Shown in pieces: positions 1-64,000 of a DNA stretch of 64,000 nucleotides. The position numbers were made by a program, and so were the translations under genes. Source of the stretch: a virus; IMG/VR virus record IMGVR_UViG_3300005337_000019, positions 1-64,000 of that record. One strand, written 5' to 3'. Within the stretch, counting starts at the first letter, position 1. Each line of letters begins with the position of its first letter. A model generated the notes under the pieces. That model was not told the origin of the DNA. It did no database searches and worked only from the letters and a program-made list of their open reading frames with translations.

Positions 1-813
1 CCTACACTGCGTCCGTACTATGACGACGGGGCCGTGCAGATTTTCCACGGAGACTGCCGCGAGGTGATTCCTCAACTCGCTCCGCAGACGGTCGACCTGC
101 TGCTCACCGACCCGCCGTACGGTCAGCAGTTTCAGGGTCAGGCGCTCATCACCGCGAAGGCGAACATTCGCGCGGACGGTGCGCGCCAGGGCATGCGACT
201 CGTGCGGCAGATGCTCTTCGTGATCGTCGAAGAGGGCCGCGTCATGAAGCCCGACGCACACGCATATATGTTCTGTCATTGGGAGTCGTGGCCCGACTTC
301 TACGACGCCGCGAGCAGCTACATGAAGATTCAGAACGCGCTTGTGTGGTTCAAGAACCGCGGCGGCAGCGGAGACACCGAGTACGAGTACGCGCGCGATT
401 ACGAGGTGATCCTCTACGGCCTGACGGGGCGCGGCCGTCCGCTCGCAGGGCGACGCGACGGCGCGGTCATCGCCGGCATCCCGCCGGTGCTCGGTGATCG
501 GCTCCACCCGACCGAGAAGCCGGAGAAGCTGTTCCGGTATCTGATCGAGAAATCGTGTCCCGCCGGCGGCGTGGTGCTCGACCCGTTCGGTGGGGCAATG
601 CCCGCCGCGCGCGCGGCGAAGGCGAGCGGCCGTCGCGCGATCGTGATCGAGATCGAGGAGCGGTACTGCGAGATTGGCGCTGAGCTCATGCGCCAGACGC
701 CGCTCTTCACGCCGGCGCCGATCGCACCGCCGGCGGTGCAGATGGAGGGCGGCCTGTTCGGCGGCATGCCGGAGATCGCGCCCGATCCCGAGGAGGAGGC
801 GATCGTCGAATGA
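1..813 (+). CDS. DNA adenine/cytosine-N4 methyltransferase, 5' end outside the window
   Basis: Transfers a methyl group from S-adenosylmethionine to an exocyclic amino group in DNA. Catalytic motif DPPYG lies about 30 residues in, and the AdoMet-binding motif DPFGG follows near residue 190; this order (motif IV before motif I) marks the beta class. HPTEKP just before DPFGG is also typical. A GTG at 34 could start the protein, but the frame is open to base 1 and reads LRPYYDDGAV just before IFHGDC, the usual N-terminal beginning of this family, so the gene very probably begins upstream. No restriction enzyme is beside it; protection against host restriction is the likely role. It overlaps the next gene by 4 bases. 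Confidence 0.9.
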   Translation, partial: PTLRPYYDDGAVQIFHGDCREVIPQLAPQTVDLLLTDPPYGQQFQGQALITAKANIRADGARQGMRLVRQMLFVIVEEGRVMKPDAHAYMFCHWESWPDFYDAASSYMKIQNALVWFKNRGGSGDTEYEYARDYEVILYGLTGRGRPLAGRRDGAVIAGIPPVLGDRLHPTEKPEKLFRYLIEKSCPAGGVVLDPFGGAMPAARAAKASGRRAIVIEIEERYCEIGAELMRQTPLFTPAPIAPPAVQMEGGLFGGMPEIAPDPEEEAIVE

Positions 814-1340
814 GCACCGCGTGGCACGAGTTCAAAGGCGGTGGGCTCTGGTGCGACGTGCGCGGGTGCGGGCAGCCACGCGGCGCCGCCGTTCATCAGA
901 AGTCGGTGCCGGCGCCACCGTCGACGGAGACCGCGCGGCCACACCGCTACGTCGCCAACCCGCCGTGCTGCACGTTCCCCTTCGACGCAACGGTGCATCT
1001 CGAGACGCGGTACGACCACGCGCCAGGTGCGCACACGATCGATGAGGCGTACGAAGAGTTTCACCGGAACAATCCGCGCGTGTTCGACGAGCTCGTAAAG
1101 CTGGCGCGCGAGGCGCGCGAAGCCGGCGCAACGCATTACGGAATCGCCGCGCTGTTCGAAGTGCTCCGGTGGCACCGCCTGAAGAGCGGCGAGGTGATCC
1201 CCGATGACGACGGCTTCAAACTGAACAACAATCTCCGGGCGGTCTACGCCCGAAAGATCATGGAGCAACATCTGGAGCTCGCCGGATTTTTCCGGACCCG
1301 AGCTCGAGCAGGAGAGGAGACGACAGAGAGCAATGGATAA
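810..1340 (+). CDS. hypothetical protein, 176 aa
   Basis: The start overlaps the methyltransferase stop (ATGA) behind a purine-rich GAGGAGGAG site. The N-terminal third has CDVRGC and CC pairs that could bind metal. The C-terminal two thirds (about 75-170) is predicted helical, with IDEAYEEFHRNNPRVFDEL and LRAVYARKIMEQHLELAGFF, a pattern I recall from uncharacterised phage proteins of early regions. No catalytic motif is recognisable. Its place between a methyltransferase and a DUF1937 enzyme suggests a host-takeover or DNA-modification module, but the function is unknown. Confidence 0.75.
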   Translation: MSTAWHEFKGGGLWCDVRGCGQPRGAAVHQKSVPAPPSTETARPHRYVANPPCCTFPFDATVHLETRYDHAPGAHTIDEAYEEFHRNNPRVFDELVKLAREAREAGATHYGIAALFEVLRWHRLKSGEVIPDDDGFKLNNNLRAVYARKIMEQHLELAGFFRTRARAGEETTESNG

Positions 1341-1956
1341 CAGAAAGTTGATGGGCATCATCCGCGCCCTGGTCGGCGACGAAGAGTGTTACGAGACCGT
1401 CGCGCGCGGTCGCGACAGCATGGTGTCAGCACACTGCACGAACATCGTGACGCATGTCGGTACGAGCGGCGACGCGCGCTGCGCCGAGCACTTGGCGCAT
1501 TTCACGGAACAGGGCGAGGAGTATGTGTCGATCGTCGACGAGTGCGCGACACGGGATGGCGCCACACGTCAACTCGTCTACCTCGCATGTCCCTACTCCC
1601 ATCCGGACCGCGCTGTCCGCGCGGAGCGGTTCAACGCCGCAAACAAGGCCGCCGGCGTTCTCATGTCCCACGGCTTCTTCGCGTTCTCGCCCATCTCGCA
1701 CACCCATCCGATCGCCGAGGAATGCGAGCTTCCGAAAGGGTGGGACTTCTGGCAAGCCTTCGACCGCGCATATCTCGCGAACACGCGAATGCTGGTCGTG
1801 CTCTGCATCGACGGATGGCGTGAGAGCACAGGGGTCACGGCGGAGATCGCGATCGCGAAGGAGCTCGGCATTCCGATCACCTACATGCTGAGCACGGACG
1901 GCCTGATGACCGACGAGGAGCCGTCCGCGATTCTGACCGCAGCCGGTTCGTCATAG
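1333..1956 (+). CDS. DUF1937-family protein
   Basis: Residues about 80-180 match the DUF1937 pattern: VYLACPYSHPD at the first strand, then FSPISHTHPIAE, DFWQAFDRAYLANTRMLVVL and GVTAEIAIAKELGIPI. The family is thought to share the Rossmann-like fold of nucleoside 2-deoxyribosyltransferases; its substrate is not established. The first 75 residues carry Cys/His residues (CTNIVTHVG, CAEHLAHF) and look like an added small domain. It overlaps the previous gene by 8 bases and is followed at once by a promoter, so it ends a co-translated group of three. A nucleotide-related enzymatic role is likely, unproven. Confidence 0.75.
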   Translation: MDNRKLMGIIRALVGDEECYETVARGRDSMVSAHCTNIVTHVGTSGDARCAEHLAHFTEQGEEYVSIVDECATRDGATRQLVYLACPYSHPDRAVRAERFNAANKAAGVLMSHGFFAFSPISHTHPIAEECELPKGWDFWQAFDRAYLANTRMLVVLCIDGWRESTGVTAEIAIAKELGIPITYMLSTDGLMTDEEPSAILTAAGSS

Positions 1957-1971
1957 TGTAGAATGCGCGCC
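1946..1971 (+). promoter_or_regulatory. class II (TTCGTCAT/TAGAAT) promoter
   Basis: TTCGTCATAG lies directly before TGTAGAATGCG; the -10 is TAGAAT at 1959-1964 with TG just before it. The downstream ATG at 1972 is only 7 bases after the -10, so the transcript would be leaderless. The same TTCGTCAT-plus-TA(T/G)AAT(GCG) arrangement recurs at seven other places in the window. There is no good -35. Confidence 0.6.
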
Positions 1972-2442
1972 ATGGAAGAAACCGACACGAAGCCCACCCG
2001 ATTCAACCGCATGCGCGTAGCGGCCCTTTGCATCGTGGGCACGCTGCTGATCGGCGCACTTTGCTATGGCGCCTACCGGTTCATTGGCGTGCCGATCGTT
2101 CATGCCGTCGCCTACGCATGGCGCGCGATCACGACACTTTTCGGGACGGCGGACCCCAATCTGCGGCTGATCGTCGTCGTCGTTCTGATTCTCGGCATCG
2201 TGTTCGCCGCATCCCGCCGATCGGGTGGCGCATCGACCGACGAACCGCAGCAAAGTCCCGAGGCCTTCATGCTTCACGTCGTGGGAGAAAACTTCCGGCC
2301 GACGAGCATCATTCAAGTGAACATGTCGCCGGTCGCAACGACATTCGTCGCGCCGACGCATCTGACCGCGTACATCAGGCGCGAGATGATCATCAGCAAT
2401 CGCGATGGCGTACCGTCGATGATCATCAGCGTCAAGCGATAG
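1972..2442 (+). CDS. membrane protein with IPT-like extracytoplasmic domain
   Basis: Two hydrophobic segments (about 17-40 and 65-80) are followed by a ~70-residue soluble tail. That tail reads LHVVGENFRPTSIIQVN and then TTFVAPTHLTAYI. This matches an IPT/TIG repeat (VTGTNFxxSSxVxxNG..TTFVSSTQLTATI) such as those that fill the large fibre gene at 59231-63172. I chose ATG 1972 (MEETDTK) over an in-frame upstream start because it sits just after the -10 at 1959-1964, implying a leaderless message. A membrane-anchored adhesin-type domain made from an early-type promoter could alter the infected cell surface, for example superinfection exclusion; that role is inference. Confidence 0.65.
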   Translation: MEETDTKPTRFNRMRVAALCIVGTLLIGALCYGAYRFIGVPIVHAVAYAWRAITTLFGTADPNLRLIVVVVLILGIVFAASRRSGGASTDEPQQSPEAFMLHVVGENFRPTSIIQVNMSPVATTFVAPTHLTAYIRREMIISNRDGVPSMIISVKR

Positions 2443-2516
2443 CACCCATCGAACAAGTCGGCCCGACCGGCGATGACCGCCGGCGCGCCGCAAAAATGAA
2501 AGGAGACGAACCCCGA

Positions 2517-3110
2517 ATGAACGACCCTAAGCAGATACCCCCTCCGGATACTCCACCCGACACGCAGCCAGGTAATGGCGCCATCCGCACGCCCGATACC
2601 CCGCCACCCGGCGACGCCGATCAGCAGTCCACCGGCGGCGAGAAGGCCGAGGGCGCCGAGCCCGGACCTGAGCCGCAGACGGAAGCCGATGTCGAACTGC
2701 AGACGCAGGTGATCGACCCGGCCGACATCAAAGAGCGCGAGACGCCGGACGCGATCTCCCACACCGTTCCGCTCGACGTGGCAACGCTCGACGACTTCGC
2801 CGATCACGTCGGCGACGACTTCGCGCCCGTCGTCCGCCGCTTCCTGAATCAGCATCCCGGCGTACGGCCCATGATCACGGTGGCCGTCCACGCGCAGGAT
2901 GCGATCGGACACGCACACGACTTCGACGCCGAGAAGAAGCTGGCGCTGGAAGCGGTGAACGAGCTGACGCGTCTCACCACGCACGTTCGCAACCGTTTCC
3001 CGAATTCCGCCGGCGGCAACATCGTCGACACCGTGATTCACCTGCTCGCGCAGGGGCACCCGCAGTCGGCCGCCGATGCCGGCCTCGCAGCGGCCAACGC
3101 TGGCCGGTAG
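2517..3110 (+). CDS. hypothetical protein with disordered Pro-rich N terminus, 197 aa
   Basis: Begins at ATG 2517 with AAAGGAG upstream. The first ~75 residues are Pro/Asp/Gly/Glu-rich and probably disordered; residues 85-197 look helical (LDDFADHVGDDFAPVVRRFL, EKKLALEAVNELTRLTTHV). No transmembrane segment and no known motif are visible. It lies between a membrane protein and an exported protein. Function not recognised. Confidence 0.7.
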   Translation: MNDPKQIPPPDTPPDTQPGNGAIRTPDTPPPGDADQQSTGGEKAEGAEPGPEPQTEADVELQTQVIDPADIKERETPDAISHTVPLDVATLDDFADHVGDDFAPVVRRFLNQHPGVRPMITVAVHAQDAIGHAHDFDAEKKLALEAVNELTRLTTHVRNRFPNSAGGNIVDTVIHLLAQGHPQSAADAGLAAANAGR

Positions 3111-3134
3111 AATTCGCAACGCAAAGGAGGATCG

Positions 3135-3596
3135 ATGCGTCTCTCTCGCAATCTCGCATTTCTGCTCATGGTGCTCGTGGCTCTGCCGCTCTTCGCGTGG
3201 ACCACTGAGCCGGTCATCCCGAACGTCAGCTTCACCGCCGCCGGCGACGCCAACGTGACCGGCGTCGTCGTGACCGACTACTCGTACGCAACGGGCAGCG
3301 GCAACGTCATGCACATTTCCGTTTCGATGACGGGCAATCTCTCCGAAGCCGCGCCTGAGCTCTACGTGAACATTCCCGGCGCCATGCGGTCTAACAGATC
3401 GCACCGCAGCGGCGGCGTGAATCTCACGGTCGGCAACGCGCGACCCGATGCCGAATGGTCGACCGCCGGGACGCAGATCGTGATCAAGCGCCGCGATGGA
3501 CAGCAGATCACGGCCGGTCCGGTTTCGGTCGACTTCGTCATCGCCATCGACGCAAGCCCACGCTCATCCACACCGCCTACCGATACCGATCTGTAG
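3135..3596 (+). CDS. exported protein, 153 aa
   Basis: A strong site (AAAGGAGG) precedes ATG 3135. The N terminus MRLSRNLAFLLMVLVALPLFAW is a clear signal sequence with Arg residues, a long hydrophobic core and no lipobox Cys. The mature part is Gly/Ser/Val-rich and beta-like (VTGVVVTDYSYATGSGNV, HISVSMTGNL), as in secreted or surface proteins. It is the last gene before a strong terminator. A signal peptide on a phage protein suggests action in the periplasm or at the surface of the infected cell. No homologue recognised. Confidence 0.75.
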   Translation: MRLSRNLAFLLMVLVALPLFAWTTEPVIPNVSFTAAGDANVTGVVVTDYSYATGSGNVMHISVSMTGNLSEAAPELYVNIPGAMRSNRSHRSGGVNLTVGNARPDAEWSTAGTQIVIKRRDGQQITAGPVSVDFVIAIDASPRSSTPPTDTDL

Positions 3597-3629
3597 CCGC
3601 GCCACGCCACCCTTCCCCAACTGCCACGA

Positions 3630-3664
3630 CAGGGCGCCTCGCAAGGGGCGCCCTGTTCGTTTTT
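3630..3664 (+). terminator. rho-independent terminator
   Basis: CAGGGCGCC (3630-3638) pairs with GGCGCCCTG (3647-3655), a 9-bp GC-rich stem, followed by TTCGTTTTT. It closes the first transcription block just before the late promoter. Confidence 0.9.
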
Positions 3665-3684
3665 CCACTTGATTTTTTCCGGCA

Positions 3685-3717
3685 ACTTGCGAAGTCCCAT
3701 GCGGTTTGTGCGACTCT
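3685..3717 (+). promoter_or_regulatory. late promoter motif, copy 1
   Basis: ACTTGCGAAGTC, 8 bases, then TTTGTGCGACTCT. The same two boxes with exactly the same 8-base gap occur at 32938-32970 and 44561-44593, each ahead of virion genes. Copy 1 precedes the run leading to the terminase large subunit and sits directly after a terminator. It does not look like a normal TTGACA/TATAAT promoter, so a phage sigma factor or activator is likely. Confidence 0.7.
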
Positions 3718-3773
3718 CCTGAAAACGGCCCCGGTCAAATCGGTCCCGCGGCCAACAATCGAGGAGGTTCGCA

Positions 3774-4775
3774 ATGCGTCGTTTCCCGACTCTCGGATTC
3801 GTTCTCGCCGTGCTGTGCATGGCCCTTTCGGTGGAGACCGCCCGCGCGGGCGATGTCTCGCCGGGCAAGCTGTTCTACGCGAAGAAGACCGCCGCCTACG
3901 GCAACACCACGCCGGGATCTCACTGGCGCTCGGAGATTGCCTTCGCAGCTCCTCTCGACGCCTCGGTGTCGTTCAGCCTCACGGGATGTGTCCGCGTCGG
4001 ACCGAGCCCGTGCGAAGGGCTTCAGATCGCCAAGGGTGGAGCTCGAGTCTTCGGAGCCGATTTCGTCACGCAGAACTTCAACGGTCCCACCATCGGTGTG
4101 GTCGACGTTCCGGTTGGCCTGTGGTCCGCGAGCTCGTTCCTCGAGTTCAACGACGGCACGACCGACATCGCATTCACCGCGCCGCAGATGCGCTGGGTGC
4201 TCGACAACAAACTGGACGACTACCGCGCCGCGACTGCCGCGCGTACGGGCGAGAAATCGACGTGCGCGACGTTTTTCAACGACAGCACGCAGCCGACCGC
4301 CGTGCAGATCATCAGCTATGGCGCTGACGGCCAACGCGCAAAGACTGTGGACGGCAACACCCCGCCGATCGATGTCTACGTCATCCCGGCCAACTCCGCA
4401 GCGCAGGGGTGCCTCGCTGACTGGTACACGCCGGACGGGAAGGAGCTCATCGCGAAAGGAGCGACCTTCGATGCCGGCAGTGTGCGCCTTTCGTTCGGTT
4501 GCGCTGGCGTCGGCCCGTGCCCGGCGCCGCAGCGAACGTGGTTCCTCGTCACGAAGGGGCCGCTCTCGGGTAAAGGCGCGACCGTCGAAACGCTTCCCGT
4601 TCAGAACGTCGGACCGGTGGAAGCGACCACCGCGAGCGTCGTGGCCCAGGCCGCCGCCGGCGCCGACTACCGCGACGCGTTAGTTCGTGTGCACGGCGAT
4701 CCGTCGCCGCAGATGGCGGCCGCCATCGCGGAACACAACGCCATCGTGCGACGGATGCGCAGCGGGGCGGAGTAG
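3774..4775 (+). CDS. exported protein, 333 aa
   Basis: GAGGAGG lies just before ATG 3774. MRRFPTLGFVLAVLCMALS is a signal sequence with probable cleavage after ARA (about residue 25). The mature part is Cys-containing (CVRVGPSPC, CATFFND, CAGVGPCPAP), suggesting disulfides, and is probably beta-rich. It heads the late transcript leading to the packaging genes, so it may be a surface or virion-associated protein, yet a cleavable signal would send it out of the cytoplasm. No family recognised. Confidence 0.75.
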   Translation: MRRFPTLGFVLAVLCMALSVETARAGDVSPGKLFYAKKTAAYGNTTPGSHWRSEIAFAAPLDASVSFSLTGCVRVGPSPCEGLQIAKGGARVFGADFVTQNFNGPTIGVVDVPVGLWSASSFLEFNDGTTDIAFTAPQMRWVLDNKLDDYRAATAARTGEKSTCATFFNDSTQPTAVQIISYGADGQRAKTVDGNTPPIDVYVIPANSAAQGCLADWYTPDGKELIAKGATFDAGSVRLSFGCAGVGPCPAPQRTWFLVTKGPLSGKGATVETLPVQNVGPVEATTASVVAQAAAGADYRDALVRVHGDPSPQMAAAIAEHNAIVRRMRSGAE

Positions 4776-4793
4776 CCGGCTACGGGAGCGAAT

Positions 4794-4982
4794 GTGGATG
4801 ACCGCATCCGCCGCATTTACCGGACTCTCCGTGGTGACCGCGGGCGACTGCAGCACAACGTGCTCGCCGCCATGGTCGCCCGCGGGGCCCGCGGTGCGGC
4901 GGATGTAGCCGAGGCAACGGATGGCGACGAAGAAGAAGGAGCCGAAGAAGACAGCACCCCCGCGCCGCAAGGGCAGCGGTGA
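4794..4982 (+). CDS. small hypothetical protein, 62 aa
   Basis: GTG start at 4794 with GGGAG five bases upstream. The N-terminal half is basic and helical (MDDRIRRIYRTLRG, VLAAMVARGARG), the C-terminal tail acidic (DGDEEEGAEED). The last 62 bases overlap the next gene in another frame, which lowers confidence. It sits ahead of the putative small terminase, so a packaging-related role is possible; unknown. Confidence 0.45.
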   Translation: MDDRIRRIYRTLRGDRGRLQHNVLAAMVARGARGAADVAEATDGDEEEGAEEDSTPAPQGQR

Positions 4983-5364
4983 GGACCGCTACCCGCGCCA
5001 GGAGAAGGGACGCTTCGGCAAATCCACCCCCGACCATCCGAACCCCGGAAAACCGATCGGAGCGACGAACTGGTCGAACCGCAAGATCGCGGAAATCGCG
5101 CGTGATTACCTCGACCGCGGCGGCGATGACGCGATTCGGTTCCTGCTCACGCAGCGCAAGAACCCGGCTGTTCTTCTCGCGACCGTCGAGTTTTTGACCG
5201 AACGCGCGGACGGCAAGGCGCCGCAAGTCGTCAAGCACGGGCTCGATCCGGAATCGCCGGAGGGAATGATCCTGGCGATGTGCGGCCAGGCGCTTCCGGG
5301 ACAAGCCGGCAACAGCAACGAAAGCAATGGCAGTGGCAGCGACGAAAAAACAAAAAGGCCGTGA
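4921..5364 (+). CDS. probable small terminase or DUF5681-like DNA-binding protein
   Basis: A basic N terminus (MATKKKEPKKTAPPRRKG) leads into NPGKPIGATNWSNRKIAEIA and a helical segment DYLDRGGDDAIRFLLTQR, then TVEFLTERADGKAPQVV. The last phrase (target elements followed by EFLxxRxxGKxPQ) is common in phage small terminase and DUF5681-type proteins encoded upstream of the large subunit. The location, two genes before the large terminase, fits. The C terminus is a Gly/Asn/Ser-rich tail. No ATPase motif, as expected for a DNA-recognition subunit. Identification is from pattern memory and context only. Confidence 0.6.
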   Translation: MATKKKEPKKTAPPRRKGSGEDRYPRQEKGRFGKSTPDHPNPGKPIGATNWSNRKIAEIARDYLDRGGDDAIRFLLTQRKNPAVLLATVEFLTERADGKAPQVVKHGLDPESPEGMILAMCGQALPGQAGNSNESNGSGSDEKTKRP

Positions 5365-5375
5365 GGGAGGGAGAC

Positions 5376-5762
5376 ATGCAGCATCGCCGCGCAACTGACA
5401 CCGCCGAATTCCCCGGAATCGAGCACGAGCGAGACAGCGACACCGCACAGGTAGCACGACACATCCTCGGCATGCCGCTGAACGCGCTCATCGCGATCGG
5501 ATCGCTGATCGTGGCGCTGTTCGGCGTGTGGCTCGCGCAGGACCGCGCGATCGCCGCCGAGACGTTGAAGCAACAGCAAACTGAGGAGCGCGTTCGAAAG
5601 CTCGAGCAGAAAGACGAGAAACGTTCCGACGCGGACGGCGACCTGAAGGCCGCGCTGACGCGCATCGAGGGGTCCGTGAACGCCCTGAACGACACGGTGA
5701 AGGACGTGAAGGAACGCGTCGTCCGTATCGAGGATCACCAGCAGCAGGGCGGCGGAAAGTGA
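5376..5762 (+). CDS. single-span membrane protein with coiled coil (holin-like candidate)
   Basis: AGGGAGG precedes ATG 5376. After ~40 polar residues comes one transmembrane segment (NALIAIGSLIVALFGVWLA, about 40-60), then an uninterrupted heptad-like helix (QQQTEERVRKLEQKDEK to VKDVKERVVRIEDHQQ, about 65-122). Small proteins with one span plus a coiled coil occur among phage holin/XhlA-like and membrane-tethering proteins. The muramidase lies far away (35328), so lysis is only one possibility; a packaging or injection role is another. Confidence 0.65.
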   Translation: MQHRRATDTAEFPGIEHERDSDTAQVARHILGMPLNALIAIGSLIVALFGVWLAQDRAIAAETLKQQQTEERVRKLEQKDEKRSDADGDLKAALTRIEGSVNALNDTVKDVKERVVRIEDHQQQGGGK

Positions 5763-5813
5763 TGAGGGGGTAGAGCGCGGCCCGACCCGCGCGACGGCAG
5801 GGCCGCCGGCGCA

Positions 5814-7391
5814 ATGGATTTATCCGTCCGCACGCTCATCGGGCAGAAGCTCGAGACCTGGTATCACGATCCCGTAGCGATGTGCTACGACGTGCTGCCG
5901 AGGGAAGAGCGTCCGCGCCCGCAGCAGCAGGAAATCCTGCATGCGATTTGGGCGAACGATGCCGTGCTCTGCGCCGCGCATCGCGGCTGGGGCAAGTCGC
6001 GCACCGAGGCATACGCCGGCATCTGCTTTCTGCCCACGCACGCCAACTCTCTTCTCTTCACGATCGCGCCGACGTGGGAACAAGTCCTCAAGGGCGTGTG
6101 GATCGACATCCGGCACCTGTGGGCCGTGTCGAAGCTGCCGAGCATCTTCCCGCAATGGCGCGTGATGACGCACGAGATCGTGACGCACCCGCTCACACCG
6201 AAATGGCGGGGCGTCGGTGTCGCTGCCTCGGAAGTGCAGAACGTCGAAGGTCAGCATCCGGCGGCGGGACGCCCTGCGATGGTACTCGCCGACGAGTGCA
6301 AAGCGATCGGCGACGAATTCCGCGAGTCCGTCAAGGGCATGCTCAAACACCCGGAGTCGCGTTTCGTGGGCATCGGTACGCCTGGCATTCCGTTCGGCTG
6401 GTTCTACGAAGGCTTCACGTCGAAGCGGCGCAACTACAAGACGTTTCAATTCCGCGGCGATCAGTCGCCGGATCCCGAGATCAGAGCGCACGTAGAGAAA
6501 ATCGGGAACGAGGTGGGATGGGACGATCCATTCTTCCGGCAGCAGTGGCTCGCGGAATTCACCGGCGCCGACGAGGGCGTCATCATCCCGCTCAAGATCG
6601 TGCAGCCGGCCATCGGCCGGAAGTTCGCGTACTCGTCCACCTGGCGCAAGATCATGAGCGTCGATCCCGCCGGCAAGGGCGCGGATCACACGGTGGTGAC
6701 GTATCGATACGGCCCCGTCACGATCAAACAGAAGGCGTGGCAGGGCTGGGACATCATCAAGAGCGAGCGCGAGGTGATCGCGCTGATTCTGGAGTGGCGT
6801 CCCGAGCGCGTTGTTATCGACGAGACGGGACTCGGCGAAGGCATCGTGTCGCACGTGCGCGACGCTCTACAGGGCAGCGGAATCGAAGTCGTGGCGTACC
6901 GCAGCGGCGATCGACCGCGCGATCGCGAACGCTATGAGAACCGCAAAGCCGAAGACGTATACGCGCTGCGCGAGAAGTACAGAGAGGGCGCGAAGGAGAT
7001 CGAGAAGGCGCATGCCGAGCTGCGCGCTCGACTCGCCCACCTGCGCCTGCAGGACGACGTGGTCACGAAAACATTCGACTACATTCATCGCCTGACGTAC
7101 GGAAACTATTCGGCCGAGCAGATCGCGGCGGTTCGTCCGGGATCACCCGCGGCGATGGCGCTCGCCGACGAGATCGCAAAGAAGCTGACGGTCGGCATCG
7201 GCATCAGCGTGCCGAACGAGCCGAACCTGGTCGGTCAGACATGCTCGTGGACGGCGACACGATCAAAGGCGAGCCGCACGATGGTGGTCGATCCGAAGGA
7301 CTCACCGGATTACGCCGACAGCGACATGATGGCGTACGCGGTCGACACGATCGGCTCCTCGCTCAAGGGCACTGACCTGAGCCTGCTCTGA
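5814..7391 (+). CDS. terL: terminase large subunit
   Basis: ATP-driven DNA-packaging motor with a nuclease that cuts the concatemer and docks on the portal. The ATPase domain has a Walker A variant HRGWGKS (56-62) and Walker B MVLADE (156-161). The C-terminal RNase-H-like nuclease has acidic residues in MSVDPAG (D284), VVIDETG (D336) and the YADSDMMAYA segment near the C terminus. The length of 525 residues is usual. It is followed, unusually, by a separate small transcription unit (7391-7950) before the portal gene. Confidence 0.95.
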   Translation: MDLSVRTLIGQKLETWYHDPVAMCYDVLPREERPRPQQQEILHAIWANDAVLCAAHRGWGKSRTEAYAGICFLPTHANSLLFTIAPTWEQVLKGVWIDIRHLWAVSKLPSIFPQWRVMTHEIVTHPLTPKWRGVGVAASEVQNVEGQHPAAGRPAMVLADECKAIGDEFRESVKGMLKHPESRFVGIGTPGIPFGWFYEGFTSKRRNYKTFQFRGDQSPDPEIRAHVEKIGNEVGWDDPFFRQQWLAEFTGADEGVIIPLKIVQPAIGRKFAYSSTWRKIMSVDPAGKGADHTVVTYRYGPVTIKQKAWQGWDIIKSEREVIALILEWRPERVVIDETGLGEGIVSHVRDALQGSGIEVVAYRSGDRPRDRERYENRKAEDVYALREKYREGAKEIEKAHAELRARLAHLRLQDDVVTKTFDYIHRLTYGNYSAEQIAAVRPGSPAAMALADEIAKKLTVGIGISVPNEPNLVGQTCSWTATRSKASRTMVVDPKDSPDYADSDMMAYAVDTIGSSLKGTDLSLL

Positions 7392-7409
7392 TTCGGCGTC
7401 GTGTAGAAT
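7391..7409 (+). promoter_or_regulatory. class II promoter
   Basis: ATTCGGCGTCGTG joined to TAGAAT (7404-7409) then GCG. It starts just after the terminase stop and serves the structured leader and the gene at 7529. The upstream element is nearly identical to the one on the other strand at 63529-63547 (ATTCGGCGTGATG). Confidence 0.6.
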
Positions 7410-7417
7410 GCGACCGA

Positions 7418-7506
7418 GTCAGCGCGGTCCATGGTGTCGGAGGAGACCTCCGGACTGGCGCTCTTCGGGCACGTCGGAATGCCACATGAAACAGCGCCGC
7501 GCTGAC
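7418..7506 (+). ncRNA. structured leader RNA
   Basis: GTCAGCGCGG (7418-7427) pairs perfectly with CCGCGCTGAC (7497-7506). This 10-bp stem closes an 89-base element that also holds the hairpin CGGAGG-aga-CCTCCG (7438-7452) and a further GC-rich portion. It begins about 9 bases after the -10 and ends 22 bases before the ATG at 7529, so it would be the 5' leader. It could be a cis-regulator or a processed small RNA. No known riboswitch class was recognised. Confidence 0.55.
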
Positions 7507-7528
7507 ATCATTCGATTGAGGTGAACTG

Positions 7529-7777
7529 ATGGAGCAGACCTTTCAGGAACGAATCGAGAAGAAGCCGGACGGCACGCCGCGCCACCCTTCGACCACCGCC
7601 GTGCTGCGGCACTTCAAGTTCGACCATCTGCCGGCACATCTTCAGGCCGTGAGCGAGCCGTGTTCGCGCCTGGCGTTCAAGATGGCGGACGAGCTTCCGG
7701 AGGGACCGGACCTGACGTGCGGTCTGCGCGACCTGCTTACGGCGAAAGACAACTTCGTCCGGTCGCTGGTCAAGTAG
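7529..7777 (+). CDS. small helical protein, Acb2/Tad1-hairpin-like candidate, 82 aa
   Basis: Starts at ATG 7529 with a GAGGTGAA site. The protein has a polar N terminus, then two predicted helices: HLPAHLQAVSEPCSRLAFKM and, after ELPEGPDLT, CGLRDLLTAKDNFVRSLV. This size and pattern (start of a long helix, ELPEGPEL-like turn, LRxLLxAKDxxVR) occur in many small phage proteins. They resemble the helical-hairpin family that includes the cyclic-nucleotide sponges Acb2 and Tad1. The resemblance is by eye only. It has its own promoter, structured leader and terminator, so it is expressed independently of the packaging genes. Confidence 0.7.
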   Translation: MEQTFQERIEKKPDGTPRHPSTTAVLRHFKFDHLPAHLQAVSEPCSRLAFKMADELPEGPDLTCGLRDLLTAKDNFVRSLVK

Positions 7778-7819
7778 AACGGTCGCCCGTGCGTCATCCG
7801 CCGCGGATTGATCACCGCC

Positions 7820-7909
7820 GGCGAGGTGCGCATTGCGCGGTTCGAATCCGCGCCGTCCCGCTCAGCGGGTCGTAGACGAATGGGTAAAGTCACGGGCCTG
7901 AAAAGTACG
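7820..7909 (+). tRNA. tRNA-like sequence with halves in permuted order (Phe, GAA, if functional)
   Basis: First comes a consensus T arm: GCGCGG (7835-7840), loop TTCGAAT, CCGCGC (7848-7853). Then CGTCCCGCT (7854-7862), one base, and AGCGGGTCG (7864-7872); these two strands pair over 9 positions with one T-T mismatch, like an acceptor stem closed into a hairpin. Then a D arm, TA then GAC (7875-7877), loop GAATGGGTAAA, GTC (7889-7891), and an anticodon arm with loop CTGAAAA (anticodon GAA). So the 3' half precedes the 5' half. T stem plus acceptor make 13 rather than 12 pairs and the anticodon stem has a mismatch, so it may be a relic. Confidence 0.4.
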
Positions 7910-7950
7910 CGCGAGCGGCGTCTCGATCGGATCGCCGCTCGCGTTTTCTC
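7910..7950 (+). terminator. rho-independent terminator
   Basis: CGCGAGCGGCG (7910-7920) pairs with CGCCGCTCGCG (7933-7943), followed by TTTTCTC. It ends the 7391 unit directly after the tRNA-like element and before the portal gene. Confidence 0.8.
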
Positions 7951-7968
7951 GCGCCGTTTTGCTACCTT
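7937..7968 (+). promoter_or_regulatory. possible late promoter for portal
   Basis: GCTCGCGTTTTC, 11 bases, then TGCTACCTT. It matches the three late motifs loosely: 7 of 12 bases in the first box, one base shorter gap, second box like TGCGACTCT. It overlaps the terminator and lies 58 bases before the portal start, where a late promoter is needed. Confidence 0.35.
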
Positions 7969-8026
7969 TCCCCTGTAGCAGACACCGGCAGGGCCGAGTA
8001 TCTGCGCATCTCCAAAGGAGCCGCGC

Positions 8027-9826
8027 ATGACTCTCGGCACGACGCTGACCGCCGGAACCGATCAAGTAACGTTCGCCGACAACATCGCTCCGTCCGTCGT
8101 GATGAACAGCACGACCACGGACCTCGTTCGCTTCTTCCGCGACTACGCGAACAACGGCAAGAACCCCGAGTACACCGCTTTCGAGGCGCGCATCAACTAC
8201 GGCTCGACGCCGTTCCGCCGCACGCAGGGCGCGGGGGTATGGGAGTTCATCAACGACGCCGTCGACGGTGCCGGCGGGTTCGCGAACGGCGCCTATCTCT
8301 TCCCCTTCAAGCTCGAGCTCGACGCGCAGAACTATCCCACCCTCAAGTATCGGAAGCGGCAAGAACAGGCCGACTACGACAACTTCGCGAGCCACGTCTG
8401 CAACACGCCATGGGATGTGATCGTCGAAGCGGCCGACATGATCGAGCGGAAGGCCAAGGACGGCACGCCGGCGGCCGAGCTGCTGGATGAGTTCTGGCAC
8501 AACTGCGATCGCCATGGGACGGCGATCCTCGACTTCCTCGAGTTCGCCCACAAACAAGCGCGCCGGTTCGGGACGGGCATCATCATCATGGACCGCCCGC
8601 CGTTCGTCAATCGAAGCGAGGCGGACAACCGCAAGGCGGAAAACCGTCCGTGGGTGTATGCCGTTCCGACGCAGAACGTCGTGCACTGGGAGTTCGATGA
8701 GCATGGCGAGCTCGCCGGCATCATCGTGCTCGAGCCGCAGCTCGCCGCGGCGGAAGACGGCGGCGGTCGAAAGTCCGCCACGAACATCCGCGTGTGGACG
8801 CGCGACCAATGGGCCGTGTTCCGTCAGACCGACGAGAAGCGGCAGGACGGCACCATCGGCAAGATGCCCGGCACCGCGGAATCGTACGAGATGATTTCGA
8901 GCGGCACGCATCGCCTCGGCGAGGTACCGGTCGTGGCAATCTACAACGACCCTCCGAAGCCGGGCCATCTTCTCGCGCACAGCGAGATGCTGGATGTCTC
9001 CCGCCTGGCGCAAACCGTCTACAACATCGACAGCGAGTCGCGTGAGATCGAGCGGAAGTGCGCGCTGTTCCTAGCGATCCCGGTCAAGTCGACCGACGCG
9101 TTCAGCGAAAAGAAGGCGATCCTCTCAACCGAAAGCGCGCTGCTCGTCGACGGTGACGCCGGCCTGCCGGCGTGGATTTCGCCGGACCTCGCCATCCTCG
9201 AAAAGCTCGACGAACGGCGCACGGCGAAAAAGAACGACGCATATCAGATGGCCGGCCTCGGTGCGCTCGTCGGCACGACCGAGAACGTGAAGACCTCGAG
9301 CGGCTACCACGCCGAGGTTGAGGTGAAGAAAACCGAGCGGCGCATCTCGCGTCACGCAGCCATGCTCGAGGCGGCGGAGAAGCGTCTCGCGCGCCTGTAC
9401 CTCAAGTTCTACGGCATCGACGCGGACAAGCAAGACGATCTGTTCACGATCACCTACCCGCGCGAATATGGCGTTCGCGACATGGATGGTCTGGTGCTTC
9501 GCACGCAGAGCATCCTCGACATGAACTTGGGCGAGACGTGGGACGGCCGCACGCTCGAAACGCTGGCAAATGCGCAGTTCCCTCGCATGACCGACGCCGA
9601 GATCCACGACATGATCGAAGAGGCCGTGAAAGAGCGTAGCGCCGTTCGGAAGCAACAGCAGGAGCTCGACCGGGTAACGGCCATGGCGAAAATGATCGCG
9701 AAACCGGAGGCCGGTCTAGGAGCGGCGTCGAACCGACCGGGCGCACCGGCGCCTGGCGGCGGCGCGCCGAAGAACCCCGCGGCGAAGCCGCCGGCGCCGA
9801 AGCAAGCCGCAGCGCGCCCGAAATAG
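8027..9826 (+). CDS. portal protein
   Basis: AAAGGAG precedes ATG 8027. The 599-residue protein follows the terminase, as portals do. The N terminus FFRDYANNGKNPEYTAFEAR and the body (GTGIIIMDRP, VPTQNVVHWEFDEHGELAG, LDVSRLAQTVYNIDSES) look like a large SPP1/DUF4055-type portal. The C terminus is Ala/Pro-rich and disordered. A portal forms the dodecameric ring at one capsid vertex, docks the terminase and later joins the tail. Identification rests on size, place and general pattern, with no single diagnostic motif. Confidence 0.75.
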   Translation: MTLGTTLTAGTDQVTFADNIAPSVVMNSTTTDLVRFFRDYANNGKNPEYTAFEARINYGSTPFRRTQGAGVWEFINDAVDGAGGFANGAYLFPFKLELDAQNYPTLKYRKRQEQADYDNFASHVCNTPWDVIVEAADMIERKAKDGTPAAELLDEFWHNCDRHGTAILDFLEFAHKQARRFGTGIIIMDRPPFVNRSEADNRKAENRPWVYAVPTQNVVHWEFDEHGELAGIIVLEPQLAAAEDGGGRKSATNIRVWTRDQWAVFRQTDEKRQDGTIGKMPGTAESYEMISSGTHRLGEVPVVAIYNDPPKPGHLLAHSEMLDVSRLAQTVYNIDSESREIERKCALFLAIPVKSTDAFSEKKAILSTESALLVDGDAGLPAWISPDLAILEKLDERRTAKKNDAYQMAGLGALVGTTENVKTSSGYHAEVEVKKTERRISRHAAMLEAAEKRLARLYLKFYGIDADKQDDLFTITYPREYGVRDMDGLVLRTQSILDMNLGETWDGRTLETLANAQFPRMTDAEIHDMIEEAVKERSAVRKQQQELDRVTAMAKMIAKPEAGLGAASNRPGAPAPGGGAPKNPAAKPPAPKQAAARPK

Positions 9827-9860
9827 GTCATGATTGCTCCGTAAAAGGAGGAGGCATCTC

Positions 9861-10958
9861 ATGTTCAAGGTTTTTGTCGGAAGAGACCGAGGCCGCGGAT
9901 TCAATTTCGTCGCGACATATCTCGATGACGGTGTGTCGTGGGCAGACTTTCTCATCTCCCTCGATCTCCAGGGAGCCGAAGCCGACGCGATCTACTGGAC
10001 CGCGCAGGACACGAGCCGTTCAGCGTTCATCGGCACGGGCGTGGAGCAACAAGGCAACGCCATCTACGAGCATGTTCCGCAAGGCGCGGTCGGTCCGACG
10101 CTGGAGGACGGGAACGTCATTCTGTTGAATCCGGTCGTGCTGCCGGAATCGCTACGCGTTCGCTCCGTCAACGGCCAGACCGGAAACGTGCACGACATCG
10201 CGGCGGCAAGCCTGAAGACGGCAACGGGGTCCGTGGACGTTGCGGCGGCCACTGCACCGAGCACCGGTCAAGTTCTCACCGCCGTCGATTCGACGCACGC
10301 AACGTGGCAGAGCCCCGCGGGCGGCGGAGCTGCGAGCGGCCTCGCCTCGCAGGACGGCGTGGTGAACGTCAGCAATTCGTCCGGACCCCTCGCAGGGCAG
10401 ATTCTCACCGCGGTCGACGGCACGCATGCCGAATGGCAGGACGCGCCTGCCGGTGGTGGTGGCGGAGCGGCGGTTGCGGCGAAGCGACTGAGCACCAACC
10501 TCGGCTCCTCCACGACGCCGTACGACTATCAGCAAGTGTCCGACCTGCAGATCCCGTTCGTCGGTGGCAAGACGTACGCGTTCGATGCGCTGCTGGTGTG
10601 CGTGTCGATTTCTGGAAGCGGTATCTCGGCCGGAATCAATGGAAGCTGGGTCGACGGAGCGCCTTCGGATGTCATTTCGGAGACGCTCCTTTACAAGAGG
10701 AGCCTCGGCGGCGGGTTCACCACCTTCGACAAAGGCTACATCGACACGTCGGACGAAGGTTCGAACTGGCCCGGACAGCAGACCCTCGACGTGGGGACGC
10801 CGACCGGGAATCAGCTCGTCTCTTACCGCATCCACGGATCGTTCACGGCGAATTCGGACGGCTATCTCGTTCCATGGTTCTCGATCACCACGGGCAGCGA
10901 TCAGGGCTTCATGCGCCGCGGTTCATTCGTGAGCCTGACCGAATTGATCACGGCATAA
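9861..10958 (+). CDS. fibre-like virion protein with repeated TAVD-THA-WQ motif
   Basis: AAAGGAGGAGG precedes ATG 9861; an in-frame codon at 9834 is less likely. Residues about 95-190 contain two copies of a short unit, STGQVLTAVDSTHATWQ and AGQILTAVDGTHAEWQ, each followed by a Gly-rich stretch. This GQxLTA...WQ unit is common in collagen-like or beta-spiral shafts of phage fibres. SVNGQTGNV (residue ~110) is another fibre signature. The C-terminal ~150 residues may be a trimeric head domain. Next to the portal, it may be a capsid or neck fibre. Confidence 0.65.
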   Translation: MFKVFVGRDRGRGFNFVATYLDDGVSWADFLISLDLQGAEADAIYWTAQDTSRSAFIGTGVEQQGNAIYEHVPQGAVGPTLEDGNVILLNPVVLPESLRVRSVNGQTGNVHDIAAASLKTATGSVDVAAATAPSTGQVLTAVDSTHATWQSPAGGGAASGLASQDGVVNVSNSSGPLAGQILTAVDGTHAEWQDAPAGGGGGAAVAAKRLSTNLGSSTTPYDYQQVSDLQIPFVGGKTYAFDALLVCVSISGSGISAGINGSWVDGAPSDVISETLLYKRSLGGGFTTFDKGYIDTSDEGSNWPGQQTLDVGTPTGNQLVSYRIHGSFTANSDGYLVPWFSITTGSDQGFMRRGSFVSLTELITA

Positions 10959-11021
10959 ATCTATCGAAATGGCGTTCGGCGCGGGCAACCGCGCCGACAT
11001 AACTGAAGGAGGAAACGCCCC

Positions 11022-11570
11022 ATGCGTAATGCCCGCTTACTGTTGGTCCTGATGATCGCACTCATCTTTTCAGCGGCCGCTCTCGCGCAGGAGACGCCGA
11101 TCGTCGCCCGCGTCACGTTCGTCACCGGAAAGAAGCCGGCCTCGAGCTATTGCCGCGCCGGCACCTTCACGCTGTGGTTCGACGGCACGGTCATCCGCAG
11201 CGGCACCAGCGCCGACTGCACGACATGGCCGGAGTTCGGGCCGAACGTCGTGAAGAACGCTCACTTCGTTGTGCCCGGTACTTCGACGCCGACGCTCGGC
11301 GGTTGCGGGACTGGCGCGACGATCGCCGGAAACGACAGCGTCGGGCGCGTGACGCTCGGCTCGACGCCTGGCACATGCGTGGTCACCTTCGCGACCGCGT
11401 GGACCAACGCGCCCGTATGCACCTCGTACAACGAGACGCAGCACAGCGCGACGTTCCACCGAAACTCCGCAGTTCCCGGACCGACGCTCGGTATCGTGGT
11501 CTCTTCGTCCTCGGACGCCAATACGCCGGCGCAGAACGACGTGATCTCGTACACCTGCGCAGGCTATTGA
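11022..11570 (+). CDS. exported protein with fibre-tip-like domain
   Basis: GAAGGAGG precedes ATG 11022. MRNARLLLVLMIALIFSAAALA is a signal sequence. The mature part resembles the distal domain seen at the end of phage fibres and capsid spikes: TPTLGGCGTGATIAGND, GRVTLGSTPGTCVVTFA and NAPVCTSYNETQ. Such a domain behind a secretion signal is unusual, because virion proteins are normally assembled in the cytoplasm. It may decorate the infected cell surface or block receptors. It ends the operon; its stop overlaps the promoter at 11567. Confidence 0.65.
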   Translation: MRNARLLLVLMIALIFSAAALAQETPIVARVTFVTGKKPASSYCRAGTFTLWFDGTVIRSGTSADCTTWPEFGPNVVKNAHFVVPGTSTPTLGGCGTGATIAGNDSVGRVTLGSTPGTCVVTFATAWTNAPVCTSYNETQHSATFHRNSAVPGPTLGIVVSSSSDANTPAQNDVISYTCAGY

Positions 11571-11595
11571 CGACGCTCCGCGTCCTTGCTACCGT
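11567..11595 (+). promoter_or_regulatory. sigma70-like promoter with extended -10
   Basis: TTGACG (11567-11572), 17 bases, TGC then TACCGT (11590-11595). No start codon lies between it and the terminator at 11645-11680, so it would make only a ~80-base RNA. Confidence 0.45.
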
Positions 11596-11601
11596 AGCGA
11601 T

Positions 11602-11680
11602 CAAACAACGCGCGACGCTGACCGCACACAGCTTCAACCGTTCAGGGGGCCCCGGCCACGCGCCGGGGCCCTTTGTTTTT
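11602..11680 (+). ncRNA. candidate small RNA
   Basis: Predicted transcript from the promoter at 11567-11595 to the terminator at 11680, about 79 bases, without an open reading frame. It could instead be only the 3' end of the upstream operon. Confidence 0.3.
11645..11680 (+). terminator. rho-independent terminator
   Basis: GGGCCCCGGC (11647-11656) pairs perfectly with GCCGGGGCCC (11662-11671), 5-base loop, then TTTGTTTTT. It separates the rightward structural operon from the convergent leftward early operon. Confidence 0.95.
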
Positions 11681-11698
11681 GGTGGTGGGATCCGGCGG

Positions 11699-11986
11699 TC
11701 ACTTCTTCGCCGGCGGCGTGGTGACGACATGCACCTCGTGCATGCTCACGCGTGTGGTCTCCGGGACGTTGGCGTAATTCGCCTTCTGCCAGCGATCAGC
11801 TTCGTCGAACGTGGCGAACGTGCCGTAGTGGAAGAGTTGCCCGCAGCGCGAACCGACACCGGTCTCCACGCGAACGATCCAGTAGTCGGCTGGCTGCTGC
11901 AGGGTCGTCTCACCGCACGCGTAAACGCGGACAGTGAGAGCGAGGGATACGAGGAAGAGGACAACGAGGAAGAGTCGGATTTTCAT
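11699..11986 (-). CDS. small exported protein, 95 aa
   Basis: Start chosen at 11986 behind GAAAGGAG, because MKIRLFLVVLFLVSLALTVRV is a signal sequence; the longer frame upstream is not protein-like. The mature part is ~70 residues with CGETT and SRCGQLFHYGTFATFDEADRW, the latter recalling small SPOR-like or DUF folds, without a firm match. It is the last gene of the leftward early operon that starts near 14864. Confidence 0.65.
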   Translation of the reverse strand: MKIRLFLVVLFLVSLALTVRVYACGETTLQQPADYWIVRVETGVGSRCGQLFHYGTFATFDEADRWQKANYANVPETTRVSMHEVHVVTTPPAKK

Positions 11987-12041
11987 GGTGTTGCTCCTTT
12001 CACTACAGAAGACACCACGAGTCCGAAAATTGTGGCGCGAG

Positions 12042-12302
12042 TCAGGGCCGCCGGCGGCGCAGTAGATGCCACGCCGCCAGACCGAGCCCACCGACCGCCA
12101 ACGCGAGCACCGCGCCAGTCGCCTGACCGAAGACGACGTACACCGGCCGCGCGACCGCGGCGACGGCCACGACGCCGACGCACGCGGTGCAGGTCCCGAG
12201 AAGCAAGAGAAGCGGCAGCACGAAGAACGCGCCGATCGCGGCGCCGGCGCCAGCTCCGACAGCGTTCGTGATCCGGACAGGCGTAGGTTGCTGGTCGTTC
12301 AT
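12042..12302 (-). CDS. small membrane protein, 86 aa
   Basis: Begins at 12302 (MNDQQPTPVRI). Two hydrophobic segments, about 15-45 (AGAAIGAFFVLPLLLLLGTC) and 52-80 (GAVLALAVGGLGLAAWHL), are followed by a basic end LLRRRRP, which favours a cytoplasmic C terminus. It lies 11 bases after the preceding stop. It could be a small inner-membrane effector; no family recognised. Confidence 0.6.
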   Translation of the reverse strand: MNDQQPTPVRITNAVGAGAGAAIGAFFVLPLLLLLGTCTACVGVVAVAAVARPVYVVFGQATGAVLALAVGGLGLAAWHLLRRRRP

Positions 12303-12313
12303 CAGCGTCGTCC

Positions 12314-12829
12314 TCAATGCGGCGTCGTGCAGGAAAGCGTCGCGCCGCCGATCCACACCCACAGGCAGGGCTTCGGTCCGCCGGCGCCGTAGCACTCGCC
12401 TTTGGGGATGATCTGCGCGGCGTCGACCATGGTCAGCGTCAGGCGAATGCCGTCCGTCCCTTCGTCGTCTTCTTCGATGACGACGGGGACTTCGAACGCA
12501 TGCGTCTCGCGGAGATGAGCGACGGCCATCTCTTGCAGCGCCTCCTGGGTCTCTGGTGCGGGCCCGATCGTGTCGCACTTGGCGCACGTCACGTCCTTCC
12601 ACCACACGCCGGTGATCTTGATGCTGAGCGCCGAGATGAGTTGCAAGCGGATCACATCCGTGCGCCGGCGGTCGATCTCGTCTGCGAGCTTCTGACCGAG
12701 ACGCGCGGCAACGCGCGCCATGTTGTTCAGATCATCGGCCGAGAGCTCATCGAATATGCCCATGAGCGTGTTGTCGTCGCCCTCGGCCGCCGCCTGCATT
12801 GCTTCTGCTGCCATATGCCGGACCATCAT
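12314..12829 (-). CDS. hypothetical protein with CxxC, 171 aa
   Basis: AGGAG lies 8 bases before the first ATG; TGATG overlap with the upstream stop. Residues about 9-50 (EAMQAAAEGDDNTLMGIFDEL, NNMARVAARLGQKLADE) align with residues 18-60 of the protein at 13065-13475, so the two share an N-terminal helical domain. A central CAKC plus His residues could bind zinc. Function unknown. Confidence 0.7.
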   Translation of the reverse strand: MMVRHMAAEAMQAAAEGDDNTLMGIFDELSADDLNNMARVAARLGQKLADEIDRRRTDVIRLQLISALSIKITGVWWKDVTCAKCDTIGPAPETQEALQEMAVAHLRETHAFEVPVVIEEDDEGTDGIRLTLTMVDAAQIIPKGECYGAGGPKPCLWVWIGGATLSCTTPH

Positions 12830-13068
12830 TCCACTCCTGGCGGCGCAACTGCGCGCCCGTTATCTACTCTTCCAACTTCAACGCCGACACGGCGATCGTC
12901 ACACGTCCGGCAGATCAGCGCGAATACTTCGCGCGGCCACAAGTCGTTCACTCTGCCCCATGCATGGCCGTCATGCTGCCGGATGATCGCGTTCACTTGC
13001 TCGCGCACGGCTTTCGCTGCGCGTTGTCCAGCCGCATAGGCCGCGGCGCTGCGTTCTTGCGGTGTCAT
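12826..13068 (-). CDS. small hypothetical protein, 80 aa
   Basis: Overlaps both neighbours by 4 bases, showing translational coupling. An Ala-rich basic helix (RSAAAYAAGQRAAKAVREQV) is followed by HDGHAWGRVNDLWPREVFAL and CRTCDDRRV, with CxxC and two His that could form a zinc site. No match recognised. Confidence 0.65.
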   Translation of the reverse strand: MTPQERSAAAYAAGQRAAKAVREQVNAIIRQHDGHAWGRVNDLWPREVFALICRTCDDRRVGVEVGRVDNGRAVAPPGVE

Positions 13069-13475
13069 GCCGGCCCCGGCCTTTTTTCAACGCCTTGCAT
13101 CTGCATTTGCCGCGTGATGTTGTTGCGCACGAACCCGACGCGACGATGTTCCGCCGGCGGCATCTCACCGCGACCATGGCGAAGCGGCCAGTGGTGAGCC
13201 AGCGCCTCAAGGCCCCACATGATGCGCTCGACCTCGTACTGCTGAAGGAGAAGCGCGAACAGGCGCGGCGTCTGCGTGTTCGGCTGATTATTCGCTGTCG
13301 CGCCGCAGAAGTCGGCCAAGCGACGAGATGCGCGGAAGACATTCAGCCGCTCGCCGGGGCTCATGTGCTGCACGGCCTCGAGGAGCGCCGCGTCGTCGCC
13401 AGCGACGGCCGCCCGCATCGCATCCGTAGCTGCTCGAGCAAGAGCATCCGCGTAGCTTTCACGATGATCACCCAT
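13065..13475 (-). CDS. hypothetical protein, paralogue of 12314-12829 N terminus, 136 aa
   Basis: The N-terminal region TDAMRAAVAGDDAALLEAV, then LNVFRASRRLADFCGA, matches the spacing and residues of the 12314-12829 protein (EAMQAAAEGDDNTLMGIFDE, LNNMARVAARLGQKLADE). The C-terminal half differs (WGLEALAHHWPLRHGRGE). Local duplication followed by divergence is likely. Four-base overlap with the next gene. Function unknown. Confidence 0.65.
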   Translation of the reverse strand: MGDHRESYADALARAATDAMRAAVAGDDAALLEAVQHMSPGERLNVFRASRRLADFCGATANNQPNTQTPRLFALLLQQYEVERIMWGLEALAHHWPLRHGRGEMPPAEHRRVGFVRNNITRQMQMQGVEKRPGPA

Positions 13476-13821
13476 GCGCCGCCACCTTCACCTTGCGATC
13501 GTTCAGAAAGCGGCGCACCAATCCGGGGCCGCGGCCGTGGGACGTGAGGTGTTGCGCGAGTTGCGTCACGTCCGGGTTGCCGATGAAGAGAGCCTGCGCG
13601 CTTGCTTCCGGCAGATGGATCGATGCAGACGACGGGGCCCGGTCGTTCCCTTTCGCGAAACGCGCGTAGAAAATCACGGGGTGCTGCTGATCAGGATGCC
13701 GCGCGCGCAGCACTTCGAACCCGTTGCCAGGCGGTGAATCGATGACGCGCCATCCATGCGCCGCGAGCCATGCTCGAAAGTCTGGCAGGTGATTCCAGTG
13801 CAGCGTACAGCGATCAGCCAC
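13468..13821 (-). CDS. hypothetical protein, 117 aa
   Basis: The likely start is GTG at 13821 (MADRCTLHW), overlapping the TGA of the upstream gene, with GGAGGA just before it; a longer start reaching 13863 is possible but encodes a basic shadow. The protein reads DFRAWLAAHGWRVIDSP and FEVLRARHPDQQHPVIFYAR, suggesting a small alpha/beta fold. No catalytic motif recognised. Confidence 0.65.
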   Translation of the reverse strand: MADRCTLHWNHLPDFRAWLAAHGWRVIDSPPGNGFEVLRARHPDQQHPVIFYARFAKGNDRAPSSASIHLPEASAQALFIGNPDVTQLAQHLTSHGRGPGLVRRFLNDRKVKVAAHG

Positions 13822-13990
13822 GGCTCCTCCGCTTGCGCGGCGCCGGCGGCGCGGCGTTGGCACCGCGGGCCGCCCACCGCGCGACCGCGGCCGCTCTCGC
13901 GCGATCGCTGCGTTCCTCCTTCGTCATCGCTGCGGCGCTGGCGCGGCCGCCCTTGGAGCTGATCTCCTGATGCTTGTTCTTGTGGGGCAT
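13814..13990 (-). CDS. small basic KGG-type protein, 58 aa
   Basis: AGAGAGGAG precedes ATG 13990. MPHKNKHQEISSKGGRASAA then MTKEERSDRARAAAVARWA matches a common pattern of small bacterial and phage proteins (KGGxARAxxMTxEERxxxARxAAxARW). It is a basic helical hairpin, probably binding nucleic acid. Length is normal for the type. Confidence 0.7.
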   Translation of the reverse strand: MPHKNKHQEISSKGGRASAAAMTKEERSDRARAAAVARWAARGANAAPPAPRKRRSRG

Positions 13991-14007
13991 TCGACAGGTC
14001 TCCTCTC

Positions 14008-14529
14008 TCAATGATTCGCGCTATGCGCGTCGGGGTGATCGGTGATGCAGTCTTCCGGCGTGAGCAGTTCGTCGCCGTGAGGGCAAACGAACGGGTGATC
14101 CTCGTCGCCGCGCGCCATCGCGTCATCCGCCTGGATGATGGCGAAGGCCGTGACGGTCGAAGTGTCGCCCCCGTAGTAGCCGTGGTTCGGATGCAGGAAC
14201 GGATGCGCGCAATGCCGGCAGAGCACCGCCGCGGCGAGCGTCGCGATGCGCTTCTCCTCCTCATCTTCGCAGCGCGCCCGTATCTGGTCGGCGAACGCGG
14301 CGACATGGAGCCACAGCAGTCCGACCCGATCGAGCGCCGATAGCGAGGCCAGGACGCCACGCGGTCGCGCGTCAGCGTTGACGACGCGGGTCACGTCCTC
14401 GATGGCCCACGACTCGAGCACGTGAAGCTCGTTCATCGTCGGCTGCGGATAGAGACGATTCGCACGAGCTTCAGCCGCTTCGCGGATGCCCTGCTCGACT
14501 TCCTTGATGTTGGCAATGCGGCCGATCAT
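14008..14529 (-). CDS. hypothetical protein with zinc-site candidates, 173 aa
   Basis: The N-terminal half is helical (MIGRIANIKEVEQGIREAAE). The C-terminal half has CRHCAHPFLHPNH and FVCPHGDELLTPEDC, with CxxC, CPH and several His fitting a zinc ribbon, and a Tyr/Gly turn (NHGYYGGDTSTVTAF). It overlaps the leading gene of the operon by 4 bases. Related zinc-ribbon phrases occur in many small proteins of this genome. Confidence 0.65.
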   Translation of the reverse strand: MIGRIANIKEVEQGIREAAEARANRLYPQPTMNELHVLESWAIEDVTRVVNADARPRGVLASLSALDRVGLLWLHVAAFADQIRARCEDEEEKRIATLAAAVLCRHCAHPFLHPNHGYYGGDTSTVTAFAIIQADDAMARGDEDHPFVCPHGDELLTPEDCITDHPDAHSANH

Positions 14530-14828
14530 GCCATCCTCCAGCGGCGGACCGGCTGCCCGTCGTTCGTGATGATTCCGCGGCGGTGGAGTTTGGCGAGCGC
14601 GGACGCGATGCGGAAGCCGCTGACCGCTTCAGCAGAGACGCCGTGGGAGGCGGCAAGGCGATGGGCAGCAGCGACGATCTCGCGGCACGTCATGCCGCGC
14701 GTCTTGTAGATGCCCTCGGCGTCTTTGATGACCTGACGGACGAGACGTTCGAAAACGGGGAGGCTGAGGTGCTTCGGCTTCGGCCCAAAGCAAACCAACT
14801 CGCGGGGAACCATGTTCGTCGTTTTCAT
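14526..14828 (-). CDS. leaderless early gene, possible winged-helix protein, 100 aa
   Basis: ATG 14828 is 7 bases after the -10 of an early promoter and has no ribosome site, so the message should be leaderless; an in-frame TTG at 14837 lies inside the promoter. The beginning MKTTN is shared with other genes of this regulon. MTCREIVAAAHRLAASHGVS, then GFRIASALAKLHRRGIIT and a short RRW ending, suggests a winged helix-turn-helix, so a DNA-binding role is plausible. It leads the nine-gene leftward operon down to 11699. Confidence 0.75.
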   Translation of the reverse strand: MKTTNMVPRELVCFGPKPKHLSLPVFERLVRQVIKDAEGIYKTRGMTCREIVAAAHRLAASHGVSAEAVSGFRIASALAKLHRRGIITNDGQPVRRWRMA

Positions 14829-14835
14829 GATGATC

Positions 14836-14864
14836 AATCTAATGCTTGCCGGTTAGCATGTCAA
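14836..14864 (-). promoter_or_regulatory. early regulon promoter 1 with palindromic operator
   Basis: On the minus strand: TTGACA (14859-14864), 17-base spacer TGCTAACCGGCAAGCAT, TAGATT (14836-14841), then 7 bases to ATG 14828. The spacer is the imperfect palindrome TGCTnACCGGTnAGCA, so a bound dimer would cover the promoter. Confidence 0.85.
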
Positions 14865-14877
14865 GTGGTGCGGACGC

Positions 14878-15180
14878 TCAGAACGGAATTTTTTTGAATG
14901 TCTCGCGCGCCGCGTCGAGGGCCATCTGGCGGGCAACGGCCTCGCCGCCCTCGTTCTCCTCCACGTTCGCAGCGGCGTAGTAGGCGCGCTGTTCGATGTC
15001 GAGCAGGTCGTTGAGGATGCGCTCGGCGTCGGCAGCGTCGGACCATGTGATTTTCGCGGCGCCCGTCGCCTCGAAAAGTTGCGTCCGCACACGGTCGAGC
15101 ATGTTTTCGAGCACACCCATGGTGTCGGCGAGGTGGTTGGCGGTGATGGTCTGCGGGTCGTCTTTCTTCGTCGTTTTCAT
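14878..15180 (-). CDS. leaderless early gene, 100 aa
   Basis: ATG 15180 (MKTTKKDDPQ) is 6 bases after a TAAATT -10; a GTG two codons upstream is possible. The protein is almost entirely helical (ADTMGVLENMLDRVRTQL, AADAERILNDLLDIEQRAYY) and acidic overall. It is a single gene, because its stop at 14878 lies just upstream of the next regulon promoter. No family recognised; the MKTT start is shared with other leaderless genes. Confidence 0.7.
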   Translation of the reverse strand: MKTTKKDDPQTITANHLADTMGVLENMLDRVRTQLFEATGAAKITWSDAADAERILNDLLDIEQRAYYAAANVEENEGGEAVARQMALDAARETFKKIPF

Positions 15181-15186
15181 GGTCAC

Positions 15187-15215
15187 AATTTATGCTCACC
15201 GCTTAGCATTGTCAA
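15187..15215 (-). promoter_or_regulatory. early regulon promoter 2 with palindromic operator
   Basis: Minus strand TTGACA (15210-15215), spacer ATGCTAAGCGGTGAGCA, TAAATT (15187-15192), GTGACC, ATG 15180. Same operator and spacing as the other six copies. Confidence 0.85.
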
Positions 15216-15258
15216 GTGGTATATACGATTTATATAACTGCCCGATGCGCGGATGGCC

Positions 15259-15277
15259 GTTCGTCATGGTATAGAAT
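15259..15277 (+). promoter_or_regulatory. class II promoter
   Basis: GTTCGTCATGGTA joined to TAGAAT (15272-15277), then eight bases to ATG 15286. An AT-rich segment (15220-15237, TATATACGATTTATATAA) lies just upstream between the divergent transcripts. Confidence 0.6.
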
Positions 15278-15285
15278 GAGGCGCT

Positions 15286-15915
15286 ATGCGGCACAGGATC
15301 GGCGATGGCCCCGTGATTTGCAACGGCACGACGCACAGGCTCCGAAAGGCGGATTCGTTCGTTCTTCTCGGCATCTGTCCGGCGACGATGATCATCTCGG
15401 GATATGTCGGGCCGTGGAACGCTCGGTCCGCATTCGAGCAGTCGCGCCTGCGTCAAAGCGGCCGGACTTGGCGCGCAGCCGAGCGCGCACTCAAATGCAT
15501 ATTCCGCGGGTTTCACGTCTTGCTCGTGGCGGACACCATGAGCAATGCGGAAAGGTTGTTTCGTCGGCAGATGCTCGACATCGCTCGCGCGTCACACGGC
15601 CTGAAGGAGTCGGATATCCCGCGGCACATGATTGAAGTCTCCGGGATGTGGTTCCTTGCCGAACGCCTCGCCGGCAAGCACTCGCAGCGGTGGCGCATCA
15701 TCTTCGACCACACCGCGAACATTACTGACCAGGTGCGCCAGATGATCGCGGCGGATCCCGCTCTCGTGGACTGGGCGGATGCGCCGGCGAGTGACGCGCG
15801 TTTGTGGTGGCGCCCTTCCATCACGAAGCATTCCGAAGCCATCTCGCGAAAGTGTTGGCGATGCCGTGCGGAGCGCGTGTTCAGTTCGCCGTCTGCTGGA
15901 GACGTGCAACCTTGA
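15286..15915 (+). CDS. hypothetical protein, 209 aa
   Basis: ATG 15286 is 8 bases after the -10 and has no ribosome site, so it is probably leaderless. The protein is mixed alpha/beta and basic, with CWRCRAER near the C terminus. The middle reads GLKESDIPRHMIEVSGMWFL and SQRWRIIFDHTANI. It leads a group with the zinc-ribbon gene whose TTG start overlaps its stop. No family recognised. Confidence 0.65.
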   Translation: MRHRIGDGPVICNGTTHRLRKADSFVLLGICPATMIISGYVGPWNARSAFEQSRLRQSGRTWRAAERALKCIFRGFHVLLVADTMSNAERLFRRQMLDIARASHGLKESDIPRHMIEVSGMWFLAERLAGKHSQRWRIIFDHTANITDQVRQMIAADPALVDWADAPASDARLWWRPSITKHSEAISRKCWRCRAERVFSSPSAGDVQP

Positions 15916-16163
15916 GCGATCCGGTTCCGTGGCAGTGCCCGTGCTGTGGGATGATCTGGTCGCCCAACATGGCGTTTTGCTTTTGGTGCTCGCCCATGGG
16001 CCAACTGAACGACGAGGTGCGCCTCTATCACGAGTGCCCTCGTCACGCCGACGTAATCGCGAACGCATTCCGCGCGATGGAGCGCGAGGCCGACGAGAAA
16101 CACGCGAAACGCGAGCCGTTCCGCGTCCCTCGGCGTCCGGACATTTCGCGGCGGAGCGAATGA
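15912..16163 (+). CDS. small zinc-ribbon protein, 83 aa
   Basis: The TTG at 15912 overlaps the upstream TGA (TTGA) and has GGAGA ten bases before it; the longer in-frame ATG 15804 would put over 100 bases inside the upstream gene. The protein reads WQCPCCGMIWSPNMAFCFWC, two CxxC knuckles 14 residues apart forming a rubredoxin-like zinc site, then a basic helical tail (ANAFRAMEREADEKHAKRE). Probably a small regulatory or protein-binding factor. Confidence 0.6.
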   Translation: MSDPVPWQCPCCGMIWSPNMAFCFWCSPMGQLNDEVRLYHECPRHADVIANAFRAMEREADEKHAKREPFRVPRRPDISRRSE

Positions 16164-16168
16164 CGCGC

Positions 16169-16187
16169 ATTCGTCGTCATGTATAAT
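16169..16187 (+). promoter_or_regulatory. class II promoter
   Basis: CATTCGTCGTCATG joined to TATAAT (16182-16187), then GCGCGACC and ATG 16196. It has a perfect -10 but only ATGACG near -35. Confidence 0.65.
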
Positions 16188-16195
16188 GCGCGACC

Positions 16196-16384
16196 ATGAA
16201 AGCCCGACGTGAGATAGTCGTCGATCCGCGTTTGATTCGCGCGGCGCGCGATGTGGTGCGGCTGATGGACCGCCCGCTGTTCGGTGATGCGAAAGAGGCG
16301 GCCGCGGCATGGCGTGCCGGGACACGGCTCGCGAACGCGCTGCGACAGCACAGGGAGAAGGAGCGGCGCAATGCCCGAGCCTGA
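16196..16384 (+). CDS. small leaderless protein, 62 aa
   Basis: ATG 16196 is 8 bases after TATAAT, without a ribosome site. The protein is a basic helical peptide (RREIVVDPRLIRAARDVVRL, AAAWRAGTRLANALRQHRE). It overlaps the next gene by 14 bases. It leads the operon that carries the HerA-like ATPase. Function unknown. Confidence 0.6.
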   Translation: MKARREIVVDPRLIRAARDVVRLMDRPLFGDAKEAAAAWRAGTRLANALRQHREKERRNARA

Positions 16385-16568
16385 GACGTGCCGCGGCTGC
16401 GACGGCAACTCCACGGACGCCACGCACACCTGCAGAGCGAAGGGCTGCCCGCCCGTGATGACGTACGGCTGCGGCATCCGACAGATCAACTCCGGGGACG
16501 AGGAGCATCGCGAAATGATGCGGCAACTAATGTGGGCGGCGTACGACCGCCTGAAGGAGCACGCGTGA
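16371..16568 (+). CDS. small Cys-rich protein, 65 aa
   Basis: ATG 16371 has GGAGCGG upstream. CRGCDGN, CRAKGC and YGCGIRQIN place five to six Cys in the first half, probably one zinc site; the end EHREMMRQLMWAAYDRL is helical. Its stop overlaps the GTG start of the ATPase gene (GTGA), so the two are translationally coupled. Confidence 0.65.
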   Translation: MPEPETCRGCDGNSTDATHTCRAKGCPPVMTYGCGIRQINSGDEEHREMMRQLMWAAYDRLKEHA

Positions 16569-18346
16569 AGAGCAAAATGCACGTGTCCAGCGATCTATCC
16601 CTGCCGATCGAAGTCGCCACCCAGGCGGTCGGCATCTTCGGCATTCGCGGTGCTGGGAAAACGAACACCGCCGGCGTGATGGCCGAGGAGCTCCTGACCG
16701 CGAACGTGCCGGTCGCGATTATCGATCCGACCGACGCATGGTGGGGCTTGCGCTCGAGTCGCGACGGGCAGAGCGAGGGATTCCCGGTGTTCATCTTCGG
16801 CGGCGGTCACGGCGACTACCCGCTCGAGGAACACGACGGGAAAGTGATCGCCGAGTTCATCGTCACCGAGCAGGTGCCGGTGGTCCTCTCGCTTCGGCAT
16901 CTGCGCAAGGGCGCGCAGCGCCGCTTCGTGACGGAGCTCTGCGAGGAGCTGTACCACCTCAAAGGCAAGGTGGAGAACCGCTCGCCGCTCACCGTGTTCA
17001 TCGACGAAGCGCCGTCCTTCGTGCCGCAGAAGGTCATGGGCGACGTGGCGCGCACGGTCGGCGCCGTCGAAGACCTCGTTGCGCGCGGACGGAACGTCGG
17101 CTTCGGCGTGGTGCTGATCGCGCAGCGGCCGGCTACGCTCAACGCGGATGTGCGAAGCCTCTGCGACACGATCATCACGCACCGCGTGACGGGCAAGCTC
17201 GATCGCACGGCGTTCCGCGGGTGGATCGAGGAAAACGCGACGGTCGAAGAGATCGACGCGGTGCTCAAGAGCCTCGCGACCTTGCAGAACGGCGAGGCGT
17301 GGGTATGGTCGCCTGTGCTCGGGGTCATGCGCCGCGTGCAGATGCGCATGCGCGAGAGCTACGACAGCTCGCGCACGCCGAAGCTCGGCGAGCACGTTCG
17401 GCCGCCGAAGAAGCTCGCGGAGATCGACAAAGAGAAGTTGCGCGGGAAGCTGGCCGCCTCGGTCGAGCGCGCGAAGCAAAGCGACCCCGCCGAGATGCGC
17501 AAGCGCATTCAGGTTCTGGAGCGGCAGATCGCGAAAGGCCAGGGCACGCCGAGCGAATTGCAGAAGGGGATCATCGACGATGCCCGAGCTCGAGCAAAGG
17601 AAGCCGAGGCCGAAGTTCAACGCCTCACCGCGACGGTGCGGGAGTTGCGCGGGCGGCTGAAGCGCGCCTACGCGCACGCTGTCGCGATCGAACAGGAATC
17701 GGCGCTCGACAACGAACCGAAAGCGGCGCCGGCGCCGAGCCATGCGAAGACGTTCTTCCTCAACGAACAGCATGAGACGCACACGAGCAAGCGAGCACCG
17801 AAGGAAGCGCCACCGCGGCGCACGGCCGCGCCGGTGGCGCCGGTCGACGGAGACTTCACGCCGAACAGCGCGCAGCAGCGCGTGCTGAACGCGCTCGCGT
17901 TCTACCGCACGGTCGGCGTCGACGCGCCTGGCATCAAGCATGTCGGATTCATCGCCAAGATCAAGGCGAGCGGCGGTCACTTCCAAAACACGGTCGGGCC
18001 CCTGTCGTCACGCGGTCTCATCGAGCGTACGGACGGGCGAATCTCTCTCACCGCCGCCGGCGAGCCGTACGCCGTCGCGCCTGACACACCGCCGACGCTG
18101 CGCGATTACCACGCAGCCATCCGCGACATGCTGCGGACCGGCGCACAGCAGCGCGTGTTCGACGCGATCGCGGAGAGGGGCAGCGAGGCGGCCACTGTCG
18201 AGGAGATCGGAAAGGCCGCGAACATCGACCCGACCGGCGGCCACTTCCAGAATTCGATCGGCCCGCTGGTGACGCTCGGCGTCGTGACGCGCTCAAAGGG
18301 GATGGTGCAGCCGACCGACGTGATGTTCCCTCCGGAGCTTTCATGA
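16565..18346 (+). CDS. HerA/FtsK-like P-loop ATPase with C-terminal duplicated winged helices
   Basis: GTG start at 16565 overlaps the upstream stop. Walker A GIRGAGKT (26-33), Walker B TVFIDEA (143-149) and the stretch GFGVVLIAQRPATLNADV put it in the HerA/DUF87 group of hexameric DNA translocases. A coiled-coil linker (about 300-390) follows. Then come two similar ~65-residue domains, AQQRVLNALAF...GGHFQNTVGPL and AQQRVFDAIAE...GGHFQNSIGPL, that look like duplicated winged helices. It probably moves or remodels DNA. No NurA-like nuclease partner is adjacent; coupling to replication or host-DNA handling is inference. Length 593 residues. Confidence 0.9.
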   Translation: MKSKMHVSSDLSLPIEVATQAVGIFGIRGAGKTNTAGVMAEELLTANVPVAIIDPTDAWWGLRSSRDGQSEGFPVFIFGGGHGDYPLEEHDGKVIAEFIVTEQVPVVLSLRHLRKGAQRRFVTELCEELYHLKGKVENRSPLTVFIDEAPSFVPQKVMGDVARTVGAVEDLVARGRNVGFGVVLIAQRPATLNADVRSLCDTIITHRVTGKLDRTAFRGWIEENATVEEIDAVLKSLATLQNGEAWVWSPVLGVMRRVQMRMRESYDSSRTPKLGEHVRPPKKLAEIDKEKLRGKLAASVERAKQSDPAEMRKRIQVLERQIAKGQGTPSELQKGIIDDARARAKEAEAEVQRLTATVRELRGRLKRAYAHAVAIEQESALDNEPKAAPAPSHAKTFFLNEQHETHTSKRAPKEAPPRRTAAPVAPVDGDFTPNSAQQRVLNALAFYRTVGVDAPGIKHVGFIAKIKASGGHFQNTVGPLSSRGLIERTDGRISLTAAGEPYAVAPDTPPTLRDYHAAIRDMLRTGAQQRVFDAIAERGSEAATVEEIGKAANIDPTGGHFQNSIGPLVTLGVVTRSKGMVQPTDVMFPPELS

Positions 18347-18564
18347 GCGACACAGCATGCATCTATCGCTACCGCATGACCGATCGCGGGCGCCTCTGCG
18401 GGCGACTGGAGGCGGATCACTGCCCTGCGAAGGGCGACGCGGCCGGTCCGCAACACGCCGACGCGTGCAAGCTGAACACGGATTTCGATGTGCCGGGTGT
18501 GAAGCGCCGCCGCATGGTCCATCACGTTTTTCATCGCGGCAGAACTGCAGGAGGAAGTCAGTGA
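18343..18564 (+). CDS. small hypothetical protein, 73 aa
   Basis: ATGA overlap with the ATPase gene. Cys/His residues (CIYRYRM, CGRLEADHC, HADAC) suggest a compact metal-binding fold; the end is basic (VKRRRMVHHVFHRGR). It is one of a run of coupled small zinc-type genes. No homologue recognised. Confidence 0.6.
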   Translation: MSDTACIYRYRMTDRGRLCGRLEADHCPAKGDAAGPQHADACKLNTDFDVPGVKRRRMVHHVFHRGRTAGGSQ

Positions 18565-18797
18565 GCATCGAATGTGGTGAATGCGAGAACGTCGTCTATG
18601 CCGGCCACGCGCTCGGTTGCTCCCGCGCGCGGTGCACGCAGGACGTGATCACCGAGGCGCACGAACGTCGCGAGTGTGGTCGCAAGCGGGACGATCCGAT
18701 CCATGCGCCGGGCGCCTACAGGTACGACGGCGGGGTGATCGGGTCCCACATCCCGCACGAATTCACCTATGTCCTCAAGGACGACGAGGAACAGTGA
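18561..18797 (+). CDS. small Cys-rich protein, 78 aa
   Basis: GTG 18561 overlaps the upstream TGA; GGAGGAA lies just before. CGECENVV, CSRARC and an ECGRKRDD loop give five Cys for a zinc site. The end IGSHIPHEFTYVLKDDEEQ is beta-like and acidic. It continues the coupled operon. Confidence 0.6.
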   Translation: MSIECGECENVVYAGHALGCSRARCTQDVITEAHERRECGRKRDDPIHAPGAYRYDGGVIGSHIPHEFTYVLKDDEEQ

Positions 18798-19195
18798 TGG
18801 GGATGAGGATGCGTTTGCGGCCACACGATCACCTTTCGGGGCGACCAGTCCCGCCTGAGCGGGTGAAGTATCTCGCCGACTTCTTCGGCCACTTGGAAAG
18901 GCAATGGGCTGCGGCCTCCTCGGCCGGCGATGTCGAGAGGCTGAATGTCGCATACCGCAGACTGGGCGGCCTGACTGACACGTCGCATGAGATCGTTCCC
19001 TGCCTGCGCGAGCTCGCCGACATTCTCGCCGGCGGCACCTTCGTCCACATGACCGAGATGACCATGCCGCCGGTCGTCGATCGCGAAGCTGGCGCGCTCG
19101 CCGTTATGACCTTCACCGAATGTCCCGTGGAAGGCTGCGCGCTCTGCGTCGCCAAGGTGCCCCGCTACATGATCGCTGCCGAGAATCAACCATGA
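18797..19195 (+). CDS. hypothetical protein, 132 aa
   Basis: ATG 18797 overlaps the upstream stop as TGATG; a GTG one codon earlier is possible. Predicted helices (PERVKYLADFFGHLERQW, DVERLNVAYRRLGGLT) are followed by a beta part ending CPVEGCALCVAKVPRY, a CxxxxCxxC knuckle. No family recognised. Confidence 0.6.
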   Translation: MGMRMRLRPHDHLSGRPVPPERVKYLADFFGHLERQWAAASSAGDVERLNVAYRRLGGLTDTSHEIVPCLRELADILAGGTFVHMTEMTMPPVVDREAGALAVMTFTECPVEGCALCVAKVPRYMIAAENQP

Positions 19196-19464
19196 GCCGA
19201 GAGCAGGATCTGACGTGGGCCGTCGACGCCGGCGTCCTGGTGGTGGCGAGCCTCCTCACCACGCAGGAGTACGGGCACACGGTGACGCGCGCGCAGAAGC
19301 GCACGTGTCTCTGCAGATGGTGCGAAGCGCATCGGTACGTCATCGACCACGAGTCGGACGTTCAACCCGAAAGTCGAAAGACATACCGGCAACTGGTCGC
19401 CGCGATCGCGCGCAACGAGGCAAAGATCAAAGCCCGCCCGAAGAGGGCATGGAAGGTGTCCTGA
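19192..19464 (+). CDS. small hypothetical protein, 90 aa
   Basis: ATGA overlap at 19192. After a hydrophobic start (DAGVLVVASLLTTQEYGHTV) comes CLCRWCEAHRYVIDHE, a probable zinc knuckle, then a basic tail (NEAKIKARPKRAWK). It is coupled to its neighbours. Function unknown. Confidence 0.6.
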   Translation: MSREQDLTWAVDAGVLVVASLLTTQEYGHTVTRAQKRTCLCRWCEAHRYVIDHESDVQPESRKTYRQLVAAIARNEAKIKARPKRAWKVS

Positions 19465-19983
19465 ATGGTGATGATGAAACGAATGCCGCGCGCGTCGGAC
19501 GCCGTGCGAGTCCCGCATTTGATGTTCCGCCACATCGGTATCGACTTCAACCGCGACGATCCGCGCCCGGAAATCACGGCGGATGTCGAAGCCTTCGTCG
19601 ACGACATGAACGAGCTGCGCGAGCTCTACGACGCCGGCGCGATCGACATCGGTCACGGCAGCGCGCTTGTGACCGAACCACCGCACTACGCACTGCGTCT
19701 GGACCGGTCGATCGACATCGAACCGCCATGGTCGTCGAGTAGACCAGTTCTGCGCGGCAGCGGCCGTGTTTACGCGCGCGACCGAGAAGGCGGTCCAATC
19801 ATCATTCTCGTACGAGTGCCGTTCCAGCGGCGACCGTGGCGCATCACGATCGAGCTTGACCACGGCCGGGACTGGATTCTGCCGCGGGAGCCTTTGACGA
19901 TGCGCCAGGCAGGCCTCGCCGAGATGATCATCCAAAGCGCGCGACCGCTCTTTCGAAACCGAGGTGGGAGTACTTCGAAATGA
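19465..19983 (+). CDS. hypothetical protein, 172 aa
   Basis: Starts on the base after the previous stop. The protein is acidic in the first half (ITADVEAFVDDMNELRELYD) and beta-like in the second (RVYARDREGGPIIILVRVPF, WRITIELDHGRDW). Its stop overlaps the start of the nucleotidyltransferase. No motif recognised. Confidence 0.6.
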   Translation: MVMMKRMPRASDAVRVPHLMFRHIGIDFNRDDPRPEITADVEAFVDDMNELRELYDAGAIDIGHGSALVTEPPHYALRLDRSIDIEPPWSSSRPVLRGSGRVYARDREGGPIIILVRVPFQRRPWRITIELDHGRDWILPREPLTMRQAGLAEMIIQSARPLFRNRGGSTSK

Positions 19984-21239
19984 CCAGCACAATCCCGATC
20001 ACGCTTCCCGGCCTGACCGACGAGCAAGTATCGAAGATGTTTCCATTTGGCCTCGTCATGCTCGCCCACGTCGGCAGCAAGAGCCACGGCACCTACGTTC
20101 CCAAAGCCGACCCGGAGAGCATCGACGACATCGACCTCATGGGCGTCTTCATCCCGCCGCTGGCCGGCTACTTCGGCTTCGGCCGCCAACAGACCGTCGA
20201 GCGAAAGTTCGGCGAGTTCGGGCCGTACGACTGCGTGAGCTACGACCTGCAGCACTTCGTGACTCTGCTCATGAAGTCGAATCCGAATGTGCTCGGCATG
20301 CTGTGGATGCCGCCCGAGCACCTGCTCTACCGCACGCACGTCGCCAACACGCTCATCGAAAACCGCGACATGTTCGCCACGCGCCACGCCTACCAGAGCT
20401 TCGTCGGCTACGCGAGAGGGCAGTTGCACCGCATGACTCACTTCGACGCCGCGGCGCGCCTCCGGATGCAGCAAGTCGAGGACGAGCTCGAGCGCCGGAC
20501 GATCCCACTGAACCTGACGCCAGAGGAGTTGCTGGACACTCGCCCCGATCTTTACCGCGAGGCGGGATCGTGGAAGCCGGGCGAGACAGGCTCGCGGCCG
20601 TTCCTCGAGGAGAAGGGTTGCGATCTCCTCGAGACCTACCGGCAGATGTGCAACAAATACACGAGCGGGTACATGGGGAAGAAGCGCCGCGAGCTCGTCG
20701 AGCGGTTCGGCTACGACGTGAAGAACGCCGCACACCTTCTCCGCCTCCTGTCCATGGCGATCGAGTTTCTGTCGACGGGCGAGCTTCACGTCGACCGGAC
20801 CGAGCGCGACGCCGATCAACTCATGGAGGTGAAGCGCGGCGAATGGACCCTCGCCCGCGTGAAGGCGTGCGCTGACGCGTTGTTTTCTGAGGCCGAGATC
20901 GCGCACCAGCGGAGCCGTCTGCCGCTTCGGCCTGACCGGGAGGCGGTCGAGCGCATGCTCGTGCGGATGCTGGGCGACGCCTTCGCGGTGCCGTTGGAAG
21001 CGCGCGGGCATCTCGCAATCATGCTGCATTACGTGCATCTCGTCGCTAAGTCGCGCGGCAACACGACTGTTCTGGCTTCATGCCTCGCGGTCAACGGAGC
21101 ACCCTGCGAATGGTGCAACGCGGGATCGCCGATTTCGACGCTGACGCTTACCGGGAGCGGCTACGGCTATCCCCACGGCGTCGATACGGGTGAGTTCCGG
21201 CGCCTGGTCGGCGAGATGAGAGAGCGAGGGTACGTGTGA
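19980..21239 (+). CDS. DNA polymerase beta-superfamily nucleotidyltransferase (COG3541-like)
   Basis: Residues 29-58 contain HVGSKSHGTYVPKADPES followed by DDIDLMGVF: the GS motif of the nucleotidyltransferase fold and a DxD metal-binding pair. The protein is about 419 residues; the helical middle (Y-M-G-KKRRELVERFGYDVKNAAHLL) matches the COG3541/YcgL-type architecture. The C terminus has CEWCNAGS, possibly a metal site. It likely transfers a nucleotide to RNA, protein or a small molecule; the substrate is unknown. Phage copies are known and may modify host targets. Confidence 0.8.
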   Translation: MTSTIPITLPGLTDEQVSKMFPFGLVMLAHVGSKSHGTYVPKADPESIDDIDLMGVFIPPLAGYFGFGRQQTVERKFGEFGPYDCVSYDLQHFVTLLMKSNPNVLGMLWMPPEHLLYRTHVANTLIENRDMFATRHAYQSFVGYARGQLHRMTHFDAAARLRMQQVEDELERRTIPLNLTPEELLDTRPDLYREAGSWKPGETGSRPFLEEKGCDLLETYRQMCNKYTSGYMGKKRRELVERFGYDVKNAAHLLRLLSMAIEFLSTGELHVDRTERDADQLMEVKRGEWTLARVKACADALFSEAEIAHQRSRLPLRPDREAVERMLVRMLGDAFAVPLEARGHLAIMLHYVHLVAKSRGNTTVLASCLAVNGAPCEWCNAGSPISTLTLTGSGYGYPHGVDTGEFRRLVGEMRERGYV

Positions 21240-21793
21240 GCGACGGCGTAGTGATGGACGTCGACGTGTGGCCGGACGGCACGATCTCGAAAGCGTGGTT
21301 CGACGCCTCGCGCCGACTGCGCTACATGCTCGAGCGCGACTTCCGCCCGAACCTCGTCGACCGGGAGCTCGCCGGCGCCGTCACGTTCGTGATGCTCAAC
21401 CCGTCGACGGCTGACGCCCTCAAGAACGATCCGACCGTCGCACGGTGCTGCGATTTCGCGAAACGCTGGGGGTTCAAACGCCTCATCGTCGTCAACCTGT
21501 ACGCGCTCCGGAGCACCGATCCGCGCGCGTTGCTGGCCGACGACGACCGCGTGGGCGAGCACAACGACCGCTACATCGTCCGCGCGGCCGAACAGAGCGA
21601 TCGCGTCATCGCCGCATGGGGCGCGAACGTCACCGTGAAGCGCGACCGGCGCGACATCGATGTCTTGCAACTCCTGCACGGCGCAGGTTGCGATGTTCAC
21701 GCGCTCCGCGTCACAAAGCACCGCTACCCGTCGCACCCGCTCTACATCCCGGCAGCCACGGTGCCCGTGATGTACCGGCGGCACCAGTCGTAA
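21236..21793 (+). CDS. DUF1643-family protein
   Basis: GTGA overlap with the previous gene. Core signature: VTFVMLNPSTADALKNDPTV, then CDFAKRWGFKRLIVVNLYAL, then VIAAWGANV. These three blocks define DUF1643, widespread in phages and mobile elements. Its activity is not established; the fold has been compared with uracil-glycosylase-like proteins. Here it follows a nucleotidyltransferase in a coupled operon. Length 185 residues is normal. Confidence 0.85.
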   Translation: MSDGVVMDVDVWPDGTISKAWFDASRRLRYMLERDFRPNLVDRELAGAVTFVMLNPSTADALKNDPTVARCCDFAKRWGFKRLIVVNLYALRSTDPRALLADDDRVGEHNDRYIVRAAEQSDRVIAAWGANVTVKRDRRDIDVLQLLHGAGCDVHALRVTKHRYPSHPLYIPAATVPVMYRRHQS

Positions 21794-21803
21794 GGGAGCT
21801 CCA

Positions 21804-22067
21804 ATGTCCGACCCGAGAGAACCAGATCCGCGCAGGGTGCAAGCATGGAAGACACGCAGGGCGAGGTACGGCACCGCGGGACATGCCCGCCCGTACCGCA
21901 CGTCGCCTACGCCGGCGGATGATCTCGGAAGCCGCGCCCTCGCGTTCGTGCTGCGGCTTCACGCGCAGGGTGATCTGTCAGAGGGGCAGTGCAGCAAGGC
22001 GCTCGGCATCGACCGCGTGACGTTCCGTGCGCTCGTGGACGACAGGGCACCGAGGAGCCACCCGTGA
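21804..22067 (+). CDS. small helix-turn-helix protein, 87 aa
   Basis: AGGGAG precedes ATG 21804. A disordered basic N terminus is followed by RALAFVLRLHAQGDLSEGQ and CSKALGIDRVTFRALVDD, a typical helix-turn-helix (residues ~45-80). It is therefore a candidate transcription factor, for example for one of the promoter families. GTGA overlap with the next gene. Confidence 0.65.
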   Translation: MSDPREPDPRRVQAWKTRRARYGTAGHARPYRTSPTPADDLGSRALAFVLRLHAQGDLSEGQCSKALGIDRVTFRALVDDRAPRSHP

Positions 22068-22489
22068 CGCGCCAGGACCGCACGGCAAGGTGGCGCGAGA
22101 TCGCCGCGGCCATCGATCGCCACGTGGCTGCCGCGCTGCGCTTTCGGCCGGAGATGCGGCACGTCGTGACGACGGGTCTGGTCGTGGGGGAGCCCGACGA
22201 CTCGTTCGCGGTCGGACTGATCGATCCGCCGTCATGCACGAGCGTCGTCGCTGGTTTCGTGGTCACGTGGGAAGAGGCGGCATCTCTCGACGCGAACGCC
22301 CTGGCCGATGGAGTTCGGCGCATGGTCATGGAGACCATTGCCGCGCTCGACGCCTCCCGCGCCGGCGACCGTAAATTCGGTGAAAATACGGTGTTGGAGC
22401 TCTGCCCAGTGCTCGACGAGGCTTCCTCTATCCCCGAAGCGGCATGGGGCCGCCTTGGGCCGATTCTCGACGGTGGCGAGCCAACGTGA
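22064..22489 (+). CDS. hypothetical protein, 141 aa
   Basis: GTG start at 22064 overlaps the upstream stop. Helical N terminus (RWREIAAAIDRHVAAAL), central beta strands (HVVTTGLVVGEPDDSFAVGL), then a helical segment (ANALADGVRRMVMETIAAL). No catalytic motif recognised; its end overlaps the next gene start. Confidence 0.6.
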   Translation: MTRQDRTARWREIAAAIDRHVAAALRFRPEMRHVVTTGLVVGEPDDSFAVGLIDPPSCTSVVAGFVVTWEEAASLDANALADGVRRMVMETIAALDASRAGDRKFGENTVLELCPVLDEASSIPEAAWGRLGPILDGGEPT

Positions 22490-22809
22490 CGCCCCGGTTG
22501 AAGCCGCTGTGTGCGGTTTGTCGCACAAATCGACTCCCGCACCGGTGGGACGTGATCGACCGGGCCCGCCGCGACGGGAAGATCCTCACGTGCGGACCTG
22601 TCTGCGCGACGTTGCGGAAGCATCGGAAGCGGGACGGCCGCGGCACGAGGCAAGTGCCGGCGCCCAGTGCAGCTCTCCTCGAGACACGGCCGCGGCGCGT
22701 CTTTCAGGAGCCGGAGGACCTGCCGACGCACTCGGAAGCGATCGAGCGCGAGCTGCGCCAGGCCGAGCGCGAGGCCGAGGAGCGTCTGGCGCGTATCATT
22801 CATGGCTGA
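22486..22809 (+). CDS. small zinc-type protein, 107 aa
   Basis: GTG 22486 overlaps the upstream stop. CAVCRTNRL and CGPVCATLRKHRKR give two Cys pairs of a treble-clef type; a long charged helix follows (AIERELRQAEREAEERL). It fits a small nucleic-acid or protein adaptor. Unknown. Confidence 0.6.
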   Translation: MTPRLKPLCAVCRTNRLPHRWDVIDRARRDGKILTCGPVCATLRKHRKRDGRGTRQVPAPSAALLETRPRRVFQEPEDLPTHSEAIERELRQAEREAEERLARIIHG

Positions 22810-22812
22810 GCC

Positions 22813-23061
22813 ATGGGGAGCCTGTTCGAAGAGATCGCGTTGTCCGAGATGACGCCGCCGCCACGCCTGGGTCGCGCTGGCGAGCCAATCGGACACATCG
22901 CGTGGCACGAGGAATCGCCTGACCGTGTCTTTTGCGGCGTTGCCTGTCCGTGGCATCAAGCGTGGGCGCCGATGCGCGAAGAGGTGCGCAAGACCAAGCA
23001 ATTCCGCGAGGAGATCGAGCGCCGCGCCATGCGCCCGCCGATTTTCTGCCGGCCCACCTGA
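22813..23061 (+). CDS. small hypothetical protein, 82 aa
   Basis: Starts four bases after the previous stop. It carries IGHIAWHEESPDRVFCGVAC followed by PWHQAWAPMREEVRK, with Cys/His that may bind metal, and a basic end. It is the last gene of the operon that begins at 16196; about 230 bases without a gene follow. Confidence 0.55.
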   Translation: MGSLFEEIALSEMTPPPRLGRAGEPIGHIAWHEESPDRVFCGVACPWHQAWAPMREEVRKTKQFREEIERRAMRPPIFCRPT

Positions 23062-23241
23062 GAAAACCAGCCCGCGCGTCCGTCTCATGAGAAGCCGGAT
23101 GTGCGGAGAAACGCCGCGAGTCTCGCGGCACCCGCCGGACCAGAAGGCACCACGGCAACGCGCTGAACGACCGCTGCAGTGAGCGGCCGCAGAGGCAGCG
23201 GGGAGGCGGCGTCCTGTCGTCTCCCCACCCCGTAGCGACCC

Positions 23242-23277
23242 ATTTCTAGAAATTCGGGATTCGATTTCTAGAAATCG
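23242..23277. repeat. two ATTTCTAGAAAT palindromes 22 bp apart
   Basis: ATTTCTAGAAAT at 23242-23253 and CGATTTCTAGAAATCG at 23262-23277, centre to centre 22 bp (about two DNA turns), 12 bases upstream of the TTGACA of early promoter 3. The geometry suggests two dimers on one DNA face: a second operator type or an activator site. Confidence 0.7.
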
Positions 23278-23288
23278 CGCGCGCCCTC

Positions 23289-23317
23289 TTGACATGCTAA
23301 CCGCTAAGCATTACATT
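23289..23317 (+). promoter_or_regulatory. early regulon promoter 3 with palindromic operator
   Basis: TTGACA (23289-23294), spacer TGCTAACCGCTAAGCAT, TACATT (23312-23317), ATGAGC, then ATG 23324. Confidence 0.9.
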
Positions 23318-23323
23318 ATGAGC

Positions 23324-30846: not shown

Positions 30847-31262
30847 CCCGGATGAAGCGTTTCGCGATGAGCCCCGAGCAGCTAGAACGGTTGTACGCGG
30901 CCAGCAGACCGGTGATGTGCATCGTCGGAACGTGGCCCGGCCCTGTTCCACCAAGTCCCCAGGAGAACGCGAACCGCTTCTGGCAGCAGCTCGGCGACGA
31001 GATGGGTTTCGCATGGGAGACAGCGCGACCCATTGCCGGCGAGCCGGATTCGATTTTCGAGGCTGAAGAGACGCTTCTACATGCGGTCCGCAGCCGCGAC
31101 GGTGTGCCGCCCGATGAACCCGCGCGCGTCGTGACGCTGATGAAGTGCGGCGGGGATGGCTGTTGGGCTTGCGCAGCAGGGGAGCCGCAATCCGTGCTCG
31201 CCACGAAAGACGAGTGGGAGGCCGCCGTTCGAAAGCTCGGGTCGAACCCCGTCGACGTGTAG
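30843..31262 (+). CDS. hypothetical protein, 139 aa
   Basis: GTG 30843 overlaps the previous TGA. Residues 10-50 read LERLYAASRPVMCIVGTW and PQENANRFWQQLGDEMGF. Later CGGDGCWACAAGEPQSVLA contains a CxxxxCxxC metal motif, and the end is a helix. Function unknown. Confidence 0.6.
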   Translation: MTRMKRFAMSPEQLERLYAASRPVMCIVGTWPGPVPPSPQENANRFWQQLGDEMGFAWETARPIAGEPDSIFEAEETLLHAVRSRDGVPPDEPARVVTLMKCGGDGCWACAAGEPQSVLATKDEWEAAVRKLGSNPVDV

Positions 31263-31266
31263 GCCC

Positions 31267-31521
31267 ATGCCGGTTGATGTTGAACTGCTCGGCCGCCCGC
31301 GCTCATGCCGCTTCCGCGGCCTTCCGCCGCCCGCTGGCGCCGTCTTGCGCGCGCGCCGCGCCTGGTACGTCGTGCTCGCCGTCCGCGCGACGCGCAGCAC
31401 CGATTACCCGTCGAATCTGACCATCGGCCGCATCACCGAGACCACAGCGCGATCGCTCGCTGCCGCCGGCGCGCCGCGGTGGTCATTTGCATGGGACCGC
31501 GGCCGCCGGCGAAAAGTCTGA
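31267..31521 (+). CDS. small hypothetical protein, 84 aa
   Basis: ATG 31267, four bases after the previous stop. Basic, with strands RAWYVVLAVRATRS and a helix TARSLAAAGAPRWSFAW. It is the last gene of the block and is followed by the hairpin at 31523. Confidence 0.55.
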   Translation: MPVDVELLGRPRSCRFRGLPPPAGAVLRARRAWYVVLAVRATRSTDYPSNLTIGRITETTARSLAAAGAPRWSFAWDRGRRRKV

Positions 31522-31522
31522 C

Positions 31523-31542
31523 GGAAACTCTCGCGAGTTTCC
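31523..31542. terminator. hairpin between convergent genes
   Basis: GGAAACTC, TCGC, GAGTTTCC: a perfect 8-bp stem with 4-base loop between the rightward gene ending at 31521 and the leftward gene ending at 31551. Position fits a shared terminator, but the T tracts are weak on both strands. Confidence 0.4.
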
Positions 31543-31550
31543 CGGAAACA

Positions 31551-31751
31551 TCAGCGTTTGTATCGCTCGATCGCGTCGATGTGCGTCCGCGCGATGCTGC
31601 ACGGTTTGCGCGGACTGCACGTGGCGCAGGTCTGCTCGTGGTCGCGGAGCTCGCGGCGGGCGTGCTCGCAGCGGCGGCGGGCCTCGAGATCGCTGATGCT
31701 ACGCGGTGGGCGGGCGGGGGCGGTTGCCTTGCGGCGCGTCGTGTTTTTCAT
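31551..31751 (-). CDS. small early protein with CATCSP motif, 66 aa
   Basis: MKNTTRRK at 31751 recalls the MKTTN starts of the leaderless regulon. RRCEHARRELRDHEQ then TCATCSPRKPCSIA matches the 23324-23527 protein (DHYDQCATCSPGRDCSLA), so this antisense-looking frame is a real gene. Upstream on its strand lies CTGTAGAAG, a weak -10, and further off the inverted repeat at 31803-31822. Its last bases overlap no other convincing gene. Confidence 0.65.
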   Translation of the reverse strand: MKNTTRRKATAPARPPRSISDLEARRRCEHARRELRDHEQTCATCSPRKPCSIARTHIDAIERYKR

Positions 31752-31802
31752 GCTTCTACAGACACGGCCACGCCGGGAAGGTGGCGCGGCACGATCTAGA
31801 TT

Positions 31803-31822
31803 CTTCTATGACCCCATAGAAG
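31803..31822. repeat. inverted repeat CTTCTATG-ACCC-CATAGAAG
   Basis: Perfect 8-bp arms with 4-base centre, in the 250-bp region between the divergent genes starting at 31751 (minus) and 32008 (plus). It could be an operator for either. Confidence 0.5.
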
Positions 31823-32007
31823 CGAGAGCAGCTATCATCCCGGACGGCGAAGCGCGCTGCATGGCGGCGCGGGTGTCCAGCGGTCGACGCCGTAACATTC
31901 GTGGCGGGCTCACTCGACGGAGCCGACAGCTACGGGCGCGTGGACGACAAGCGAGACGATTCCCCGGTGCAGCGCGTGAGCCTCCAACTTTGCTACGCTG
32001 GCGGCCG

Positions 32008-32844
32008 ATGAAGGGCGTCATCCTCTCCCACGTCGAGCAGGTCGAATACATGAAGGAGCGTGCGCGTCAGCTCGCCGCCGAGATGGCGTCGAAGCTCGAT
32101 CCGCGCGAGGCCGTCAGCGATCCCGCCGCATTCGTTGAACGCCTGCTGATCGCACTCCTGGCAGTACTCGGCCCTGACGCCGTCGCGCTCGCGCGTGACG
32201 CCGCGGAGTACGCCGCGCAGCTCGGTCTCCCGACACTCTCGGCCGACCGCGTGAAGGAAGTGACAGCAGAAGCCGAGCGTCGCTTCTATGCCTCCGCCGC
32301 GCCGGCGCTGAAGGATGTCGTTTTGCAGATCGCTGCCCGCGTTGGCGACATCGCGGCCGCCGGCGTCGCGCTCCCGATTGCCGCTGCGGCCCTCGGCACC
32401 ATCGCCACTCAGGCGGCCCTGCTCGCGCCGCTGACCGGCGTGGCGAAGCGCCTGTCCGCGAGCTACATGCAGTTCGTCGAGCGCGACGTGAACGACGCCG
32501 CGGCCAACGATCTGCTCGAGCGGTCAGCAACTGACCGGAAGTTCGCGGAAACGCGGACGTTCACGTGGATCGCGGTCATGGACCGCAACACGTGCGACAG
32601 CGAGGCGAAGGACGCATTCAACCACGCATGCGCGCCACGGCACGGGCACATGGCCGACATCGGAACATGGCGCGCGTACGGGCTTCCCGGCTCGCCGGTG
32701 CTCATCTGCTCGATGCACGCGCCCCGTGGCGCAAGCCCGTGCCGATGCATCGTGGCCGACAGCGAAGTCGTGGGCGGACTCGGGCCGATCGACGCTTCGG
32801 AAGCCGTCAAACGCGGCCGCGATCGCGCGCGCCCGGCTCGCTGA
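32008..32844 (+). CDS. minor head / head-morphogenesis protein (Mu F or SPP1 gp7 type)
   Basis: ATG 32008; the longer frame upstream is not protein-like. The N terminus is helical (VEQVEYMKERARQLAAEM). The C-terminal region has the family arrangement: FTWIAVMDRNTCDSEAKD, then APRHGHMADIGTWRAYGLPG and PCRCIV, with Cys and His that mark Mu gpF-like proteins. The central part has hydrophobic helices (VALPIAAAALGTIATQAALL). Such proteins sit at the portal vertex and enter the head in a few copies. TGCTACGCT lies 9 bases before the start and may be a -10. Confidence 0.75.
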   Translation: MKGVILSHVEQVEYMKERARQLAAEMASKLDPREAVSDPAAFVERLLIALLAVLGPDAVALARDAAEYAAQLGLPTLSADRVKEVTAEAERRFYASAAPALKDVVLQIAARVGDIAAAGVALPIAAAALGTIATQAALLAPLTGVAKRLSASYMQFVERDVNDAAANDLLERSATDRKFAETRTFTWIAVMDRNTCDSEAKDAFNHACAPRHGHMADIGTWRAYGLPGSPVLICSMHAPRGASPCRCIVADSEVVGGLGPIDASEAVKRGRDRARPAR

Positions 32845-32846
32845 GC

Positions 32847-32879
32847 GGTTATACGTGATGTGAAATCGTCACGATAACC
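32847..32879 (+). terminator. hairpin after head gene
   Basis: GGTTAT(A)CGTGA pairs with TCACGATAACC, 11 bp with one bulge and a 10-base loop, three bases after the stop. There is no T tract, so terminator function is uncertain. Confidence 0.4.
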
Positions 32880-32937
32880 CGCATTCAACATCACGACGAA
32901 TATTCGTGCGGCCCCGCGCAAACGCTCCAAACGAAAG

Positions 32938-32970
32938 ACTTGCAAAGTCTCCCCCCACTTGTGGCACCGT
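32938..32970 (+). promoter_or_regulatory. late promoter motif, copy 2
   Basis: ACTTGCAAAGTC, 8 bases, CTTGTGGCACCGT. It lies 74 bases before the scaffold gene and drives scaffold, coat and probably the lysis and connector genes. Confidence 0.75.
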
Positions 32971-33044
32971 CGTCACATCCGGTTGAGGCTGGGCCTCCAC
33001 CAATCGTCCAAAAGCGGTTCAAAAAGTTCGGAGGATTTCACCGC

Positions 33045-33962
33045 ATGCGTGACCTGCATCTGCGCTCGGGCTGGGCCCATTTCCGCGCAACCATGGCTGA
33101 GCCTTTCACTCGTCGTCGGTCGTCGTTTCTCGGGGCTCCGCTCCAAGTAGAGGGCGAGCCGGGGAGTGGTGGCGGCGGTGGTGGCGGAAACGGAAACGGC
33201 GGCGGGGGCGGCGAGGGCAACAACGGCGGCGGCGACGGCGGGGCCGGCGGCGCGGGCGGTGAAGACGAAGCGGCCAAACGTGCCGCGCAGGACAAAAAGC
33301 TCACCGAGGAAGCGGCGGCGTGGCGTCTCAAGTATCGCGGTGCGGAATCCCGCATCAAAGAGCTCGAGGACGCGCACAACGCATCCAAGGCGGCGCTGGA
33401 AGCACAGATCGAGGAGCTGCGTTCGCGCGGCGGCAGCGGCAAGGACACCAACCCCCAGGGTGGAGCTGGCGCGCAGCCGATCGAATCGCACCCCGAGTTT
33501 CTGAAGATTCAGCGCACCGTCAAAGAGCTCAGCGACAACCTGCGCACCGAGCGCGAAACCCTCGCGAATGAGCGCAAGGCGCTCCGCACCGAGAAGATTC
33601 AGCGCGCGGTTTCCGAAGTCACCGGCGAGGGCAAGTTCCTCATGCAGGGTGTCTTCCGGAAGATGCTCACCGACCGGGTGGACATCGCGAAGGACGGCGC
33701 TGTCGTCCTGAAAGTCCCGAACGAAGTGGGCGGCACGGACGATGTCCCGTTCACGCTGCAGAACGTCCTGAAGTACCGCCCGATCGAGGAGTTCGACAGC
33801 TTCCTGCCGTCGAACGGCTCGGCCGGTTCGGGCTCCGGCGGCGGCAACGGCAACGGCGGCGGCAACGCTTCCGATGGTGTGGACTGGGCGAAGGTGAACG
33901 CCAACGATCTCGATTACATCCAGAAAAACATGACCAAGATTACCGCTGCATTGGGTCGGTAG
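33045..33962 (+). CDS. capsid scaffold protein
   Basis: GGAGG lies ten bases before ATG 33045. After a basic start there is a long Gly-rich segment (about 35-65), then an extended coiled coil (KKLTEEAAAWRLKYRGAESR to ALEAQIEELRSR, about 80-130; and LSDNLRTERETLANERKALR, about 175-200). A globular end follows (VTGEGKFLMQGVFRKML). Position directly before the coat gene, coiled coil and helical C terminus fit an internal scaffold that guides coat assembly and is then lost. No protease motif is evident. Confidence 0.75.
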   Translation: MRDLHLRSGWAHFRATMAEPFTRRRSSFLGAPLQVEGEPGSGGGGGGGNGNGGGGGEGNNGGGDGGAGGAGGEDEAAKRAAQDKKLTEEAAAWRLKYRGAESRIKELEDAHNASKAALEAQIEELRSRGGSGKDTNPQGGAGAQPIESHPEFLKIQRTVKELSDNLRTERETLANERKALRTEKIQRAVSEVTGEGKFLMQGVFRKMLTDRVDIAKDGAVVLKVPNEVGGTDDVPFTLQNVLKYRPIEEFDSFLPSNGSAGSGSGGGNGNGGGNASDGVDWAKVNANDLDYIQKNMTKITAALGR

Positions 33963-34021
33963 GGCCTACCCCACGCTGCGCTGATCTCCAACAAATCGAA
34001 AGAGTTAGGAGATAACGCATC

Positions 34022-35242
34022 ATGGCTAACCAGTTCGCAAACATTGCCGAACAGATCAACTTCTTCGGCAACCTCGTTCTCATCCAGCTCCGCCAGGAGC
34101 TCGGCCTCGTCAACCGCGTCAACCGCAACTACCGCGGCGCCGCCGAGGCGTCCGGATCGACCGTCACGGTTCCGACCATCGACATGAGCGGGACCGCGCA
34201 GACGCGCGCCGTGGGTGGCGGCGTCACGCGCAACTCCGGTGCGTCGAAGCTCACCAGCGTGACGATGCAGCAGGTCACGTACTCGTGGGACCTCGACAAC
34301 CTGCAGCAGACTTTCAGCAACGTCAACCTGATGCTCGAGATGGCGCAGCGCGGCGCGATCAAGATGGCCGATGGCATCGAGGGCATGATCTCGGGCCTGT
34401 GGCCGATGATCCCGTACCGCGTCGGCACGCTCGACGGCAGCGCGGCGTTCAACTCCACCGACAAGGTCAAGGAATTCGCCCGCGCGAAGAAGGTCCTCAA
34501 GGACAACCTCGCCCCGGTCGACCGCCTCTTCTCGATCCTCGGCACCACCGAGGAGTTCAATCTCACCACGCTCGACATCTACACGCAGGCGCAGCAGTCG
34601 GGCGACCCGACGCAGCTCCGCACCGGCGCGCTGAAGCCGATCCTCGGCATTCAGCCGTACACGTCGCAGGCGGTGCCGACGAATATCGCCTTCACCTCCG
34701 TCGCCGACTGGGGTACGCCGACCATCTCGGGCACGCCCGCGATCGGCTCGACGACCATCAACATCGCCGGCGCCGGCGCGTCGAAGACGCTCACCAAGGG
34801 CAGCATCATCACCATCGTCGGCGGCGGCACCACGCCGCACGGTGACCCGCAGCCGTACTCGCTGACGGCCGACGCCACCTCCAGCGGCGGCGGCGCCGCG
34901 ACGCTCTCCATCTCGCCGGCGCTCAAGGGCGCTCCGTCGAATGGTGCGGCGATCACGCCGGTGGCGCACACCAACACCCATTCCATCAACCTCGTGGCCG
35001 ACCCGGCCGCGTACCTGCTCGTCATCCGCCCGCAGGCGGATTTCGTTCCGGGCGCCGGCGTGCTGTCGACCACGTTCACCGATCCGGATTCGGGGCTGAC
35101 GTTCCGCCTGCACATCGAGGCGAACGTCGCGCGCGACACCGACGCGGGCCGCGCGTACACGCAGGTTATGACGCTCGACATTCTCGCCGGCGTCAACATC
35201 ATCCGTCCCGAGCTGGCGGTGCGTTTCGAGGGCGAAGCGTAA
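34022..35242 (+). CDS. major capsid protein (P22-coat-like)
   Basis: TTAGGAGA precedes ATG 34022. The N terminus ANQFANIAEQINFFGNLVLI and QLRQELGLVNRVNRNYRG resembles the N-terminal arm of P22-type coat proteins. The middle Gly/Thr/Ser-rich beta region (PTISGTPAIGSTTINIAGA, about 235-310) would be the inserted domain. The end LRLHIEANVARDTDAGRAY-like stretch, then TLDILAGVNIIRPELAVRF, matches the P-domain/C-terminal strand of the HK97 fold in that group. It forms the icosahedral shell. The terminator directly after the gene fits its high expression. Confidence 0.85.
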   Translation: MANQFANIAEQINFFGNLVLIQLRQELGLVNRVNRNYRGAAEASGSTVTVPTIDMSGTAQTRAVGGGVTRNSGASKLTSVTMQQVTYSWDLDNLQQTFSNVNLMLEMAQRGAIKMADGIEGMISGLWPMIPYRVGTLDGSAAFNSTDKVKEFARAKKVLKDNLAPVDRLFSILGTTEEFNLTTLDIYTQAQQSGDPTQLRTGALKPILGIQPYTSQAVPTNIAFTSVADWGTPTISGTPAIGSTTINIAGAGASKTLTKGSIITIVGGGTTPHGDPQPYSLTADATSSGGGAATLSISPALKGAPSNGAAITPVAHTNTHSINLVADPAAYLLVIRPQADFVPGAGVLSTTFTDPDSGLTFRLHIEANVARDTDAGRAYTQVMTLDILAGVNIIRPELAVRFEGEA

Positions 35243-35277
35243 AGCCGGTGAACCGTTTTCTTTCGTTCGCAGTTCGC

Positions 35278-35313
35278 ACGGCGGGGGTCTCAGGCTCCCG
35301 CCGTTGCGTTTTT
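35278..35313 (+). terminator. rho-independent terminator after coat gene
   Basis: ACGGCGGG (35278-35285) pairs with CCCGCCGT (35297-35304), then TGCGTTTTT. Partial read-through would feed the lysis genes. Confidence 0.85.
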
Positions 35314-35327
35314 CCGGGAGGCTACTG

Positions 35328-36059
35328 ATGTCGTCGAACGAGCAATCGAAGCCCGCTGCTGCCCCGTCCCCCGCCAGAGTCGGCTCGAAGCCGAACCTCG
35401 AAATGTCGGAGAAGGCGCTGAACCTCGTCCTGCAGTTCGAAGGATTCGACGAGGGCGGATGGCCTGGCGGTGCATCCGGAATCACGATCGGATACGGCTA
35501 CGATCTCGGCTACCACACCCTCGGGCAGTTCGGGGCAGATTGGCGTCTGCGCCTCTCGGTCAACGATTTTCAGATTCTCCGGGCGCTCGTCGGTATCACG
35601 GGCACCCGCGCGCGCGACCGGGCTCGCTCGGCCCGCGGCGTCACCATCAAGCGCGACGACGCCCGTGCAGTATTCGCCACCTCGTCGATCCCGCGTGCGA
35701 TCGCGGCGACGCTGGAAGCGTTTCCGGGCGCCGAGAAGTTGCCGGCCGATGCCGCCGGCGCGCTCATCTCGCTCGTCTTCAACCGCGGCGGTCGGATGAA
35801 CGACCGCGATGAGCGCCTACAAGAGCGCCGTGAGATGCGTGCAATTCGCGATGTCGTCGGGGCTTTCAGCGCCGGCGCCAGAGCGGAAAGCGAGGCCCTC
35901 ATGGAGATCGCGATGCAACTCCGCTCCATGACGCGCCTCTGGGAGGGGGCGAACCTGGGTGGCCTCATTCGCCGGCGCGAGGCAGAGGCCGCCCTGGTTG
36001 AATCCTGCATCACGGGCGTCGGCGCGCCCGCCAAATCGAACGCTGCCCGGTCGTCGTAA
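35328..36059 (+). CDS. endolysin: pesticin-like muramidase
   Basis: GGGAGG precedes ATG 35328. Cleaves the MurNAc-GlcNAc bond of peptidoglycan. The family's catalytic Glu is in LVLQFEGFDEGG (E38), followed by GITIGYGYDLGYHT (the conserved Gly/Tyr turn) and, later, a helix with AAGALISLVFNRGG that is typical of the pesticin C-terminal/T4-lysozyme-related fold. There is no signal peptide, so release needs a holin or other pore. The C-terminal ~70 residues are helical and extend past the usual core. Length 243 residues. Confidence 0.85.
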   Translation: MSSNEQSKPAAAPSPARVGSKPNLEMSEKALNLVLQFEGFDEGGWPGGASGITIGYGYDLGYHTLGQFGADWRLRLSVNDFQILRALVGITGTRARDRARSARGVTIKRDDARAVFATSSIPRAIAATLEAFPGAEKLPADAAGALISLVFNRGGRMNDRDERLQERREMRAIRDVVGAFSAGARAESEALMEIAMQLRSMTRLWEGANLGGLIRRREAEAALVESCITGVGAPAKSNAARSS

Positions 36060-36086
36060 CCGGGCTCGAAACGCATCGGAGGTACC

Positions 36087-36545
36087 GTGAAGAACCCGCT
36101 CAAAGCATCGCTCCTCGTCATCTACTCGCTCGCATTCGTGCTCCTGACCAGTTGCAGGAGCGGCAGCGGCGCCGCGCCGCATGTCACGCCCGACCAGATC
36201 ATCACCGTCGCAAAGCTCGGCGCGCACTTCGCCGGCGAGACCTACATCAATCAGCATTGCAAGGACGGGCTTTTCGCCGGCGTGCCGTGCGATGAGGCGG
36301 CGGCGCAACTGGCGGCGACCATCGATACGCTCGCCGCGGATGCGCAGCCCGGCGGAGTCGTGGATCCGGCATCGCGAGAGGCGACGCGCCACGCGGCCGC
36401 GACGCAATTCGCTCGATCACTGCATCCCGAAGATTTCGCCGGCACGGACGACGCTGCGAAGGAGCGCCAGGCGAGGGACATCGCTGCGGTGCGGCCGATC
36501 GTGAACGTGATCGGCGACGCCTTCCTCCTCGCTCTCGGCAAGTAG
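36087..36545 (+). CDS. lipoprotein, possible spanin-like lysis factor, 152 aa
   Basis: GTG start at 36087 behind CGGAGG. The N terminus is a lipoprotein signal: basic start, hydrophobic core SLLVIYSLAFVLLTSC with lipobox LLTSC (Cys about 23). The mature part is helical with CKDGLFAGVPC, a possible disulfide. Lying between a muramidase and a lipase, it may be an outer-membrane lysis component (o-spanin-like). The small size of a typical o-spanin is exceeded, so this is a suggestion only. Confidence 0.75.
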   Translation: MKNPLKASLLVIYSLAFVLLTSCRSGSGAAPHVTPDQIITVAKLGAHFAGETYINQHCKDGLFAGVPCDEAAAQLAATIDTLAADAQPGGVVDPASREATRHAAATQFARSLHPEDFAGTDDAAKERQARDIAAVRPIVNVIGDAFLLALGK

Positions 36546-36568
36546 TCGCCGTACCCGCGGGAGTCGAC

Positions 36569-37378
36569 ATGCAATACGACCGGCGCCTTTCACTGGACCT
36601 CGGCGAGCACGCGATCGCCATCTACGAGCTCTCCAACGGCTTCGACCGGTGGGCGAGGGAGCGCGGCTATGTCGGCGCCGACATCATCGACCGCGGCGCG
36701 ACGCAGATCGGGATCGCGTACTCACCTGAACGCATCACGATCGTGGCGCGTGGGTCGTCGCAGTTCGGCGACTGGGTGAACAACTTCACGCCGTTCCGCG
36801 CCCGGTGGATCACCCGCACGATCGCGAACGGGGTGCAGATGGCGCCGGGCCGCATCCATCTCGGGTTCCGGTTGCAGATCGAGCGCGCGGCGATCGAGCT
36901 TCTGGTCACGGTGCGCGAGCTCCGCAGCCGGTACCCGAACGCCGCAATCATGGTGACGGGTCATTCCCTCGGCGGCGCGCTCGCGACGCTCATTCGCGTG
37001 CTGCTCGAGCACGACGCGATCCCCGTCGCCGCCACCTACACCTTCGAATCCCCGCGCGTCGGGAACGGGGAATGGGCGCGCTGGTACGACAGGAAGTACG
37101 GCTCCGACACCTTCCGCGTGGTCAACATCAACACGGGCGAGCAGGACATCGTCACCCGTGTGCCGCTGTCGTGCTTCGGATGGCGCCATGTCGGCGGGCC
37201 GGTCATCCTCTGCGAAGGGCGGGCGTACGAGTCCGAAAAGCTGTGGGAGGACCACCGCCGGCGAAACCCGGTCGGGATTCTCACGCACCTCCGCGTCGTG
37301 CGGCGCGCGTGGCTGAGCGTGGCGGCGCACCTCGGGCAGTCGCTGTTGCGCGAGTTGCGCCTGCAGGCGGGCGTGTAA
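36569..37378 (+). CDS. class 3 (alpha/beta-hydrolase) lipase
   Basis: GGGAG precedes ATG 36569. Serine-hydrolase fold with nucleophile elbow GHSLGG (S133), acid in TGEQDIVTRVP (D193) and His in WRHVGG (H207): the full catalytic triad and spacing of lipase class 3. The preceding strand is NAAIMVT, and the oxyanion part ITIVARGSSQFGDW is also typical. There is no signal peptide. The location directly after muramidase and lipoprotein suggests attack on membrane lipids during lysis, parallel to (but not the same family as) mycobacteriophage LysB. The substrate is not known. Confidence 0.85.
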   Translation: MQYDRRLSLDLGEHAIAIYELSNGFDRWARERGYVGADIIDRGATQIGIAYSPERITIVARGSSQFGDWVNNFTPFRARWITRTIANGVQMAPGRIHLGFRLQIERAAIELLVTVRELRSRYPNAAIMVTGHSLGGALATLIRVLLEHDAIPVAATYTFESPRVGNGEWARWYDRKYGSDTFRVVNINTGEQDIVTRVPLSCFGWRHVGGPVILCEGRAYESEKLWEDHRRRNPVGILTHLRVVRRAWLSVAAHLGQSLLRELRLQAGV

Positions 37379-37438
37379 ACTGTTGAGCACCAACGCGCCG
37401 GGCCTGCCCCGTCGTGATTCGTCCATCGGAGGTTTTTC

Positions 37439-38134
37439 ATGAGCTCCATCAACGTGATCCTGCCAGGTCAGGACCGCAAGATCGTCATGGTGTACATCCC
37501 GCCGGACGGCGAGCCGAAACCATGCTACGAGGATTACCTGGCCGAGGCGTATCGCGACGGCTACCGGCGGTATGAGGAGCCGAGCGCGGCGCCGGCGGCG
37601 GTGCCCGCTGGCATCGCACCGGAGGAGACGGCGTCCGACAAGGCGGAGCGCATCGAGCGTGAGTGGGACGAGCGCGAGATGAAGCTCGAGGAGCGCAGGA
37701 TCGATCTCGGTCTTGCCGGCGTACCGAAGGCGGATTGTGCGACTTGCGGCGGCACCGGCCTCACGGCGGACCTCGCCGCGCCATGCGAGACGTGCTACCC
37801 GTGGACGAAGCCCGACGACGCGCATGCCGATGCGGACGGGAAGGCGCAGGTCGACACCCCGCCGATCGGCGGCGACAACGGCAGCGCCATCGTGGGCGCG
37901 CCGGAACCTTTCAGCGTGACGGTGACCGGAACCGGATACACCGAAGGTGCGGTCGTTCTGCCGACCACGGCGCCGGCAAGCTGCACCGAGAAGGACTGCA
38001 GCGGGCTTTGCGGAATCTGTCCGCCGCCGCGGAAGGTCACGGTGCGGCAAGGGCGCGAGCTCAATCGCAACCGCCGCGCACGCGGTCTTGATCCTCTCCG
38101 GATCGTCGACGGCATCGTGAAAGGTCGTGAGTGA
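37439..38134 (+). CDS. hypothetical protein with DnaJ-like CxxC pairs, 231 aa
   Basis: ATCGGAGG precedes ATG 37439. Residues about 95-125 contain CATCGGTGL and CETC, resembling a DnaJ-type zinc knuckle; a second group CTEKDCSGLCGICPP follows near 180. A helical charged region (AERIEREWDEREMKLEERRI) precedes it. It lies between lysis and connector genes. Function unknown. Confidence 0.65.
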   Translation: MSSINVILPGQDRKIVMVYIPPDGEPKPCYEDYLAEAYRDGYRRYEEPSAAPAAVPAGIAPEETASDKAERIEREWDEREMKLEERRIDLGLAGVPKADCATCGGTGLTADLAAPCETCYPWTKPDDAHADADGKAQVDTPPIGGDNGSAIVGAPEPFSVTVTGTGYTEGAVVLPTTAPASCTEKDCSGLCGICPPPRKVTVRQGRELNRNRRARGLDPLRIVDGIVKGRE

Positions 38135-38622
38135 TGCCGGCTTACGACGACCTCGCCGAGAAGGCAATTCAGCGCATCACGGAAACGGCCGAAACGCAAA
38201 AGATTGCGGAGCACATGGCGCAGCAGATCGCGGATCACGTCGACACGCAGATTGCCGGTGTGCCGATCTCGTCACTGTGGCCGCGCCCCGACTACGTCAC
38301 CGGCGTCGACCTGGCGCGCGGCGCTGATCGCGGCCACATCCACCTCGTGAAGCCGTCTGAGCTCGGCGGCAGCCAAATGACCGCCGATCAGCAGCCGAAT
38401 GACAGCCAAACGGCGGTCATGGACCGATGGAACCGCGATCCGGTAGCGTTCGCGCGCGACATCGGCCTCCACCTCGACCGGCGCGAGGAGAAGGCGTTGC
38501 GCGACGCCATGAAGGGCGAGACGCGTGGCGGCCGCCGTCACCGTCGCACGCTCGAGCGCGTGCGAGTGAAGATGGAAGCCGCGCTCCGCCGCATCGCCGT
38601 ACAGAACGGGAGCGGGAAGTGA
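38134..38622 (+). CDS. hypothetical protein, 162 aa
   Basis: ATG 38134 overlaps the previous stop (TGATG); a GTG one codon earlier is an alternative. N-terminal helix LAEKAIQRITETAETQKIAE, a middle with LWPRPDYVTGVDLARG, then a basic helical end (RRHRRTLERVRVKMEAALRR). GTGA overlap with the next gene. Not recognised. Confidence 0.6.
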   Translation: MPAYDDLAEKAIQRITETAETQKIAEHMAQQIADHVDTQIAGVPISSLWPRPDYVTGVDLARGADRGHIHLVKPSELGGSQMTADQQPNDSQTAVMDRWNRDPVAFARDIGLHLDRREEKALRDAMKGETRGGRRHRRTLERVRVKMEAALRRIAVQNGSGK

Positions 38623-39344
38623 CGGAACCGTTTCGGCCGATTCTCATCAAGCAATGCGACGTGACGATCGGTTACGCCGAGGGCTTGACGATCGCGCCGG
38701 CGGAGAAGCCGAAGCCGGCGCCGCCGCTTACGGCCGGACCGCTGCGCGTCAGCGAAACGATGGATCTACAGTTCGCCGACATCCGGTTCTACGAGGCGGC
38801 GCGGCGATCGTGCGCGTCGCGCATCACGGTTGATGTCGGCCCATACCTGGCGCTGCTGCGCAAGAACCTTCTGCGTCTCGCCGAGGAGATCGTCTACGGC
38901 CGCAAGCTCGTGCCGTGGGAGCGAATGAAAATCGCGGAGCTCGAGCGCAGCTCGGCCATGGATTTCCTGCCGGCCGACGACCTCGAGGCTCTGCAAATCC
39001 TCGTCAAGGCGATTCACGCGCGGATCGGCGCGTCGCGCGCGCAGAACCGCCGCCGGCGAAAGGCTTCGCACCTGGAGACGCTGCGGCACATGCGGCGGAA
39101 CCCGAAGCACTTCATCGACCTGCGCTACTGCCACAAGGTGATCCGCGCGCGCTGCGGTGCGTGTCGCGCGCTGTACGCGACGGAGACCTTCATCAGCTTC
39201 CGTCTCACGAACGGCCGTCGCACTTACCTCGTCGAGCGGGAGGGGCTGCTCGAGTGCGGCCACGGCTCGATCTTCCTTTACCCCGTGGAGTGGGAACGCG
39301 ATGGCCTCCCGATCGCAGCCGCAAGCCAAAGCCCGCGAGATTGA
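38619..39344 (+). CDS. hypothetical protein with zinc knuckle, 241 aa
   Basis: GTG 38619 overlaps the upstream stop. A helical body (LALLRKNLLRLAEEIVYGRK) is followed by a basic stretch (RAQNRRRRKASHLETLRH) and CGACRALYATETF ... CGHGS, a four-ligand zinc site. It belongs to the head-to-tail block; a structural or assembly role is possible. Confidence 0.6.
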   Translation: MTEPFRPILIKQCDVTIGYAEGLTIAPAEKPKPAPPLTAGPLRVSETMDLQFADIRFYEAARRSCASRITVDVGPYLALLRKNLLRLAEEIVYGRKLVPWERMKIAELERSSAMDFLPADDLEALQILVKAIHARIGASRAQNRRRRKASHLETLRHMRRNPKHFIDLRYCHKVIRARCGACRALYATETFISFRLTNGRRTYLVEREGLLECGHGSIFLYPVEWERDGLPIAAASQSPRD

Positions 39345-39651
39345 TCCGCAACGGCTGCGCGAGCTCATCGAGCACGTGCGCAAGCGGGCCTTCGAACGCA
39401 TCGGTATCGATTTCGAGATCACCGACGCCCGCTACGGCGAACTACGTGCGCGATGCCGGGAGCGCCGCGGGACCTACATCGGTTACCGCGGGCACGGAGA
39501 GATATGGCACCTCACCGTCTGGCGTGGCGTCGTGCTCTACGTCATCTACAAGCGCCGCGAGGACGAGCTCGTGACGGTTGTCAGCGAGACCATGTTTCAG
39601 GAAAACTGGGTGGCAACGTATCCCGGCGGCAAGGTCCGCCGCCGGCGATGA
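39301..39651 (+). CDS. hypothetical protein, 116 aa
   Basis: Starts within the last 44 bases of the previous gene; GGAG lies about ten bases upstream. Helix ELIEHVRKRAFERIGIDFEI, then a beta part (TYIGYRGHGEIWHLTVWRGV, VVLYVIYKRREDELVTVVSE). The basic end is Gly/Arg-rich. No family recognised. Confidence 0.6.
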   Translation: MASRSQPQAKAREIDPQRLRELIEHVRKRAFERIGIDFEITDARYGELRARCRERRGTYIGYRGHGEIWHLTVWRGVVLYVIYKRREDELVTVVSETMFQENWVATYPGGKVRRRR

Positions 39652-39664
39652 AGGGAGATCGTCC

Positions 39665-40156
39665 ATGAGCCTCATTCCGCTTTCCGATCCGGACATCGCC
39701 GTCATTCGGCGTCAGTACATCAAGGATCTTTACGTCCCGCCGGTGCCGAACGTGTCGGTCGCCGAGGCGTTGTCGCACTACAACGCCGCGAACCGGAAAA
39801 ACTTCATCAGCGACGACGACCTCAAGGCGAAGGCGGTCAATGTCGGGCGGGCGTACCGCGAGGAAATCGGCGGCGTGTACGACGAGGAGATGGGCAAGCA
39901 ACTCGTCGGAGGCGCCGACGAAACCACCGCAGATACCGAAGCGATGGGGATGCAGAAAGACGCGTTCTTTCGTCTCATCCGCGCGAGCGTCCTCGAGGAC
40001 ATGATGATCGATCCCGGCTTCTGCGGATCGATCACCGACAACGACCAGCGCAGCGCGCTCTTCAAGACGTGGAAAGAGCAGATTCTCAAGGACCGGCAGT
40101 TCACGAAAAATCGCACGACGGCGCCGTTCCGGTCGATTGCGCTCGAGAGGTACTGA
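39665..40156 (+). CDS. head-tail connector-region protein, 163 aa
   Basis: ATG 39665 behind GGGAGAT. Mostly helical: PDIAVIRRQYIKDLYVPPVP, SVAEALSHYNAANRKNFISD, and a C-terminal helix LFKTWKEQILKDRQF. Position between coat and tail-completion genes suggests a connector or head-completion factor, but no signature was seen. Confidence 0.55.
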   Translation: MSLIPLSDPDIAVIRRQYIKDLYVPPVPNVSVAEALSHYNAANRKNFISDDDLKAKAVNVGRAYREEIGGVYDEEMGKQLVGGADETTADTEAMGMQKDAFFRLIRASVLEDMMIDPGFCGSITDNDQRSALFKTWKEQILKDRQFTKNRTTAPFRSIALERY

Positions 40157-40158
40157 GC

Positions 40159-40491
40159 ATGTTCGCACACGTCATGGGTGTCACCGAGGGACCCGAAGAA
40201 GAGATTCTTTCGGTCACGCTGGTGCATGAAGTGCCGCGCAAACCGACGCGAACGGAGCGAGTTGTCGATCGACTTCTGTTCTGGCGGCCGACGCCGCGGC
40301 GCTTCGACCGCATCGAGTTGCACTTTCCGCATGTGGCCATGGCAAAGCTCGCGTATGGCGTCGCGGTCGATGGCACGATCACCTCGACGATGACCTTTAC
40401 CGCCACAGCGGACGAGAAGGTCAAAGCGCGTCTCCTACATCCGCCTGAGTCGTACGCCACTGTCGATCTGAAATCGTTTCTACGGAGCTGA
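40159..40491 (+). CDS. hypothetical connector-region protein, 110 aa
   Basis: Starts three bases after the previous stop. Beta-rich (EEEILSVTLVHEVPRKPT, FDRIELHFPHVAMAKLAY, TITSTMTFTATADEKVK). A small beta barrel of this size between coat and tail genes could be a head-completion or stopper protein; inference from place only. Confidence 0.5.
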   Translation: MFAHVMGVTEGPEEEILSVTLVHEVPRKPTRTERVVDRLLFWRPTPRRFDRIELHFPHVAMAKLAYGVAVDGTITSTMTFTATADEKVKARLLHPPESYATVDLKSFLRS

Positions 40492-40499
40492 CACACGCC

Positions 40500-40967
40500 A
40501 TGGCGCTCGGATTCGGAGGCAGCACCACGGGAAACGCAAGCATGGCGCTCACCGCGCTCGTGCAGCGCCTTTCCAACACGCGGCCGCTGGTCGAAAAGAT
40601 GACCGAGCGGTCCGCGGCGTCGCAGCAAAAAAACATCGACGAATCGCACTCGCCTGCTGGCGATGCGTACCCGCCGCTCGCCGACTCGACCAAGGCCGGG
40701 CGCGGGTTCGGGCATCCATACGGCGACCTCCCGCTCAAAGACTCGGGCGACATGTACGGATCGATCCAAGCTCACGCGGAGCTGCAGAGCGAGACGAGCG
40801 GATGGGCCGGTCCCGATGAGATGGTCGCGCCGTACTTTGCATATCAGAACCAGGGCGCGCCGCGCGCCGGCATTCCAGTTCGTCAATTCATCGGCATCTC
40901 GGCGGACGACACGACCGGATGGCAGGATGATGTTCACCAGTTCGCCGCGCACGCGGTAGGAGGTTGA
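40500..40967 (+). CDS. virion-morphogenesis / tail-completion protein (Mu gpG-like)
   Basis: ATG 40500. The C-terminal stretch PRAGIPVRQFIGISADD is the signature of the phage virion morphogenesis family (Mu gpG, HK97 gp10 relatives), and the N terminus RLSNTRPLVEKMTERSA fits its first helix. The middle (PPLADSTKAGRGFG, PLKDSGDMYGSIQ) also matches (P-L-x-x-T...LxxTGxLxxS). It completes the head-tail junction. Length 155 residues is normal. Confidence 0.8.
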   Translation: MALGFGGSTTGNASMALTALVQRLSNTRPLVEKMTERSAASQQKNIDESHSPAGDAYPPLADSTKAGRGFGHPYGDLPLKDSGDMYGSIQAHAELQSETSGWAGPDEMVAPYFAYQNQGAPRAGIPVRQFIGISADDTTGWQDDVHQFAAHAVGG

Positions 40968-40969
40968 TC

Positions 40970-41482
40970 GTGCCCACATACCCGACGCCGAATCCGGAAG
41001 TGACGATCGTCAAGAACGGACTGCTCGCGCTTCTTCGCAACATCGCGTACCTCGACCCGACGCACGGCGGCACGCTGGAGGCGGTCAACGATCCGAAGCT
41101 CGTGCTCGAGTGGAAGAGCTACACGCCGCCGACGATGGTGCTGGCGTTCGCCGGCGCCGTGCTTCGCGGGGACCCGACGACAAAGGCGCAGGATGCGGGC
41201 GTTTTCGAGGAGTGGTGGCACTGGTCGATATTCGTCATCGCCGGCAACTACGACATCACCGGTGCCGGCGTAGGCGATCTGTATCCTGGCGATCCCGGCG
41301 TCGAGGCCATGATCAGCGACGTGCGCGCGGCGACGTACGGGCGCACGGTGCTGCTGACGCCGCACATCGTCAAGGCGTTCCCCGCAAGCCCGTCGATCGC
41401 GCCCATGCCGCTCGATCGAGAGCGGGTGGTCTACCGCCTGGGCCTGCGCACGAATTGGCTCGTGAACACGCCGATTCCATGA
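40970..41482 (+). CDS. tail terminator-like protein, 170 aa
   Basis: GTG start at 40970 with GTAGGAGG upstream. It directly follows the gpG-like gene and precedes the tail genes, the usual place of a tail terminator/Gp37-like protein. The sequence is alpha/beta (VTIVKNGLLALLRNIAY, WHWSIFVIAGNYDITG, VEAMISDVRAATYGRTVLL), consistent with such folds. Assignment is mainly positional. Confidence 0.55.
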   Translation: MPTYPTPNPEVTIVKNGLLALLRNIAYLDPTHGGTLEAVNDPKLVLEWKSYTPPTMVLAFAGAVLRGDPTTKAQDAGVFEEWWHWSIFVIAGNYDITGAGVGDLYPGDPGVEAMISDVRAATYGRTVLLTPHIVKAFPASPSIAPMPLDRERVVYRLGLRTNWLVNTPIP

Positions 41483-41742
41483 GCGGGCCGACGATCCGCG
41501 ATTATCTCGACCACTTCATCGGTCGCACGGTCGTCGACATCACCTCGCATGATCCCGGCGTCGACGATCCCGAGACGGCGCACATCACGCTCATGTTCGA
41601 CGATGGATCGCACATCAAGATTCCGCTCGGCGAGAGCGGGTTGCCGTGGGGCGTCACGAACGATTGCCTCGATCATGCCGGCTGCATCGCCGGCGAGGAC
41701 CGTCCGCCCGATCCCGCGCTCCTCATTCGGGGCACGCCGTGA
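41479..41742 (+). CDS. small hypothetical protein, 87 aa
   Basis: ATGA overlap at 41479. IRDYLDHFIGRTVVDITSHD then ETAHITLMFDDGSHIKIPLG looks like a single alpha/beta unit that occurs in small uncharacterised phage proteins. The end CLDHAGCIAGEDRPPD is acidic. GTGA overlap with the next gene. Confidence 0.6.
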   Translation: MSGPTIRDYLDHFIGRTVVDITSHDPGVDDPETAHITLMFDDGSHIKIPLGESGLPWGVTNDCLDHAGCIAGEDRPPDPALLIRGTP

Positions 41743-41969
41743 CGCACTCCCTCATCACGCACGAGCGGACGCCGTTCATCCTGGCCGATACGTGGTGCGG
41801 GCCGCGGTTCCTCGGCCGCCGGCGGTGCTTCGCGTGTGGAGCTCGAGCACGGCGACGGCGCCGCGTCACGCTAATGCTCGTGAATCTCGCGACGCTGGAC
41901 GTAGCACCCCCGTACATTCAGCCGCGGCGCTGGCCCGTCTGCTGGCGCTGCGCGCGCGAGCTGCGGTAG
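41739..41969 (+). CDS. small zinc-type protein, 76 aa
   Basis: GTG 41739 overlaps the upstream TGA. CFACGARARRRRRVT and CWRCARELR give two CxxC pairs of one zinc ribbon. It is the last gene of the rightward block. A 205-base interval follows, with a short inverted repeat at its start (ATCAC...GTGAT) and no gene. Confidence 0.6.
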   Translation: MTHSLITHERTPFILADTWCGPRFLGRRRCFACGARARRRRRVTLMLVNLATLDVAPPYIQPRRWPVCWRCARELR

Positions 41970-42173
41970 GATCACCCGGCCCGGTGTGATGCTTCTCCGC
42001 GTGGCCATCGCAAGGTGGACCGTTTCGCGGGAGCACACCGGCGCTCTCTGCGCGCTGTGAATAATCCGGCGCATAAAATGCGCGCGAAAAGACAAAGTGC
42101 CAAGCATCAGACGTGGTAACCCATTGAGATGCAGCGGTTTCAGCGTATACCGGCCACGTCGATCTGCAGTGAA

Positions 42174-42416
42174 TCAATCCTCGACGGGCGTCGCCGATGC
42201 CTCGAGAGGCAGCATTCCGGTCTGCGGCGGCGGTGCCGCGGTGACATCCTCGACGTAGAGCTCAGGATTCGCGCAGTTGCGGTGACGCACGCGGGCGCCA
42301 TCGAAAAACCACTTATCATGTCGGCGGATGGGCTGTTCGCATGCGTAGCAGATGCGCACGGCCTTTCCAACAGGCCAGGGCTGATGACAGGTCGGGCAGC
42401 GGCGCGGTTCGCTCAT
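42174..42416 (-). CDS. small zinc-ribbon protein, 80 aa
   Basis: ATG 42416 is three bases after the upstream stop. CPTCHQPWPVG, then CYACEQPIRRHDKW and RHRNC, make two CxxC pairs and a His/Cys, like LIM or prokaryotic zinc ribbons. The tail is disordered. It is the third gene of the leftward early operon controlled at 42958-42987. Confidence 0.65.
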   Translation of the reverse strand: MSEPRRCPTCHQPWPVGKAVRICYACEQPIRRHDKWFFDGARVRHRNCANPELYVEDVTAAPPPQTGMLPLEASATPVED

Positions 42417-42418
42417 GA

Positions 42419-42601
42419 TCAGAACCACGGCAGCGACGAAGACACCGAGTAGACCTTCCCGCAGAAACACTGCGCCGTCATTTTGCCCACGCGACCGACG
42501 CGCACGGTGATAACGCGCTTGCAGCGCGCGCAGCGAAATGACTTCTCGTCGTGGGGCTCGTCGACCGGAGGCTCATCGACGGTGCGGGTCGGCGCGCTCA
42601 T
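42419..42601 (-). CDS. small zinc-ribbon protein, 60 aa
   Basis: ATGA overlap with the upstream gene. CARCKRVITVRVGRVGKM then CFCGKVYSV is a compact C-x2-C...C-x-C ribbon of the type found in many phage-encoded small proteins. The N terminus is acidic and disordered. Second gene of the operon. Confidence 0.65.
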   Translation of the reverse strand: MSAPTRTVDEPPVDEPHDEKSFRCARCKRVITVRVGRVGKMTAQCFCGKVYSVSSSLPWF

Positions 42602-42951
42602 TCGGCACCACGCACCACATCAATGATGGTTTCTGAGCGCCATTCCGACGTGCCGACCTTGCCGCTGTTACGGCGGAACGTGACCTCGTGGTGTCGCGCC
42701 GTCGTGCGCGCACCGCGAGACACGCTGACGATCGTGCGTTTCGTGGACGGCAGGTAGTCTCCAGGGCAAAGGTCGGCAACGCGAACGCTGATCGTGCGCG
42801 CGCGCATCGCATTGCGCGTCTGCGCTTCGGCGGCCACGCGCTCTGCGGTCTCACGAGTGTTGAATGGCCCGTAGGTTGCGCCGGCGAGCAGGATGGTGAT
42901 GCCGTAACGGGTTTCGGTGTATTGCGGCGTGTTGTCGTTCGTCGTTTCCAT
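42598..42951 (-). CDS. leaderless early protein, 117 aa
   Basis: ATG 42951 is 6 bases after the TACATT -10. METTND repeats the regulon start pattern. A short domain (TRYGITILLAGATYGPFNTR, ETAERVAAEAQTR) is followed by beta-rich sequence (ISVRVADLCPGDYLPSTKR, HHEVTFRRNSGK). Its last bases overlap the next gene. Not recognised. Confidence 0.7.
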   Translation of the reverse strand: METTNDNTPQYTETRYGITILLAGATYGPFNTRETAERVAAEAQTRNAMRARTISVRVADLCPGDYLPSTKRTIVSVSRGARTTARHHEVTFRRNSGKVGTSEWRSETIIDVVRGAE

Positions 42952-42957
42952 GCTCAC

Positions 42958-42987
42958 AATGTAATGCTTACCGGTGAGCATTGTCAA
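42958..42987 (-). promoter_or_regulatory. early regulon promoter 6 with palindromic operator
   Basis: Minus strand TTGACA (42982-42987), 18-base spacer ATGCTCACCGGTAAGCAT, TACATT (42958-42963), GTGAGC, ATG 42951. It has the full symmetric operator; the spacer is one base longer than in the other copies. Confidence 0.9.
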
Positions 42988-43003
42988 GGGCGTGGTGTAG
43001 AAT
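42985..43003 (+). promoter_or_regulatory. class II promoter, divergent from early promoter 6
   Basis: AAGGGCGTGGTG joined to TAGAAT (42998-43003), 70 bases before ATG 43073. Its -35 region lies on the palindromic operator of the leftward promoter, so one repressor could control both directions. Confidence 0.5.
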
Positions 43004-43072
43004 CTTTGCCAGTCGAGTCGAGACCACGCAGCACCTGCAGCACCACGTCACGTCAAGTACAGGAGGGAAGTC

Positions 43073-43675
43073 ATGGATAACACAGGACAGTCCGGCGATC
43101 AGACGCCGGCGACGACCGCCAACAACAGCAGCGGCGGTTCGGTCACATTCACCATTCCCGGCGCCGTCCAAACCGGCGCGCCCAACGCGATCGCCGCGGG
43201 AAACCCCGGCAGCAGCAGCACTACGAGCGGCGCGCCGTCACGCGTCGTGCCGGCTGATTTCAGCACATATCAAGCGCGCGTTTTTGCGATCCGCGAGTTG
43301 CGCGATTTCGTGCAGCACCTTGTCGGCGACATGCTGACGATCATCGATGCTTCGGTGATCAACCCGCAGCAAAATCGCGCGTTGAAATCACTGTTCAAGC
43401 GCGCTGCGTGGGACGATCACTACACAAAGGCGCTGGAGTGGGCGGAGCGACAGATCGAGGTCGAGTATCGCGCGCTGGCCGCGTGGGATGAGTATCGCAA
43501 CAGCCAGCGGGCGGCCACGAGCGCGAGCGAAGGCCCGTTCCCCGTCGCGCCGCAAACGTGGAAGGATGTCGACGAGTACCTGCGCCGCGCTCCGCTCGAT
43601 ACCTTCAACGTCTTCCCATTCAGCCGCACGCCAGGCCAGGAGCCCGTCGACGAGCGCGCAGCCGATCCTCGCTGA
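43073..43675 (+). CDS. hypothetical protein, 200 aa
   Basis: A purine-rich AGGAGGG precedes ATG 43073. The first ~60 residues are Gly/Ser/Thr/Asn-rich and low in complexity. A helical domain follows (YQARVFAIRELRDFVQHLVG, LKSLFKRAAWDDHYTKAL, ERQIEVEYRALAAWDEY). It is a single-gene unit between a class II promoter and a terminator. No family recognised. Confidence 0.7.
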   Translation: MDNTGQSGDQTPATTANNSSGGSVTFTIPGAVQTGAPNAIAAGNPGSSSTTSGAPSRVVPADFSTYQARVFAIRELRDFVQHLVGDMLTIIDASVINPQQNRALKSLFKRAAWDDHYTKALEWAERQIEVEYRALAAWDEYRNSQRAATSASEGPFPVAPQTWKDVDEYLRRAPLDTFNVFPFSRTPGQEPVDERAADPR

Positions 43676-43710
43676 GTCACATACCCGTCACATAAAAACG
43701 ACTCGACTAC

Positions 43711-43743
43711 AGGGCGCGGCGCGGAGCCGCGCCCTTCTCCTTT
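43711..43743. terminator. terminator between convergent genes
   Basis: GGGCGCGGC (43712-43720) pairs perfectly with GCCGCGCCC (43726-43734), then TTCTCCTTT. It serves the rightward gene ending at 43675 and probably the leftward gene ending at 43743. Confidence 0.85.
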
Positions 43744-44108
43744 CAACGAGTTACGCCGTCGTCGACCGTCGTCAGGTCCTGCCACGGGATCGACCAGAGC
43801 TCCGAAAACTCATAGCGAACGTGTGCCGCTTCGGCTTCGGCGTCGAAGCACTCCGGGCACACGCTTCGATTGTCGCAGCCATCGCCGAGCACCGCACGCC
43901 AGACCTCGCGCGCCACACGAAATCCGATCGTGCATCGCCGGTCGCACAACGCGCAAGTTGTCGTGATCGGGGCGGGAAGCGATGAGCACGTGCGATCCGA
44001 TCCGAGCAGGATCATGTCGAGACGGCGCTCCATCTCGGCGTCGAATGGCTCGAGGAAGCCGGCGATCGCGTACAGCATGGAAGAGAGGCGGGTTCGGATG
44101 TTCTTCAT
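43743..44108 (-). CDS. zinc-type protein, 121 aa
   Basis: Start taken at 44108 (MKNIRTRLSS); no strong ribosome site is visible. The N-terminal helix is hydrophobic (MLYAIAGFLEPF); CALCDRRCTIGF, then CDNRSVCPECFDAEAE, provide CxxC pairs for one zinc ribbon. It lies alone on the minus strand, just beyond the parS-like site. Function unknown. Confidence 0.6.
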   Translation of the reverse strand: MKNIRTRLSSMLYAIAGFLEPFDAEMERRLDMILLGSDRTCSSLPAPITTTCALCDRRCTIGFRVAREVWRAVLGDGCDNRSVCPECFDAEAEAAHVRYEFSELWSIPWQDLTTVDDGVTR

Positions 44109-44197
44109 GCCATCTGAAGACACGAACCCGCGAAGAAGGTGGCGAGGCGCGCGTCTCATACCAATTTCGTGAGCTCGCGAAAATGGTCCGAGGCGAA

Positions 44198-44213
44198 CGT
44201 TCCACGTGGAACA
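44198..44213. other. parS-like ParB-binding site
   Basis: CGTTCCACGTGGAACA: the inner 14 bases form a perfect palindrome identical to the core of chromosomal parS sites (TGTTCCACGTGGAACA-type). No parA or parB gene is in the window, so host ParB or a phage gene outside it would be the partner. Confidence 0.6.
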
Positions 44214-44225
44214 CGCATCGGAAAG

Positions 44226-44292
44226 AACCCGATAACAATGGCATTCTTATCGGGTGGTCATCATGTTGACCACAAAGTCAACTTATTGACCA
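44226..44292. repeat. hairpin plus TTGACCA repeat cluster
   Basis: ACCCGATAA and TTATCGGGT form a 9-bp inverted repeat around an 11-base loop at about 44227-44255. Next come TGGTCA (44255-44260), TTGACCA (44266-44272), GTCAA (44277-44281) and TTGACCA (44286-44292); the two direct copies are exactly 20 bp apart and the others are inverted. The segment is AT-rich for this genome. It may be an operator or origin-like array beside the parS-like site. Confidence 0.45.
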
Positions 44293-44318
44293 TTTCGGCG
44301 CGGATGTAAAGCGTCTCT

Positions 44319-44534
44319 TTACGTCTTTACATTCCGCCTTGCCTGAACCGCATCGACATACGCCGCCGGCGCGCCGCTCAGCCAGCACCACGGCCTCGTC
44401 CACGTGTCTGTATGGTTCGTCGTCTTGTGCATCGGAAGGTGCGCCGATGGCAGCAGTCGCCGTCCGCACGCCGGGCAAGGCGTCCTGCGTGAGCGCGCTG
44501 CCGCGCGTCGTCTTCGCTGTTGCCGCCGGCCCAT
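44319..44534 (-). CDS. small zinc-type early protein, 71 aa
   Basis: ATG 44534 lies 12 bases after TACAAT (44547-44552) on the minus strand. A basic start (MGRRQQRRRRAAARSRR) leads to CPACGRRLLPSAHLPMHKT, a CxxC plus two His finger, then WTRPWCWLSGAPAAYVD. It resembles other small finger proteins of this genome, which favours it over a larger overlapping frame on the same strand. Its promoter overlaps the late promoter for the tail operon. Confidence 0.5.
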   Translation of the reverse strand: MGRRQQRRRRAAARSRRTPCPACGRRLLPSAHLPMHKTTNHTDTWTRPWCWLSGAPAAYVDAVQARRNVKT

Positions 44535-44546
44535 GGTGTTGATCGC

Positions 44547-44552
44547 ATTGTA
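44547..44552 (-). promoter_or_regulatory. -10 of leftward promoter overlapping the late promoter
   Basis: TCGCTACAATGCG on the minus strand; TACAAT at 44547-44552 with GTGACT 16 bases upstream (44569-44574), which lies on the late motif. Confidence 0.4.
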
Positions 44553-44560
44553 GCGACGGC

Positions 44561-44593
44561 ACTTGCGAAGTCACCCCGCCTTTGTGCCACTCT
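44561..44593 (+). promoter_or_regulatory. late promoter motif, copy 3 (tail operon)
   Basis: ACTTGCGAAGTC, 8 bases, TTTGTGCCACTCT. It lies 160 bases before the tail tube gene and should drive the tail genes from 44754 to 63172. Confidence 0.8.
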
Positions 44594-44753
44594 GATCGCG
44601 TCATTCGACGCTTCTGAACCTGACGGCAGGGCCGCTCCGGTTCACTGGGGGGCGTTGGAAAGTAACCGCCGAGAACCTTTCTGCATGGGGGTGCAGATCG
44701 GAACGAAGCGGCAAAACGGTCCAACAACTCATTTTCAGTGAAGGAGTCGCGCC

Positions 44754-46037
44754 ATGCTTCCTCCGGTCGCACAGGGAACCAGTGAGTCCCTGACCCTCGG
44801 CTTCGAAAACGGCTTCAAGACCATGCCCAACTCGCCGGTTCCCGGCGACAAGGTGCCGGTCACGAACCCGAATATTCGTCCCGAGCGAAACAAGTTCACC
44901 TCCAACGCGCTGACCGGCTCTCCCGAGCCGCGTCCTGTCATCTTCGGCAAGATCGGCGTGTCCGGTTCGTTCGGTCTCGAGTGCAACCCCGCTTCCCTCA
45001 TGCCCGTGTGCAAGGGGCTCTTCGGCGGGACGCGCACGAGCGGCGTCGCCGGCGTCTACGCCATCGAGTACTACCTCTCGACGATGCTGCCGATGTTCGT
45101 GCAGCAGAACCACACCGACATCAATCAGTTTCTCCTCTGGAACGGCATCTTCCTCGGCTCGACCACGTGGACGTTCGGCAGCGAAGGTCTGATGGAGGCC
45201 ACCGTCAACGTGATGGGCGCGAAGGAAACCGTTTTCTCCGCGAACCAGGTCGACGGCACGATCACCGACCGCACCGGTTACGAGCCGTTCTCGTACCTCG
45301 CCGTCGTCGTCAAGAAAGCCGGCACCATCCTCGGCTACTCGCAGAGCGTCGAAATCACCATCGACCGCAAGCTCGGCAAGGCGATGGCCCAGGACCAGAC
45401 GAACGAAGTCGCGCTCGTCTATTCGGAAGTCGCCGAGATCAGCGGCAAGATGACGGCGCTCTTCCCGGACGCCACGTTCCTCAACCTCGCGCTGGCCGGC
45501 AGCGAGACGAGCCTCGAGATTTTCCTCCCCTCGGTGAACGGCTACGGCATGTTCGTCGAGCTGCCGACCGTGAAGTTCCGCCCGCCCGCGGTCGTGACCA
45601 ACGGCACCGGCGTCGTCACCCAGGAGCTCGAGTTCGACGCGTACGGCAAGTCCGGCGTCAGCAAGCTCCCCGGCCGCGTGCGCTCGTCGTACTTCACCAC
45701 CGCGACGCTGCCGACTCTCGACACGCTGACCCTCGTCATCGCCGTCGACGGCGGCGCCGATCAGACCGTGACGTTTGCCGCGCCGGCGGACCTCGCCGCA
45801 GTCGTGACGCAGATCAACGCCGGAACGACCGGCCTGACCGCGAGCCTCGACAAGAACAACGACGACACCACCGGCGGCGTGATCCGCATCGAATCGGACA
45901 CGAAGGGAACCGGCTCTTCGATCCTGGTCAAGTCCGCGTCGACCGCCGACGTGCTGCTCGGCATCGACAACGCGACGCACTCCGGTCTCGACGGCAAATC
46001 GATCCTCGTCACTCTTCTCACGCCGCTCGCGGCGTAA
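44754..46037 (+). CDS. tail tube protein
   Basis: GAAGGAG precedes ATG 44754. The protein is 427 residues: a tube fold (VIFGKIGVSGSFGLECN, FQ-type strands, AVVVKKAGTILGYSQS, VEITIDRKLGKAMAQDQ) followed by an extra domain of about 120 residues (TLDTLTLVIAVDGGADQTVT, DTKGTGSSILVKSASTAD). The extra domain probably projects from the tube as an Ig-like or flagellin-like decoration. First gene of the tail operon and followed by the frameshifted chaperone, as tail tube genes are. Confidence 0.75.
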   Translation: MLPPVAQGTSESLTLGFENGFKTMPNSPVPGDKVPVTNPNIRPERNKFTSNALTGSPEPRPVIFGKIGVSGSFGLECNPASLMPVCKGLFGGTRTSGVAGVYAIEYYLSTMLPMFVQQNHTDINQFLLWNGIFLGSTTWTFGSEGLMEATVNVMGAKETVFSANQVDGTITDRTGYEPFSYLAVVVKKAGTILGYSQSVEITIDRKLGKAMAQDQTNEVALVYSEVAEISGKMTALFPDATFLNLALAGSETSLEIFLPSVNGYGMFVELPTVKFRPPAVVTNGTGVVTQELEFDAYGKSGVSKLPGRVRSSYFTTATLPTLDTLTLVIAVDGGADQTVTFAAPADLAAVVTQINAGTTGLTASLDKNNDDTTGGVIRIESDTKGTGSSILVKSASTADVLLGIDNATHSGLDGKSILVTLLTPLAA

Positions 46038-46106
46038 GGCGCCCCCGCGGGCGGCGCTCATGACGCCGCCCGCAAAAATTCAACAGAAGGAGCTGAACGA
46101 ACCACC

Positions 46107-46526
46107 ATGGAAGTCACCAAAGCAATCCGCAGCACGCCCGGCCGCACGCGCACCGTCTATCCGCTCTCCGATCCCGCGAAGATCGCCGAGAAGTATCTCG
46201 ATCCGAACTTCGCCGTGACCACGAAGGAGGAGAGCAACATCGCCTCCGCGCGCCGGTGGGACAAGTTCAAGTGGGACCCGTCGAACAAGAAGGACCCCCA
46301 CTATTCCGAGAAGGCCATGAAGGTCGGCGAAGCGGCCGTCGAGGAGTTGCTCGTCGAAGTCGTCGGGCTGACCAACAACGGCGAGCCGATCGACCTCGAG
46401 ACGATCAAGCGCGACAGACTCCTCACCAACATTTCGGTCTACACGACCGACGACGAAGTGAAGTCGCTCTGGACGCTGACGCAGGATGCGATCGACGAGC
46501 AGAAGAAGGAAGAAGCGGGAAACTAG
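46107..46526 (+). CDS. tail assembly chaperone, short product (gpG analogue)
   Basis: GAAGGAG precedes ATG 46107. The 139-residue product is charged and helical (PAKIAEKYLDPNFAV, HYSEKAMKVGEAAVEELLVE). It ends within a few bases of the slippery sequence GGGAAAC. It lies between the tail tube and tape measure genes, the place of lambda gene G. It should coat the tape measure during tail assembly and be absent from the virion. Confidence 0.8.
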   Translation: MEVTKAIRSTPGRTRTVYPLSDPAKIAEKYLDPNFAVTTKEESNIASARRWDKFKWDPSNKKDPHYSEKAMKVGEAAVEELLVEVVGLTNNGEPIDLETIKRDRLLTNISVYTTDDEVKSLWTLTQDAIDEQKKEEAGN

Positions 46527-46939
46527 AGGCGCTCGTTGCCTACTACTTTGGCGCCCCGCTCGACGATGCTGGCAAGCGGACAGCGCCCGGCAAGAGCGCA
46601 TGTGATCTTTGCAAAAGCCAGGGCCTCCAGGCGGGGCTTCCGATCAAGAGGGACCCCGCCGAACAGGTTTGTCTCGCGAACCGCGCGGCAGGGCCGGGCG
46701 GCTGCGTCAATCCGGAGCCGACGATCCATTACCGCCTCGCGGGGTTGTGGCGCGTCTTCGGACTCGTGCAGGGCGATTACCGGCCCGATGGTCTGACCGG
46801 ACGGTGGCAACGACCGTCCTGGGATGCCATCGAGACCATGGTCGTCGGCTGTGGCGAGCCGTGGGACGACATCACGATCTCGCGCATTTGGGCGTGGCTC
46901 GACGGCTTCGAATCTCGGTTGCCGAAGCCGAAGAAGTGA
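46107..46939 (+). CDS. tail assembly chaperone, -1 frameshift product (gpGT analogue)
   Basis: Ribosomes slipping back one base at G-GGA-AAC (46517-46523) bypass the TAG at 46524 and continue as GKLEALVAYYFGAPLDD to the stop at 46939, giving about 277 residues. The extension has CDLCKSQGL and further Cys (VCLANRAAGPGGC), probably a zinc site, and a helical end (ISRIWAWLDGFESRL). A GGCGC/GCGCC stem starting ~4 bases downstream may stimulate slipping. The extension has no convincing start of its own, which supports frameshifting. Confidence 0.85.
46517..46523 (+). other. -1 programmed frameshift site
   Basis: Heptamer GGGAAAC in the frame G GGA AAC, of the X-XXY-YYZ type and almost identical to lambda's GGGAAAG, one codon before the 0-frame stop. 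Confidence 0.85.
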
Positions 46940-46951
46940 AGGAGCCGCGCC

Positions 46952-47347
46952 ATGAAGAAGACGATCGCCACCTTCGCGATGTGCATCGCCGGTGCCCTTG
47001 CCGCGCTTTTGTGCGCGCAGGAGGCGCCGGCGCCCGCGCGTGTCGTCGTCCCGCTGTCGAGTGCCAAGCGCGCATGCACCTTCGCGCGCGGTGCGCGCTC
47101 CGTCTTTTACGAACGGCTGTATGTCGTGGCGAAGAAGGAAGTGCCCGCCGGCGAGCCGGATGAGTGGTGGGGCATCTTCCCCGACCGCAAACAATCTCGT
47201 GATGCGAACGGCCTCCTGCGCGCGGTGAATGTGCCCGCGGCGGAGGTGCTGTTTACCGACCCCCACGACGGTCCGCTTTTTAGTGGGTCGTGCAAATGCC
47301 CGCCGGGGATGTGGACCGGCATTCCAGCAACGAGCGCGGTGCAATAG
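46952..47347 (+). CDS. exported protein in the tail operon, 131 aa
   Basis: GAAGGAG precedes ATG 46952. MKKTIATFAMCIAGALAALLC is a signal sequence; cleavage after AQA-like residues is likely, and a lipobox is uncertain (LAALLC). The mature part contains CTFARGARSVFYERLYVV, EWWGIFPDRKQ and CKCPPGMW. A secreted protein between tail chaperone and tape measure is unusual. It may act in the periplasm during infection, for example blocking superinfection. No family recognised. Confidence 0.7.
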   Translation: MKKTIATFAMCIAGALAALLCAQEAPAPARVVVPLSSAKRACTFARGARSVFYERLYVVAKKEVPAGEPDEWWGIFPDRKQSRDANGLLRAVNVPAAEVLFTDPHDGPLFSGSCKCPPGMWTGIPATSAVQ

Positions 47348-47349
47348 CG

Positions 47350-50300
47350 ATGGACATCGTTCAGGGCGTTCGCATTGAGGTTCAGACGAAGGGTACCGAC
47401 AAGGTCGGCACTCTGAGCCGAAGTGTCGAAACGCTGATCGAAAAAGTCGGTGGCCTGAATAACCTGTCTCTCGCCGGGCTGACCTCCAACTTGAACAGCG
47501 CCGCGCAAGCCGCGGCGAATCTCGTCAAGTCCATCAGCGGAACCGCAGTGACGCAACAGACCGCGCAGATGGGCCGCTCCGTCACGGCGGCCGCCGAAAC
47601 GAGCTCGCGTGCCGTGGATCGCGCCGCGGCGCAGCAGGAACGTGCCGCCAAACGCGCCGCCGACACGCAGGCGCGGGAAGCGAAGCGCGCGGCCGACGCT
47701 GCTGAGCGCGAGCAGAAGCGGGCGACGGACGCCGCCGAGCGCGAGCAGAAGCGACTCACCGATGCGGCGGAACGGGAGCACCGCCGCATGACGGCGGCTG
47801 TTGAACGCGAGGCGCGCAAGCGCCAGGCGGCCATCGAGCGCGAGGCCCGCGCCGAAGAGCGCGAGATGATGAACCTCGCCACGCGCGCCGCGCGAGGAGT
47901 GCAGCGCAACTTTGCGCTCGGCAAGCTCACGGACGGGCAAACGTCGACGCTCGGCAGCCTCGGTCTCTCGGCCTCCAGTCTTGCCGGGATGGCGACGAAA
48001 GACGCGGCGAAGGCCATCAACGAAGCGTTGGGCAACATCCCGGACAAAGCGGAACGCACGCGCATGGCGTTTCAGCTCATGGGGCAGGCCGCGCAGTCGG
48101 CGACGCCGCAGATCAATTCCCTGAGCGGCGGCCTGATCGTCCTCCTACAGTCCTTCATGAAGGGCGGCACGAGCGGCATGTCGGCGGCGCTCGGCGCGCT
48201 GATCAACCCGTTGACGATCATCCTTGCCCTCGTCTTCGCCGTGACGGCCGCGTTCCGGATTCTCGTCAACGTCATCTCCATGGTCGCGAGCGCGATGTAC
48301 GAGGCCGGGAAGACGGGGCTCGAGTACAACGCGTTTCTCCTTGAAGCGAAGCTCGGCATCGGCTCGCTGCTGATGACCTACGGCCGATGGATCGACGGGC
48401 AGGGGCGCGTTATCGATTCGTCCCGCGCCTTTGTGCGCGCGCAGCAGTTGTCGGTGCAGGTGCTCGAGCAGGCCCGCATCGCCGCGCTGGAGACCACCGC
48501 CACATTCCCGGAAATGGTGAGAGGGCTTCAAGAGGGCATGGGTCCGGCCCTGCAGGCCGGCTTCAACCCGACGCAGGTGGTGAGGTTCACGCAGGCGATG
48601 ACGCAGGCCGCCGGCGCGATCGGCATGCCGTTCGAACAGCTCGGCCAAGAAATCCGCGGCGTGTTCGAATTCGACTTCTCCAAGAACAGCCGCATCAGCC
48701 GCATGCTGTTTCAGGGCATGGGCAAGAGCGCCGAGGAGCTGCGCACGCAGTTCGCGGCGATGAGCTCCGCCGCGCGGTTCGATTTCATCATGGACCGGCT
48801 GAAGGCGTTCAGCCTCGCCGGCGATCAGCTCGCGCGCACGCCCAAGGGCGCGCTGTCGAACCTCAAGGACGCGTATCAGCAGATTCTCGGCGCCGGCACG
48901 GTGAAGCTGACGGACGACTTCACGAAGGCGGTGCTGCGCCTGTCCAACTCGTTCCTGATCGTTGGGAAGAACGGCGAGAAGGCATTCAATCCGTTCCTCA
49001 TCGAGGCGATCAAAAAGACGTACGACAGCGTCGACCGTCTCGGCATGAGGGTGCTCGATCTCGCCGAGGCGTTCTCCGCGCTCGTTCCGTTCGTGTCGTT
49101 GGACTTCAAAGGCGACACCACTTTTGAGCGCCTGTCGGACGCGATCAGCGACGCCACGCACAAGCTGCGCGAATACGCCGAAATCCTGCGCGACATCAGC
49201 AACCACCCGTGGAGCTGGGCGAGCACCGGCGCCACCGCGGGATTGATGGGGATGATGCCGTTCGGCACGCCGCTCGCCGCGCTCATCCTGAAATTGCGCG
49301 GAGCGACGAGCGGCCAATCCGCGAGCGCACGGGTCAGCGAAGAGGACGACTGGCTCAAGGACATCGCCGATCCGAAGGTCGCGAAGTGGATTGCCGAGAA
49401 CAGCACGGAGAACGGAGACCGGCGGTGGATTCGCGAGAACATCTCGTGGCTCAAGCAACTGCGCATTCAGTCCGGCGGGCCGGCGGCAGAAGAAGGTGCC
49501 ATGCCGAACACCGGCAACGTCGACGCCTACTACCTGCAATACGACAAGCCCGACGACGCCGACACGGCCCACAAGATCGAGCAGATGAGGCAGGGTGTCG
49601 AAACGGCGCAGCAGCAGGCCAAGCTCGCGGGTACGGTGAACCAGTACGACCGCGAAAACCTCCAGCTCAAGATCGCGATCGGCAACGCCGACGAGAAGCT
49701 CCTGAAATCGCGCGCCGAAGCCGAGAAGATGGAGGGCTCGGCGAAGCAAAAGACCGAGCTCCTGGCGCTTGCGCAGAAGCAATCGGATGCCGACAAGCTC
49801 GCCGCGCAGAACGCCTACAGCGTGGCGATGGATCGCATCTCGCGCCAGGCGAACGAACAAGTTCGGTCCGCGCAGGCGCAGCTCGAGATCACCCGCATGC
49901 AGATCGGTGCGGCGGGCAAGCTCGATGAGCTCGTGCGCGCGCGCGTAAATCACAACGTGGCGCTTGCGAACATCGAGAACGAGCGTCTGTCGACGCGCGC
50001 CGGCATCGACCCCGGCAACCCGAACAAGGGGCGTCTGGAGAGCCTTGCCGATCAGACCGCGGCGGCGAAGCGCACGGCGGAAAACGTCGCGTACGAGGAA
50101 TCGATCGCGGAGACCACGCGGCAGCAGGAAGAGCAGACGCGCGCGATGAAGTTCTCGGCCGACCAGGCCGAACGGAACCTCAGCCTCGCCCACGCGACCT
50201 TCGATGTGGAGAAGGCGAAGACGGCGGAGATTCTGACGCAGGGCGACGCAGCCCGGCTCGCGATCACGCAGCGCATCGCGGCCGAGACCGAGTACGAGAA

Positions 50301-53142
50301 CAAGCGTCTGGAGATCGAGGAGAACACTCGCAAGGCGATCGCCGAGCAGCAGGCCCTCATCAAAAGCTCCGAGCGGCGCATCGAACTGCACGTTGCGCTA
50401 CCGGAAGACACGCAGGCGATCCAGCGCGCGACCGATCGCATCAAGGAAATCACGCGCAAGGGCACCGCGGAGATCGAGACCGAGCGCGTGAACCGCGACA
50501 CGAAAATCATGCAGGTCTACGCCGAGATGCAGAAGACGATGCGCACCTCTCGGCAGCAGACCGAAGAGGCGCGCGCCGCGCAGGTGGCCGGCGATGAGGC
50601 GGAACGTGGCCTCGAAATCGCGCGCGCCACGCTCGATGTCGAGAGGGCGCGGTCGGCCGAGATCATGACGCAGGCCAACGCCTCACGCATGGCGAGCGCC
50701 GAGCGTCTCGTCGCCGAGCAGGAGTTCGAATCGAAGCGCATCGCGATCGCCGAGGAAGCAAACAAACAGATCGCCGAACAGCGGTCGATCATCGATACGG
50801 CGACGCAGCGCATCAACGGGAATTTCGACGGGATCGCGGCGACGCCGGCGGACTATCAGGCGTTGGATCGCGCGATCGCGCGCATTCGCGAGATTCAGCG
50901 CAAGGCGAACGCCGACACGCTGAAGGAGCGGCTGCAGCTCAACGCGAATACCACGAACATCGACATCAATGAACAGCGCAACCGGCAGGAGGCCCTCAAC
51001 ACGCTCCGCGGCGATTCGTACGCCATCGAGCTCGCCGAGAAGATCATCCATGAGCGGGCGAAGGGCACGATCGAAGGCGCCGAGGCGGCGCGCTCTGCGG
51101 CGCACCTGCTGCGCATCTACCTCGACACGCTCGATCTGATCGAGGACCACTGGAAGAACGTCGCTCAATCCATGGCGGACTCGGTCACCTCGGCATTCGA
51201 AACGATGCTGCGCGGCGGCAAGCTGGCGGACGTGGCGAAGGCCATCGGAGAGGTTTGGCAAAAGAACGCGCTGGGCGACATCAGTGAATGGCTGAAGAAC
51301 TGGGCCGGCAAGGTGGCGAACGCGGCGAACGGCCGCGACGCCAACGGTAACGTGATCCCGGACGGCTCCCCTGGCGCGAAAGGCTCGCCCGAGCAGAAAC
51401 GCGCGATGGTCAAGCTCGGCGCAGCGCAATCGGTCGGTGCTGGCCTTGCCGGCTATGCCGCGGGGCAGGGCGGCGGAGCTGCGACCGCGTCGGCCGTCGC
51501 CGCGTTCGCATCGGGGCTGATGTCCGGAAACATCTACGTCGCGATCGCTGCCGCGATTGCGTCGCTGATCGGATCGGCGATCGCCGGCGAGCAGAAACGC
51601 GCCAACTACAAATACGGCGTTCCCACCTTCCTCGGAAATGGGCAGGTGGACGTGCAGGGCACGCGCAACATCGAGAAGCCCGAGCGCGACGCGATGATTT
51701 CGAAGTTCCAGAGTCAGTTTAATGACCAGTGGAACGCCTGGGTGAACATCGCGCTCAAGCTGCCGGGCACCAAAATCCCGAAGCTGGACACGGCGTTCAC
51801 GCCGTACTCTCGCGACTATTTCCAACCCGAGGCGTCGCAGAACTTCCTCAAGCACTGGGACGAATACCTCGCCAACACGTTGCCCGACGAGATCGCCGGC
51901 AAGTTCAAAGACGGCCTCCGTGCGTCGTTCATCGACGCGATGGCGACGATGGCCCGAGGTCCTGTAACGGCAGACGTGAAGAAGCTGCTCGGCGCGCAGT
52001 TCGATAAGTTTTGGGCCGAAGCCGACAAACTCGACGCAAACAAGCGGACGCAGTTCTGGAGCGATCTCGCGGACGGTCTCAACGCCTTCGCCAACGCGCA
52101 GCGCCGCCTGAAGAACGTCGGCCTCGCGATGGGCAACCTGTCGGCCGCACGCTTCGACGAGAACGGCAATTTCAAACAGAACGGCGATTCCGACTTCGTC
52201 TCGACGCTCAAGCAAGGCACGCAGGGCATCTTCGATCAGGCGCGCGCAATGGTGAACCTCACGGGTCCGGATCGCGTTGCCGCGTTCAAGCAACTGGGGC
52301 AATCGATCGAACAGGTGACCAAGTCGCTGAGCGACTACATCGCCCACATCGGCGAGGTGCTGCGCAACCTGCGCAACAGCTTCGACGACGCTTACTACCA
52401 GCACAAGCTCTTCATGGCCGGCGAGGTTCAGGACGCGAACGGCAACGTGATCCATCCGGCCGACAAGAACGCGCAAGCGCGGATCATGGAGGAGGAGTAC
52501 AACCGAACCGTCAACAAAATCCAGAACGCGGCATCGCTCGGCCTGAGCGCCGACGAAGTGGAGGCACTGACCAACAAGGCGATGGGCCTGCTCAACGACA
52601 TCTTCATGCTCGACCCGACCGCGAAGGCGGATGCGTGGTGGGCAGATCAGATGGCCGTTCTCGACCGGCTGAGCCAGCAGTCGATTCTCGAGCTCGGTGA
52701 GAGGGCAAAGAGCGCGGTCGACAAGCTCTTGCTGGAGGTGCAGCCGTTCGTCGATTGGTTCAACGGTCTGCCCGTCGATCTGAAGGCCGCGCAGGCCGAG
52801 CTCACCGGGCCGGGAGGAGCGTTCGACGGATTCGCTCAGGCGCTCGAGGACCTGACGAAGCGCATCAACGAAACCTTGCCGGGCGGCGGCACGACGCCGA
52901 GCGGTCCCGGCACTGGCGGCAACGGTCCTGGCGATGGCGGCACCGGCGGCGAAAAGAATCAGGACCTTCGCACTGGGTCCTCTTTCTCGGCATCCTCTGC
53001 GGCGGTGGTCACGTCCGCCGGCGACACGTACAACTTCTACTTTGGAAACGTCTACGGCGTGGATGACCTTCAGGGACAGATCCTCGCCGCGATCGAGTAT
53101 GCGGCCAACAGCAAGCCGCAAATCCTACAGAGGAAATGGTGA
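47350..53142 (+). CDS. tape measure protein
   Basis: ATG 47350, just after the previous stop. At 1930 residues it sets tail length and fills the tube. Residues about 95-170 are a near-perfect Ala/Glu/Arg coiled coil (REAKRAADAAEREQKRATD repeats). A hydrophobic segment at about 283-320 (PLTIILALVFAVTAAFRILV) could enter the host membrane. Long helical regions with many internal repeats continue (DAAERGLEIARATLDVERAR), and a second hydrophobic Ala/Gly-rich region lies near 1360-1410. The C terminus has a Gly/Thr/Pro-rich linker (~1845-1870). Length predicts a long tail. Confidence 0.95.
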   Translation: MDIVQGVRIEVQTKGTDKVGTLSRSVETLIEKVGGLNNLSLAGLTSNLNSAAQAAANLVKSISGTAVTQQTAQMGRSVTAAAETSSRAVDRAAAQQERAAKRAADTQAREAKRAADAAEREQKRATDAAEREQKRLTDAAEREHRRMTAAVEREARKRQAAIEREARAEEREMMNLATRAARGVQRNFALGKLTDGQTSTLGSLGLSASSLAGMATKDAAKAINEALGNIPDKAERTRMAFQLMGQAAQSATPQINSLSGGLIVLLQSFMKGGTSGMSAALGALINPLTIILALVFAVTAAFRILVNVISMVASAMYEAGKTGLEYNAFLLEAKLGIGSLLMTYGRWIDGQGRVIDSSRAFVRAQQLSVQVLEQARIAALETTATFPEMVRGLQEGMGPALQAGFNPTQVVRFTQAMTQAAGAIGMPFEQLGQEIRGVFEFDFSKNSRISRMLFQGMGKSAEELRTQFAAMSSAARFDFIMDRLKAFSLAGDQLARTPKGALSNLKDAYQQILGAGTVKLTDDFTKAVLRLSNSFLIVGKNGEKAFNPFLIEAIKKTYDSVDRLGMRVLDLAEAFSALVPFVSLDFKGDTTFERLSDAISDATHKLREYAEILRDISNHPWSWASTGATAGLMGMMPFGTPLAALILKLRGATSGQSASARVSEEDDWLKDIADPKVAKWIAENSTENGDRRWIRENISWLKQLRIQSGGPAAEEGAMPNTGNVDAYYLQYDKPDDADTAHKIEQMRQGVETAQQQAKLAGTVNQYDRENLQLKIAIGNADEKLLKSRAEAEKMEGSAKQKTELLALAQKQSDADKLAAQNAYSVAMDRISRQANEQVRSAQAQLEITRMQIGAAGKLDELVRARVNHNVALANIENERLSTRAGIDPGNPNKGRLESLADQTAAAKRTAENVAYEESIAETTRQQEEQTRAMKFSADQAERNLSLAHATFDVEKAKTAEILTQGDAARLAITQRIAAETEYENKRLEIEENTRKAIAEQQALIKSSERRIELHVALPEDTQAIQRATDRIKEITRKGTAEIETERVNRDTKIMQVYAEMQKTMRTSRQQTEEARAAQVAGDEAERGLEIARATLDVERARSAEIMTQANASRMASAERLVAEQEFESKRIAIAEEANKQIAEQRSIIDTATQRINGNFDGIAATPADYQALDRAIARIREIQRKANADTLKERLQLNANTTNIDINEQRNRQEALNTLRGDSYAIELAEKIIHERAKGTIEGAEAARSAAHLLRIYLDTLDLIEDHWKNVAQSMADSVTSAFETMLRGGKLADVAKAIGEVWQKNALGDISEWLKNWAGKVANAANGRDANGNVIPDGSPGAKGSPEQKRAMVKLGAAQSVGAGLAGYAAGQGGGAATASAVAAFASGLMSGNIYVAIAAAIASLIGSAIAGEQKRANYKYGVPTFLGNGQVDVQGTRNIEKPERDAMISKFQSQFNDQWNAWVNIALKLPGTKIPKLDTAFTPYSRDYFQPEASQNFLKHWDEYLANTLPDEIAGKFKDGLRASFIDAMATMARGPVTADVKKLLGAQFDKFWAEADKLDANKRTQFWSDLADGLNAFANAQRRLKNVGLAMGNLSAARFDENGNFKQNGDSDFVSTLKQGTQGIFDQARAMVNLTGPDRVAAFKQLGQSIEQVTKSLSDYIAHIGEVLRNLRNSFDDAYYQHKLFMAGEVQDANGNVIHPADKNAQARIMEEEYNRTVNKIQNAASLGLSADEVEALTNKAMGLLNDIFMLDPTAKADAWWADQMAVLDRLSQQSILELGERAKSAVDKLLLEVQPFVDWFNGLPVDLKAAQAELTGPGGAFDGFAQALEDLTKRINETLPGGGTTPSGPGTGGNGPGDGGTGGEKNQDLRTGSSFSASSAAVVTSAGDTYNFYFGNVYGVDDLQGQILAAIEYAANSKPQILQRKW

Positions 53143-53705
53143 TTTCAATGGTGCTACATCTCATCGCCTGGGTCGTCGTTGCGTACGTCACGATGTCGGC
53201 AACCGAGTACGTCTCTCACCGCTGGTTCATGCATCGGCCGATTGCGGCGCGCTGGCCTGCGCTGACGCAATTTCCGCGTCTGCAATGGCTGTGGGGGATC
53301 GTACGGCACGCGTACGCCAGGCACGCCGTGCTGCATCACGGTCGGCACTACGGGCGCTCCTTTGAGCGTTCGGACGACCCTGAAGCGCAGCACACCAGCG
53401 TGGATGTGACCCCCGCCGAGATGCTCGTCGGGCTGGCGCCATTGTGGTTGCCGGTGTTCTTTTTCGTGAGTTGGACGGGCGGCGTGATTCTGGCGATGAC
53501 GTTCGTCGCCCACGGCTTCGCGTGGGGCGTGTTGCATCGCGAAATGCACGAACCGCAAGGCCGTTGGTTTGCCACGACGCGTCTCTATCGGTTCTTTCGC
53601 GGCTACCACGCCGCGCATCACGCGCACGTGAATCGGAACTTCAACGCGATTTTCCCGTTGTTTGACCACCTTTTCGGCACCTACGGAGGGCGCACCGTTG
53701 CGTGA
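53139..53705 (+). CDS. membrane fatty-acid hydroxylase / sterol-desaturase-superfamily di-iron enzyme
   Basis: GTG 53139 overlaps the tape-measure stop (GTGA) with AGAGG five bases before; an ATG one codon earlier is also possible. The histidine-box ladder is complete: HRWFMH (H27-H32), HAVLHH (H62-H67), HREMH (H133-H137) and HAAHH (H157-H161), plus H163. Hydrophobic segments lie at about 4-22, 95-115 and 113-133. NFNAIFPLFDHLFGT is the typical C-terminal phrase. Such enzymes add a hydroxyl or double bond to lipids or carotenoids using iron and oxygen. Its presence inside a tail operon is unusual. Substrate unknown. Confidence 0.9.
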   Translation: MISMVLHLIAWVVVAYVTMSATEYVSHRWFMHRPIAARWPALTQFPRLQWLWGIVRHAYARHAVLHHGRHYGRSFERSDDPEAQHTSVDVTPAEMLVGLAPLWLPVFFFVSWTGGVILAMTFVAHGFAWGVLHREMHEPQGRWFATTRLYRFFRGYHAAHHAHVNRNFNAIFPLFDHLFGTYGGRTVA

Positions 53706-54291
53706 TCTCTCCAACCTTGAGGGGAAGCACACCGCGTCGGAAAACAACGCGCCGGTGTCGCTCGTCGCGATGGAGTTTCCCGGCAACCCCTACTACATGA
53801 CGGACATCGACGCCGACTTCGGCGACGTGTATCTCAACCGCTCGAGCGGCGCGATGCAGCACGTGCCGGCTACGGGGTTCGATCTGTTCCTTCCGACGCC
53901 CGGCCTCAAGGTGCCGACCATCACCCTCTCCGACCAAACTATTCAGGACGACATGACGATCACCATCGCGAATCCGAATCGCGCATGGTTTCAGATCGTG
54001 GGCGCGAACGCATACCGCGATTCCCTCGTCACGGTGTGGCAGGGGCAGCTCGACGTGAGCTCGAGCTCACCTGAGCTCTTCAACTTCACCGAAGGCGGCG
54101 TGCGCCTCTACGTCGGCCGCGTCTCGGGCAATCTGCATGTCACGCGCGAGACGGCGACGATTCTCGTAAAGCCGCACGTCGTGCCGTTCACGGTCACCAT
54201 CCCTTACCGGATTCACGATGCCTCGCAATTCAAACGCCTCCCGCCGGCGAACAAAAAGCTGACGTGGGGATTCACGGTGCGGACGGAGTAG
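53698..54291 (+). CDS. distal tail protein, 197 aa
   Basis: The TTG at 53698 has GGAGGG seven bases upstream and is the best start; it overlaps the previous gene by 8 bases. The protein is beta-rich: VSLVAMEFPGNPYYMTDIDA, then DDMTITIANPNRAWFQIV and TVTIPYRIHDASQF. Its place between tape measure and tail-tip protein suggests a distal tail component of the DUF1833/DUF2163 sort; no diagnostic motif. Confidence 0.6.
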   Translation: MRDLSNLEGKHTASENNAPVSLVAMEFPGNPYYMTDIDADFGDVYLNRSSGAMQHVPATGFDLFLPTPGLKVPTITLSDQTIQDDMTITIANPNRAWFQIVGANAYRDSLVTVWQGQLDVSSSSPELFNFTEGGVRLYVGRVSGNLHVTRETATILVKPHVVPFTVTIPYRIHDASQFKRLPPANKKLTWGFTVRTE

Positions 54292-54297
54292 AGACCG

Positions 54298-55017
54298 ATG
54301 CCGCGCTCCTACATGCCCGCTTTCCCCGACATCCGCGGTCAGAAGTATGAACGGACGCCGATCAGCGAGACGCAGTCATCGCCGCTCGACACCGCCGGTG
54401 ATGTGCACGGCATCACTGGCACCGTCATCTCGTCCGGGACCGATGGCGAGATTCGCCTGCCCGTCATCCGACGCTACCGCTACCGCCTGGGATGGGACCT
54501 TGTGTCCACCGAGCAGGCCGTCGACATCGAATATGCGGCGCTCTACCTCTGCGCGGACGGCACGGGCGTCTGCCCGTTCATTGAATGGGAGGTAACGGAC
54601 GAGAGCGATTATCCGATCGTCGAGTCGGTCGGAAATCCGACGTTCGCGTTTCCGCTGATCCAGCCCGACCTCGATGCCGGAAGCATCATTTTCGTCCACT
54701 GGTGGGAAGTTCGGAGCTTCACGCTCGTCGACTTCGGTGGCGGAGCGATCGATCAAGGGTGGCCCGAACCGGACGGATCGAGTTACGTCGTCACCCAGGA
54801 CGATACGTGGCTCGGAAACATCCCGTCGATGCATGTTCCTGACTGGGCGCCCGACACGATCGGCGGTGCCTACGTGCAAGGTCGGCGGATTCGCATCGTG
54901 ACGACCGAAGCGGGATCGTATGTGCGCGAAAAGACGAAACAGCCCGACCGCTGGTCGGTCAGCGTGACGCTGATCGAAAAGGAGACCGGCATCGCGCCGG
55001 GATACGCGCGCGCATGA
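54298..55017 (+). CDS. tail protein, 239 aa
   Basis: ATG 54298, seven bases after the previous stop. Beta-rich (RYRYRLGWDLVSTEQAVDIE, GSIIFVHWWEVRSFTLVDFG, WSVSVTLIEKETGIAPG). Acidic and aromatic, as distal tail proteins often are. ATGA overlap with the next gene shows coupling. Exact role unknown. Confidence 0.6.
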   Translation: MPRSYMPAFPDIRGQKYERTPISETQSSPLDTAGDVHGITGTVISSGTDGEIRLPVIRRYRYRLGWDLVSTEQAVDIEYAALYLCADGTGVCPFIEWEVTDESDYPIVESVGNPTFAFPLIQPDLDAGSIIFVHWWEVRSFTLVDFGGGAIDQGWPEPDGSSYVVTQDDTWLGNIPSMHVPDWAPDTIGGAYVQGRRIRIVTTEAGSYVREKTKQPDRWSVSVTLIEKETGIAPGYARA

Positions 55018-55637
55018 CGGCTTTCATCGATCTCTCGCCCGACACGCTCGGCGTCGGCAACAAGTACCGCATGGTGCCGTTGTGGGGGCCGAAGTCCGTG
55101 CACTCGCGTGGCGCGCCGCAGTTCACCGGCTTCCGAAAGTTCCGGCGCCCGCGGTTCACGTTCGACCTGGCGTGGACGCAACTCGAAAAGCCGATCGCGC
55201 AGGAGATCGATCGACACGTGCGCGCGCAACTCGCCACGGTGTTCCCGTTTGATTGGTTCGACTGGTATTCGTGGTGGTGGCAGTCGGTCCTCGTTGGCGT
55301 TGGCAACGGCGTCACGGTGCAATGGGTTTTGCCGGCGAAGGACGTAACCGACGTGACCATCTACACCGGCGGCGCAACGCTCGCCGGCGGTGCGAACGAT
55401 CGGCAACTGATCGGCGGCAACATCGAATATCGCATCGGCCCGAACCTCGAGGACGGCGTCACGCTCTTTTCGCCGCCGCCGGCGGGGCGACCGATTTGGG
55501 CGTACTTCCGCGGCCGCCGCCGCTGGAACGTCACGATCGAATCCGACCTGCAGCAGGCGCTCAGCCGCGACCTCGATACCGGTCTCTACTCGGTTCCGAT
55601 GCGCATCATTCAGACGAAACCAACGGTGACCGCATGA
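55014..55637 (+). CDS. tail protein, 207 aa
   Basis: ATGA overlap at 55014. Beta and aromatic-rich (FPFDWFDWYSWWWQSVLVGV), with RFTFDLAWTQLEKPIAQEID and a basic strand GRRRWNVTIESDLQQAL. It ends overlapping the tail-tip gene. Its place suggests a hub-adjacent distal tail component. Confidence 0.6.
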   Translation: MTAFIDLSPDTLGVGNKYRMVPLWGPKSVHSRGAPQFTGFRKFRRPRFTFDLAWTQLEKPIAQEIDRHVRAQLATVFPFDWFDWYSWWWQSVLVGVGNGVTVQWVLPAKDVTDVTIYTGGATLAGGANDRQLIGGNIEYRIGPNLEDGVTLFSPPPAGRPIWAYFRGRRRWNVTIESDLQQALSRDLDTGLYSVPMRIIQTKPTVTA

Positions 55638-58600
55638 GCGATCTACGCGAAATCAAAGGGGACGAGACCGAAAGCGACCGCGCCAAACGCGAGCGTGAGA
55701 TCGAGCGCGGCGCGACTGTTCTGAACGAACAGATCGAGCGTCGGCGGGCGACTGGATCAACGCCGGAAGTCATCTCGCGCGGCCCGTTCACCGTTCCGAA
55801 CCGGCCATACATCCCCGGCGCAGGTCCGCCGGCAGCGGCGCCGACCGAGCGGACGTTCCTCGATCCGCGCGAGTACACGACGACGATGAGCGCGGCCGGG
55901 CTGCCCATCGACATCGCGCTCGGGCGATGCCTTCAGCCGCAGACGAAGCTGATTTACGAGGAGTCGTGGGCGAATTCCACGGTTCTCACGTGGATCGTGT
56001 CGCTGTGCGAGGGCCCCATTCAGTCGGTGCAGCCGATCGCCGACAACAAGCCGCTGCGGATGGCCTCCGGCAGCTTCACGAACCCCAACGGCACGCTGTT
56101 CGTCGACGACACGGGCTTCATTCGCGTCTACGTCTACGACGGCTCGCAGACCTCGATCGCATCGTCGGGGCTCGGCACGTACGACGCGCTCGCCGCGGCC
56201 GAAGAAGTTCACACCGGGATCGCGCTGGCCGTCGTGTTCATCACCTTCGACAACGACAAGATGAACACGGCACCGACGATGACGTGGGTGCTCGAGGGTT
56301 ACCGTTTGTGCAAGGACCCCGTCGACGGCGTGCGGCGCTATTCGCCGTATCCGCCCGTTCACGCGCGCGAGCTGCTGACGAACACGACGTGGGGCATTCA
56401 ACTGCCCGACGACGCGCAACATCTCGACGACCACCTCACGAACCTCGGCGGCTGGGGCCGCGCGCGTAATGACTGCGCGGTCGCGATTTTCCCGCCGACG
56501 CCGTCCAACGCTCCAACGGCCGCGATCACGGGATCCGGCAGCATCCCGGCGGGCGGCTACTGGTACACGTTCACCAGCGTAACGGGCGATGGCGTGGAAA
56601 CGCTCGAGTCGCCGCTCTCGGCGCAGGTCACGGTGGCGGCCGGTCCATCAAAGCAGATCACGGTGACCGTGCCCGCCGGCGGCGCCGGTACAGCGAAGCG
56701 GAACGTCTATCGCAACGCGACGATCGGCGTACAGACGCCCCGATATCTCGTCGGCACCATCAGCAGCAACACCGCCGGCGCGACCCTCGTCGACAACACG
56801 GACAACACGACATTGCTCGGCCAGGGCGTCACGGCGCCCACCGTCGCGCCGCGCCCGGAGCGGTACATCGCCGGAATCCTCATCTCCCGGCAGGCTAACG
56901 GACAGGACTGGCTCGACACGATCCTTGCGCACTTCGCCGGCAAGATGACAATGGACAACGGCCGCTATCAGTGCCGCGTGGATCAAAAGCTCGACGCCGG
57001 CTACACGAAGATGGTCCTCCGGGATGAGATTTACGACACCGGGACGGATCTTCTGGTGGGATCGCCTGAGCTCGCGCCGGCGAACGTCGATCCGATGAGC
57101 GTCGAGGTGTGGCGGAAGGACGAGACCGAGCTTTTCAACGTCATCACCATCAACTACCTCGATTCCAACAACAACTTTCAGTCCGCGAGCGTCACGCTGA
57201 AGCGCGACAAGGTGAAGGCCCTGCTCGAGCGGCCTCGTATCGCGACGTTTGAGCTTCCGGGATGTCCCGACAAGAACCAAGCGATGCGCCTCGCCACGCT
57301 TTACCTCAACCGGGCGTGGGACGATCTGTTGTGGCGCGTGCGCGGCGATCGCGCACTGCTGGCGCTGCAGCCGGGTCTGGACGTCGCGCATCTGCTCATC
57401 GGTGGGCTCGTTTTCGATGGGCGCGTGCTGAAGCTCACGACGGATGGTGACGCTTTCATCGCTGAAGGTGAGGAGTACCAGGAACCGAGCTATGCCGAGC
57501 GCGTGCAGAACGAGGACTCGCCGATCGGTTCGACGATTCCTGACCCGAGCGCGACGCCGCCGAACCCGACGAACTGCGCCGTGCGCGAGGTGATGAGCGA
57601 AGGCACCGGCGGCGCCTCTGGCTACTTGCTGGTGAGCTTCACGCCTGGCAACACGCCGTATTACCGCGCGACCCGCGTGGTGGTGAACGACGGCCTCAAT
57701 ACCTACGTCGCCGGCGAGATGGCCGTGGGCCCGATCCCGGTCCGTAATCCGCGTCGCGGGTATCCGCACATCATCACGCTCTACACGATCACCGATCGCG
57801 GAACCCGCATCTCGACCGGCTTCGTGTTGGCGCCGATCACGCCGCAGCTCCTCGGCCCGGTCGTCCCGGACGTGCAGAACCTCTCGGCTCCGTTCGACAC
57901 GTTCACGAACCGCGGCACGATCACCTGCACGCTGCCTCCGTATGTCGGCATCGACCACATCGAGATTTTCGACAACTACGGCAACCCCGCGGTTCCGCCC
58001 CGTCGCCACAGCGTTCCCGCGTCGACCGTGGCCGCAGGTCAGCCGATCGATCTCAAAGACATGATCCACGGCGACGGGTATACCGACGATCTCTCCTTCA
58101 GCATCATCGTCAAGGTGGTCAACTCGTTCGGCGACAAATCGCCGGGGTTGCCGATCACGTGGAAGGTAGCGCGCAACGGCCAGGCGAGTTACGCGGTCGG
58201 ATACGACCCGCGCGATGTCACCTTCGACGGCGCGAAGATTTGGGTGAGCAACTACAACGGCGCGAACGTGTCGCGCCTCGATCGAAGCACGACCCCCGCC
58301 ACGGTCGACCTGACCGTGTCCGTTGGATCGAAGCCGTTCGGCATCCTCTACGCGAACGGCTACGTGTGGGTGGCGAACTTCGGCAGCGACTCGATCACGA
58401 GGATGAACCCTGACGGCACTGGCGTGACGACGCTGAGCCTCACAGCCGGTGACGGGCCGATCGGCCTCGTGAAAACGGTCTCGTCTACGGGCGCGCAATC
58501 CATCGCCATCAGTTGCCACACCTCGGGCAAGGTGAAGGCGATCGATTTGTCGACGCTTTCGGTGTTGCCGTGGTCCGCGACGGTCGGCCGCAAGCCGTGC

Positions 58601-59137
58601 TTCATGTACCCAGTCACGGTGAGCGGGAAGCTCTTTCTCTACGTCTGTAACTACCTCGACAACACGCTGAGCGTGATCAATGAGGCCGGCAGCGTCATCG
58701 CCACGATTCCCGTGGGGCAGGGTCCGTTCGGCCTCACGTACGACGGCACGAACCTGTGGATCTGCAACTACGCGGATTCGACGATGTCGATCGTGAACCC
58801 CGCGACGAACACGGTGGTCGGAACGGTGGTGCTCGGAACGCACACCGGCCCCACCGACGCGGCGTACGTGAACGGTTACGTGTGGGTGACGGAGGCTCAG
58901 GCGCGCCAGCTCACGCGCATCAACGTGAACACGCGCACGGCAACGGCCCACACACCGCAGCCATCGTCGCCGCGGTCGATTCTGTACGACGGCACCGATC
59001 TATGGATGCCGCTCAATCTCAACGACGCCTCGAGCACGGTGCCGGTCACCGTGACGAATCCGGGACCTGGCGGCGGAACGTCGGCACCGGTGAACTTCAA
59101 GATTCTCGGTCTCGATCCGTCACCGTTACCGTCCTAA
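55634..59137 (+). CDS. tail-tip protein (J-like) with C-terminal beta-propeller
   Basis: ATGA overlap at 55634; 1167 residues. The N-terminal ~800 residues resemble the J-type central tail-tip protein (ANSTVLTWIVSLCEGPIQSV, MTWVLEGYRLCKDP, DCAVAIF-type segments), with an Fn3-like insert at about 295-395. Residues ~850-1130 contain repeated units (DVTFDGAKIWVSNYNGAN, GILYANGYVWVANFGSDSI, GLTYDGTNLWICNYADST) typical of YVTN/NHL-type beta-propellers. The last ~30 residues end as VTNPGPGGGTSAPVNF, the tail of an IPT repeat. It should form the tip and bind the first receptor. Confidence 0.8.
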   Translation: MSDLREIKGDETESDRAKREREIERGATVLNEQIERRRATGSTPEVISRGPFTVPNRPYIPGAGPPAAAPTERTFLDPREYTTTMSAAGLPIDIALGRCLQPQTKLIYEESWANSTVLTWIVSLCEGPIQSVQPIADNKPLRMASGSFTNPNGTLFVDDTGFIRVYVYDGSQTSIASSGLGTYDALAAAEEVHTGIALAVVFITFDNDKMNTAPTMTWVLEGYRLCKDPVDGVRRYSPYPPVHARELLTNTTWGIQLPDDAQHLDDHLTNLGGWGRARNDCAVAIFPPTPSNAPTAAITGSGSIPAGGYWYTFTSVTGDGVETLESPLSAQVTVAAGPSKQITVTVPAGGAGTAKRNVYRNATIGVQTPRYLVGTISSNTAGATLVDNTDNTTLLGQGVTAPTVAPRPERYIAGILISRQANGQDWLDTILAHFAGKMTMDNGRYQCRVDQKLDAGYTKMVLRDEIYDTGTDLLVGSPELAPANVDPMSVEVWRKDETELFNVITINYLDSNNNFQSASVTLKRDKVKALLERPRIATFELPGCPDKNQAMRLATLYLNRAWDDLLWRVRGDRALLALQPGLDVAHLLIGGLVFDGRVLKLTTDGDAFIAEGEEYQEPSYAERVQNEDSPIGSTIPDPSATPPNPTNCAVREVMSEGTGGASGYLLVSFTPGNTPYYRATRVVVNDGLNTYVAGEMAVGPIPVRNPRRGYPHIITLYTITDRGTRISTGFVLAPITPQLLGPVVPDVQNLSAPFDTFTNRGTITCTLPPYVGIDHIEIFDNYGNPAVPPRRHSVPASTVAAGQPIDLKDMIHGDGYTDDLSFSIIVKVVNSFGDKSPGLPITWKVARNGQASYAVGYDPRDVTFDGAKIWVSNYNGANVSRLDRSTTPATVDLTVSVGSKPFGILYANGYVWVANFGSDSITRMNPDGTGVTTLSLTAGDGPIGLVKTVSSTGAQSIAISCHTSGKVKAIDLSTLSVLPWSATVGRKPCFMYPVTVSGKLFLYVCNYLDNTLSVINEAGSVIATIPVGQGPFGLTYDGTNLWICNYADSTMSIVNPATNTVVGTVVLGTHTGPTDAAYVNGYVWVTEAQARQLTRINVNTRTATAHTPQPSSPRSILYDGTDLWMPLNLNDASSTVPVTVTNPGPGGGTSAPVNFKILGLDPSPLPS

Positions 59138-59163
59138 CAAGGACCTATGTAGGTACTACTTAG

Positions 59164-59217
59164 AACCAGAAGGGGACCAGCGGAAACTAGTTAAAACCAG
59201 TAAAAACTAGTTTTTAC
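59164..59217. repeat. 10-bp phased AACYAG repeats ending in a palindrome
   Basis: AACCAG, GACCAG, AACTAG, AACCAG, AACTAG occur with successive ends at 59169, 59180, 59190, 59200 and 59210, that is every 10-11 bp. The last unit is inside the perfect 18-bp palindrome GTAAAAACTAGTTTTTAC (59200-59217). The segment is AT-rich and lies between tail-tip and fibre genes. Confidence 0.7.
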
Positions 59218-59230
59218 CGTCTGAAATACG

Positions 59231-62200
59231 ATGGCGACACTCAGCAGCCTCACTCCGAACAGCAAGCCGGTCGGCTCGCCGTCATTTGTTCTGACGGCCA
59301 CCGGGTCGGGATTCATCCACCGCACCGGCGGCACGATCGATGACCCGACATACGCCTATCCGGATGTGATCGAGTTCAACGGCAACGAGTATCAGATCGA
59401 TCCGACCACCGCGAGCGGCAACAGCGTCAGCGCCACGATCCCCGCTTCGGAGTTGACCGTCGCCGGCACGTACAGCGTCCGGGTGATCCTCGACGACTTG
59501 ACGGCGAGCAACAGTGTGTCCTTCAGCGTCACGGCGACGGTGCCGACGCTGACCAGCGTCTCGCCGACCAGCATCGCCGCCGGCGGCAGCGCGCAGATCA
59601 CGTGCAACGGCACGAGCTTCACGGCCTCGAGCGTCGTACGCGTCGACGGCGTCGATCAGACGACGACGTTTGTGAGCTCGACGCAGATCAAGACGACGGG
59701 CAGCTACGCGTTCTCCGCCATCGGGAAGATTCAGACGGTCACGGTCAACACGCCGGGCGTCGGCGAGTCGGGCGGACAGTCGATCACAGTCAACAACCCA
59801 GTGCCGACGATGAGCAACATCTCGCCGGCGAGCGTGAACGTCGGCGATCCGACGTTCACCATGACCATCACCGGCACGGGCTTCAATGGAAGCACTCGCG
59901 CGGCGATCAGCGGTTCGTTCCGCGACACCGTGGTCGTGAGCTCGACGACCCTCCACGTCACGATTCTGAACACGGACCTCGGCAGCGCCGGATCCCCGGT
60001 CATCGGCGTGGTCAACCCCTCGCCTGGCGGCGCGACAATCCGCAACGATCAGGCGCCGAACATCACCGCCTTTACGATCAACAACCCCGTTCCCGTCATC
60101 GACAGCATCTCGCCGTCCTCGGTCATGTCGGGCAGCGGCGCGACGACGATCACGGTCACCGGCAGCCTATTCGTCAGCGGCACCGGTGCGAGCGTTGTGA
60201 AATGGAACGGCGTTGCGCAGACGACCACGTTCGTCAGCGGGAACCAGCTCACCTTCGCTGCCACGCAAACGATGCTGGCGCAAGCCGGCACGGCGACGGT
60301 GACGGTGTTCAACGGCGGGCCGGGCGGCGGCACGTCGAATTCGAAGACGTTCAACATCACCGGCGGCACGCCGAACCTCAACAGCATTACGCCGTCGACG
60401 GTGCCCGCGAACAGCACGACGGGGATCATCCTTGCCGGCAGCAACTTCTCGACCTCGTTCACCGTTCGCATCAACGGTGCGTCCGTCGCCGCGAACTGGA
60501 TCAACTCGACGCGGATCGATGTGACCGTCACGCCGTCGATGGTTCCGACCGCCGGCGATTACACCGTGACCGTGACCAACAACGGCGCAGGCGGCGGCAC
60601 CTCGCAGACGCGCCACCTGACGGCGACGAATCCGGCGCCGACGCTCACGTCGCTCTCGACCACCACGAAGACAGTCGGGGACGCGGCCTTCACGCTGACT
60701 CTGACCGGCACGGGCTTCATCAGCGGCGCGAGCTCGGGTACGGTCAGCGGAGCTGCGCGGACGACGACGTTCGTCAGCTCGACATCACTTCAGATCGCGA
60801 TCACGGCTTCCGACCTGGCTACGGGTGGAACGCTCGCGATCGGGGTGACGAACGCCAGTCCGGGCGGTGGCTCGAGCTCGACCATCAACCTCACGGTGAA
60901 TTACCCCGTTCCCACGGTCAGCAGCTTCGACAGCAATACGATCGTGATCGGATCGCCGGACACCACCGTCGTGATCAATGGCACGGGATTCGGCACCGGT
61001 TCGCAGGTGAAGATCGGCGCCACGAACCTCACCACGACTTACGTGAGCTCGATCAAGCTGCAGGCGGTGGTGCCGGCATCGTCCCTCACCACGATCACGA
61101 CGCTGAGCCTCACGGTCACGAACCCGACGCCAGGCGGCGGCACCGTGTCATGCCCGACGCTGTCGGTGGTGAATCCAGTGCCGGCCATCTCGTCGCTCTC
61201 GCCGGCGAACGTCAACGCGGGGAGCGCCGCGTTCGATCTCACGATTACCGGCACCGGCTTCCGGTCTGGTGTCTCCTCGGCCTACATCAACGGATCGGCC
61301 CGCACGACGACCTTCAACAGTTCTACGCAGCTCACGATGGCCGTCAACGCGAACGACGTGACGGCGGCCGGCACGTTGAACGTCACGGTCGTGAACACTG
61401 GTCCGGGCGGTGGCTCGTCGGCGCCGGCGCCGTTCTATGTCGGCTCCGTCAATCCCGTGCCGACGCTCACGAGCATCAGCCCATCCACGCGGAATGCCGG
61501 TGACCCAGGCCCCGTGGTCACCGTCACCGGCACCAACTTTCTGACCTCGAGCGTGGTGCGCTGGGAAGGTGCCGATCGGCCGACGACGTATGTCGACGCG
61601 ACGCACCTGACCGTGCAACTTCAGAACGGCGACCTCGCGCTTCCCGGCACGTACAACATCACGGTATTCAATCCGGCGCCCGGCGGCGGCCTCTCTGGCG
61701 CGAACGGGTTCGTCGTCGTCGCGGTGAACCCCGCTCCGCAAGTCACGAGCGTCTCGCCGGCGTCGGCAACCACCGGCGGCGGTTCCTTCACGCTGACGAT
61801 CAACGGTGCCCAGTTCATCGCGACCTCGACCGTCCGGATTACCGATGCGGTCGGTGGCGTAACGAATCCGACGCCGACGTTCGTCAACTCGACCACCCTG
61901 ACCGTAACGGTTGCCTCGTCGGCGATCGTCAACGCTGGCTCGGTCACCGTGCAGGTCACCAATCCGACGCCGGGCGGCGGTTCCGCGTCGACGACGTTCA
62001 CTGTTGGATCGGGCAACCCTGTTCCGACCATCGCCAGCATCTCGCCGACGACGGTCAACGTGGGCGCCGCGGCGACGACGCTGACCATCAACGGGACCGG
62101 CTACATCGCCACCTCGCAGGTGAAGGCGAACGGCACGAACCTCACGACCACATTCGTGAGCTCGACGCAAGTCACGGCGACGCTCACCACCACGTTCACC

Positions 62201-63172
62201 GGCACCGCGGGCATCGTGCAGATCACCGTGACCAACCCGGCGAGCGGCGGCGGAACGTCGAACGTGTACGCATTCAATGTGCTCAACACGACGAATCCGG
62301 TGCCGTCCATCGACAGCCTCTCGCCCGAGCAACTTCTGCGCGGCCTGGCGACGTTCGTTCTCGCAGTCTTCGGGAAGAACTTCATTCCGTCGAGCACGGC
62401 CGCGTTCAACGGCGTGAACAAAACAACCACCTACGTCTCACCGACGCGAGTCGATGCGTCGATCCCGGCGGCCGACATCGCGCTCGCGACGGGCGGCGTC
62501 GCGCGGGTCAACCCGAACGGTCATCCGGAGAGCCTGTCCGCGAACGCGCAGAACGTGCGCGCCTTTGCCGCCGGCAGCGCCGAAGCGCCGGCGATGACCA
62601 TCGGTCCGAATGCCACGAAGACGGGCTGGCACGCCCCGGAAGAGCACACCTGGGAATGGGTTGCGAATACGATCTCGCAGATGCGTCTCGGCCCTGACGG
62701 GGTCGAAACGTCCGATCTCGCGGTGTACGGCGATCACGACGTGCACAACTCGACGGGCGCGCTGATGATCATCAACATCACGAGCACCGGGAGCAGCTAC
62801 TCGAGCATCCCCACGGTCACGATCGGCGCGCCGCCGCCGGCGGGGCATCAGGCAACCGCGGTGGCGGTGCTCGACGGCGACGGCGGGGTCGATCACATCG
62901 TCATGGTCGATTCGGGCGAAGGGTATGACCCCGCGAACCCGCCGAGCGTGACGATCACCGGCGGCGGCGGCACCGGCGCCGCGGCGACGGCTGTGGTGAC
63001 GAGCGGCCTCATGGCGTCGGTGGCGAATGGGTTCATCTACATCCCGACGCTGAACGGGCAACCGAACGGCGTGCCGCCGACGAAGACGGGTCTCGCGCCG
63101 ATGGTGCTCGACACCTTGCACAACAAGCTATGGGTGTACCGCGGTTCGTGGAAGGGCGTGGGGCTGACCTAG
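59231..63172 (+). CDS. long tail fibre with about twelve IPT/TIG repeats
   Basis: ATG 59231 with no clear ribosome site; the phased repeats lie just upstream. The 1313-residue protein is mainly ~85-95-residue units of the form SPxSVxVGxxxxTLTITGTGF, then NGxxRTTTFVSSTQLT, then VTNPxPGGGTS. I count about twelve over residues 1-1090, each a small Ig-like beta sandwich. The C-terminal ~200 residues differ (HTWEWVANTISQMRLGPDG, SYSSIPTVTIGAPPPAGHQ, KLWVYRGSWKGVGLT) and are probably the trimer or receptor-binding end. It would be a long bead-like adhesion fibre. Confidence 0.9.
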   Translation: MATLSSLTPNSKPVGSPSFVLTATGSGFIHRTGGTIDDPTYAYPDVIEFNGNEYQIDPTTASGNSVSATIPASELTVAGTYSVRVILDDLTASNSVSFSVTATVPTLTSVSPTSIAAGGSAQITCNGTSFTASSVVRVDGVDQTTTFVSSTQIKTTGSYAFSAIGKIQTVTVNTPGVGESGGQSITVNNPVPTMSNISPASVNVGDPTFTMTITGTGFNGSTRAAISGSFRDTVVVSSTTLHVTILNTDLGSAGSPVIGVVNPSPGGATIRNDQAPNITAFTINNPVPVIDSISPSSVMSGSGATTITVTGSLFVSGTGASVVKWNGVAQTTTFVSGNQLTFAATQTMLAQAGTATVTVFNGGPGGGTSNSKTFNITGGTPNLNSITPSTVPANSTTGIILAGSNFSTSFTVRINGASVAANWINSTRIDVTVTPSMVPTAGDYTVTVTNNGAGGGTSQTRHLTATNPAPTLTSLSTTTKTVGDAAFTLTLTGTGFISGASSGTVSGAARTTTFVSSTSLQIAITASDLATGGTLAIGVTNASPGGGSSSTINLTVNYPVPTVSSFDSNTIVIGSPDTTVVINGTGFGTGSQVKIGATNLTTTYVSSIKLQAVVPASSLTTITTLSLTVTNPTPGGGTVSCPTLSVVNPVPAISSLSPANVNAGSAAFDLTITGTGFRSGVSSAYINGSARTTTFNSSTQLTMAVNANDVTAAGTLNVTVVNTGPGGGSSAPAPFYVGSVNPVPTLTSISPSTRNAGDPGPVVTVTGTNFLTSSVVRWEGADRPTTYVDATHLTVQLQNGDLALPGTYNITVFNPAPGGGLSGANGFVVVAVNPAPQVTSVSPASATTGGGSFTLTINGAQFIATSTVRITDAVGGVTNPTPTFVNSTTLTVTVASSAIVNAGSVTVQVTNPTPGGGSASTTFTVGSGNPVPTIASISPTTVNVGAAATTLTINGTGYIATSQVKANGTNLTTTFVSSTQVTATLTTTFTGTAGIVQITVTNPASGGGTSNVYAFNVLNTTNPVPSIDSLSPEQLLRGLATFVLAVFGKNFIPSSTAAFNGVNKTTTYVSPTRVDASIPAADIALATGGVARVNPNGHPESLSANAQNVRAFAAGSAEAPAMTIGPNATKTGWHAPEEHTWEWVANTISQMRLGPDGVETSDLAVYGDHDVHNSTGALMIINITSTGSSYSSIPTVTIGAPPPAGHQATAVAVLDGDGGVDHIVMVDSGEGYDPANPPSVTITGGGGTGAAATAVVTSGLMASVANGFIYIPTLNGQPNGVPPTKTGLAPMVLDTLHNKLWVYRGSWKGVGLT

Positions 63173-63519
63173 CGGGCGGCGGTTGCTCTACGCCGGATTG
63201 CATCCATCGCATGCAGGAGCATGCCCGGATGCTCGATCGTGCCGCCGAGCTCCCAACGGGAGATCGTCGCGACGCGGATCGGCTTTCCGGGAGAGCCGAG
63301 CTCGACGCCGAGCTCCTCCTGCGTCATGTGCGGATGCTTGCCGCACGTGCACGGCAGCGCCATGCGGCGGCGGCGCAACTCCTCGCCGTAGTTGATGACG
63401 CGCGCTCGCTTCGCTGAGCGCGGACGACGGCGCGATGATGCGGGGACTTGTCGCGTTTGTTTGGCAGCGAGGGGCGTCTTGGAAGGCATGCGCGTGGCTC
63501 CTCGTTTGGGCGTCTTCAT
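63169..63519 (-). CDS. XRE-family regulator with cysteine insertion, 116 aa
   Basis: ATG 63519 is 9 bases after TATAAT (63529-63534), so it is leaderless; the longer in-frame start would overlap that box. A basic tail (residues 1-40) leads to the helix-turn-helix: GEELRRRRMALP, then MTQEELGVELGS and ATISRWELGG. The loop between the first two helices carries CTCGKHPH, a possible metal or redox site, and the turn has an extra GKPIRV. It is a candidate for the repressor of the palindromic early operators. It overlaps the fibre gene end by 4 bases on the other strand. Confidence 0.75.
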   Translation of the reverse strand: MKTPKRGATRMPSKTPLAAKQTRQVPASSRRRPRSAKRARVINYGEELRRRRMALPCTCGKHPHMTQEELGVELGSPGKPIRVATISRWELGGTIEHPGMLLHAMDAIRRRATAAR

Positions 63520-63528
63520 TCGCTGGGG

Positions 63529-63547
63529 ATTATACATCACGCCGAAT
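63529..63547 (-). promoter_or_regulatory. class II promoter of the XRE gene
   Basis: Minus strand ATTCGGCGTGATG joined to TATAAT (63529-63534). It faces away from the promoters at 63585 and 63611. Confidence 0.6.
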
Positions 63548-63571
63548 CTACGCTATGTAGCTTGTGGCGGC

Positions 63572-63590
63572 ATTACTCGTGACGTAGAAT
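63572..63590 (+). promoter_or_regulatory. class II promoter
   Basis: ATTACTCGTGACG joined to TAGAAT (63585-63590), then GACG. It lies 20 bases upstream of early promoter 7 and would read into the same gene with a leader. Confidence 0.45.
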
Positions 63591-63610
63591 GACGCCGCGC
63601 GAAGAACCTC

Positions 63611-63639
63611 TTGACATGCTGACCGGTAAGCATTACATT
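63611..63639 (+). promoter_or_regulatory. early regulon promoter 7 with palindromic operator
   Basis: TTGACA (63611-63616), spacer TGCTGACCGGTAAGCAT, TACATT (63634-63639), GGATTC, then ATG 63646. Confidence 0.9.
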
Positions 63640-63645
63640 GGATTC

Positions 63646-64000
63646 ATGCAAACCGACACTTTCACGCTTCCCGCTGTCACCGACGTTGCCGACTTGCTCC
63701 CCGTCAAGGTCCAGCGCCGCTATCGGTGGATCATCGCCGACGCCGCTTCTGCCGAGCGTGCCGCGCAACACGCCGCCGACTTCAACCGCCGTCCGGTTTT
63801 CGTGATCGCCGAGAAGGTGTGGACGCCGTACGGCGAGCCGACCATGTTCGTCATGGCCGACCAACTGGACGCCGAGGAGTACGCCGCGCTGGTGAGTGGC
63901 GTTGGCCGCGTGACGATGTACACGCCGGCGGCCGGACTCAACGAGCGGTGGTGCGCGCGGTGTTTCCAGATCGTCGTCAGTTCCACCATGGGCGGACAAC
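63646..64000 (+). CDS. leaderless early gene, cut by the window end
   Basis: ATG 63646 is 6 bases after the -10 and the frame stays open to base 64000 (118 codons seen). MQTDTFTLPAVTDVADLLPV is followed by VQRRYRWIIADAASAERAA, VFVIAEKVWTPYGEPTMFVM and an EEYAALVSG helix. RWCARCF gives a CxxC near the visible end. No family recognised; the stop lies outside the window. Confidence 0.7.
   Translation, partial: MQTDTFTLPAVTDVADLLPVKVQRRYRWIIADAASAERAAQHAADFNRRPVFVIAEKVWTPYGEPTMFVMADQLDAEEYAALVSGVGRVTMYTPAAGLNERWCARCFQIVVSSTMGGQ

Follow-up and report, generated by a model that had tools for sequence, protein, structure and literature searches.

A putative circularly permuted locus for tRNA-Phe(GAA) in an uncultivated phage, probably decayed or strongly diverged, and permuted tRNA genes in other phages

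The window (the whole 64,000-nucleotide stretch analysed here, drawn from a virus record of 82,990 bases) contains an element in which a T arm and a 3' acceptor strand lie ahead of a 5' acceptor strand, a D arm and an anticodon loop. With its 3' half first and its acceptor strands complementary to each other, the element has the arrangement of a circularly permuted tRNA gene. We interpret it, with moderate confidence, as a circularly permuted tRNA-Phe(GAA) locus that is akin to the permuted tRNA genes of other phages and has probably decayed or strongly diverged. It sits between a terminase-like gene with an adjoining small ORF and a portal-like gene (Table 1). The window copy matters chiefly as a pointer to the permuted tRNAs of other phages; alone, it may be a relic.

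Table 1. Features of the permuted locus and its surroundings, with two entries from other phages (window positions unless a locus is named)
Feature	Position	Strand	Remarks
Terminase-like gene	5814-7391		named by similarity to annotated phage genes
Small ORF	7529-7777		beside the terminase-like gene, upstream of the element
Alternative 3' anticodon strand GCCCGTG	7785-7791	+	perfect 7-base complement of CACGGGC (7891-7897); seen in fold
Strong hairpin	7790-7832	+	pair probabilities mostly near 1
Contiguous permuted tRNA-Phe(GAA)-like element	7828-7909	+	rotated ARAGORN call; 3' part 7828-7863, 5' part 7864-7909
T arm, loop TTCGAAT	7835-7853	+	6-bp stem 7835-7840/7848-7853; pair probabilities 0.99-1.0
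Acceptor hairpin	7854-7872	+	strands 7854-7861 and 7865-7872; loop 7862-7864 (TCA)
T8, A9 and D arm GAC-GAATGGGTAAA-GTC	7873-7891 (D arm 7875-7891)	+	sequence; covariance-model match
Anticodon arm CGGGC-CTGAAAA-GTACG	7893-7909	+	G/A mismatch in stem; loop CTGAAAA 7898-7904, anticodon GAA 7900-7902
Terminator-like hairpin and T run	7910-7947	+	before the portal gene; a neighbour, outside the tRNA
Portal-like gene	8027-9826		named by similarity to annotated phage genes
Class A flanks: left AGG-N5-UNCAGCAA, right N5-CCUGUU	among L135-L251, L079, L088, L118 and others		
BUCT-ZZ01 permuted stretch	L364:1498-1620		order read from the sequence; no feature annotated there

An earlier note on this DNA, made from its letters, had described the order of the parts and their motifs, and both stand in the sequence as described. 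The same is true of the acceptor strands, which were said to pair at 8 of 9 positions; they do so on the longer count (7854-7862/7864-7872), the exception being a T/T (U·U) mismatch at 7856/7870, and the acceptor loop comprises one to five bases. In a 231-nt fold, the T arm and the acceptor hairpin have pair probabilities of at least 0.93 and together form a stack of 13-14 bp, and the local fold is very stable (z -2.8 to -3.1). U33, G18G19, A14 and A21 are intact, as is the T loop.

In genomic order, neither ARAGORN nor Rfam calls a tRNA at the element, and the sole tRNA that they report in the window is an ordinary tRNA-Gln at 27980. After rotation, ARAGORN recognises positions 7828-7909 as tRNA-Phe(GAA). 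We scanned each window position on both strands with ARAGORN, rotating 36 bases before and 46 bases after it, and the 127,836 rotations called one locus, at 7863-7866, as tRNA-Phe(gaa). Twenty dinucleotide-shuffled windows (2,556,720 rotations) yielded 1 call in total and therefore about 0.05 false calls per window, a background that is not negligible. No calls were obtained from the remaining record (39,818 rotations) or from two stretches of a sister phage (L003 and L131). With other segment lengths, 46+46 bases called the same locus and 40+40 an undetermined tRNA there; no call came from 52+34, while 60+28 and 80+42 recovered only the ordinary tRNA-Gln.

The covariance-model search proposed in the earlier note was carried out with R1, a model built from 21 permuted phage tRNAs, from which the window and the loci L006, L008 and L009 had been left out. 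R1 matched the element with 29.4 bits (E=2.8e-6), and it also gave ordinary tandem tRNAs scores of about 13-33 bits. Because tandem tRNAs score up to 33 bits, the match shows tRNA ancestry and not permutation itself. The acceptor strands form 6 of 7 Watson-Crick pairs, which only 5 of 568 ordinary tandem phage tRNA pairs equalled or bettered.

Whereas the earlier note knew of no phage case, we found many other phage loci with permuted tRNAs. A loose pattern gave at least 120 loci, in which a structural script identified at least 56 junctions with acceptor pairing of 6/7 or better. At least 28 of these 56, the window included, lie outside any ARAGORN tRNA; L006, L008 and L009 are among the 28 and look like degenerate tandem genes. 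A narrower, complete scan covered 107 loci with 110 junctions including the window. ARAGORN tRNAs overlapped 70 of the 110 junctions, and in 38 of the remaining 40 (window included) five or more of the 7 acceptor pairs are Watson-Crick. The loci were chosen by tRNA-like patterns, so these counts give no prevalence. That the element consists of the two halves of one permuted tRNA, as had been claimed from the letters, is borne out by the rotation call, the acceptor pairing and the 38 junctions; its function is putative only.

Among the matches listed, the collected loci hold 177 permuted-like junctions, 141 of them distinct by left flank, and some may be false. Their acceptor loops measure 3-7 bases in 143 of the 177, and 174 keep the canonical 5+7 T/acceptor register. 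The window element is one of the three, among these matches, that have an extra nucleotide and an extra T/acceptor pair.

One type of flank defines what we call class A modules. The sequence TTAGG-N5-TNCAGCAA ahead of a T arm occurs in at least 120 viral stretches, and the same flank has 8 matches in 257 billion bases of genomes. Among the matches listed, the permuted acceptor hairpin is found in 91 of 129 distinct modules. The right flank was taken as the first CCTGT 25-220 nt downstream with no pairing condition imposed, and it was present in 119 of the 129 modules listed. In 115 of those 119, the five bases before CCTGT pair with the left N5 at four or more of the five positions, although the 115 pairings are not independent events because the modules are interrelated. 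The mean was 4.54 paired positions versus 2.89 with shuffled partners (largest of 1000: 3.27), and 41 different left N5 occur among the listed modules. We read these covarying flanks as forming an RNA helix. A pseudoknot of at least 5 bp between flank and acceptor loop is predicted in 22 of the 91 listed modules with the hairpin, compared with a mean of 10.3 and a maximum of 17 after shuffling. Permuted tRNA modules of this class, with their covarying flanks, are apparently undescribed.

One class A case comes from a cultured phage, Synechococcus phage BUCT-ZZ01 (ON615601.1), which infects S. elongatus PCC 7942. A stretch of this phage combines the class A flank with a T arm, acceptor strands and a D arm that are arranged in permuted order, and has CCAGTT instead of CCTGTT as its right flank. 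This cyanophage permits direct testing. Class A flanks also surround sequence without a recognised tRNA (L364:1430-1495, L079 and L118).

Flank types other than class A, among them class G, were compared by eye only. In a second type (L264:8245-8600, L302:8617-9050, L322, L327, L331, L342 and L098), the 5' part contains the whole anticodon arm, and the flanks appear to fold into an outer helix followed by an internal loop, which ends in ACUC, and then an inner helix. Further permuted tRNAs, partly in tandem, have a left flank ending in UUACUUC or similar (L285:5293-5600, L115 and L047).

At the window element, the left class A motif is not in the upstream flank, and the module script, run over all loci, listed no class A module there. 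In a general run test for a flank helix, 38 of 153 permuted loci versus 5 of 62 tandem controls reached P<0.05, and the window element was not significant (P=0.38). A narrower test found a 13-pair outer helix at the element with P=0.05, so the element may still have a flank module. Flank duplex energy did not discriminate.

The anticodon stem can be read in two ways. In the first reading, the element is contiguous, the break lies within the variable loop and the stem CGGGC/GTACG carries a G/A mismatch. In the second, GCCCG at 7785-7789 is the 3' anticodon strand and pairs perfectly, and the hairpin between it and the T arm becomes an outsized variable arm. The second reading is favoured by the isolated 119-nt fold but not by the 231-nt fold, and a 7-base complement like GCCCGTG/CACGGGC also turns up in 2.5% of shuffles. 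ARAGORN accepted the first reading unchanged, and the second only with the hairpin removed. The mismatched anticodon stem that had been noticed at the outset thus holds for the first reading and not for the second.

Judging by its sequence, the window copy is probably decayed, this being its most likely state in view of the extra nucleotide, the T/T and G/A mismatches, the flank-helix result of P=0.38 and the ordinary tRNA-Tyr that the sister phage has in this interval; a working copy is less likely. We envisage that the ancestor would have been transcribed with its 3' half first and that its outer ends would have been joined in the anticodon stem or the variable loop. RNase P together with 3' trimming may have opened the tiny acceptor loop, so that CCA could be added. 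The flank helix typical of clear members may have disappeared from the window copy or may never have been there, and the mismatches of this copy suggest that it no longer matures efficiently.

A broader proposal, which we hold to be doubtful though conceivable, is that permuted tRNAs belong to an undescribed phage system, in which a small, conserved RNA module in the flanks, or an enzyme recognising it, would direct maturation and the acceptor loop of 3-7 bases would be opened, with the window element as a GC-rich working member. We also consider it unlikely that the element is simply a working permuted tRNA-Phe gene, whose ends a ligase would join and whose acceptor loop RNase P and 3' trimming would open before CCA addition. 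The intact tRNA positions, the rotated call, the tiny acceptor loop that is the rule among the permuted junctions listed and the many cleaner phage cases speak for such a gene, whereas both mismatches, the extra pair and the non-significant flank helix speak against it. So does the enzyme search, in which RtcB, RNA_ligase and RNA_lig_T4_1 had no match in the window's record, possibly incomplete, or in the sister's. In ten permuted-tRNA records, excluding those of the window and its sister, RNA_ligase matched at E<=0.001 in seven (six above cut-off), RNA_lig_T4_1 in three and RtcB in one; these counts come from phages with permuted tRNAs alone, and no association is claimed.

Leftovers of a tandemly duplicated tRNA, namely the 3' half of copy one followed by the 5' half of copy two, would show the same order of parts and would never have matured as a permuted molecule. 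The earlier note had argued that leftover halves of different tRNAs would not be complementary; this rules out different tRNAs but not tandem copies of one tRNA, since outer-truncated copies of the same tRNA also give complementary strands. Tandem phage tRNAs often lie close together (275 of 568 pairs at most 5 nt apart), and the sister phage shows that tRNAs occur in this interval. However, where no complete tRNA adjoins a viral junction on either side, the junction is nearly always a permuted tRNA (38 of 40), and we recognised no remnant of the outer halves that would be missing, which makes tandem leftovers a distinctly unlikely origin.

Still less probable is a tRNA-like structural RNA with another role (a decoy, a processing signal or a permuted tmRNA-like RNA without a coding sequence) that keeps its acceptor end closed. 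The very stable fold, the long T-acceptor stack and the pairing of the termini if 7785-7791 is used would suit such an RNA, but it would need neither a canonical D arm nor a Phe anticodon loop, and no Rfam tmRNA match was found up to E=10. An attP origin was rejected on the reasoning that integration into a tRNA leaves normal and not permuted order at attP, and a permuted group I or II intron-exon arrangement was rejected because Rfam gave no such match at gathering threshold in the window or at 13 other permuted loci.

Returning to the interpretation as a permuted tRNA locus, circularly permuted tRNA genes are known from red algae and archaea (reviewed in PMC3978253), where they are processed at a bulge-helix-bulge by the splicing endonuclease. 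The window element likewise has its 3' half first and a short sequence between the acceptor strands; it differs in its phage setting and in that no bulge-helix-bulge was noticed there. The permuted two-piece tmRNA has the same topology of T arm, acceptor strand, intervening loop and acceptor strand, and PMC11915505 describes its processing by tRNA enzymes with no end joining. The window element differs in possessing a D stem as well as an anticodon arm for Phe. Circularly permuted group II introns resemble the proposed system in that permutation yields RNA circles, and the term tRNA is absent from the main text of the paper concerned (PMC8637638); the window and the 13 other loci differ by their lack of an intron match. 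The other phage modules of class A, class G and further types share the order, the tiny acceptor loop and the phage setting, but nearly all have the canonical 5+7 register and, in class A, covarying flank helices, and the window element shows neither.

We found no report of phage permuted tRNA genes in the open PMC literature, bioRxiv and most subscription papers being outside its scope. Permutation is apparently an undescribed way for phages to encode tRNAs, of which many uncultivated phages carry cleaner versions than the window copy, and phage tRNAs would consequently be undercounted by tRNA finders. In algae and archaea, the splicing endonuclease acts on permuted tRNAs at the bulge-helix-bulge. 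In infected bacteria, a route of RNA end joining may operate without this known endonuclease.

Two flanking signals had also been proposed. A promoter ahead of the element was not recovered, as a scan of 7300-8100 found no sigma-70-like promoter. The terminator fared better: the hairpin and T run that follow are terminator-like, though the scan, with its loop limit of 8, did not list them. The sister phage L003 has the same 3' arm and T run ahead of its own portal gene, and the terminator-like element therefore belongs to the neighbourhood and not to the tRNA.

No named phage gave a DNA homolog of the terminase-portal region, and the sole close relative found is this sister phage (L003/G001), with a terminase 77% identical. 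Comparison with relatives had been suggested as a check on the permutation. The sister phage has an ordinary tRNA-Tyr in the corresponding interval. The element's specific pattern found no homolog of the element among viral stretches from which decay or constraint could be judged. We interpreted the four stretches that matched the pattern (L006, L007, L008 and L009) as tandem tRNAs, having inspected L006 and L007 directly; L008 and L009 share the L006 sequence around the neighbouring T arm.

In G001, the syntenic counterpart of the window's tRNA-Gln region carries promoter-like sequence and, behind it, a T arm with a capped acceptor hairpin and TAG; the D arm there is degenerate. In L131:1423-1592 of the sister phage, a promoter-like TTGACA-16-TATACT precedes a T arm and a capped acceptor hairpin. 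Part of this stretch (L131:1501-1545) is a second candidate with E=5.1e-7, a degenerate D arm and a fold z of -1.46, for which rotation and ARAGORN gave no call. The sequence AAAGTCTGACGGAAACTCTCG that follows the capped hairpin in L131 recurs at window position 31513 (31500-31560), where the T arm is missing. A structured stretch right after the terminase gene, whose window copy had no Rfam match of note up to E=10, is conserved between the window (7398-7512) and the sister phage (L003:6576-6686), with CTCCGGAC and ACATGAAACA identical in both.
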